Below are positions 1-64,000 of a stretch of DNA of 64,000 nucleotides, one piece after another (positions within the stretch are counted from its first letter, which is position 1; every line of letters begins with the position of its first letter). Both the position numbers and the translations under genes were made by a program. Location: positions 59,369,310 through 59,433,309 of the forward strand of contig NC_133063.1 in the NCBI RefSeq assembly GCF_048771995.1. The letters run 5' to 3'. The stretch comes from Taeniopygia guttata. Taxonomy: Eukaryota; Chordata; Aves; Passeriformes; Estrildidae. The notes beneath the pieces are model-generated. The model was not told the DNA's origin. It ran no database searches and saw nothing but the letters and a program-made list of their open reading frames with translations.

Positions 1-12921
<12,921 letters not shown>

Positions 12922-13023
12922 ATGAAATCAACTGGCCTGAAAAGGATGAAGCACCACCTCCAGATGCCCAGGATCTTATTACTCTGCTACTTAGGCAGAA
13001 TCCTTTGGAAAGACTGGGAACAG
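12922..13023 (+). CDS. MAST4: MAST4 exon: end of kinase C-lobe
   Basis: Encodes (D)[18 protein letters not shown], then [16 protein letters not shown], including the conserved kinase helix-I region with arginine in NPLERLG. Starts with two bases completing the Asp codon and ends with one base of a Gly codon. Donor GTTAGG. Confidence 0.95.
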
Positions 13024-16000
13024 GTTAGGAGGAACTAATTTTAAATTCTTAATGTACTAGAAATAGCTTCTGTATTCAGCATTGGGAGCTTTTGTTCACC
13101 TGTTTGTTTTGTTTGGGAAACATCTGTTATGACATACAGTGTGATAATATGCCATGATAATTTATAGATTAAGACCAGTAATAGGAACTTAACATGATAT
13201 CTGTCCTGGTTTCTGTGAGACTTACATGGGCTCATTTGTATTTACTCTTCCACTAATTTGATAAATACAACAGAAATTTCTCAAAGACCCTGTTAGTCAA
13301 TGAATGGGGCTTCTTCATCAATACAGTATTAAATGACTAAATACAGAGGTCTAGGAGGGAAATCAATATACAGCTTCTTTTTTCAGAAGTATCTTAGCCT
13401 GGCAGATTAATTCTTCTAGGTGTCAGGGTGGGTGATGAGTACTCGAAATCCTTATTCAGCAATGACTGTCTGAGGTTGTGTGGTGAAAAGTTTTCTCATT
13501 CTCATTTATCAAGTACTACTGCCTTGTATGAAAGAGAATTAAAATAAAACTGAATGTTAATGAAGTATTAAGACTTCCATAGGCTAATGAAAGTACTGTA
13601 CATTTATGTAATAAGCATTTATTTGTTGGTTGATAGACCAGTATTTATTTGTGAGTTTCTGTGAGAAGCAGTAATGAATATGGTGTGCGATTTTTAAGTG
13701 TTAATTTATGGGAATCCTAGTCACTGACTGTTATTCCTTTAGGCAGAGCACTAGGTAAACACAGTAAAAAAAAAAAAAGCCTCCTGCATAAATGAGCCCA
13801 AATATAGAGGTATAATCTTATTTACAGTGAGCATTGTATGCCATGAACAGAAATACATTTGGTATGCTAAGAAAACCAAGTGGCAGTTTGAGTCAGCTTG
13901 AGAGTACTTGGCAAATTGCTCACGAAACTGGGTCCAATTGTGCTACATACTTTTAGGCCTAATTAAAAAGAGGCTATAGGAATCAGTTTATAACTGGTGT
14001 TATCACAGCTGCTCATGATTATAACCAGACCCTCAGTAGTATTGACATGGTCCCAGATGACATGTCTTCCTTTGGCTTGTTCAAGGCATGATGATGTGAC
14101 TGATATGAAAGAACTGCATGTCCCTCACAGCCTGAATGGCTGGGGAACTGTGTGAACAACCCTTAGACTTCACTGTAACTGATGGTCTGGACTAAGTGGC
14201 ACTCAGCAAAGTTTATTGCTGTCCCTTGCCTCATGTTAAACAAGTTAGGAAGATGTCATGCCCCAGTAGCTTGTCCACTTGCTGCCTGCATCATCTGCAG
14301 AGGGCACCAATGCCAAAGGCAAAATGAAAATCCACAACTAGTTTTATTCCCTTGTTTTAAGTGCACTCTTTCCAGGTATTGTTGTTTCATTGCCAGGTTG
14401 ATTTTCCTGGTAAATACAGTGTTAATTGAAGACTTTCCATGTGAGAGGCTGGATCAGAAGTGGATTGCAAATTTAGTGTCTGTTGCTATACAGTTGGTAG
14501 AGAATGGGGTGAGATGAGGCTGCCTTAAATAATAAATATGAAGCACCTGTGGTGCTCAGTTAGGAACTGACATCTTTAAAGCCTCTGGTCTCTCTTAACA
14601 GTTGTCAGTCTGAAGAAGGAGATAAGGCAGCTATTTCTTTGAATCAGAGGGTTCAGAAACCACAACAAAGTTGTAGGATCTTTAAGTGTTAGAATCAGCT
14701 CACAGAAATGGAGGCTGCAGTGTGACAGGTCCCACATGGGCACTGAAAAATACCATGGTTTATGCCAGGCTCCACCATGCATTTCAAATTACAGTCCCAT
14801 TGGTTTAATATGTATTGGCAAGCTGCATAACACTTCATGAAAATCATAATTGTTTACTTGCTCAGGAGACCTGAGTGACAAAGGTAAATTGAAAGAAGAG
14901 AGATGGATGCTATACTTACTTTGAAGAAGGAAAACAGCAGTAAAAAGACTTCTTTGGGCTTGAAGTGTCTGATACCAATCAAGAATAATACAATTCTGAT
15001 GTAATATCCCATTACTGTGCTCAGAGAAGTACTCACTGCTTAGCTAGTGACTTCTGATGAGATGTGATGTTGGTCTCCTCTGGGAAGACTTGGCTTCTTT
15101 GAAATTTTCCCTGATGCAGTATGAAAAGCGAAGAACCCAATCTAGAAATCCTAACACTGACTTAGAAACCAGTCCTGCAGATTTCATTTTTTCTCTCCAA
15201 AGCCTTGACATAGAGGAGTATTCATGCTGTATACATGTGCTGGGTTGACCCTTGCTATCAGGAGTCACTCACCAAGTCTCCTCCTCCCTGAGCTGGTCAG
15301 GAGGAGAAAATATGCCAAAGGCTCGTGGGTTGAGATAAGGACAGGAAGTTGCCATCATGGGCAAAGCATACTAAAACTCAGGGAAGTTAGTTTAATTTAT
15401 CACCAATTTACATTATTGCTTTACTTCCTCCCTCCAAGCAGCGTGGGAGGACAGGAAATGGAGGTAGTGGTCAGTGCATCACATGCTGCCCCTGCCACTC
15501 CTTCCTTCCCACACTACTCTCCCGGTCCAATGTGGGTCCCTCCCACAGGATGCAATCTTCAGGAACAGAGTGCTGCAGCATGGGTCCCCCATGGGGTCAG
15601 CAAGCCTGCTCCAGCTTAGGCTCATCTCTGCCACAGGTCCTCCCAGGGCACTGCTCCAGCACAGGCTTTTGCACGGGATCACAGTCTACTGCAGGCATCC
15701 ACCTTGCTCCACCAAGGGGTCCTCAATGGGCAGCAGGTGGATCTCTGCTCCACCGTGGTCCTCCAGCTGTTTCCCCATGATCTGCACCACGGGCTGCAGG
15801 GGAATCTCAGCTCCAGTGCCTGGAGGCCCTTCTGCATTGACTTCGGTGTCTGCAGAGTTGTTCTTCTCACCTGTTCTCACTCCTGTCTCCTGGCTGCTAT
15901 TGTGCAGCTGTCTTTCCCCTTCTTTTGATACATTATCCAAGATAATGCTGATGGGCTGACAGTGGGTCCGTCTTGGAGCTAGCTGGCAGTGGCTGTGTTG

Positions 16001-16742
16001 GATATAGAGGAAGGCAGCTTCTCACAGAAGCCACCCCTGTAGCCTCCCCACTGGCAAAACCATGCAACATAAACCAAAACCAAGCTGCCAGCAGGTCTTG
16101 CTGCTGCAGGTTATTTTTTCAGATTTTAGAATTAGATGTATGTGTAATAATGATACCATCTTCCACCTTCCCAGGGCACAATTTCCAGTATTTCATTGTG
16201 TTCTTACAGTCGTTTTCTAATTTTAAACTAGTGTAATCATTTAACACACATTAAATGAGCAGTAATAAATTAAAAAAAAATAGGTTATTTCCTACAGAAT
16301 TGTGTATAGCTTTCATAAAACACTGAAAGTATCTCCTAAGTCAGCAATAGTATTTATATTGAGCAACTATTAAGAATCATTCTGCATTACTTTATAACTT
16401 AACACTTACTCACCTAGTGTGCATAGTTTTATTTGTAGAACTACATATGATGATTCTGACTAATATGTAGCTAAGATATTAGTACTTCTGGAAAAATAAA
16501 AATCTTAAAAGGGGGTGTTGATAAAGCAGTAAGCTGTTAAAAGAAATGGTCACAAGAAAACAGGGGCTGGGACTATTTCTGGCAGGTTTAGAATTTCTAA
16601 TGGGAATGGGTAGTAGATGTTCATGCATACAGCGATGACCATGCCTTTCCATGACTATTTGCATTGTTGGCTGAGGGTTTAGTTCATCTACTGTCAGAGA
16701 ATTTGGTACCATTTGCTCAGTGTTTTCCTCTGGCTCCTCCAG
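13024..16742 (+). other. MAST4: MAST4 intron containing antisense solo LTR
   Basis: 3.7 kb GT-AG intron. It carries a roughly 0.85 kb LTR in the opposite orientation (15237-16085, listed separately) and a 12-nt A tract near 13767. The rest is AT-rich with nothing recognised. The open frame at 14182-14517 has no recognisable homology. Confidence 0.8.
15237..16085 (-). mobile_element. Solo LTR of endogenous retrovirus, antisense within MAST4
   Basis: Read on the minus strand, it begins near 16085 with a GGTTTTGG-type start and a GGCTTCTGTGAGAAGCTG block. A long GC-richer middle with repeated CTGGAGCA-type units follows, and the element ends near 15237 as GGGTCAACCCAG. The same blocks occur in the LTR at 44662-45742 on the other strand. 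No gag, pol or env frame is seen on either side, so it is a solo LTR. Ends are approximate; no convincing target-site duplication was identified. Confidence 0.7.
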
Positions 16743-16865
16743 GTGGTGCTTATGAAGTAAAGCAGCATCAGTTCTTCAGGAGCCTTGACTGGAATAGCCT
16801 GCTGAGGCAGAAAGCAGAATTTATTCCACAATTGGAGTCTGAAGATGACACAAGTTATTTTGACA
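16743..16865 (+). CDS. MAST4: MAST4 exon: AGC-kinase C-terminal extension
   Basis: Encodes [20 protein letters not shown] and onward to [13 protein letters not shown], the AGC-type tail following the kinase domain. The donor is GTAGGT at 16866. The open frame continuing to 17020 is intron read-through. The Thr codon is split with the next exon. Confidence 0.95.
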
Positions 16866-17112
16866 GTAGGTGTTTTACGGTATTAAAAAAAAAAGTGATG
16901 GATGCCTTGTTTAAAGTAATCACTGTCTTCGACTCTTGCTTACTGCTTTTAAAATCTCCTATGTTAAAATCACTGGCAGCTTGCAGTTTTACCAGTGAAT
17001 TGACACTTCAGCAAAAATAATCTTAAGGATAAAACTAGATTTTTATTTATTATTAAAACATGGTATCCATTCTTCCTGATAAAGTCACATATTTTATTAC
17101 CCTTGTCTGTAG
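16866..17112 (+). other. MAST4: MAST4 short intron
   Basis: 247-nt GT-AG intron ending CTTGTCTGTAG. Nothing else recognised. Confidence 0.85.
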
Positions 17113-17225
17113 CTCGTTCTGAGAAATACCACCATATGGAAACTGAGGAAGAAGATGATACTAATGATGAAGATTTTAATTTAGAGATAAGACAGTTCTC
17201 CTCGTGTTCACACAGATTTTCAAAA
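17113..17225 (+). CDS. MAST4: MAST4 exon: acidic linker after kinase
   Basis: Encodes TRSEKYHHMETEEEDDTNDE then FNLEIRQFSSCSHRFSK. The acidic stretch and the SCSHRFSK block are conserved in MAST kinases after the AGC tail. Ends in phase 0 before GTAAGA. Confidence 0.95.
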
Positions 17226-18162
17226 GTAAGAAAAAATTTCTGTAATCATAGTATGTATTGTTATATTTTTGCAAATTTTGGAAATATTGACTATAGAGGA
17301 GATATGTATGGCCTTGTTTTCTCAAGAAACGATGACGTTCACTGGAATGGAGCAAGAATACAATGAATACCATTAAATCAAAATATGGAAAGATTGTATA
17401 GAAAAGTTACTTTTTCAATCTTCAGGATACTAATGGAAAATTATGTAAATATGATGGTATTTTCTGTAGAAGACTCATCATAGCATAACAGAAAGTGTCA
17501 AGGAAGCATTCTGTTAAATGCTAATATGTGTTCTTTGCATTGGTTTCTTTTTACATAGTTTTCATGTTGCTCCAGTTGTGTCCTGGGTATCTTGTAGGTG
17601 ATAACATAATAAATATTACCATACTACGTTGTAGTAGGTATTAATTTAATGACATGTGACCAAAGGAAAAAGCAAGGTAATGTGTTACAGTCATGGAGAA
17701 ATGTAGATTTGAGGGAGTGATCTGAATGCTGTGAATCAAAGGTAAAACTGTCCAAAAGGTAGTATTACCCTAGTAGCTGAGATAAGAGCTAATTATTGCT
17801 GATCAAAGTGGACATGCTCAGGCAATACAGTGCAGGGTGAATTGGCAGGAAATAATGGAAGAGAACACGCAGGATTTTGGCTTTACTATCTTGGTTTGCA
17901 CTTCGAAATGCAGAGAAAACTGATAAATACATAATGAGAAGAGGCTCTATTTGTATACTTATACATGAGGAGCCAAGAAAGCATTTTTAGAACAGAAAGT
18001 GTTGGAAATTTGAAAAGTTTCAAGAAATTGGAAGTTTGCAATATGAAATATTATATAAGCATTTAAAAGCATAGAACTGTAGATCGTGCATATATTTTTT
18101 TAAAATATCAAATGTGTTGGTGATACTCAATTTTATTGTGGGGGGTTTTTTTTGTTTTATAG
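17226..18162 (+). other. MAST4: MAST4 intron
   Basis: GT-AG intron ending TTTGTTTTATAG. AT-rich, with no repeat or gene recognised. Confidence 0.85.
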
Positions 18163-18290
18163 GTTTTTAGTAGTATAGATCGAGTCACTCAAATTCAAGG
18201 TGAAGAAAAGGAAGATGCAGGGGACAAAACAAAAAGTGTAGCATTGCCTTCTGTGGAATCTTTAAGCTGGAGTTCAGAATATTCTGAAAT
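18163..18290 (+). CDS. MAST4: MAST4 exon: linker
   Basis: Encodes VFSSIDRVTQIQGEEKEDAG and ends SLSWSSEYSE plus two bases of the next codon. It is a Ser/Glu-rich linker between kinase and PDZ domains. The start follows MAST-family VFSSIDR. Donor GTAAGT. Confidence 0.93.
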
Positions 18291-18391
18291 GTAAGTAGAA
18301 GGATGTACAGCAAGTTATCTACATCCTGCTTGCCAGATAGCAGGCCTCCTCATTTATTAACTGAATGAGAGTTTGCTTATTTTTTATGCAG
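18291..18391 (+). other. MAST4: MAST4 short intron
   Basis: 101-nt GT-AG intron ending TTTTTATGCAG. Confidence 0.9.
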
Positions 18392-18624
18392 ACAGCAAAT
18401 ATCTACATCCATCTCATCTGGGACTGACAGTAGCCGGCAGCAGCGCAATTCTGGTTTGCTTCCAAAATTGTCCATATCAGCTGAAGGAGAACAGGATGAT
18501 TCCACCAGCTCACGTGGACCCCGGGAGGAGCAGGAAAAGTCTACATTTATGAGCGATGAAATAGTGCAAGACGAACCTGAAGTAACCACTCCAGCAAGTA
18601 CAATCAGCAGCTCCACACTATCAG
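18392..18624 (+). CDS. MAST4: MAST4 exon: Ser-rich linker
   Basis: Encodes a serine- and glutamate-rich linker beginning QQISTSISSGTDSSRQQ, with LLPKLSISAEGEQDD in the middle and PEVTTPASTISSSTLS at the end, the last being well conserved in MAST4. The first base completes an Ile codon, where mammals have Met. Donor GTAGTT is weak but phase-consistent with the next exon. Confidence 0.93.
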
Positions 18625-19412
18625 GTAGTTTACAGTGTGTGTCTTGACTGATGGTACTACAAACAGTTGCAGATCACCTCCTCGTGGCAGTAGCATTCAT
18701 AAATTTAGAAGTGATGCATTTCGGAACTGCTTTCAAAAACAGCTATCTCAACAGGGATCTGGTTTGGGATTAGATCAGGTCTAACACTCTGTACTACACA
18801 TTGTGTGGTTTTAATTAAGACTTATCTATGATGTACACCTTTCAGAATTGGGAGGATGTTCTTTGACTTGTGGAAGTCACTTTGGTGATTACAAATCTAG
18901 GAGGATGTGTTGCAAACCAATCTCTACTTAATTAATTTTGAGCATAGTCTCCCTGCTCAAATACTTGTTGCATTTCAGTAGACTCCAGGACCTTATTTTC
19001 ATATCTATGCATCTACCAGTTTTCAGCCTACTTCTCTTCTGTACCTCACTGTGTTTTTTCAAGATATACCCTTCTATTCCCAAGCCCTTGATTTCCCATG
19101 TAGTCCACATTTTCCTCCCCCTCCCACCTTTCTGTTCCTGGAGAAAAAAATTTCCTCAGGGTCATCCATCTCCTTCCCTTGTCTAAAACCTTGATGTTGA
19201 TTGTGCTGTATCCCAATTCTTGCTTGCTATCCCCCAGGTTCCGTGTAATGGTCTTGGCATTAACACAGCAGCTGCAGTGATAACTCCAACTGTGTGATCC
19301 TTTTCTTACACTTAACCAGTTGCACTTGAGAGTAATTTATTTTTTCTGTGGTCCATTAGCAAAAGGATATTCAGTTTTCCATCAATATCTTTATCCCTTC
19401 TTCTTTGTACAG
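18625..19412 (+). other. MAST4: MAST4 intron
   Basis: GT-AG intron ending TTCTTCTTTGTACAG. No repeat or gene recognised. Confidence 0.85.
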
Positions 19413-19613
19413 TTGGCAGTTTCTCAGAACACTTAGATCAAATAAATGGAAGAAGTGAGAGTGTGGACAGTACAGATAACGCCTCAAAGCCAGCTGGTGA
19501 AGGTGCATCTCACGTGGCTCGACAGCGATTGGAAAGCACAGAAAAAAAGAAGATTTCTGGAAAAGTCACAAAGTCTCTTTCTGCAAGTGCTTTGTCCCTC
19601 ATGATTCCAGGAG
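19413..19613 (+). CDS. MAST4: MAST4 exon: linker with KKKISGKVTKS block
   Basis: Encodes VGSFSEHLDQINGRSESVDS and later RQRLESTEKKKISGKVTKS, SLSASALSLMIPG, the latter strongly conserved in MAST proteins just upstream of the PDZ domain. The Gly/Asp codon is split with the next exon. Donor GTAGAG. Confidence 0.94.
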
Positions 19614-20875
19614 GTAGAGTTAAATACTTTTAGTTGAAATGTAAATGATTTATGCAATGCTATGAAGGCTTGTGATGCAAATGCAAGATTCTGTACAGTC
19701 CAGAATTGATTCTTCATCACTCTCTTTTGTTTCTCTTGTTCATTTGCATGACTAATTACTGCAATCTTGTCAGCAAGTCATGGTGCTCACACTATGGTTG
19801 AGCAGCCTTCTCTGACAGACAAAAATGGAACTTAATGGTGACTACCTTGCTTGATCTTGAGCATGCACAGCAGATGCAACTTCATTTCTTGGTCCATCTG
19901 ACAATAGGGCTGTAGATTAAGTTTTAACTAGCTCACAAAAACAGATGTTTGTTAAAGCAGCACATGACTAGTTCTCCCTTATCCCCTATCAGAAAAGCTG
20001 ATAAACAGGAGAGCAGTGTCACAAAAACAGAAATAGCATGTAGCCTCCTACTTGTGCTACTCTTGACTCTTAAGTCACTTGATCTTATGTTACATCAGGT
20101 GCTCAAAATTTGGAGCCAGAAATAATGCTGTAAGTGGATGTATAACAGTAACACTGAGCGTTTTCGAAGGATTGGTACTTTGCTTTCTTGTTATTCAGAA
20201 TTGAAGTCCAGACTGCTGCAATTGTATTCACATTTGCACAAGCATGAGCACATACTGCATTCAAAACAATAAAATAAAACAAAGTTGGAATTGGTATTGT
20301 TGCAAGAAACTCTTGTGGTCTTTACATGATGTAGCAGAATGTAGCAATGGAGCCTTCTTACAAACATTGATTTACTGCCCTAGGTACCCAGTAGACACTG
20401 TGGTTAAATGGGAGTAGTCTTTATCTATTTTTGTATATAACTGAAACCAAGAAAACAGCTAGCAATTTGTTAAGCATTGCTGGATTACTTAGGGAATGAT
20501 TTTGGGTGTATTCATAATAATATTTGCTACCGTACTCTGATTTTGTTCTCATCAATGTTTGCTAGGAAAAGGCTGAGAATATTTCTTGCAAAGTTAGCAA
20601 TGTGTGTGTTTCCTGCGCAAAAGGAAGAAGCATGTATCTATAGCTAACAAATTAACCCTTGCATTAAACAGTGCAGTTTACACTCTAGGGAAAATAATTA
20701 AGTTCTAATACCTGGTTGTTGAACTCTACATCCACTAATATGCACACCAGGCAAGGAGGAGGGAGAGAAGAGGTTGTTTAGACAAAGACAATGACGTATT
20801 TTAATACAAAAATATTGTTGAGCCAAACAAAATTTGTGTGTACTCAGAGTGTAATAGGCAGATTTTTTTTTCCAG
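19614..20875 (+). other. MAST4: MAST4 intron
   Basis: 1.26 kb GT-AG intron ending in a T-rich tract and CCAG. No gene or mobile element recognised. Confidence 0.85.
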
Positions 20876-21105
20876 ATGTGTTTGGTGTTTCTCCTTTGGG
20901 AAGTCCTATGTCTCCTCATTCCCTATCCTCTGACCTTTCATCATCCCGAGATTCATCTCCCAGCCGTGATTCATCAATTGCTGCTGCAAGTCCTCATCAG
21001 CCAATTGTAATTCATAGTTCAGGGAAAAAGTATGGCTTTACCATCCGAGCAATCAGGGTTTACGTGGGTGACAGCGATATCTACACTGTGCACCACATTG
21101 TTTGG
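20876..21105 (+). CDS. MAST4: MAST4 exon: start of PDZ domain
   Basis: Encodes [20 protein letters not shown], a Ser-rich phosphosite-like stretch, then the PDZ start [20 protein letters not shown] with the carboxylate-binding loop region KKYGFTI, then [15 protein letters not shown]. Ends phase 0 at donor GTAAGA. Confidence 0.96.
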
Positions 21106-22833
21106 GTAAGATAATACATCTTTTCTTGTTGATACGTGGCCACAGAATACTGTAATGATGGATTTGCTTTTTTGTACCTGTGGTATCTATTTGTTGACAA
21201 TTACTGTGTAAATTACAATGCTATGCCAAGCAGTTTTTCTTAGAATGAAATTCTGCCTGTATACAAGAGCAGTGTTGCCTATAGGGAAGACAACAAGCCA
21301 TCTTTGGCAGAAATATTATCTACATGTAGTGTTGAACTTCTGCAACTTCACTTTAACATGTGGCAAGTTTGTCAGTTTTGAGAAATAGTGTCTTGAGTTC
21401 AGAGCACTAGGTCTTAGAAAAACCAAGGCTTGGTGCAGATCCTCTTTGATTGGGACTAGGATCTGCAATTGTAGGATGTTACAAAGATAAATTGTTGAGA
21501 AATAGGTGGAGTTTATTAGACGGAATCAATTAAGGGATTCATGAAAGTCAGGACTATTTTGCAAGACACGCATAAGCTAATCTCAAGCACCGATTTTCTG
21601 TTGCATAGAAATGTGCAGATTGTTTGGAATTGTGAAGATTTTTGAGATTTGTATGGCGCAAGAGTAAGATTGACTGTCTTGAATAAATAATGTATTTTTC
21701 ATCCTCTCTTCACTACACAGTGAAAGAAAGGCTAAAGCAATTCTTTGGTTGTTAGCCTCCTTAACTGTAAAATAATTATATACTTAGGTACATATATATG
21801 CATTTATTTAATAATTTATGTTGGTAAGAAATTATAATTTTATATATGGTATAAATTACACATACATAAATAGTATATGTATATAAATTATTTCAACTAC
21901 CCTAAAAAATGATCACAAATTTACCAAAAGACTTCAATTTTTTTTCTACTGCTTAGTTTTAAATATGTATTGTAGATTTTGAAATAGCAATGTTGATGTA
22001 GTGTATTATTTATTTTTTTTATTCCTATTGTTTACCCCTTAGACCTATTAATCCATCAAGAGCATTGAATCTGGAGAACTGGCTACATTTGGTGGATAAT
22101 GGAATAAATTTTTAAAAATTATTTCTTGCCACTAGTGTAACGTCACACCAGTGAAAGGAAGGGGAAACTGGTACATTGCAGTAAAAGTTAAACCTTTAGG
22201 ATTTTTTGAGTATCCTAAGTTTGTTCTTGGCTCTGTTTGCATTGTAGTCTTCATTAGTGTCTGCATGACTTAAAATACTCATTTAAAAATAGAATAAATA
22301 ATTTAAACAACCTTCAAATATTTTTCAATTCAGTTTGTTTTGGCCCATTGTCACTTTTGTGCTGCACCAGCTCTAATGGGAAGCCTGGTGAATTTGAACC
22401 AAATAGAAACAATCCTTAACCATATGGTGGAGTTAATTTTTGTTGTGATTAGAGTATTGCATGTGACAATTACCTTAATTATAGTGTTTCTCATTTTCAG
22501 ATGCTAAAAATCTTCACTTAGTTCTGAAATTTTGCAGTGGGTAGTGAACCACCCCTTCTTACCATGCATGAAAACTCCCTGGTTTACAGAGCTTACTTAA
22601 TACCCATAGAAACCAGCAGTGTTTCAGTGACCTTTGAAACCATTCCAGGCCCCATATAAAGTTTGAGTAGGTAGGGAATAATCATATAAAGTTGGAGTAA
22701 TTAGGGGATGGTGAAAGAGTTGAACCTATTTTTCTTCTTTTCTTCCTTTATATAAATTAGTATCTGTAAGTTTCTTCATTGCCAGCTGGTTTGCGGTTCA
22801 TTTTGTGTATATTCTATTCCTCTCTCTTTTCAG
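21106..22833 (+). other. MAST4: MAST4 intron
   Basis: 1.7 kb GT-AG intron. It includes a TA-rich low-complexity stretch around 21770-21900. No gene or mobile element recognised. Ends CTCTCTTTTCAG. Confidence 0.85.
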
Positions 22834-22956
22834 AATGTGGAAGAAGGAAGTGCAGCTTACCAAGCAGGTTTAAAAGCTGGAGACCTGATTACTCATATCA
22901 ATGGAGAGCCAGTGCATGGTCTTGTTCATACAGAAGTCATTGAGTTGTTATTAAAG
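22834..22956 (+). CDS. MAST4: MAST4 exon: PDZ core
   Basis: Exactly 41 codons, beginning [20 protein letters not shown] and ending [21 protein letters not shown]. The [15 protein letters not shown] pattern is the PDZ core, and His in GLVHTEV is the start of the PDZ ligand-groove helix. Phase 0 on both sides. Read-through to 23046 is intronic. Confidence 0.97.
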
Positions 22957-24702
22957 GTAACTCTTGTACAGCTGGGATACGAAAGTGATTGCTGTTTTCA
23001 CCAGCGATGGTGGGGTTATGTTTGTTTTCTTGAGATTAGTTACTAGATTTTATTGTTCTTAGAAGTACAAACTCTAAGCTGCTATTGCCACAGATCTGGA
23101 GAAGGGCCAGTGACTTTCATATATCATGCTATGATTTTAGTTTCTCTGCCATAGACTGGCACTGTTGCAGAGGTAGCTGAAGTAAATTCGAGGCAATGAC
23201 ACAAAGAGATGTCTCTGTCTCTCAAAAAAATTGACCTTTTCAAGCATGTTATCTAATGCCTGCATCTTGCTCAGATTCAGGCTTTTGACAATGATGAAAC
23301 TTCTCAGTTTTCTCATTTAAAAGTGAAATCAGTGAGGAAAAGTAAAAGCAAAGAATATGAAATATTCTTAGCCTGCTATACAGGAGGTTGCCTTTCATAT
23401 TAGGGCCCGAAAGGTTTTTGTCTCATGTATAGCCAGGCATGTCTGACAGAGCTTATTCGATTAATGATAAAATTCTCATCCTGCAACTGTACTTTCATGA
23501 ATAATCTGTCACATTTTTCTCTTGTGGAGTTTTCTGAAGTCTGTCCTATTAGAAAAGCACGGTTTTTCCATGGAAACAAGCAAACCACTGGACCAAAAAA
23601 ACCCAACTTCTGTTTTCTCTGTAGCTCATCATATCTCATTTTTCATGTAATCTTTTCAGTGTAAGCTAATGTAGGTCAGAAATACTTTAGATAGCTGTAT
23701 ATTTGCTTCCTATATTATTAACAATTTACGGTGTTACGTGCAGAGCTCAAAGTGAGTGTCAGTTCAAAAAAAGCACTGGAAAACAGTTGAAGTGATAAGA
23801 AAATATAAAAAGCTAAAGAAAGATGAAAAATACACTTTGTTCTGCCTTTATTTTATTTCTCTGAAGCCATGAGGAGCTTCCAAATTTTCCAGTTTTGAAA
23901 GAAATACGTAGAAGAAAATTTTGTGACTTAAGGCAGTCAGCTGTGCACTCATTGTCTAGGTCAGATACAGAAAAAGAAGCATGACAACTTTGCTCTCTAC
24001 TTAAAAGCATAAATGCAAAACAAGAGATCATTGTTTATCCATAACTTAATTTGTTGGGCTGTATCATGAATTAATTTGGGCTACTGCAATTTATTTGAAA
24101 GGAAGTTCACTGTAGGGATATACAGTGTTGAGCAGGAGCTACAGATTTTTATAACATAAAATCAGCAGGAAATACCTATATATTTTTTTGAGTCATCTCT
24201 TTGTGCAATCAGTGCTAAAAAACTTAGGTTAATTATACTTGTTAACCATTTTGAACAAGATAAAAATATGTTTTGGAATTGACAATGAAAATTTCATTTT
24301 TCTCCTCTGTTACATCATTATAACAGTTGGTGTCTTGAGATGTGAGTGGAACACTGTGCAGTTACAGTTGTTCTTTGTGGGAAAATCAGGTTTTTCTGCA
24401 GATGCTTCTATCTTGAAATTTTCAATTTTGGTTAATCCTTGGTGTCCTCCTGCCTAGCTACAATTGAAATTACTCCTTGTCTTGAAGCTTGAATGGAGGA
24501 AGTTAGGAAAGCAGAGTTTGAGAACTTCCAATCCTCATTTGCTACCTATACCTGGCAATGTCTGCATAGGGTTTCCTGCAGAAGCGCCTCTTATTCTGGA
24601 GTTGATTCTCATTGCATGTATGGTGTAGATTCAGTTTAAGGCAAAGTCATCTTGTATTACTCGTATTAGTCACACTTAAAGCATTTTCTTTCATTTTGGC
24701 AG
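22957..24702 (+). other. MAST4: MAST4 intron
   Basis: 1.75 kb GT-AG intron ending TTTCATTTTGGCAG. Several short open frames on both strands look like chance. No repeat recognised. Confidence 0.85.
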
Positions 24703-24839
24703 AGTGGCAACAAAGTCTCAGTAATGACAACTTCTTTTGAAAACACTTCTATCAAGACAGGACCTGCCAGGCGGAACAGCTACAGGAGCCGAATGGTTAG
24801 GCGCAGTAAGAAGACCAAGAAGAAGGAGAGTTTAGAGAG
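24703..24839 (+). CDS. MAST4: MAST4 exon: PDZ end and basic stretch
   Basis: Encodes [20 protein letters not shown], the last PDZ strand, then a strongly basic run ending [16 protein letters not shown] (final Arg codon split). The basic cluster is typical of MAST kinases directly after the PDZ domain. Donor GTGAAT. Confidence 0.95.
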
Positions 24840-25483
24840 GTGAATAATCTTTTGATTTCACAGTGAAGGCATTTCTTTGTTTTTGTGTGTGTCTGTACAT
24901 AACAATACATTTAAAATATGAAATGAATACAGTTTTCTCTCATCTTCTGTATTTCTACCTTCTTTTCTGAGATTATGTGGCCTTCCAAATCTTGTTTGCC
25001 TAAACTAGATCTGCTAAAATAACATCTAAAAATAGTGAACAACTGAGGTTGCATCTTAATTTGGCTTGACTATATTATTTTGTGCTTGTTTAATTAAACT
25101 TTTTAGTGCTAGTGCTTATCAGTGTTTTTAATACGATGTGTTCATGTGTATTTTATAAATATGTTGCTAGTACTTTGTAGATATTTCTTTAGTTTTGATA
25201 GGTAGCTAAATTAAGAAAATAAATATTTATACTCATAAGGAGATAGATGTTCTTCTGAATACAGTAAGTAAATTTTAGTATGAATAAAATTAGTTACAGT
25301 CTCTATCCCGCCTGTATAGAATCAGAATGTTTTCTAAACTTCCCAGTCTACAGTGTGGTTTGCTTTCATGTGAAGATTGATTTACTATTGTCATAGTGTC
25401 AGCTTGCAAGAACTTTGCCTGTGGTAATAGTATCTTCTGTTCACCTTAACTTATGATAAAATGCTGTGTTTTTCTCACACAAG
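24840..25483 (+). other. MAST4: MAST4 intron
   Basis: GT-AG intron ending TTTTTCTCACACAAG. AT-rich, with nothing else recognised. Confidence 0.85.
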
Positions 25484-25665
25484 GAGAAGATCTCTCTTTA
25501 AAAAGCTGGCAAAGCAGCCCTCACCTCTCCTTCATACAAGCAGAAGCTTTTCCTGCCTTAACCGATCACTTTCTTCAGGGGAGAGCTTGCCTGGGTCTCC
25601 AACCCACAGCTTATCTCCTAGATCTCCTACCCCGAGCTACCGTTCCACTCCTGATTTTCCATCAG
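25484..25665 (+). CDS. MAST4: MAST4 exon: Ser/Pro-rich region after PDZ
   Basis: Encodes [20 protein letters not shown] and then a run of Ser-Pro motifs ([20 protein letters not shown]) ending FPSG. These are likely proline-directed phosphosites; that is an inference from sequence only. The donor is GTGAGT at 25666. Longer frames to 25736 and 25917 are read-through of the intron. Confidence 0.95.
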
Positions 25666-26507
25666 GTGAGTGTGAAGCAGTGGAGAGCAGAGGAAAAGGA
25701 CTGGAAGGATACTGTACATTTTGTGAGCCCCCATAGATCTGATCCCCTAAGAGCAGTTAGCTCTGACAAACATAATCATAGAAAAACTGTTTTCTGTCTG
25801 GAAAATGGAAACATATTCCTGATGCAAAACAAAAAGTGTTCTTATGATACAGAAGCACCTAAAAAGCAATTTTCTCTTAAGTTTGTCCTAGTGTTTAAAG
25901 CTCAGTCCAATGGCTGAAAGTTGAATAATAAGAAGTCCCAATTTGTAGCAAAAGACATAATTTTGCCTGAGAGGCTACATGATAAAAGAGTCAGAGAAAC
26001 TGATATAAAACTTGCTACATAATTGAACTAGGACAGCACTCATGAATGCAGATATATTGCTGAAAAGATTAGCCAAGTGCTAAAATATACATCTCTCTGA
26101 CTCCTAAAAGCCTGCCCCTTTTTACTTCTTTAACTTCTGTCACAATTGTAGTGTGTACTAGAATTGACTGCTATTGTACAATCCCTTGGCAAAGGTAAAT
26201 TATCTGAAAAGCCTTGATCATTGCTTTGAAGTGTCAGAAAGCATTAGTTATTCTATTTAAGTAAAAGCAAGAGATAAATTAAAGGGGATGATGGAAGAGA
26301 GGGAAAGGGAGAAACAGCAAATGTAATTGGAATGGTGCAGGTTTTGCAGCCTAAAACCTTCTCCATTTAAAACCTTCCAGATTTTGGAACTCTGTAGTGG
26401 GAGACAGCATAGGGCTTTCATTCTGTTTCTCAGTGAACACTTAGACAAGATAGAAAAAGTCTTGCTAATACTGTGTTTGTTTGCTTGGTTTTTTGTTCTT
26501 TTTGTAG
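25666..26507 (+). other. MAST4: MAST4 last intron
   Basis: 842-nt GT-AG intron ending TTCTTTTTGTAG. The terminal-exon frame stays open back to 26327 by chance; the intronic part is not coding because the acceptor and phase match the previous exon. Confidence 0.85.
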
Positions 26508-29500
26508 GTACTAACTCTTCCCAGAGTAGTTCCCCTAGTTCCAGTGCTCCCAATTCTCCAGCTGGTTCAGGGCACATAAGACCCAGCACTCTTCATGGCT
26601 TGGGTCCAAAGCTTGGTGGGCAGAGATACAGATCAGGAAGGCGCAAATCAGCTGGCAGCATTCCCCTTTCTCCTCTTGCACGGACACCTTCTCCAACACC
26701 CCAGCCAACATCTCCTCAGCGATCTCCATCACCATTGCTGGGACATTCAATTGGAAATACAAAAATAGCTCAGTCTTTTCCTAGTAAAATGCACTCTCCT
26801 CCAACTATTGTGAGGCATATTGTTAGGCCAAAGAGTGCAGAGCCACCAAGATCTCCATTGTTGAAGAGAGTCCAGTCTGAAGAGAAACTTGCACCCTCTT
26901 ATGGCAGTGATAAAAAACACTTATGTTCACGAAAACACAGTCTGGAAGTGACGCAGGAAGAAGTGAATAGAGAATTGTTTCAAAGAGATGTAACTCTTCA
27001 GAGCTTGGAGGAGAATGTATGTGACGTGCCATCGCTCACACGAGTCAGGCCTGCAGAGCAGGGCTGCTTGAAACGACCCATCTCCCGAAAATTGGGTAGA
27101 CAAGAATCCATTGATGAACTTGACAGAGAGAAGCTGAAGGTCAAGGTAGTTATGAAAAAGCAAGACTTTGCTGAAAAAGCAAATGCTGCCATACACGAAC
27201 CTAGCAGCGAACCAGAAAATCCCAATACCTTAAGAGTGGAAGAAAGAGACAAAAAAGCATTCCAGAAGGCATTAGAGAAAACAAACCAGTTTGAAACAAA
27301 AATTGTTACTGTGGAGACCCAGTCAGCTGGTGGCATACTCAAAGACACCCTTCAAAAGAATACAAACTTGAGATCAAATGATGGTGTTGCTTTAGATGGA
27401 CAGACACTGTGTCATGGGCCTCCCTCTAATGAACTCAGTCATATTTCTTATGACTTCAAAAGAATTTCACCTTCATGTACCCTGCAAGATGTGCTACCTC
27501 AGTCCTCTGACAAGATACTAAATGGAAAGGGAGAAAACACAGATAAAATTGTACCTACAAAAGAATTTGTCAAATTTGAAAGATTAGATGGTAAACTTGC
27601 AAATATTGATTATCTCAGAAAGAAAATGTCTGTTGAAGAAAAAGATGACAGTGTCTGTCCAGTGCTAAAATCTAAGATGACATCTAATGTTCATGAATGC
27701 CTTCAACTTAGTACAGGCAGACCTGTAAACATACAGCAGGACTCCACTGCAGTTGCAGATGGTAGAGCATTTATTGGCAGTGCACATGCTACTCAGATGA
27801 ACTCAGTTTCTTTTGTTCCTCTCAAAACCTTTAGTGGCCGAGCAGACATAAGCATGGAAAAATCATCCCTTATTTCTTCTGAAGCTCCTGTCAGAAAAAG
27901 TCCTTCAGAATATAAGCTTGATGGGAGGTCTGTTTCCTGTCTGAAGCCAATAGAAGGCACACTAGACATTGCGTTACTTTCTGGGCCACAGGCTTCAAAG
28001 GCTGAAGTGCCTTTGTGTGTGCTGCCAGAAGGACAGAGCGCCAGCAGTGATGGGGCATCTCCTAAGCCCCCAGTGCCACAAGGGAGTGGTGGGAAGGCAG
28101 AAATGGCGTCTCAGAAAGAACAGTTGTTGAGCTACCCAAAATCTAGCAAAGTCAACATAGCAGAGCCTCAGGCTCTACAAGTAGGCAAGAGTTCTCCAAA
28201 TCCACCACTCATCTCTGTGGCTACCGAAACAGTGACAGAGAAAAAGGTTTCTAGTCTGGCTGCTAAAGGCAGTATTTCTGTTGTTGACGCTGTTCAGAAG
28301 AAAGATACCTCCCCTTCAAACCAAAAGGACCATTCAGTGGAGGTAAAGTCTTATGTTACTCAGAGTTTTAAAACTACACAAACATATTCCAAATCTTTTG
28401 CTGGCCAAAACACTCCTGAAAAAGCTGTAGGAAAAGAGAAACAAATACAGAAAGAGTTGCCTGTCAAACAGCCAATATCCCAGAGAGGTTGTGAGCCTAT
28501 CCCTGCAAAGGTGGAAGTGATCAGGGAGTCATCTCTGAAGGTTTCTGTCGCGGATGTCCTGATAACAACCTGCTCCAAGAGCAATGAAAAAAATTGTGCT
28601 GATTTTGCCATTCCACTTGAGATGCAAGGAAAAATGCAGTCAGCTGGCCCCAAGGCACAACCTAAGGATGGCAGAGAATCATTGAAACAGCTAGGCAAAG
28701 ATGACAGCGGTGTTTCTAAAAGTTTTGTGGAAAGGGAAATAACAAAGCAGAAAGCTGAGTCTAAGAAAGTTATCACAGAGGCAAAGAGTGATGGTCTTCC
28801 ATCCAAATGGTCCATGCAATCGTCAAGAGATGGTGATCATAAAATTGAGAAGTCTGCACCAGTTTCCTCTGTGCAGAAGGATTGTGCTAAAGACATGGGA
28901 AAGAAAGATCAGAAATCACTTACAGATATAAGGCTTCAAACTAGTGAGAGAGAGCAGTCTTGCCAAGTTCCTCGGCAGCAACTTAACACTTCAGGCTCCC
29001 CTGCTGTGAAAGAGGCAGTAAACAGACATAGCACTATAGAAGTTCATGTAGGCGTTCAAGAACATGTGAAGCCTGCTGCCACCTGTGTGGAAAGCAGCAG
29101 TAATAAATCTAGGCCAGCCTCTGATACAACTTCCTCCAAGTCTAAGTCTTTGGATAAACAGACATTGTCACAAAAACCATGTGCTCCAACCATAAAAGAA
29201 AAAGAAATTGTTACTCAGTTGTCTACCAGCTCCAGAAAGGATGGAAAGCATGCCAGTAAAAATGTTCTGGATCACCTTTCTCCTGCTCCAGGCTCTTCAA
29301 GAAGAATGAACATTGAACATGTGCAGGCTGAAAGACCTGTGGGTTTGGACCATGGCTCAGTCACCGCTCTCCAAATGAGCAGTACAGCCCCTGACACCAA
29401 ACATAAATCCTCTGCTGTGGGCCCACTTCCAGCAGGCCCAGAGTGTTCTAAGCAGACGCAGAGGCAAGAAGCAGCAGGCTTGGGGGAATCTGCTGATCAA

Positions 29501-30382
29501 AAGCAACAGCGTTTCAGTGAAAAACAAACCACTGCTCCAAAGTTTTCCACTGTGAAAGACTATCTCTCACTGAACAAAGAGGCAGAGAGAAGTCCTAGTA
29601 ATGAGGTGATCGCTGCAGACAAAAGACCTGAAGTAAAAATATGCACTGACGCACTTTACGTTCAGCTTGATAGTGGGAAAGTGGAGCCTACCCTTTGTCT
29701 CACAACTTGTGACATCAGAGGGAAAGGAGCAGAAAAAGCAACCGTGAGTAGCAAAGTCTCTCAAGATACAAAAGGGAAAGGACAAGTTAATCAGAAACAG
29801 CCAGAGGATGCACACAAGCAGACTGCAATAAAACATCTGCCGGCTGCCAGTGGGCAAAGTTCTTGTCGTGTGGCTGCATCACCGGGAAAGCCACTGACTT
29901 GTTCATCCAATTTCTCTGAATGTAGACAGGAAGTATCTGTTTCATCTGTTTCAGCCAAAAGTGAGGCATCTTCAGCAAAGGTTAAACCAGGCTCATCAGA
30001 GCTTCCTGCAACTTGCAAGGAACTAAGTAAGAAAAGCACCTCTTCCACAGGGAGCAGTAAGGCAGAAATGACTAAGAGTGTTTCACTGATGGCCTTGCAC
30101 AGTGCCACTGTTGTAGCAGAAGCCCACCACCCTGCTTCAAACCTTGGGGGGAAACCTGGAAATCAAGAAAAGCCTCTTTTCGTTAACACTGTGGATGTAA
30201 AGGGAAAAGATGCTGTTCTGACTCAGCAGTCTGCTTCAAGAAAACAGAATGTAGGTAAAGATTTATCTAGGTCGGCAGCCACACCTGACCGCCCTAACGC
30301 ACTTTCAGATGACAAAGACTCGGCTCGGCAGCGTCGAGGAAAGGAAGCTTCACGGAGCAGTGCTCACAAAAAAATGTGTTAA
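26508..30382 (+). CDS. MAST4: MAST4 terminal coding exon: giant disordered tail
   Basis: A 3875-nt exon encoding about 1291 residues and the TAA stop at 30380. The first ~140 residues are the conserved MAST block: Ser-rich start, [20 protein letters not shown], repeated SP/TP motifs, then [20 protein letters not shown] and [14 protein letters not shown] shorter conserved patch is [18 protein letters not shown]. Further on come [15 protein letters not shown] and [18 protein letters not shown], which I recognise from mammalian MAST4. The rest is low-hydrophobicity Ser/Lys/Glu/Gln sequence, apparently disordered and fast-evolving. The C-terminus is [17 protein letters not shown]. No domain, membrane segment or coiled coil is evident. 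MAST1-3 tails are shorter, which supports MAST4. The long open frame without any stop argues for a functional gene. Confidence 0.97.
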
Positions 30383-32790
30383 CTCTAAGACCTGCCAAGT
30401 GTGTATTCAACACTAGCTGACACAATTTCAATATGTTGTACTGCCTTTAAACCAGCACTGTGTCGTGTCTTTGTGCGGCAAAGCTTTCATGTCACTGAAG
30501 AAACAATACAAGGGGATATGTAAAGAGAGGACTTTTTTTCAAAATGCCTTTCCAATTGTAACCGGTAAAACTGTTACCACATAGTATTTGTACAAAAATA
30601 CCTTTACAGCCTAGAGCTGTTGAAAATACTTCTTCTGTAAATACTTAGCAATGTGTTTGGGGTTTGAATGTAGCATATATACTTTGCTGCTGGTTGCATC
30701 GTTTACTCTTTCCCTTTTTAAGATAGTTGCTTTGCCACGTATTTGCCATACTCGAATATGAAACCAAATTACTGAAATTCGGAGCTGGCATGGACATGCA
30801 CAAGCATTGGTCTGACTGGAAAAGAAATAAAAAACAGGCCACATTTTTGCTAACAAAAAATCCTAGATAAAGGCTAAAAAATACTAGTACAGAATAATAC
30901 AGTGACCTATTGTGAGTTTTTACATGTATTTTTAATAACCTGATTTTGATAGTACTCTATTTGGCTGACTGCTTCACCAGATCTAACACAAGAAGTAACA
31001 GCATCTCCCTGCTGCACAAAGTCTGAGTAGAGTAGCTGAAACTATGGGAAGACCACTTAATTATCAGGGCATCCCAGCAAGAGCTGTGTTCTCTGGTGAA
31101 ATGATGGTTCTTGTCTTGTCTGTTGGGAGTGTATTGTGTGACTTTTACCCCAGACAAGGCTGAAATTCTGAAGCACATGCCATGTGCTTAGTTTTTTACT
31201 GCAATCCTCTCGAGTTCCTGGAGCTTTTTTAAATTCAGGCCATTACAGTGAGGCTCAAGTAAAAGCACATGACTGGTCGTACTAGTATGTTCATCCCTGT
31301 TCTTAATACATTTAGAGAATACGTATTATGGCATATAGGTCTGTTTAATTAGTGTCATATAGCTGGTAGCTGTTTTCTATTTTATGACAAGTAAGGTAAA
31401 AAGGAAAAATACACTGCGGTATCATATCCTCAGAAAAGTTTAGGCTATCTGACACATTTTAATACATAGTTGGGGCCTTATGTTGTAGAGCAAACTTGCT
31501 GTTTTTAGCAAGTAATCCTGGGTTTCATATTCATTTTGAAATGCATTGAGTAGCTCCTTACATTTCATAGCATAATCTTTTTATTTGTATGCAAAAAAAA
31601 ATTCAATACTGTAATTACAAAAGAAGCATTTTTTAACAAAGGAACTTGTTGGAGCTATTTGGTGCTAGAATGTTACTGTCTTTTTACTTTTGCTAAGCCT
31701 TATTTAAATTTTATATACAGTGGAACGTGTAGACTTTGATCATTTTTGTGTGGAGTATTTAGCTTGTTTTGAGGGATGAAAGGTAAAATTTGAAACATAT
31801 ACAGAAGCACTACGAAATACCCTTGCAGGCGCATGGGTTTTAATAATTGGGGATCAATAGAATGGTCATTTTGCTTATTTCTGTTATCTGTAACCACAGT
31901 AGAGCTAGGCCCGCCCCTACATTTTTCACCAATGCTTATGGTTTGTCTTTCTGTCTCAAAAGCTAGAAAATTTTTTTGTAAAAGCACAGTGTAATCTTGA
32001 CTAGGAGACTTGTGTGACAACAGACAGTGTGCAGAATTCATTTCCCTCTGCTGAAAACCTTATTATACTGATGTGTTGAGTTGGATTACAGCAAACCTGT
32101 AAGGAAAATCCAGTGTCACAAACAACTCCTGATTTTACATGTGTCACTAGAACATTAATCCTACCTTTGATGCATTCAGAAAGGAGATAGTAAGCAGTGG
32201 ATAACAATTTTTGAGAAGTCTTAAAAATAAAATGGTCTCAACATTTACAGTTCATCTGTGCTTTGGCAGTTAATAGATATAAATGCTAAGGCACTTAAAA
32301 ATAACATTTCTGTCTGGGAGATACTTCCTAGTTTACAATCTCTGCATTTTTTCAACTATCCTCTTGTTTCTTTTAAAACCCATCTAGCTTTTGTTTACAG
32401 TATACCTTTATGAATATTTTGTATTATCACTTCTGACAAATAAGTTCTTTGCATTTTGGAAGTGTAACAGTGCATAAGCTTGTGTTTATGTAGTAACTGT
32501 TTGTTGGTGTTTACCTTATAAGTGAGCTGTTAGAGATCCTCCTGCCTGTGTTCTTCTTGGTCAGTCTTAATGTGATTATAGATCTGTTGTGTTCTTTTGT
32601 AGACTTCTTGCAGTAGATTTCTCAGCTTACAAAAAAAGTTTAAAAGTTAAAAAAATCGTTAGGGTCTGTGCAATAAAGTGTTTGCAGTCTTATTTTATCT
32701 GAGAAACTCCTTATGGATGTCATAATTGTTATATATTGAACACAGTTATTTATACTTATGCAGTTGCATAACATTGAAATAAAAGTTCAG
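30383..32790 (+). other. MAST4: MAST4 3' untranslated region with several poly(A) signals
   Basis: Sequence after the stop, AT-rich and repeat-poor. AATAAA hexamers lie at about 30826, 32226, 32672 and 32778. The 32672 signal is followed by a TG/T-rich stretch, as expected for a cleavage site, so the long 3'UTR is taken to end around 32.7-32.8 kb. An early end near 30.85 kb is also possible. The exact ends are inferred. Confidence 0.6.
32672..32783 (+). terminator. MAST4: Probable distal polyadenylation signals of MAST4
   Basis: Two AATAAA hexamers about 106 nt apart (32672-32677 and 32778-32783), the first followed within 10-35 nt by a T/GT-rich element. They sit at the end of the repeat-poor 3'UTR and before lower-quality intergenic sequence. 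Confidence 0.5.
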
Positions 32791-34051
32791 CATGAAACTG
32801 TTGCGTTAGCATTTTTTCTTGAACTGCTTTAACTGCTGTAATGTAAGGCACATTTCTGAAGTCCTCAGAGGCTGGCAATTTTGGTGTTTTTCGGGGCCAG
32901 CTCAGTGCACCCTTTAAGGCATATGCTGGTGGAGGGTTTTGCATGAGGAAATGCAGTTTGGTCTGGGAACAGAGAAGATATGCATGGCTGAGTATCTCAT
33001 CTTAGGCTATGTCTGGATCCTCTGCTCTGCTGTTGGGGATAGGTAAGTGTGGTGTGGTGGTGGATGACACAGCCTGACTGCTGGCTTCTATGAGCAGTAG
33101 TCTGTAATGTGACATTTAAACTCTTTCTGCAAAACACATGCAATCATTCATTACCATCGGAGCATATATACTCTTTACTATTCTGCTGCTCCTAACTCTG
33201 CAGAGCTGCCCAGGAGTTGGGAATTTGTGTTCATATTTTATTATTGCATTGTTTTGTCTGGATTTTTCCTCTGTACAGAACTAAGTGCAGCAGTGTTACA
33301 GCATCACTTTTGCTGCTTTTCTCTCTGTTGTTTGAAACATACAGGTGTGGGGAAGTTGCAGTTCACCCCCAACTTTTCCAGTTTGCTGCAGCCCATTAGA
33401 AGGCAGGTAGTCTTGAAAATCTGGTGTGCTGATGGGGGGTGATTGGTGGAGAAGAGGAGGATCCAGCAGCTGAGGGAAGGGAAATTGCAGGAGTTAAGGG
33501 TTGACTGTCTCATGCCTCTACCAGCTGTGCTATCCATGGCTGTGGACAGCATAGTTCTCTCTGCCAGGAGAGGCAGAGAAACCTGCATGCCCAGAGTGAG
33601 CCTCCAGATTGTTGTGGGACAGAGGAAGGGGGTGGTGTATGGAGTTTGTGTTAAGGGGGAAGTTGGGAGAGTTGTTATATCTGGCACGGCCTGTCACATT
33701 CACTTTTTCACCTTACCTGGGATAGAAGTGTTTCCATGGTCTGATGGGGAACGCGAGCTCCCTTTTTCAGCGCTGAACTCTCAGTAACCTTAGGCCCCTA
33801 TTGTAGTCTTGTGTAGCCTGCAAGACTTCACAGGGACATCCAGCTTGATTTGGATCAAAACTGAGAGGCCAGATCAGAAGGAAAAGATCACAGGACAGGA
33901 AGATACTAGAGGGTGCATGGATGCATGTCCCACTGCATGCCTTGAGTTAGCAACAGTTTTTCTTTCCATTGACTGTATCTGTAGTATAGTAGTTGATTAG
34001 AACTGACCAAATCAATCTTCCAAGTACCTGCCAAGGATGCATTTGAATGAA

Positions 34052-34112
34052 CTGAGTGTAGGAATCACAGAATGGTTTGGGCTGGAAGAGACTTTAAAGT
34101 TCCAACCACTGC
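34052..34112 (-). mobile_element. CR1 LINE 3'-end fragment
   Basis: The plus strand reads AATCACAGAATGGTTTGGGC then TGGAAGAGACTTTAAAGTTCC, the reverse complement of the common avian CR1 3' end. Only the terminal ~60 nt are recognisable. Confidence 0.65.
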
Positions 34113-34841
34113 GGATAGGAAGCGATGCTAAAGGTTATAGTTCAAAAGCCAAAATTTGGGAGCATCAGGAGGAACCGAGAAGACTGCAGAGCAAGAAGTA
34201 ACGGTGTAGTTGTCTTCTAGTACACATCAAGCTTTAAGAGATGCATATCTGAAGGGGAAGAGGCTGTCCAAGGGATTTGGTAGGGAAAAATGTCTTCTGC
34301 TACTGGGTGAGAAGAATTCCCATTGTTTTTGTTTGATCAGGGAGGTATAGTATAGATTGTTTGGGAAGGGCCCTCACCTCTTCTTTTTCCAGTTACAGAC
34401 AAAACCAGTGAATGAGAGAGAGAGTTCTTATAAGATGTTCCACTGATATCAGGGTGCATATTTGAAATCAATGTATGTAGAAATTGGCCCACTTAACCAT
34501 CTTGTTCAGAGTAAAATGCCCCTTCAAAAATTGACTTGCTTCTTACTGAGGGAACTTGCTTAAGGACAGTTAAGGAAAGAAGAAACTGGCTACGAGTTTT
34601 GGTTTGACCCGGTGAAATAAAGCTAAATGCTTGCCAGTCTGTGAAATAATGAAGATATGCTCAAGTTCCTTCGCTTTGCATATACTGATAAACTCGGTGT
34701 TGTGGTATTGAGTTGTACTGTGACTTTCAGGGATGTCTAGTGCAGGAGCTAAGGTGGTGACAATATAAATTTTGTTAGGCACCATTCACCTCAGACAATT
34801 CTCTTGTTCTGTCCGTGTGTTGGCTTCATAGCCATATTTGG

Positions 34842-34936
34842 AAAAAAAAAAAAAAACAAAACAAAAAAAAAACCCAAAAAAACAAAAAAACAAACAAAAA
34901 ACCCAAAAAAACCAAAAAAACAAAAAAAAAACCCCA
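34842..34936. repeat. Degenerate A-rich low-complexity tract
   Basis: About 95 nt of A runs broken by C or CCC, with near-repeats of AAAAAAACC and AAAACAAA. The short frame across it is Lys-rich only because of the tract. Confidence 0.9.
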
Positions 34937-37620
34937 AGAGATAAACGGCATGATTGAAAGCCAAACTAGTGCATCACATCAGAGCTTGACTAGGTACACA
35001 ATTCTATAAGAAAAAATCCATTGCCTCTTTCCATGTATATCCTTACTAAGTAATCCCTGAAGACTAAATCTTTGAATTTAACAGTCTCAATGCATAATCT
35101 AGAACATTTTAATGTATTACATCTAGAGATAAATTTTCCCTCACAATAGTTAGTCCTTGCATTTAGGGTTTGCATGTTCTGAAATATAAACAGTGTATGC
35201 TGTTTTGTTTGCACAGTGTCTTATGAATTACATTTTTTCAGGTAAGTAGAGGAGAGTAAAGCACACTGTAAAGAAAAGAGCAAAATTAGAACACCAAAAG
35301 ATATGGTAATCTAAAACAAGTTGTGTGAGGGGCAAGGGATAGATTGCAAGAAAGCCTTAATACTCTATGCAAATACATATGTCACAGGAAACATATTTTG
35401 CCTTCTCAAACATCTGTGTTTTAACAATAAGTGTATGCCTGAGTCTACACTGTGATGCAGGATATAGCATTTCAGAAACTGGAGGTGGTTAAATCCTGTG
35501 CTGTTCTCTCCAAACAGAAGAGCATTTCAGAATACCTTTCAGCACAACATGCAGTTTTCTCTCCAGTCACTACTGTAGGTGGCTGTTAACTGCCTGATAC
35601 TTGAACAATATTTTTTGTGCCCTTTTGAATGTGCTATGTTCCCTTTTGATGTTAGTATTTGTCTAACACCTTCCTGACTCCACCATTTCAAGAGAGAAAA
35701 AAATCTTGCTTTGGTGGAGCACACACTGGCAGTCATGCTGGATTTTTAAGATATTGGAGATTGCTCATTTAACCAATTGGATTTGTAGAGTGAGATGAAA
35801 ATGCACTTTGAACCTCGGGCTGAGTTCAGCAGTGTCCTTGCCTTGCTCCCAAGATCAAGTCGGGTGAGCTCAGCTCAGGCAGCATGGTCTGCTCAGGGTC
35901 GTTCTGGCCTGTAGCTGAGCCCTTGCAGAAGGGCAGGCAGCCCATGCAGCTTCATGCTGGGCAGCTGGACTACAGCACCTGCCCATTGCATCAGGAGGAG
36001 TTGTCAGCAGCCACATGAACAGATGAACACATGCCAAATCCGAGAGTGTTTGTAGGCAACTGGAGAAGAACAGCAAACACCTTGGGCAAAAACCCTTGGG
36101 CAGCACAGAGCTATGAAGGCAAGAGGAGGAGAAGCTGGAGGGTAGGGCAGTGATGTGTGTGATGCAAAGGCATCTAAAAGCTGCAAATACGCATATTGCA
36201 TGAATCTGATCTGCTAACATAGAGTAAAAGGGGCTTTTCAAATGAGAGGCATTTCTTGAGGAAATGCCTTTGAACAGCAGCTGAAGTTGAACGTGGAGTC
36301 CTGTATGGGAAGTGTTGAGAGAGAGCTGGCCTTCCACATGTCAGAGAGCAACTGTAGCTCTGGCCTAACACAGCAGGGAGTGGTACTGGGCAAGCCTCCC
36401 CGTGGTGCCTACTCCAGGAGGCAGAAAGGTCGTACCACCAGGAAAGTTGTGTTTACCCATCAGGGTAAGCCTGTTATTAAAGTAGTAAGTAAATATAAAT
36501 GACTTTATGGTGATACAGGGCAGATGAGTACGCCCAGCAAGCTCCCATTAGATCCTTGGTCTAATGCACATGCTCTGCCTTGCTCTGGGTTTATTCACAT
36601 GTGATGGCAGAAAAAACAATAGGCTTTATATAAATAATAAGCCTTTATTCCTGCCTAGCTGTAGTATCTCAACTGAAGCAGGGTTCATTGTCTCTGAATT
36701 TACTCCAGGAATGCACACCAGCAGGAACATGAAATAGCTGCTGACAGCAGGAGCTGTCAGCAACCTGTGGGACAAGGTTGTCCAGTGCACTGCCCCCTTT
36801 GCAGCCTCCAGTTTTCTCATCTGGGCTGTGGCTGAATGGAACAGTCCACTCCAGGATGACAAAGGAATGGCTCGTGCCTGTTAGCATTGAGGGGTTTTGC
36901 CCTGTGCAAGCAAGCAGAGTACTGAACTCACCAACTAGACCCACAAATGTACAGTTTTATGGTGAAAGATCATTCTGTCTTTACTTACTGTGGAGCTTAG
37001 AGGACAGGAGCAGGGCCTGCCTCAGGCTGAAAGATGGATAGACAGAATTTCAGTCGCCAGGAATTCTCTTAAGGATCAAAAGTATTTAAAAATATATTTT
37101 TTAAAAATCACAGAGGTGATACATGCTGTTTCTGCCAGTCCTCCAGACATATCTTATAAAACTATAAATCTGCTGTTCTTCACAGGTAACAGTTGTTTTG
37201 TTGGTTTTGCAGAGTAGGCTACACTACTGCCAGCTCTTATAAAACATATAAAACACTGTGTTTCAAGGGTGTTTGGTGGAGGGTGGAATTTGGTTGGGGA
37301 TTTTGGTTGAGTTTTCTTGTTTGGTTGTGTTTTGGTTGGGATTTTTTTTTTTTTCTTTTTGGGAGTGGTGGTGCTTAGGTTTTCCTTTTAGATTTTCTAA
37401 GTGCATTAGCCACAGTATTGGTACAATAGGGCTAACGTTGAGTTGAACTGGAACTTCTCTATAAGATAAGTTATTAGTTTTCAAGGTTCAGGTCATAATT
37501 TATTTATTCTAATTTTTTCATTATTTTCTAGAGGTTTTAACACAGGTAGAGAGGATATTACAAAAGTTAAGAAAATACATGTCACAAATAAAAACAGTGA
37601 GATGTCTCTCAACTTAATAC

Positions 37621-39343
37621 AGTTGCTGTAGACATCTTCTGTGTCCCCATCCTAGACTTACAGTTGCTGTAAACTTTGCTTGAAATAGCACCCCAAATGA
37701 AGATGGCACTACAAGATAAAACAAGATCAACTGCAATGATTCCTGACGTGTCCTTCCCACAGGAAAGTGAGTTGGTGGCCAGCTGAACCCAGCTAGCAAT
37801 TTGGGTTCAGAGTGCCTTGTTCCTTCAGGGTCTTCAATTTTATTCAGATGTTGTTTGTACTAGGTGATTAAATCAATCTTAGAACAGGTGTAGTCCAGAA
37901 GTTTGTAGCTTAAATTGATTATAAAGTGGCCACTTAGGGGCACTAGCTGGTCACCTGATACAACATGGATCCTCTTACCGGCACAAGTAAGATAGATACT
38001 CTTGAGATTTGAAAACACATCTGTGCTGAATGTAGTAAATTTGTTGTAACTCAGATCAACATGTTGTAACTTCCTGAGGTTGTGAAATACTTTGTTACCT
38101 ATTGATGTCAGTTCACAGGATGATAATATTAGCACCTCTAAATTGGATAGTTGTTGGAACAGTTTGTCCTTTGGTATGATCCCCAAATCAAAGTTATTTT
38201 GACTAAGGTCCAAGAACATGAGGTTTTTCAAGCCTTGAAAGACATGCTGAATGCTAGTATTACTGTGGGACGAGGAAAGATTGCTCGAGATGCAGATTTT
38301 GGAAAGGACTCTGTAAGGTGTTGATATAGACAGGAATGAAGGGTAAGTCCAGCAGCTCTAAGCTAGCACTCTCCTAAATGAGTATGTTCTGGAGATTAAG
38401 GTGTTTGTTGTGGCTCAGATTCAGGTAACAAAGTCTGCTCAGAGCTCTCAGTGCTTTGCTAGAGCATCAGAACTTTGAAAGTGACTCTGACTTAAATCTA
38501 GATGTTGAAGCTTTGCCAGTTTCCCCAGACAGCCAGAGCCTGGCTCCAGAACTTGTGAGTTACCCTTGATGTAGAGGTGGGTACGGGAGGGGAAGGCAGC
38601 AGAGCTGGTGTTGCAGAGGCGCTCAAAGCAGTTTTCATTGAAAACCATCTCCTGTTGCAAGCTCATGCCACTGATGACAGGGGGCAGTGCATGGATGTGG
38701 GTTTGGGTTAGAGCCAACTTTCGGAGCCTGGTTAAGCTCTGAAATGTGTCAGCATTTCTATTTCTGAAGTGCCATAACTGCAGACAGAGATCCTTGACAG
38801 AGATACTACAGAGGCCTTGTTAAATATCTGGGCTTATGTAGAGCTCATTTTACACAACATATAATGTTCCCAGCCAAAAGGTCTGGGCTGTGGAGTTCTG
38901 CATTCCCAGCAGGACCCCAGGGATGCCAGCACAGCCCACTAAGTCCAAACTGTAGAAATGTGACTGAAAAGATCCAGATTCAATGTGTGTAATGTCATTG
39001 CCTTTAAGGATGAGAGTTACATTGCTGGTCTTCTGCAAGGCTTGGACGTCTTCTGCTGTGATTTCTTGTATGTTGTTCATTTGAAAGTCGAGTGAGGTTT
39101 CGCATGGGAAGGTTGGGAGGAAGCTGCAGTGAAGAGATGTGGTTGCTGCCCAAGATGAAGATACCTGAGTTGCCAAGATTTGTCACTGGAATAAAGAATA
39201 TACTAGTTATTCCTGTCTGTGTTAAGATTCTCTAGGGAACGTGGGCCAGCAAATGCTGTGTCAGACAGAAACATGAGCAGGTTTCTGGCCAGAATGACTG
39301 TCTTGTCTATTGTTGGGAAAGGTACACCAAGCTGATCTGACAC
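37621..39343 (-). pseudogene. CD180: CD180 (RP105) exon 3, decayed
   Basis: Minus-strand remnant of the large CD180 exon, encoding the leucine-rich-repeat ectodomain, LRR cap and membrane anchor. CD180 is a TLR4-like surface receptor on B cells and myeloid cells that works with MD-1 (LY86). Recognisable pieces in order: RCQISLVYLSQQ; TVILARNLLMFLSDTAFAGP; ITSIFFIPVTNLGNSGIFIL; DFQMNNIQEITAEDVQALQK; GVLLGMQNSTAQTFWLGT; GLCSISVKDL; THLYIKGNSQVLEPGSGCLG; LELLDLPF; NTSIQHVFQGLKNLMFLDLS; SNLEVLILSSCELTSIGNKV; LLDYTCSKIDLIT. Frame shifts fall near 39310, 39220, 39091, 38461 and 38293. In-frame stops are at 38850, 38820, 38374 and 37860. The last replaces a Trp codon before the stalk, so even a repaired upstream frame would lack the transmembrane segment, whose weak relic lies at about 37640-37740. 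The cap cysteine of the CTC motif is Tyr. The acceptor at 39344-39345 is intact. Confidence 0.88.
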
Positions 39344-39987
39344 CTTGAGGAAACAAAGTTGCCTGTCTCACAAAATCTCCTGGTAATGTGATTACACAAA
39401 ACTGCACCTCATATCTGTTAAACTCCATTATCTGTTGCCCTCAACAGCGTAAAAGTGTATGTCTTTTTCAGTGGTGCTTCCCTGGTACTTTTAAGTTCAC
39501 ATTTAATTATAGGGCTCTGCTGAGAAGAAAAACCTGTCCTGAAATGATGGGTGTGAGCAGGCATTTGTGGGAGATAGGAGATATGAGGTGTTTCATGTCT
39601 AACTTAATATCAAAATCTCTTCTGCTATAAAAAAGCCAGCCACTTCAACGGGCCAAACTCCAGTTTTTAGGGGGGAACCATATTGAAAATTAATAAGAAT
39701 CTGCTCTGGTGACTTTGCTGTTACTACTGTGTTAGAGGTGGTAATATCTGGAAAATGCATATTTCACCCACTGAACTGTAAATGATTGTCCTTAGAGGAT
39801 AAGCCAAGATATTGCCCAAGTGGATCAGTCTCTGCTTAGCAAAAAAATTCACCAGCTCTCTGAAGGTGCTGGTAGTGATTTCCCTGTGAAGGCAGGAAGA
39901 TGCTGCTGTGGTGTGCTGCAGAAGTCTCTGACAGGGACAGGGGGTTCATGATTGTGATGAGCAGAAGTGAAGATGCTCCTTGCATAC
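39344..39987 (-). other. CD180: Former CD180 intron between exons 2 and 3
   Basis: Separates the two CD180 pseudo-exons. The pyrimidine tract and AG at the 3' end (minus strand, TTTGTTTCCTCAAG) persist. The 5' end offers GTATGC directly after the exon-2 relic, but the phase does not fit exactly. Nothing else is recognised. Confidence 0.5.
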
Positions 39988-40167
39988 TTTTTAAGTCCAA
40001 GTAGAGAATTCAGGTCAGAGAAGTTGAATTCTGGAGGGAAAGGAGCGCATTGAAGCTGAAATTGAGGACTTCTGTTGTGACAAATTGTCATAGGAACCTC
40101 CCTCATTCCTAAACCTTCCCAGCTGTAGCTTTTATTTTCTGTAATCTGTGGAAGATACACAGTGAAT
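39988..40167 (-). pseudogene. CD180: CD180 exon 2, decayed
   Basis: Minus-strand remnant of the N-terminal LRR cap of CD180. The first frame reads ITENKSYSWEGLGMREVP, aligning with the ANKTYNCENLGLSEIP region of mammalian CD180 but with Trp in place of the cap cysteine. After a frame shift near 40083 the next frame reads VTTEVLNFSFNALLSLQNST, then a TGA stop at 40010-40012, then ILYLDLK. The upstream limit was set at the acceptor CTCTTTCAG and is approximate. Exon 1, with the signal peptide, was not found. Confidence 0.75.
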
Positions 40168-43100
40168 CTGAAAGAGTTATGTACTGTGAACATAAATAGG
40201 AAAACATGGCATTTGGAAAATCCATCTCCCCCACCCAAACTAACACAACCTGCAAAGTAACCCAAAGAGAATTTTGAGTTGTTTAAAATGCCGCAGCCAA
40301 AACCCTAGGAAGCCTCAGCACAGGCTCGCAATGCATAGCCCTGGGGTTTTGGGGAGTATGTTTTTAAATGAATGCCTTGAATCTCTCCTGTATTAATTTG
40401 AAGTATCTCATCTGCAGTACTTTCTTATCAAAGTTAGCACATATGAGGACTGTTTACTCTTCTGGATTAATGATTAATCCTTTAAAAAGGATCCCCACAA
40501 GGTAGTTTTAAATCGTGAATGTCATGAGTCTTGCAACAAAACTTATTCTAAGAGAAGTCTTAAGTAAACCTTACAGAGACGAAGTAAAAAAGAGTAGGTC
40601 TGGAAAATGTTTCTAGAAAGAATGTGGCCAAATTAACTGGATATTAATTCAGTTACACACTGCAGTGAGGAGACAGCAGGAATGTTTAGCTCAGACTAGC
40701 CAAAAATCATGCCTGATATGCTAAGTCTTTAAAATGTCTACAAAGGCTTTTCAGTTTTATGTGAAAAGAAATCCATCTATTAAATAGAGAAGTCAACTCT
40801 GTAGATACCAGGGAAAGTTCACTGAGCGTGCTTGACCTGCCTTTGCCTGCTGGTTACACGAAAGTCAACCAGACCCAAGTTAGTGCCACCCTGAAATAGC
40901 CTGCCATGCTGTTGAGGGATGGGAATGCTCATGGCATTTCACTTGTCCCAGCTCCCAGCTGCAATGGGGAGCACAGGCACAGCCAGTGCAGCACCCACCT
41001 CCCCTCCTGAAGGACAGAGGGATGTCCTGTCCTCGGTGGTCCCAGGGCCAGCCTAGGAGGGGTGGGGTATTCAAGGCTGTGTAGGAGCTGCTGCTCTGGC
41101 AATTTCCTGCCCCACAGCCATGCAAATGTTAGTCTAGTGGGGAAGTAAACACGTGTATGGCATAGTTGGCCAAGATGAGCAGGAATTTGACACAAAGCTA
41201 GCGTGCTGGTGGAAGAAAGCAGGGCAGCAGTTGTGTGTCCAGAGAAGAAAGCGCTGAGCCATGACGTGTAGAGGACAGTGCAGGTGTGTGCCTTAGGAGC
41301 ACAAGCTCTGTCAGGGTTTGTTGAGGTGCCCTGGGGAGCAGTGCATGGGGCTCGGGTCTTTCTGCTGGCACAGCCATGAGTATTTGAGGCTAAACTGCAT
41401 CTCTGCCTGTCTCTGGCTTAGAAGAGGCACATGGGCTGTGTCTGCACTCAGTAGCCTCAGGAGAAGGGGAAGAGCAGTAGTGTTTGTTGCAAGCCACAGT
41501 ATGGGTTTGGTGAACATTGTTTTCCTTTCCTTTAAGCACAAATCCTGTAACTGAGGGGTGCCAGGGAGTGTTGGGGAACCAACATGGGCCTCCACTGCTG
41601 CAGACAGTGCAGCCTGGCAGGCAGGGGCAGAGAGATGTCAGCAGCAGTGTGGCGGAGTGGGAGGAGGTGGAGAGGGGCTGCCACAGCAAAATTTCCCATC
41701 TGGGTGGGGAGCACAGCTCCTCAATTGTCCAGCTCCCTCTGGCACGCAGGGTCCCAGCTGAAGTTCGCTGCCAAGCACATAGCACACAGGGACAGGATCA
41801 GCAAGGAGGGATGCAGCCGATGCTGCCCATGGCTGAGTCCCCCCACATGTAGGTGCTTGGCATGGCCTGGGGGCAGCAAGCCGGCCCAGTACCTCCTGTG
41901 ATAACACTTGTGATAGCACAGGGACTTGGGCCCAGCCTAGAAGCACTGATACAGTGTCAGTATCTACAAAAATGACAAAATATGGACCTAGAAAAGTTGA
42001 TGCTTTCAATGCTGGTAAGCAAAGGAGAACCTGTGGAGCTAATTGGTGCCATGTGTAGTTTAGACAGATAAAAATAATTTAACTGCCACTGTAAATGAGA
42101 AGAGTGCCTATGTTTTGCCTTTCAAACAAAACAGTGACTAAGTAAGCCCTCTCTATATGCTTCAGGGCATGGAGTGGCTCTCACAGTAAACTGAGGAGAA
42201 ACTATCCCAAGGGGGATCCTGTTGTGCAGCTCCGAGTGCTCAGAGATTTGTAGATTTAATTCAACGAGGAATTTGCTGTTTTCCCCAGGTGTGCATTTCA
42301 TAGGCTGCTTTTCCCTGAATCAAAAATCTTACCTTTTTTTTCTCTTGTCTGCCACTTGGAATAGAAAAAAATAGATAAAATAAAAAAAAAAGATAAGAAA
42401 AGCAAAGATAGAAGAAAGTATTAAGGAAAAGGAAAAGCTTACTCAGTCTTTTCTCCTGCCTCTGGAAAAGTCCTGGTACTTTCTTACTATTCTCATGTGG
42501 TACTGCACACCAACCAAATAGCAAATAGAGACATTATCATATCCCCACTGTGTACAAATTCCTGTATGAAGAGCGCAGTACAAGAGGTTAAATCCTTATA
42601 CCTTTCTTCTTTCTATCTCTCATACCTGTTAAACACCCTTGGGAAACTTTATTATCCTTCAAGCTCTCTGTACAGCGAAGTACAGTGCTGGTTTGAGGGG
42701 TTCCCAAAGTCCCCATCAGTGGTGGGAGAGCATGTGAGGGTGCACTGATGCACAGGTGTGAGGAGGAGGACGGACAGTGGCTGATATCCCTAAGCTTATC
42801 CTGAGACACCTGTCTTATTCTTCTGACAAGGACCTCCAGATTCCCCTAAGATAAATCCTGTGAGAACTGGAAACTTTCAGACATCAGCAGGTAACCCAGA
42901 TGTCTGCAGCTCCATCACTGAGCAGGATGGCAGCTGTCACTCCCTTCCCTGTGCATCCGTGCTGGGTGCTCTGCAGCTGGCACAGGTGAGCTCTGTGAAA
43001 ATCAGCAGATGTAAATCACACAACTGCACCTTGTGGATTTGTGCTGTGTTGGGAGGCAGGCTGCTGCATTGGATGATCTTGTGCTAACTTCTCTGAATGA

Positions 43101-44661
43101 AAGTGAGGCTGAGCAGAGAGGTCAGACAAACCGGGGGAGTTGGCCAGGTTTGCAAGGTTGCAAGGAAAAGACATGATGAACTCAGTGTGAGCAAAACAGT
43201 AGTTACAGAGTGAAACAGGAATTTACCTGGTTTAAATATAGTAACGTTACTGTGCACTGATGCTTTTCTGAGGCAGAACAGATTTTTTAAAAGTGGAAAC
43301 TGAGGAAAATTGGTCTTCATGTTCATGTGAACTGGAATGCCTCTGTCAAAGGATAATGCAGATGATGTTGTAGCACACTACCAAAGGAGAATTTCATTAA
43401 TGGGAAATGAGTTGAACAAAATTTGATTAATCACTTAGGAAAGGCTTGTAAACCAGCTGACAGTCAGAGCTCTTCTTTGGAGGGTGATGGCAGTGCTGGA
43501 CTTGGCTTTATGAGTTTTATAGTGGACTCAATTTACAGATCTTTTCCAGCCTAAACCATTCTATGACTCTAAGTTCTCTGCCTACACTTTTGCAAAAAGC
43601 ATTGTGGTGCTGACGGACAACTACTGCAGTACAAACAGTAAAGCTAGAAAGCAATACTTCAATCCAAAAATTAACACTGTTCCTCTTGTATTTAGATTAC
43701 AGAGAATGATCACTTTTTTGAAGGGGGACAGTATTTCTAACCATCTCTAAGATGAGTGTGTGTGTGGCAGCTGCAGGCAGGAGGGGAGATGTCAGGCCCT
43801 GACTGCCCAGGGCAGCACTGAGCACCGACTTCAGCTACACAGCTCAACCTGTCTTTTTCTTTCCTTTCTTAAATGACCGAGTCATTAGCTTGACAGCTTT
43901 GCTGCCTTAAATAGCACTCTTTCTCCACCACCTAGGAGAAAAAGGCATGAGGAAAACTCACTGGGCTCAGAAAATGTCTCAGCCTGACAGAGCTGATCCA
44001 GATCCTGAACTCAATCAGGGAAGTTTCAAGTAACCAAGATGCCATGTGGAGTGCATCAAGGTCAGCACCCAGGAAGGTGAAGACACCCCAACTTCTCTGG
44101 TGCTAAGGCTATGCACAAAATCAGTGCCTTCAGCTCTGGAACAGTGTATAAAGGCCACAGCTGTGCTGGTAACTGGAGCTGATGTCAGGGTTCATCACGC
44201 TGAGCTCATTGCTGCAGGCAGCTGAGGAGAGGGGAGCAGTCAGCCAGGTAGGAGGGAAGCTGCCAGAAGTGCAGAGCGCTTCATTTTCCACACTTGCCTA
44301 AACCTGTTGGGTGGGCTGATGGGGCGGGCAGGCACTGAGAGACTGCAGAACCAGTTCCCTGCTGCTGTATTTGTTTGCTACTGTGATGCTTCTGTGCCGA
44401 CCTGATTGGCTGCGGTTTTTTCCCTCCTCTTTATAGTATACATAAGAAAATACCTTATCTCAATGACAAGCTGAAAAGCTGACTCCACATTCCACTAACA
44501 GCTCTGTCTCTTCCCCAGCCAGTTCTGTGTTTGCTGGAAATCCTGCTTGCCCTGCCACTGGTCACAAAAAGTTCTGAAAGAATTTCATTTATATGTTTGC
44601 TCTTTGTTTATCTTCCATTTCCCATGTTAATGCTCAAAAGCTAAGGCTTGGTGTGTCCCTG
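40168..44661. other. Intergenic, with CR1 fragment; no gene recognised
   Basis: Should include exon 1 and intron 1 of the CD180 relic, which I could not identify. A moderately GC-rich patch at 40.9-42.0 kb has several overlapping frames on both strands with no recognisable protein content. A CR1 tail is listed separately at 43.5 kb. Confidence 0.5.
43470..43573 (+). mobile_element. CR1 LINE 3'-end fragment
   Basis: Ends in CCTAAACCATTCTATGACTC, a diverged form of the avian CR1 terminus; upstream sequence resembles CR1 only loosely. Confidence 0.5.
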
Positions 44662-45742
44662 TGTATTGGATTTGCACAGACAGGTTTTGGTAGTGGGGGT
44701 GCTACAAGGATGGCTTCTGCGAGAAGCTGCTAGAAGCTTCCTTCATGCCCAGCAGATCCAATGCCAGGAGGTTCCAGGATGCCCCTGGTGCCCCTGGCCA
44801 AGGCTGAATCCATTAGAAATGGCTCTGTGACAACAGATTTAAGAAGGGGGAAAAAAAGTTACTCTGCAAATGTAATTGCAGCCAGAGAAGAGCAGGGTGA
44901 CAATATGTGAGAGGAACAGCCCTGCTGTTGTGAAGGAGGGACAGAAGGCACTCCAGGCTCCAGAGCTGAGGTTCCCCTTCAGCCCATGGTGAGACCACGG
45001 TGAGGCAGCTGTGGCCCTGCAGCCCACGGACATCCAGAAGGATGCAGAGATCCACCTGCAGCCCCTGGAGGAGACCCAGGCCAGAGCGGGCAGATGCCTG
45101 AGAGGGGGCTGTGAACCCATGGGAGGCCTGTGCTGGAGCAGGGTCCTTACAGGAACCTGCCCGCTCATGGAGAGAGGAGCCCACAGTGCAACAGGTTTGC
45201 TGGTGGGACTTGTGATCCTGTGGGGGAGCCACACTGGAGCAGACTGCTCCTGGAATACTGCACCTCATGGAAGAGTGACCCACACTGCAGCAGTTCATGA
45301 AGAACTGTATCTGTAGGTTGGGCTTACGCTGGAGAAGTTTATGAGAAACTGTCTCCTGTGGGAGAAATCCCGTGCTGGAGCAGGGGAAGGAGTGCCCTCC
45401 CTGTGCAGCTGCAAGAACAGCCTATGATGAACTGCCCATAACCCCTACTCTCTGTGCCATTGAGGGGGAGGAAATAGTCTGAGAAGGAGTGAGTGGTGGA
45501 GGGAAGATGTTTTCAAGATTTATTTTACTTCTCATTATCCTGCTATGATATAGTTGATCATAAATTTACTTACTATTCCCATGTTCAATCTGTTTAGACA
45601 GTAATGGTATTTGTTGATCTCTCTTGTCCTTATGTCAGCTCATGATCCTTTGTTATATTTTCTGACCCCTGTTCAGCTGATGAAGGGGAGTGATAGAGGG
45701 AGTGATGGATACTTGGAATCCAACCAGGGTCAGACCTCTACA
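44662..45742 (+). mobile_element. Solo LTR of endogenous retrovirus
   Basis: About 1.08 kb element beginning TGTATTGGATTTGCAC and carrying the GGCTTCTGCGAGAAGCTGC block. A GC-rich centre follows with repeated CTGGAGCAG units, then an AT-rich 3' third with TCTTGTCCTTATGTCAGC, ending near AACCAGGGTCAGACCTCTACA. These blocks match the elements at 15237-16085 and 1487-1795 in opposite orientation. No internal retroviral genes flank it, so it is a solo LTR. Ends are approximate; I did not find a clear target-site duplication. Open frames inside it (for example 44813-45298 on the minus strand) are not genes. Confidence 0.7.
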
Positions 45743-45813
45743 CGCAGTGATCCCTGCTGTTCGTTCCTGGGGTGAAGCAGCTTGGACTCACACTTGCACC
45801 CCATTACCTGTTT

Positions 45814-45815
<2 letters not shown>

Positions 45816-45849
<34 letters not shown>
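45816..45849. repeat. Poly-T tract (34 T)
   Basis: Uninterrupted run of T on the plus strand, followed by CAG. It may be a microsatellite or the tail of a minus-strand retroposed copy, but no element body is recognised next to it. Confidence 0.95.
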
Positions 45850-46210
45850 CAGACTGTGAGCCGTGGTGGCATAGATACTTCCTCAGACCATCCATACCAA
45901 AACTCTCAAATTTAAAATGAATGAGGTATTTTAGAAGAAAAGTCCTCTGAAGGGCATCAGCCATAGCTAATTCTGTCTCCTTCTGCAGTGCAGTGAAGCC
46001 TATTATTATGCATCATGGAGCTTATGTGTCATATAAGAAAGCAGGAATAACTCAAGAGATGTTTTTAGGTTTAGTAATTTTTGTGTGTTTTGTTTTTTTT
46101 TTGGTTGTTGTTTGTTTGTTTTGTTTTGTTTTTTGGAAATGGAGTGGGGGAAGGAGTGGGACTGTTGAGAAAATGGGAAGTATTTTATTCAAATAATGAA
46201 TTCTAGGGCC

Positions 46211-46700
46211 TAACTCAATTAATAGAATCAGAGAACAACCTGAATGAAAAGTAATGCACAAGGATCTTAAAGCCCAGCTCTTGGCTAGTCCCAAGGATCA
46301 CACCATGTGCCTGACAGTGTTGTCCAAACACGTGCTGAGCTCTGTCAGGCTGGTGCTGTGACCACTTCCCTGGGGAGCCTGTTCAGTGCCCAGCCACCCT
46401 CTGGGTGAAGAAACTTTTCCACATATCCAACCTAAACCCCCCCAACACAACTCCAGGCCATTCCCTTGTGTCCTGTCACTGCTCACCACAGATAAGAAGT
46501 CAGAGCCTGCCCCTCCTCTTCCCCTCATGAGGAAGTTGTGACTGCAATGAGATCTCCCTTCAGCCTCCTCCAGGCTGAACAGACCAAGTGACCCCTGCTG
46601 CTCCTCATATGGCTTCCCTTCCCTTTCACTGCTTTTGTTGCCCTCCTTTGGACATTTTCTAGTAGCTTTACATCTTATACTGAGGTTCCCAAAACTGTAA
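46211..46700 (-). mobile_element. CR1 LINE 3' end
   Basis: On the minus strand it reads as the CR1 3' region: TTCTTCACCCAGAGGGTGGC, then CACTGAACAGGCTCCCCAGG, then a terminal TTCTCTGATTCT octamer-like end near 46220. About 490 nt is recognisable. It is 5'-truncated, as CR1 copies usually are. Confidence 0.85.
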
Positions 46701-49700
46701 ATTTTGGATAATGAAGAATTCATTATAGGATTAGTACTGGGTGACTAAAATTCCTCTTCTTGACCATGTGATCGAGTAATTGCTGAGTTTAGTAAAACTG
46801 ACTAATGATTAGGGATATTTAAATTATTCATTGTGTGTGCCTATCAGATTAGTTTAGATCTTTGTGCTTTTAAAGAAAAATGAGGAGGGGTAAGAATTTT
46901 TAGTAATAGCTAGTGGGAGTGGGTTTTGATGTTGGCAGGGGGATTTGCTATGGATACCCACCATGGGCTCAGGCAGGCTGCAGACCCTCTGTAGCAGCCA
47001 CAGTCAGGGCTGTTGCAGGCTTATTCATTTCCCATGCTCAGTTCTGCTCCTCTTTTACATGCTGGAGTTTGCTGTTTCCACAGTGCTGGGTAGACTTTTC
47101 CTCCATCACTGCATTCAGGGTGGCTGTCAGATTATAGGGGTTTCTGGGACAGTGCCCTCAAGAGTAAGTTGCTGCTCCTAATTAAATTTTCTCTGTGCTT
47201 GGTTGAAACTCTTTCCATTATTGATGATGGGGAAAATTTAGGAGCATGCAAACACCAGCAGTAATAATGGACCTCAGTACCTGCCCACTGAATGCTTGTG
47301 AGCTGCTGCATGCTGCAGAGGGCTGAGCACACTGCTGCGTCCCCTCTGCCCCTCCAGCACTGTGGCACACCAGTTAGCCTGCCCTGCAGTCAGACAGTCT
47401 CCAGGGAAGGTGGTACACCCCCGGGGTCCCCATACTAAACTGGTATCCTGAACTAGACAGGAGCAACAGCTCACAAAAGTCACCAGAATGCAGCGAGCCA
47501 CACACTGTGCCTGCCCAGAGGTGATGGATCTTCCCCCATCAGGGATATAGTGTTAGTCCTAGCAGAGACTGTGGCAGCGGAGTGCTGGCATGTCCCTCAG
47601 CTCTGGGCACAGACCCACAGACCCAGGCACTGCGTGGGCTGTTGGCACAATGTGGAAGGCACAGGATGCCAATTCCCACCCTGTTTACAGAAGGGTGGGT
47701 CCTGTTTCTGGTGGGATCCTGGATCCTGCAGAAGCCTGTCCACCTGGGCAGGAGGATGGCTGGCTGGGTTGAAAGGAAATCCTGTGTGAAGTCAATTCAC
47801 TTGGCTGACCCTATTCCAGGCCCGGCCTGTATGTCAGGAAGGGGTCTCAGTCAGATCACTGAGTGCCACATCTCCAAAAAACCCAGGTGCTGAGGGATGC
47901 TGCAAGTTGAATGAACCTGAAAAAGATGTGTAATAACTATAGGAATAAGTGAGAATCAATCTACGATGATTAAAAAAAACCCACCAAAGTGCACTGAGTC
48001 GTGTGTATATGTATTAACAAGACTTTAGTACCTTCAGAATCTCTATAGATGTTAATTATCTCTTTTTAAAAAGATAAATCATGTCAATCTCTGTGCTTTC
48101 TGTAGCTCTGAAGAGACAGGGATTGGCAACCCAATACAGAAAGTCTTACAAAACACCTATAAATCCTATACAGGATTTGATATATAGGATCAAAGGATTA
48201 AAACAGTTTTCAGCTATTTCCTTCAAGTATGAATTTCAAGATTTTCCTCATTTGTTGTTTTCTATGCTATTAGAAATGAGATAGGAATCCAAATGTTTGA
48301 ATACTTGATGTTAATAGCTCAGGATTTGCCTTGGAGCTGTGGCATTTGAGCTGTGACTATTCTCCTGCTGTGCCTATGTGCTACCACAAAAGGGTGAAAC
48401 ATGGCAGCTGGCAAGGCCCAGGACCACCTGCTCTAATGCAAACCTGCATTTCCCAGCAGGAAAACCTGCATGGGCTTTGCTGCCAGTGCAGCAGATGCTG
48501 CAGGCTCAGGCTGCAGGCTGTACTCTAAGGAAAGCCTAAAACAAAGTGATGAAGCAAGAGGATAAATCACAACACAGCTGTTGTAAAACATGTCAGACTT
48601 TACCAGACTTTATGTGAAGCTCTTTTGTTTCATGCTGCAGCAATTGATCTTTGTGAAACTCTAAACAAGGGTCCAGATGTGCTCTCCAGCCCACACCCTG
48701 GGCACATGAGCAATGTCCCTTTGCCTCCCCTTGGGATGGTAGGGACACAAGTGGGACAGGAGCTGCAGGACTGCACCTGTGGTGCCCTCCCAGCTGGGCA
48801 TCAGCTTGCCCAGTGGATATTTTGGGTAGCCAGGGACCAAGCCACAGCATGCCCCTGCCCCAGGAATTCCTCTTCCTCTGGTTCCTCTGGTTCCTCACTC
48901 CTTGGCAGGTGACCAAACCACCAGCTTCTTTCTCTGGAACTGATGGTTGAAGTTACTGCTGAAGACACAGCACAGCTTCAATCCAAAATTTTCATGACTT
49001 AAGAAAACCACTTGCACAGATAGTGACCTGGATGCCCATTGGAAGAAAGGGGCAGCATGACCATGGGCATCCTGCAAGCACTGTGTGTAGAAATATTCCA
49101 AACAAAAAAAGTGAGCACTCCTCCGGTGCCCTCTCTACTGCTGGATTGTTCTCCAGTGGATTTTATTTGTGGTAATTTCCAAAAGGATTGAGGGTGCAGG
49201 TGCTCAGCCAGGGTACTTCTATGGCTCCATGCCCTAGAACCCCTTTTTCCTTGGCCTTTCTTTTCAAGGTCCCGTTTCTAAACTGCTGTTAGCCTGGACC
49301 TCAGCCTGGCCAGCTGTATGGGATCCCTGCAATGCAAGCTGCTATGCTTGTCTGCAGCTCCATCCCTTGTACCCTGTGCTGAATGAGCCCTGTTTGCTAA
49401 GGCACTGTGGGATACAATGAGCATGAGAAGACAATGAAGAGTTTGTGCACCTTGCAGCTGAGTGCAATTTCACTTGAGGAGGTAGCATCTGTGTTAAGTG
49501 ATCTGTGCCGGTGACTTGTTGATGTCGTTTATGGGATGTTTGTTAGACCTCTCAGGCCTGAAAGATTTTGTCATCCCTTAGATGAGTCTAAGTGGTGGTA
49601 ACAGGGCAAACCAAAAGGAACACGTACTTCAAGCTGAAATTCACTGCTTGTCCTTCAGGATATAGATTAAACAGATTTTAAAAGGAAAGTTTGAAGTGAC

Positions 49701-50408
49701 TTTTTTATCTGAGCGTAAAGCTTAGAGGCTGCATAAACAAGAGAACAAATCCAACAATACATTAGGAAAGAGGGAGTAATTATTATTTTATAATGTAACC
49801 TCAGAAATTTCTTATCTAAACTGGAAACTTAAAGACAAAAGTGTATTTGAGCTCTGCAGAGCAGATGTTCCCTTTGTTTAACAGATACAGGGGTACAGAC
49901 AGAGGGAAACTACATGACAGAGATGAGAAAAAAGTGCTGAGCTGCAGATGCAGCTGAAAATTAATCAAGAGAAGCAGGGAGTGAGGGAGGTGAAGGAGTC
50001 CCTCTAGGAGACAGTCTGAAGTGGAGCTCTGGGTGGCAGAGGTGGAAACCACCACACGGCCCCTGAGAGTGAACATGGTCATACAGTAACTATGTAATAT
50101 TACAGCTATATATCAAAAATCCAATAATATATGCCAGTTATGCTGGATTTGCAAATAGCTATTTTTTTTCTTTTTTAAAAGCCTACAGCTCAGGCTGAAA
50201 TTCTGGGAAAGATGCAGCTAGGAAAACCCCTATGAATGGGAACCAAAGCCACTGCTGGCACGTGTGACCAAGGAGCAATTTGCCAACATTTTCCTACAGT
50301 TTTCTTCCAGATCATTGTTTGCTCCCACTGCTGTTACTGATTTCCACAAGATGGAGCTATTCTAACACAGATTTGGCAGCAGACCGTGGGGAACAAGTGT
50401 GCTACTGC
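46701..50408. other. Intergenic, no gene recognised
   Basis: Mixed-composition sequence with short open frames on both strands (for example 47582-47893 and 48593-48916). None shows recognisable domains, splice partners or conserved motifs. No mobile element identified with confidence. Confidence 0.5.
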
Positions 50409-50524
50409 TTTTATTTTATTTTATTTTATTTTATTTTATTTTATTTTATTTTATTTTATTTTATTTTATTTTATTTTATTTTATTTTATTTTATTTTATT
50501 TTATTTTATTTTATTTTATTTTTA
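50409..50524. repeat. (TTTTA)n pentanucleotide microsatellite, ~23 units
   Basis: About 116 nt of perfect TTTTA units on the plus strand. The Phe/Ile/Leu/Tyr repeat proteins read from it are artefacts. Confidence 0.98.
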
Positions 50525-53500
50525 ATTTCTGTGGCAGTATTTCTGAATTGGGTAGAATTTTATGAAAAATCATCATCCAAAAAAAAAAGGCAAATTCCAG
50601 AAGCAACAGCTGGAGCTTAATGCACATTTGGATAGACTGTGTCATCACAAGACCTATTGCAAAAATTACTCCCAGGGGATGGAGATAAATACACTCAAAC
50701 TGCAGCTTTGTCCCACACTGGAGCAGCTGTTGAGGCGTGCACCCAACTTCACCTTCTGGAGGGTCTGTTTTGCCATGGCTGAGGAAAGTTCCAATGCCCT
50801 GTGTCCTGAGTGCATTCAGAGTGGCTCTTTGACACCCAGCTTGCCTGTGGCCCCAGTCTGCAACCATTAGCCCTCTAGGGCAGCAGACTGCCTTTGCTGA
50901 ATCATAATGACCCTCTCCTGTGACATTTCTGTCCTATTTAATCAATATTTTAAAGTCTTGTTATGTCTGTTTCCATGTGCCGTCTTCTTCCACTGCAGCA
51001 TCTGCTCATTCCCTCTCTGCTTTACCCCCACTGGCCCCATTCTCCACTGAGTCACAATGTAGATGAAAATTCATGTAAATGCTGCTGCTTTATGATATAT
51101 ATTTGAGAACCTCATGGCCTGTCTTTTGATCAAGTCGTGCTTACAGAGCCAAACACCTCCTGCCCTTGTTGTTGGAGCATACCTTGACATTGCAACCCCT
51201 ATAAACAGCAGCAGCACAGGGAGAAGCATTTGTCTGGGGATTTTCAGTAGGAGCTGTCAAAGTTAGGGCCAGTTTTATATGCAATGTTTGTAATGCTTGG
51301 AAGAAGGGTATCATGAGCACTCCTTGCTCACAGCTTGTGGTGCAAGTGGTTTAGGGCTGTGCTGGCATTGCTGTGAGAAGCTGGTGTTCTCTGTTGGCAC
51401 ACAGGAGATAAGTGCTATCTCTGTGATGAGGTGTTGCTGGCAACAAGTGCCTGCCCTGAGTCCATGGCAGCCCAGGGAGCCAGGGGGCAGAAGTTTCCTT
51501 CCCAAGCAACTGCCCAGTGCTGGAGGCTGACTGCTCCCTTTGCCTGCCTCAGCAGAGGGCTAGACAGCTGCTGCTTGTCAGCCGCACTGGGTCTGAAATC
51601 CTCCCTGGTGTGTGTCCCGGCCAAAGAAGCCCACAGCAAGATAAGTAGGGGTCAGCTATCTAGGCAGGGGGCTGCCACTGCCAGATATGGTGACACTGCA
51701 CCTGTCCAAACTCTTGTATGAAATCTTAATTCACGACTAGTGGAGCATAAATGCATTTGACAATTGTTGGTTAGGCTTTTTTTACAGTATGGTTTGACTT
51801 CTATCCTTTCTTGTCCCCAAACCTGTGCTTTACAGCGGAGGGAGATTTGAGGGAAATAAAAAAGGCTCTTGTGAACTCCCAAGCAGAATATTGTCCTCTT
51901 TGCAGCATCCTTGAGGCAGACCAAAACCTTTGGTACACTCTTAGTACACAGGCACTTACAAGCACCATCTGTCTCCTGCTTTTCAAGACCAAAACAGAGA
52001 CAGAATTATCATAATTTCAATTTCTTTCATCTGATGACCACCTGGATCTGCTGATAAGTGTGCCTGGGAGGCCCAGAGAGCAGACAGCCTTCAGCCATAA
52101 GCCCTTCCAAGGAGCACCTTGCTACGTGTCTTACAGCTGAAGTTTGCTCCTCTTTCTCCCACTCTCCAGTCTGCAACATGAACTGCTTTGAAGTGACTTT
52201 GCTTGAGCCACTTCACTGCCACTATGCCACTTGTCCTTTCAGAGTCATTAAAATCCTCTAATATGGGTTATTTAAGCATAGCTTTAAAGGTGTAATTTTC
52301 ATAAAAGAGTGTGTCTATTTGTGCATGCCTAGCATGCAGTTACTGCATTACACACATGTGTACCCTTGATGTGCTGGCCTGCCTGGCTCAGGCTTGCCTG
52401 CACCCATCTAGCTGTGTGGGAGCACAGACGTGCCAGGAGCACATCCAAATACCAATGGCATTTGCTATTGGCCATGAAAACCCGCAGTGTGCAATTGCCT
52501 GTGGATGTTCAGGGTGTAATTCTTGGGGTGACAAACTGTCTGCAGCTCCTTATGGACTACTGTGCAAATTCCCTGAGACCAACTGGTTCAGATCCCAAAA
52601 CTCCTGAAGCTGTGTCCCTGGAAGGTTCACCCAGATGGAGGGATTCAGCGAGGGAGAGAGAGCAGGCTGATGGCAGCTTGTGCGAGCGTGGCACAGGCAG
52701 CACTGGTTCCAGGAGTCAAAAATGAGTGAGCTGAAGTACATTATTCTGGTTGCAGGCAAGTCCTTGCTTTGGTCAGGTAGCCAGGCTGGAGGATGGCAGA
52801 GAGGGAACATCTTGCTTGCTATCATCCAGAGTCAGAGAGGGCTGAAGTCAACCAGTGGGGGTGCCTGTCCATGGACACCAACAGCTCACAGAGCAATAAA
52901 TGATCGTGTTTCTTTGCCAGAAAGAAGATGAGGCATGTGATATCTCTTGCAAGCACTGGTGCCACAAATATTTGTTCCTTTTATGTGAGAATAAAAAAAA
53001 AAAAACACGCCAGAAGCACCTAATAAATCACAGCATAAATGCTACTATTTGAAAGATCTGGGATAGAAATTACTTGAACTTTCATGACTTTCACATGTCA
53101 GGGGTGTGGGTGATTTAGGCTAGTGATTATTCAAGACCCATGTGATTGGACTTTTAGGATTTGAAAGGATTACACATGCTTGTAAAGTGGGTGTTTAATC
53201 TCTCTTCCGTTATAACTTCAGTTTGTAAATGTTGAAACTATAAATCATCACACCCTTGGTCCACGGCATAGGACAAACTGTGCTGATTTCCTCCCACCTC
53301 AGCTTAGATTAATTGCTTTTCTCCAGTGCTATTAATGCCCTCCAAATTATGACTTTTCCTTTTTTAGCCCACACTGTTGTGTGCACACACACACACATAT
53401 GCAGGCAGGCATGTGTTTCATAACAGGTTTTTGTGCTTGTGACTCAGAACTGAACTATTAAACCATAACACATGGCTGACATCTGGAATTCTCTCAGACA

Positions 53501-55194
53501 TTTTTGTCATTTGAATATTGGTAGCCATGGTTTGCTACCCTCCTTTCCTCCAAAATATAACTTTCTTTATTCTCAGCTCACAAAAACAAAGCTAGAAGGT
53601 TTTACTGAACCTTTTGGTGTCACTTGATATATATATAATATTCTATCAAATCCTGATTTAAAGGCACATGTGTTCACAGAGTTTGGCAGAAAGATCTTAC
53701 TAAAGAAAGCCTCTGCTTCCTCTTTACATTTGAAATTACTGTGTACCATGAGAATATTCAGAAAAATAATTGTTTTTGTACAGCAAGAGCCTGTGGTTGC
53801 TAAGAGTCAAAAGCAGTCACCTGCTAGCTAGCAAAATGGGTTAAGATTTGCAAATGGATTACCTTGGTGTTTGAATATAAGTATTTACATTAATTCCTCC
53901 AAATGAATGCCACTCATTTGGCTGGTTTGACAGCAAGATTAAAATACGCTGGTATTTGCAGTAATTTGGAACAGTTTGTCTTAACTGTGTCTCACAGGGT
54001 GTTGTGTGCTATTCCCAGGGCTATTTGCCATGAACTAGTACAGTCCTGCAGAGATTAGGATTTTGCATTCTTTTTTAAATACTGTGGGATTGCCACTCAG
54101 ACTGCTGTAATTATGGATGTGTTAAATTTCACATTGATACCAAGGAAGCAATGAAAACTTCTGTCTATCTGCCACTGTGACAAGTGTCAAGCAAAAGGGG
54201 TGAGCTTGGGGAATTGTTCCTGGCTTTGGTTTAGAAAATCATCTAATATTTTCAATTCAGCCCTACAAACACATTTTAAAATTTGAGGATTGTCTGATTT
54301 TCTCCTGATATTGAGAAGGATGTAACACAGCTTCACTCATGCTTCAGTAAGAGAAGAGGAGCACTGTCTGAAGCCTATGCTGCTCCCTCTAGGAGTAAAT
54401 ATAGTATGTCTTCAAGGCGCTTTCTTTGCCTGGTGGGAGGCTGTAAAAGAGGGGTGACTGCCACTAAGTTAAAGAAGGTGATCACGGGGGTTTCTGAGGG
54501 ATGGACATATGAAGATTTGTTGCAGAGGCTTTCTAGTCTCTGGCTATCAGAGCAAAAAGTGGCAGTGGTGGTGCAGTACTGTGATTCCTTTGAAAGCATG
54601 CATGTTGTAGCAGAGAATTAATGTCATTTGGTGCAGGTTTTTCATGTGATTCACTGTAAGGCCTCTCAGATTCAGCAAGGAAGGTTTCACCTGCAGCACT
54701 TAGTCTGCAGCACATATCTGGCTCTGATGATCACTTGCCTGTGTGCCTGAGCCAGCAGCTTTCCATGTATGTATTTTGTGAAAATTTTTTTTAGCTGTTG
54801 TATTTCAGATCTGACTATGTCTGTTCTGTTCATGGTAGATGAGTAAAATTCTCATGTCAGTGGTTCAGAAAATGATTTGTGCTCTGGCTCAAACAGTCAG
54901 GTCTCTGACTGTTACTGCTTTTTGGTAATGACAACATGCCAAGGGAGTCTCATTGTGACAGGCTGTGACCCTTAAACACGTGATGGCTGGAGAGCTTGCT
55001 TCCCAGGGTTTTCATCCTCACAGTCCTCACAGCTGCACTTCCACTGACTAGACAAGTGAGTACACTATTGTACTCACCTGTTATGATTAAAGTGGAGTCA
55101 TTTGAACTCCTACAGACTGGTTTCTTCATCAAAAGCCTCTGGTGCTGATGTGGCCCTGAACTGTATGTATCCTTGCAAGAAGGTTTTTCAGTGC
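50525..55194. other. Intergenic, no gene recognised
   Basis: No coding exon, RNA gene or clear mobile element recognised. It contains a short CA run near 53386 and a TA run near 53626. A GC-richer patch at 51.3-51.7 kb has overlapping frames without recognisable content. Confidence 0.5.
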
Positions 55195-56140
55195 ACATCG
55201 ATACATATGCACAGGTTCACTATAGGTAAGTCATATTTGACTAGCCTGATTGCCTGGCTGGATGAGTGGAGAGTAGTGGATATTGTTTACCACAGCTTCA
55301 GCCAAGACTCTGACAGCTTCTCTCACAACATCCTCATAGACAAATTCTGGGACGTGGGCTGGATGAGTGGACAGTGAGGTGGATCAAGAACTGACTGAAC
55401 AACAGAGCCCAGAGGATGACAATCAGTGGCACAGGGTCTAGTTGGAGGCCTGTCCCTAGTGGTGTCCCTCTAGGTTCAATGCTGTACCGTTTAACTTATT
55501 CATCCCTGGCTTGGATGAAGGGGCAGGGTGCCTCCTCAGCAAATTCATGAAGGACACCAAGCTGGGAGAAGTGGCCAACACCCCAGAAGGCTCTGCATCC
55601 CTTCAGAAGGATCTTGGCAAATAGGAGAGATAGACACCTGGAGTGCTGTTCTGGAACAAGTTCCTCAGGACAACAGAGACATGGGGTTCCTGGAGTGGGT
55701 CCAGCAGAGGCTACAGAGATGATGAGGGGTCTGGAGCATCTCTCTTGTGAGGAAAGGCAGAGGGAGCTGGGGCTGTTCAGCCTTAGGAATGGATGACTAA
55801 CAGGGGACCCCATCAACATGTACAAGGATCTGAATGGAGGGTGCCAAGAGGATGGACCAGGTTCTTCCTAGTTGTGCTGAACAATAGAACAAGAGGCAAT
55901 GGGCAGAAACTGATGCCCAGGAAGTTCCAACTGAACATGAGGAAGAACTGCTTTACTGTGTAGGTGACCGTGCTGTGGAACACACCCAGAGAGGGTGTGG
56001 AGTCTCCCTCACTGGAGATACTCAAGAACTTCTGGTACACAATCCTGTAGCATGTGCTCTGGGATTGCCCTGCTTGAGCAGGGAGGCTGGACAAGATGTA
56101 GTCCCTTCCCACCTGACATATTCTGTGATTCTGTATGTTA
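55195..56140 (+). mobile_element. CR1 LINE, 5'-truncated, with 3' end
   Basis: The first part is a degraded end of the CR1 reverse-transcriptase frame (TTCATGAAGGACACCAAGCT and LSCEERQRELGLFSL-type sequence). It is followed by the CR1 3' region with GGCTGTTCAGCCTTAGGAA and the terminus TCCCTTCCCACCTGACATAT TCTGTGATTCTG. Frames are broken by stops. Sense orientation is plus. Confidence 0.88.
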
Positions 56141-56295
56141 AAGTAACCTGATTTTAGTCAAAGCAGAGGTCGCCCTCGGTAGGGGTGGCCATGGCCAGAG
56201 CAGTACGAGCCTGTCTGCCTGTCTGCAGCCCAGAGCAGGCAAGACCATCTAGTCCATGTCCTCGAGCTGGTATGCAAATATAGCTGTATTTTGAT

Positions 56296-56912
56296 GTAGA
56301 ATTGTGGTTTTTAGGTTTTATTACATTTATATTATGTATAAGTTTGTTCCATGTACCCCCGGTTCTGTAACGGTTCCCCCCGGGTTTTCCCGTCTTTCCC
56401 CGCGGGTCTGTTGTCCCCAAAACTGCCGAGTCACTGTGTTTTCCCCAAATGCCTGTCTGTCACTCGGTATCCCTTCCCCCCACCTGGAATCTTCCACCCG
56501 GGACGCCGGGCGATAGACAGACGACCCGGGACCCTCCACCTGTCCATCCTTCATTGGATGTACCCCCGTACCCCACTACCCTCAAACCCCCACATGGCTT
56601 TACCCCATTGGCTGCCCCAGTTTCCCCCTGTCCCGTACTTAGTCCGTGCGCACAGTGCGCTCAGACCTTTCTCCTGGCTGGCACCAGCGCGCGCTGCTGC
56701 CCGCCCAAGCTGCTCCATGCTTCCTCTGGCCGGCTCCAGCGCGTGCTGCTCCGCCTGTTCGCGCGGCTCCAGCGAATGCCGGCGCGGCCCGCCTGGTTCC
56801 CTTCGGATTATTGTTTTCCCCGTTGGATTGCAATAAACGGAATTCTCCCCCCGGAGAAAGCCTCTCTTCATTAAACCGCCGTGGGGTTCGCTGATTGCTC
56901 TCCGAACCCAAA
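56296..56912 (+). mobile_element. GC-rich solo LTR with poly(A) signal
   Basis: Abruptly GC-rich, CpG-containing block in AT-rich surroundings. It has many C runs at the 5' side, a GC-rich middle, then AATAAACGGAATTC (signal near 56831) and a T/C-rich end with CTTCATTAAACCGCC, finishing near CTCCGAACCCAAACA. This U3-R-U5-like layout and lack of retroviral genes around it indicate a solo LTR of a different endogenous-retrovirus group from the 44.7 kb element. Both ends are uncertain; the left end could be as late as about 56367. The 178-residue minus-strand open frame across it is a composition artefact. Confidence 0.6.
56826..56846 (+). terminator. LTR polyadenylation signal
   Basis: AATAAA within the GC-rich solo LTR, upstream of a T/C-rich tract. 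In position and context it corresponds to the R-region signal of a retroviral LTR. Confidence 0.5.
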
Positions 56913-57120
56913 CAGTGCTGCCCAAAGCCCGCGAGGGTTCAGCGGGAAGCGCTGGAGATCTGCCCGCTCCCCTTCTCCCCAGGGCTAGCCAGGGCAAGGG
57001 AAAGCAGAGGGGAGAAGAGCGCACCAGCATTTTAGCTGCTGACAGTTCTGCTAATGGATTATGTGGGTACACAAAAGTGATGTGCAATAAACAGCAATCA
57101 AAACTGTGTCATCAGGTTGT

Positions 57121-57143
57121 CAAAATCAATCTCATTGATTTTG
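57121..57143. other. Perfect inverted repeat, 10-bp arms, 3-nt loop
   Basis: CAAAATCAAT and ATTGATTTTG flank CTC; the arms are exact reverse complements. A second hairpin (TTATCAG, loop ATT, CTGATAA) lies at 57219-57235. No function is recognised; they could be remnants of a small DNA transposon. Confidence 0.85.
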
Positions 57144-57235
57144 ATATGGCCAGACATACTACTGTTAATCTCATTATAAGGGTTTGAGCTTATTGTTATG
57201 GTTATCAGGTGCTTCTGATTATCAGATTCTGATAA

Positions 57236-60200
57236 AGTGTGATACCCTGTGTTGAACACTTCCTCACCAGATCTCTGAGTCAAGCTGATTTTGCTGTAAA
57301 ATTTCAGCCAAAACAATTGGCTGGTTTTGAGCACAGATTCTGTGCACATAAATCCTTGTCGACACCCTCTCCTGCAGTGACCCATGCTTGCTTCCACCCT
57401 TGGAGTGGCTTGGTGTGGCCACATGCCCTGGGACTGGCACTGGCCCATACTGATTTCTCTGCCACCAGCCAAAGTGTGTGCTGTCCCCATGGAGCCCAGC
57501 ACTGTGCTTCATCTTGGGGTGGGTGTCTGTGCTTTTCCAGTCTGGGGTGGTATAGGAGGGACTGTCTCTGTGTATATCCCCCACTGAGGACTACAGTTTT
57601 GGCTTGCTTCTTGTAAAGTGAAAATTATTGCTTCCCACACCTCCTTACCCCTTGCCCATCTCCCCAGGTTGCCTTGAAAATGAACATGTTATTTCTGAAG
57701 CACTCACGTATTGTAGTGCCATGGGAGAAAACAGGCAGAAATTAATTAGTCTGTCTTCAGAACAGGGTTTTAGGGATTATAGAAAATAAGCCTGTTAATC
57801 ATTGTGGAGAAGGTAGAATGGTCTGAACAGGGTCCTCACTCCCCCTGGGTACTTAATGACATGTTTTCACAAGAAAAAAATTGTAAGATCACGTTAATTA
57901 AAGGCTATGCCAGAATGCATATGTATGAGGGGGGTAATTGAAGAATGCTGAATGTCTGCCAATTTGACATTACCTAAATAGCTTGATTTTTCAACCACGG
58001 TAATATTCTCATATTTATGTATTTTTTTGGGACACCATATGAAAGAAAAATATTTAAGCAAAATAGCATACTGAGCAGAGTAATTTACAACAGCAGGGTT
58101 TCTTGTTACTCTGTGCCTGATGCAGAAATTGGAAAAGGATAGCAAAAGAAGCAGGGAAGGAATGGTTTTGTGCATCATACATAAAAAGGTACTGTAACAG
58201 TGGTGATCTGTCTGTCATTGTAATGAAGTCAAGCATTTAGAATAATATGGTTTCATAGCAAGACAGTATAGTAGAGCTCTGTAGAACTGAATCTATCATG
58301 TTAGTTATCTACATGAAACCACAAAGTTAAATATTAATTTTATTAAATAGTGGGTCACAGGAGACAGGATCATGGTATGGGTTTTCTAAGTTCCTAGCTG
58401 CCTTTGTCTCCAGCTTGTTATTTATTAGAGCTCTGCACAGCTCTGTGGGCTCCATGCAGCACTGGGCCTGCAAATTCATGGTGCAGTCTTCCCCGGGCTT
58501 CTTATTCTTGTACTGTGCTGTCAGACACAATATTCAAAGACATCAGTCTCTTTAATATCTCTGGTTTCTCTGTATATGTCCCAGTAGAAAAATAAAGGTG
58601 ATTCTGCCATTCTGCAGCTAAGAAGCCCCAACACAAGATGTGATCTCTGTGTCTGTTCCCTTCTTTCCTTGAGCTGGCATCTTATGGCTCATTTCTTCAC
58701 ACCTCCCTTGAATTTCCCTGTGCTGTTTTGTCTTATGTTTCTGAACTAGGTCAAAAGCTTTGGCCAGATAGTTTCCAGGCAGAATTACTTCTGCTGGGAC
58801 ACCTCTGAGGAAAAAGAAAAATCTGATTAAACATAGGAAAACCAAACCACACACAATGATTATGCCTGAATCTGTTTGAAGGTCAGATGATTTTTCAGAT
58901 TATTTAAAACCATGAAATTGAGCAAGGGCAGATATGCATCATTACTCAATCTTATCTTCATTGCCCTGGATGCCTTTGATCTCCTTTTGTCCTTCCCCTG
59001 TTTGTTTATGCTCTTCCATGCCTTTCTTCAAAATAGACTGTAAAGCCTCTGGGACAGTGATCAGTGGTGTGTTGGTAATGGGAAGGACAGCCTGACTCCC
59101 TCATCTTGCCCAGTCTTAACTGTGGGAAATGGTGAACACTGCAGTGTGGACAGCAACAATGGGTAAATCTTGTGAATGGGTAGATGAGTACTGAAATTTA
59201 CCAGTTTCAACACTATGCCTGAGCATCTTATCTGGATTGCTTGATGGCTGGGAAGTAGCTGCTTGGAGCACCTATGCAGCATTCAGGAGCCAGCCTGGCC
59301 AGCACTGTAACCTGTTACTGACCAGAAGCTTTGGCCAAGGGACATCAAAAATCTATTACAAAAAAGAAATTAATCATAGAAACATCACATGTTTGTAGCC
59401 TTAGGTTTTGTATAATTTTCACTCCAAGGGGATGTTCATAAATAGTTTCAATTACTGTTGCAGAAGCAATGATCTTCAAGACAATTGCAAACAATAATTA
59501 TAGAAGTATTAAATAAATTATTGTCAGATTTTATATGTACAAAAAGAATGTTATGAGGAAGAGCTAGAGTTAAGACAACCAGTGGAGCAATACCAGAAGA
59601 TTAGCCTAGAAATGTGCATTGATCTTCTTAATGTTTTTAATTGTGTTTAGTGCTTCAGGGAATAACTTATGTGAAGAAGTTGTAATGCTAAACTAGGGAT
59701 GAACAGTTGTGAGAGACACGTCTGAAATACCTGGCACAATGCAAAAGCCCAAACTGAACCAGAAATGCTACTTAAAATGCAAATATAAAATAACTGTAGC
59801 TGTTTTCCCCAAAGACTATTCTCTAGACTTTGCTACAGTGGTTAAGGGACATCTTAACTCTTCTTCACATTTTACTTTCCCCTTGCTTGGTTTTTGACTC
59901 TGTCCCTTGCTGTGAGGAAGAACTGTGTGTGTTAGTGCTTGTGTCCATGGAATTATTTAAGGTGAAATGTGCTAAAACCCAGGAGGAAAGCAGAAGCAGT
60001 GGCTACCAGTGCATTTAAATAGGAGATTTCTTCATTTGGGTTGGTACCGCCTTTGGTACAGATTTTTGCAGTTATCTTGTATTAGGCATGATGACTTATT
60101 TTTGAGAAAATATCATCCCTCATTAGTAGCATTTTTATTTCTACCTCACCACAGGTAGATATAAAAGACTGGACTGTGTTTTTATAATCAGGGGAAGTGT

Positions 60201-61776
60201 AGGTGAATTCATTATCAAGAAAACTGCTCTACTCAACAGGGAGGCTGAGAAACTTATAAATCAGAACTGAAGATGGCTGTGAGAGGTTTGTCTGAGTTTG
60301 GTTTTTGTCCATCACTACTCAATATTTTAGTGAAGTAGAGACAATTCATTAGATTTGCAGGTAACACCAAGGTTAGAGTGCTGTGATCATATCTTAGAAG
60401 GGTTTTGAATTGTAAAGGATCTCATTGGATTAAAGATATGGACTGGTAAGTGGTGGTGTAAATAAAGACAGTCCAAAGCTCTTGCCTTCTCAGAAGCTAT
60501 TAGATGAACAGGCACAGGTGGAGAAGTTCTAAATGAGCAGGAATTGGGAGGAATGGTATTCTGGGGCACGTTTTTAGTTTCAAAAGTGAATGTGAGGCAA
60601 CATTATCTTCCAGTTGCAGAGAGATGTAGAAAAAGTGCCAGTAAGGTTACTAGCGTGAGCTCTAGAAGGCTGCACTGAGCCTGTGACAAAGCAGCTCAGG
60701 AGCTGTGTTAACAGCAGAAAAGTTGGGCAGCAACTGGAAAAAGTTCATAAAGAAGTGGTATGGAATACAGCAAATAATTGATGGTGAAAGACTGAGGACT
60801 TTCCAATGGAAAGAATGGGAGAATGAAGATGGAATAAAAATGTCTTGCTGCTGCAGAACTGCTGTGGAGTAAGGGAATGGCAATTTGTAAACAGCAGTGA
60901 AGAAGTTTCTGGTTTTAATATAGGAAATGCTTTCTGGTGGTGGTGATGTTGAACTGCAGGAATGGGATGCCAGTTTGTAAGAACCATAGGGAGACACATA
61001 AATGACACTGGAGCAGCTGATTCTGCCTCAGAGCAGTGGTAAGAAGTCCATAGCTTTTCAAATTATTTTCAGCTGTATGCTTCTATGAGTCTACAACACA
61101 AATATTTCAAAGTATTTTGCACTGAGCAAACTGAAGGAGAGGACAATGTTGCTTCAGACTTTTCTTGGTAGGTCAGGTAGTATAGCTTTTCCCTCCACAG
61201 CAATAGGTGTCTCGGCCCATTTTCAAGGATGGTGGTGCAGGATGAAAGGGAAATATAAGAAACTTGTATTCTGAGTTTCTTCTGCAATTAATTGTGGCTG
61301 CACTCTGACATGGACAGAATGTTTGGAATCTCACCACTTCCAGTGTGGCTTTGTACTGAGCTCTAAATGTCACTGCTTCCCATTGACTCTCATTTTTTTG
61401 TGTATGTTGATGAATGTAATACTAGACTTTGTAGTATGTAGCTTGTCTGAACAAAGGTAACTATCAAATGCAACTTGTTCAGAACTTGGTCCAAGCTGCA
61501 GCTAGATTTGGCAAATAAGCTTTTGTGAGTTGGTTTCATGGTAACATGAACTGTGCAATTCCTAGAGGGGAAACAAAAAGCTAAGAATAGTGTTGCTGAG
61601 AATGTGGCTTTGGTGGTTTTTCTTAGTAAAGAGGTAGATGCGCAAGATGTAGCCTGTAAAAGGGAAGAAGAGATATGTGAGTGGGTATATGGGAGAAACT
61701 GAAAATTCCAGGTGAGATCTAGTGGTTTGGGAATATAAAAAAGTAGACAAGATCTGGGACAGACCCTTGTGCCCAG
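57236..61776. other. Intergenic, no gene recognised
   Basis: AT-rich sequence with only short, unremarkable open frames. A weakly CR1-like stretch is listed separately at 60.28 kb. Confidence 0.5.
60280..60480 (+). mobile_element. Possible ancient CR1/LINE remnant
   Basis: TTAGATTTGCAGGTAACACC AAGGTTAG resembles the CR1 reverse-transcriptase 3' coding motif for the KFADDT-like region, but the surroundings are heavily diverged. Low certainty. Confidence 0.3.
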
Positions 61777-61844
61777 TGAGGGAGGAGGAGCCTCAGCCTT
61801 GTCCCCCAGAGGGGCCCAGCTCTGCCAGCCCCGTGGGCACAGAG
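61777..61844 (+). other. Candidate exon upstream of AKAP-like exon
   Basis: Bounded by a CCCTTGTGCCCAG acceptor-like site and an AGAG/GTGGCAG donor-like site. In frame it reads REEEPQPCPPEGPSSASPVG TE, acidic and Pro-rich like the start of the following exon. Its phase (0 at the end) fits the next segment exactly. It has no start codon of its own. The call rests only on splice-site likeness and compositional continuity. Confidence 0.3.
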
Positions 61845-61894
61845 GTGGCAGCAGAGGCAGTGCTTGCCCTAACCAGCACTTCTCCTCCGTACAG

Positions 61895-62239
61895 AGTCCC
61901 ACGGAGGCCGAGCCGGCAGCTGCTGCCCCGGCTGGAGCTGCTGAGGAGGAGGAGAAGCCCCCTGAGCCTGTTATTCCTCAGGCAGAAAAGGCAGCAGAGC
62001 CTCCTGCCTCCAGGGAGGAGCTGCCATCAGCAGGGACACAGGGCCCGGTCCCTGCCCCTCCCAGGCCCCCGGGCTACAGCCAGGCTCTGCTGGACTTGGC
62101 CTGGAGCATCAGCCTTGAGATCGTGAGCCAGGCACTGCTGCACATCAGGGATGCAGGCAGTAGCTGGAGGAACAGAGGCACCTGGGCGAAAGTCAGGATC
62201 CAGCAGGGGCAGCAAAAGGCCCAGCAGAGAGGACAGTAG
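61895..62239 (+). CDS. Possible terminal exon with AKAP-like amphipathic helix
   Basis: A GC-rich segment of 114 codons plus a TAG stop, set in AT-rich DNA and preceded by branch-point-like CCCTAAC and TTCTCCTCCGTACAG. The product starts SPTEAEPAAAAPAGAAEEEE, is Pro/Glu-rich, then has YSQALLDLAWSISLEIVSQA LLHIRD (codons about 62075-62155) and a basic end rich in Gln. The helix LAWSISLEIVSQ resembles the PKA regulatory-subunit anchoring helix of AKAP10 (LAWKIAKMIVSD) and fits the hydrophobic pattern of AKAP helices generally. No ATG precedes it in frame, so it is either the last exon of a gene with undetected 5' exons, or a retrocopy or pseudogene fragment. I do not recognise the gene. Confidence 0.35.
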   Translation, partial: SPTEAEPAAAAPAGAAEEEEKPPEPVIPQAEKAAEPPASREELPSAGTQGPVPAPPRPPGYSQALLDLAWSISLEIVSQALLHIRDAGSSWRNRGTWAKVRIQQGQQKAQQRGQ

Positions 62240-64000
62240 AATAGTTCAGCATTTTTCTGATAAGACATTTTAATTATTTTAAAACATTTTAACAATCTTC
62301 TTAACTTTTCTCCAGCTGATCACTGAATAGTGCAGTAAAATATATAATATTAGGATCTTTTGATTTTACCGATTCCAGAATGTTCACATGACTGGAAAAC
62401 AGATGATGCTGCAGAACCACTTTTTCAAAAAGTGTTAACTTGAGCAGTGTGCTGCAGCCTAATGGGAGAGAGACAGGTCTTACACAGCTCTCTTTGAAAA
62501 CTTCTTCATTTTTGTTTTTTCCACATAAGGGAGATGAAAGGGGAGAACAAAATTTGCCCTAACAAGCCAGATTTATAACCAGATAGTTAGAAACTAAGCC
62601 AAATTTTATGCAGCTTCCCTAGGCCTCCACCAGCTAGCTTCATCCAAAGAACGAGATTCCACTTCCAGCTTCCCTTTTGCTCCTCTGGCACTGCTCTGGG
62701 TTATCCCCACTGCCTGCAATTGCTCACTGAAAGTGATCAACAGGGGACTACAACAACAGGAGTCCCAGAAATATTTCATCTGACACAGAACGGACCTCTG
62801 TTCTCACACGTCTGTTCCTGAAATGGCAGAGCCTGTGTGACTTTTCTCTGCTGCGTGCGGAGCTTAACGCAGGGGAGCTGTGAGCTGTTTCTGCCACGGA
62901 TATTGCTCAGCAGTTTGCCATGCTCTGCTCAAAGAGCACTTCCCCAAAGAAGTGATTGGATTAGTGTGGGCTGCCAAAGCTGAAAGAAAGAGTCCCATAA
63001 CAGAACAGGATTAATTGACAGCTGTGGCGTGTCATTTCCACATCTTCTTCATCAGTTTACTTGCAACCCCAAGCTCCTCCTTGAGAATTTAAAGGAACGC
63101 TGGTACAGGAAAACACTGCTTAGTAGATTTATTCATTACACAGAATCAGCTTCAGCCCATAGAACCCAATAGAGAGGGACTGTGTGGAGCTGATGCAATT
63201 CCTGTTTCATCACATCATGCGTTTGAAATGAGTGCATCTAAAATCTGGAAGAAATTACCTAATTCTCTTGCATCACTTTCCTTCTTTGGGGATTCCAGCT
63301 TCCATTTGCTGAAAAATTTTTGCTGAAGACACTTAGTGAGACCTCCCATCAGTGAGGTCAAATTAGGTTGTACTGTTGATTTACATCTGCTGTGTTCCAT
63401 TGAGCTTGCTGTTCTATCAAGCAATTGCAGTGGTCTGATCAATTATTTCTTCATAACTTTGTGCTGTCTGCTATCCAAATCTGCGTTCTGGTTAAACTTA
63501 CCACTGTTGATATCTTCTGTTTTATTCCCCTCCAGATAAAGCAGAAATTTTCAGTCTTCACCTGCCTGCTGCCTTACAGATTAAACATAGCTCCTTGCTT
63601 CAGGGGAGGCTGGCAGATTTGGAAATCAAAGTGCATCTCCTGGGTAGCTTCCTGGCTCCCTGGACAGGACTGGGAGTCATAAGATCAGATATTCCTCACA
63701 GGAAAAAATAGGGAGTCTGTAGAGCAGGTCTGAAAACTGAAGCCTCGATGTATAGGAATGCAAGAGAGAGGTAGCTGACTGCAGGTTAGACTGTACATTC
63801 CCTTTGCAGCTGCACTTCCACCCTGGCATCCCAGATGTTCAAACAGGGGAGTTCAGACCCACACACCCTCTGACTGACTTACTGCGGCAGGCAAGAGGTC
63901 AGGCTTTCCCTCTGGTAGCTAAAGCCCATAAACAGGTTATTTCAGTGAAATGCCTTTCTCGAAAAAACAAATAGTGTGCAAAGTCTCTTTTCCCTCACAC
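62240..64000. other. Intergenic or downstream flank, no gene recognised
   Basis: AT-rich sequence follows the AKAP-like frame. No obvious AATAAA lies in the first 150 nt after its stop. Nothing recognisable in the remaining 1.7 kb. Confidence 0.5.

Follow-up and report, generated by a model that had tools for sequence, protein, structure and literature searches.

Identity and Extent of the CD180 Locus

The locus described here raises the question of whether the CD180 (RP105) gene of an oscine songbird can still encode its receptor and, if it cannot, when it was lost and what became of its partner, MD-1 (LY86). Between about 37,661 and 43,035, the minus strand of the window (the whole stretch of DNA analyzed, 64,000 nucleotides) carries a decayed CD180 orthologue with introns, in tail-to-tail orientation with MAST4. 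The reading favored, with a probability of roughly nine in ten, is that a single event on the songbird stem inactivated this orthologous locus, that it is now a pseudogene and that no working copy is left. The features on which the argument draws are as follows:

21001..24783, plus strand: MAST4 PDZ domain in three exons (21001-21105, about 22834-22956 and about 24703-24783); best PDB match of the joined protein, 2w7r MAST4
26327..30382, plus strand: last exon of MAST4, inside a stop-to-stop open frame of 1351 codons, upstream border unmapped; MAST-like, tblastn E 8e-22
37661..39343, minus strand: CD180 exon 3 (LRRs, LRRCT, transmembrane segment and tail); stops at 38852, 38822, 38376 and 37862; frameshifts near 39309, 39229, 39093, 38468, 38286, 37787 and 37689
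39344..39987, minus strand: CD180 intron 2, which starts with GT and ends with AG as read from the DNA
39988..40145, minus strand: CD180 exon 2 (LRRNT and first LRR); frameshifts near 40082 and 40024; small deletion near 40003; equivocal stop at 40012; acceptor CCACAG retained
42954..43035, minus strand: CD180 exon 1 (signal peptide), degraded; tblastn E 0.0002-0.005 with bird N-termini (turnstone residues 2-27, penguin residues 3-24)

The top three matches in a PDB search with both large minus-strand pieces are CD180 chains (best E 1.5e-29 and 3.9e-27), and bird CD180 proteins match the locus in tblastn with E-values as low as 5e-167. Identity over the main piece in tblastn is 58-63% for neoavian CD180s and 39% for human CD180; residues 178-642 of the human protein align to the locus with stops and frame changes. 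A protein search with the locus pieces returned 234 proteins, and many CD180s, those of birds included, are found among the best 120 of the 234. Pfam recognizes LRR in two pieces of exon 3. The same search gave no match for exon 1 or for three other pieces, and the Rfam search gave no match. At exon 1 (about 43035-42954), a reading of the DNA found the ATG absent from its expected place. The borders of intron 2 were set by hand, and the aligner agrees with them to within a few bases. A processed copy is ruled out by the introns, which are retained at the ancestral place.

The neighbor on the plus strand is identified by its PDZ domain, the joined protein scoring 184 bits against MAST4 (2w7r) and 156-158 bits against MAST1-3. 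The tblastn match of the open frame at 26327..30382 was obtained with a MAST sequence, and Pfam assigned no family to this frame. The tail-to-tail arrangement of CD180 beside MAST4 is also that of mammals. The sequence-only reading, made from the letters of this DNA, had placed CD180 here and had described the synteny with MAST4; both points are borne out, the first by the PDB and tblastn matches together with the neighboring gene, the second by the MAST4 PDZ exons and the 1351-codon frame on the plus strand. That reading had also counted two exons within 37621..40167. These are exons 2 and 3, but the gene reaches further, as the degraded exon 1 lies outside this interval.

A short segment beyond the gene (37063-37025, minus strand) matches 12 of the 13 residues at the end of the canary model; this is an extra exon of the canary annotation and is perhaps meaningless. 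The window also contains a perfect TTTTA array of 22.8 copies (50409-50522) and an A-rich tandem array (34842-34934), neither of which is relevant to CD180.

Stops and Frameshifts

The lesions were located with a purpose-written, frame-aware protein-to-DNA aligner, run with 20 sauropsid references and then with 16 more rows (15 of them new). Their robustness was judged from 12 runs, in which three passerine references were combined with four cost settings. All 12 runs show in-frame stops at 38822, 38376 and 37862, and 11 of them the stop at 38852. Frameshifts near 40082, 39309, 39229, 39093, 38468, 38286, 37787 and 37689-37695 are likewise present in every run, with small shifts of position; that at 39309 was placed at 39330 and 39305 in two of the 12. 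A ninth frameshift, near 40024, appears in nine runs, and when it is present the TGA at 40012 falls out of frame. This TGA is in frame in only three of the 12 runs, all under one cost setting. It is probably a by-product of the adjacent deletions and was dropped as a firm lesion.

The alignment was checked against two sets of controls. With the lyrebird CD180 the aligner scores 2063 on the locus, against 50-63 on three shuffled DNAs and one reversed DNA, which rules out chance similarity. Four intact bird proteins, back-translated with random codons, yielded no frameshift in any of the four cases.

By this alignment, the CD180 frame is not open from the signal peptide to the transmembrane tail. 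The earlier claim of five in-frame stops and six frame shifts was right in that the lesions are real and extend across both exons; the corrected counts are four for the firm stops and eight or more for the frameshifts. Its central proposal, that CD180 is a pseudogene, is supported by stops and frameshifts that withstand changes of reference and cost setting and by the loss of constraint. Known vertebrate CD180/RP105 proteins (PDB 3b2d, 3t6q and 3rg1) are alike to the window copy in sequence, exon layout and place beside MAST4; the window differs from them in its broken frame (at least four stops, and eight frameshifts) and in the replacement of five of the 15 cysteines that are conserved in birds.

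Loss of Constraint

Constraint was assessed on 259 columns that are invariant across 23 non-passerine birds. The lyrebird has changed two of these 259 columns, the bowerbird three of 259 and three suboscines between five and eight. The window CD180 has changed 45 of the 249 columns that it covers (18%), and five broken songbird models have changed 17-26% (42/194, 58/241, 54/210, 43/246 and 47/244). A simple simulation of neutral decay equates 45 changed columns of 249 with some 0.10 neutral substitutions per site. The neutral rate of birds is 2-3.3e-9 per site and year. A rough decay time of about 30-50 million years follows, a figure that depends on this assumed rate.

A remnant of the gene might still work, either as a truncated LRR protein or as an RNA. 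In favor of this, 165 codons are open at 38357-37860 and score as LRR; against it, the stretch has neither a signal peptide nor an LRRNT of its own, and conserved cysteines have been lost in different ways in the different species with a broken CD180, as under drift. A working remnant is accordingly judged highly improbable, and the pseudogene reading is retained.

CD180 in Other Songbirds

A read-through of the window, with X at stops and at deletion-type frameshifts, was used to search for relatives and returned 186 proteins, the best 120 of which were used. The rows are named by cluster representative, and further species may sit inside the clusters. Ten rows among the best 120 of 186 bear passerine names. 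Five are intact (Menura, Ptilonorhynchus, Xiphorhynchus, Grallaria and Formicarius) and five are broken (Serinus P0206, Ammospiza P0173, Passerculus P0207, Sylvia P0183 and Acridotheres P0191). The last four of these models are labelled ‘LOW QUALITY PROTEIN’, and the Serinus entry is a UniRef model that keeps the raw frames. The best 120 of 186 matches include no intact core-oscine CD180 and no row named for Corvides or Meliphagides; the collection contains LY86 sequences from Corvus, Gymnorhina and Origma, among others. The assignment of birds to core oscines, Corvides and the other groups follows general avian classification. Core oscines are well represented in the protein collection, since their 22 LY86 clusters hold 143 member sequences.

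A tree was built from 30 hand-picked intact rows (28 birds and two turtles), the five broken models and the window, with 3-81 residues masked in each broken row where it is out of frame. The window and the five broken models form one clade (SH-aLRT 100), within which the window groups with Serinus and the two sparrows (support 98). This places the source of the window among the core oscines, closer to finches and sparrows than to the warbler or the starling. The bowerbird and the lyrebird fall outside this clade, the bowerbird being the nearer (92). Six intact rows without a species name (P0174, P0178, P0186, P0194, P0201 and P0215) were considered as possible songbirds and rejected. None lies inside the passerines in the tree, and P0215 has a long branch and an unsure place.

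These results bear on the idea that the window holds a dead second copy, a duplicate or a W-linked one, while a working CD180 lies elsewhere. A copy of that kind is very unlikely in view of the syntenic place, the retained introns and the MAST4 gene open alongside. The relatives speak against it as well, as the best 120 of 186 matches offer no intact core-oscine CD180 and the intact rows without a species name are not passerines. We infer that no working CD180 copy remains.

Three further observations concern these rows. The starling model P0191 (Acridotheres tristis) contains a long foreign stretch within its LRR region, which on inspection by eye resembles a retroelement. The CD180 of a hummingbird (Phaethornis superciliosus, P0204) is labelled LOW QUALITY and has a long branch (0.24), the genes of a swift and a treeswift being intact; this is perhaps a separate loss. 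No CD180 row is named for Tyrannida, Acanthisitta, Piciformes or Bucerotiformes among the best 120 of 186, and their LY86 was found. CD180 may have been lost more than once in birds, or those species may be hidden in clusters.

Shared and Private Lesions

The relatives were compared as predicted proteins, and breakpoints are exact only where raw out-of-frame peptide is visible, in the models of canary, warbler and Savannah sparrow. The window and the canary protein run collinearly through the out-of-frame stretches 40124-39993 (38 of 44 residues identical) and 39304-39107 (51 of 66), and also through the break at 37787. At 39229 the warbler model passes into the out-of-frame peptide seen in the window, and the Savannah sparrow model does so at 37787. 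At this last site, one residue is missing from the seaside sparrow, warbler and starling models, as would be expected if an annotation pipeline had bridged a frameshift. The breaks near 40082, 39229 and 37787 are common to the window and to independent songbird models.

Many lesions are private: the warbler and canary lack the 39093 frameshift, and the warbler and starling have Trp at the site of the 37862 stop. Serinus, Ammospiza, Passerculus, Sylvia and Acridotheres belong to the same clade as the window and have some breaks in common with it, but each model carries further lesions of its own. Where every intact bird compared has the same residue, the window and the warbler have 11 derived residues in common among 41 changes, and the window and the starling 12 among 42. 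These shared derived residues indicate that about a quarter of the decay took place before the songbird families split. Four of the broken rows carry a residue at the position of a conserved N-terminal cysteine, and in each of them the cysteine has been lost.

Could the lesions be sequencing or assembly errors in an intact gene? The private ones depend on this assembly alone and would allow it, but for the shared ones such error is excluded, since independent songbird models carry the same breaks near 40082, 39229 and 37787. Moreover, none of the 13 lesion sites examined has a homopolymer longer than four, indel errors leave the 18% of changed invariant columns unexplained, and the adjoining MAST4 is open for 1351 codons. 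Error is judged highly improbable, and the proposal that this is an old loss rather than a sequencing artifact has held up. The loss had been ascribed to this bird; it did occur here, but that scope was too narrow, as it is common to the finch, sparrow, starling and warbler lineages.

Repeated, parallel losses among songbirds, instead of a single one, would account for the many private lesions, and the low-quality hummingbird model suggests that CD180 may be lost easily. They are nonetheless unlikely given what the broken genes have in common: frameshifts common to canary and window, a warbler model that reads the same out-of-frame peptide at 39229, a residue that warbler, starling and seaside sparrow all lack at 37787, and derived residues that include a lost cysteine. 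The loss is older than the divergence of these songbird families, because five core-oscine models are broken, form one clade and share frameshifts, with the lyrebird, bowerbird and suboscines intact. The single inactivation would have occurred after the lyrebirds and bowerbirds had branched off and before these families diverged, and would have been followed by drift.

MD-1 (LY86) and the Probable Consequences of CD180 Loss

In mammals, CD180 with MD-1 acts on TLR4 and on B cells, and MD-1 is known chiefly as the partner required by CD180, as Nagai reportedly described in 2002. A review likewise describes mammalian CD180/MD-1 as a modulator of TLR4 that is able to activate B cells (PMC10353253), and the chicken spleen is reported to express CD180 (PMC6113917). 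Structures have also been solved for chicken MD-1 itself (PDB 3mtx and 3mu3).

A search with chicken MD-1 returned 115 LY86 proteins. The column comparison used 62 of these 115 rows (22 core-oscine and 40 from other birds); rows without a species name were left out except P0220, as were the core-oscine rows P0308 Melospiza, P0318 Lonchura, P0320 Lamprotornis, P0321 Notiomystis and P0323 Buphagus, which are short or odd models. In all 22 core-oscine rows, LY86 is full length (160-161 amino acids), keeps the six cysteines that are invariant in the 40 other birds, and has changed between zero and three of the 50 columns that are invariant in those birds. In a tree of 58 hand-picked matches of the 115, the end branches of core oscines (0.014-0.082) lie within the range of the other birds (0.012-0.14). 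The suggestion that LY86 has been left without its usual partner therefore stands at the level of the clade, in which LY86 is intact and constrained in these 22 rows. The gene is transcribed in the zebra finch, because it was down-regulated there after West Nile virus infection according to a published study (PMC5493925). It also figures in the abbreviation list of a zebra finch LPS study (PMC6693190).

A change in LPS sensing, which the sequence-only reading had suggested, may follow. In these songbirds, LPS would be sensed through TLR4/MD-2 without the CD180/MD-1 modulator, and B cells would be without the CD180 signal. MD-1 would work without CD180, either by itself or with a different partner, and most probably as a lipid-binding protein that is secreted or associated with TLR4. 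A wider proposal, offered tentatively and at somewhat less than even odds, is that a single loss of CD180 took place on the stem of almost all songbirds (Meliphagides, Corvides and Passerides, thousands of species in all), that selection has kept MD-1/LY86 for a CD180-independent function, and that songbirds offer a natural CD180 knockout for studying a receptor-independent role of MD-1. If this is true, MD-1 is constrained without CD180 in a large group of birds and would have another job, and songbirds would be a natural setting for testing how TLR4 signals and B cells are activated when CD180 is missing. Database users should be warned that broken songbird models are still named CD180 antigen or CD180 molecule.

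Pseudogenized immune-related receptors are already known in birds, and the retained partner LY86 is the interesting part of the present case. No published loss of CD180 in birds was found among the open-access titles and abstract openings listed by the searches, subscription papers being outside their scope. CNR2 is described as lost across the whole order of parrots (PMC9727682) and TLR pseudogenes are described in penguins (PMC8788240). These are likewise pseudogenized immune-related receptors of bird lineages, but they are other genes, and the songbird loss of CD180 differs in that a dedicated partner has been kept.

One position of LY86 varies with lineage. At position 142 (chicken numbering), all 40 other birds have Glu and 19 of the 22 core-oscine rows have Gln, a songbird change that might go with the loss of the receptor; Glu is present at this position in the core-oscine Pomatostomus, Rhipidura and Origma.
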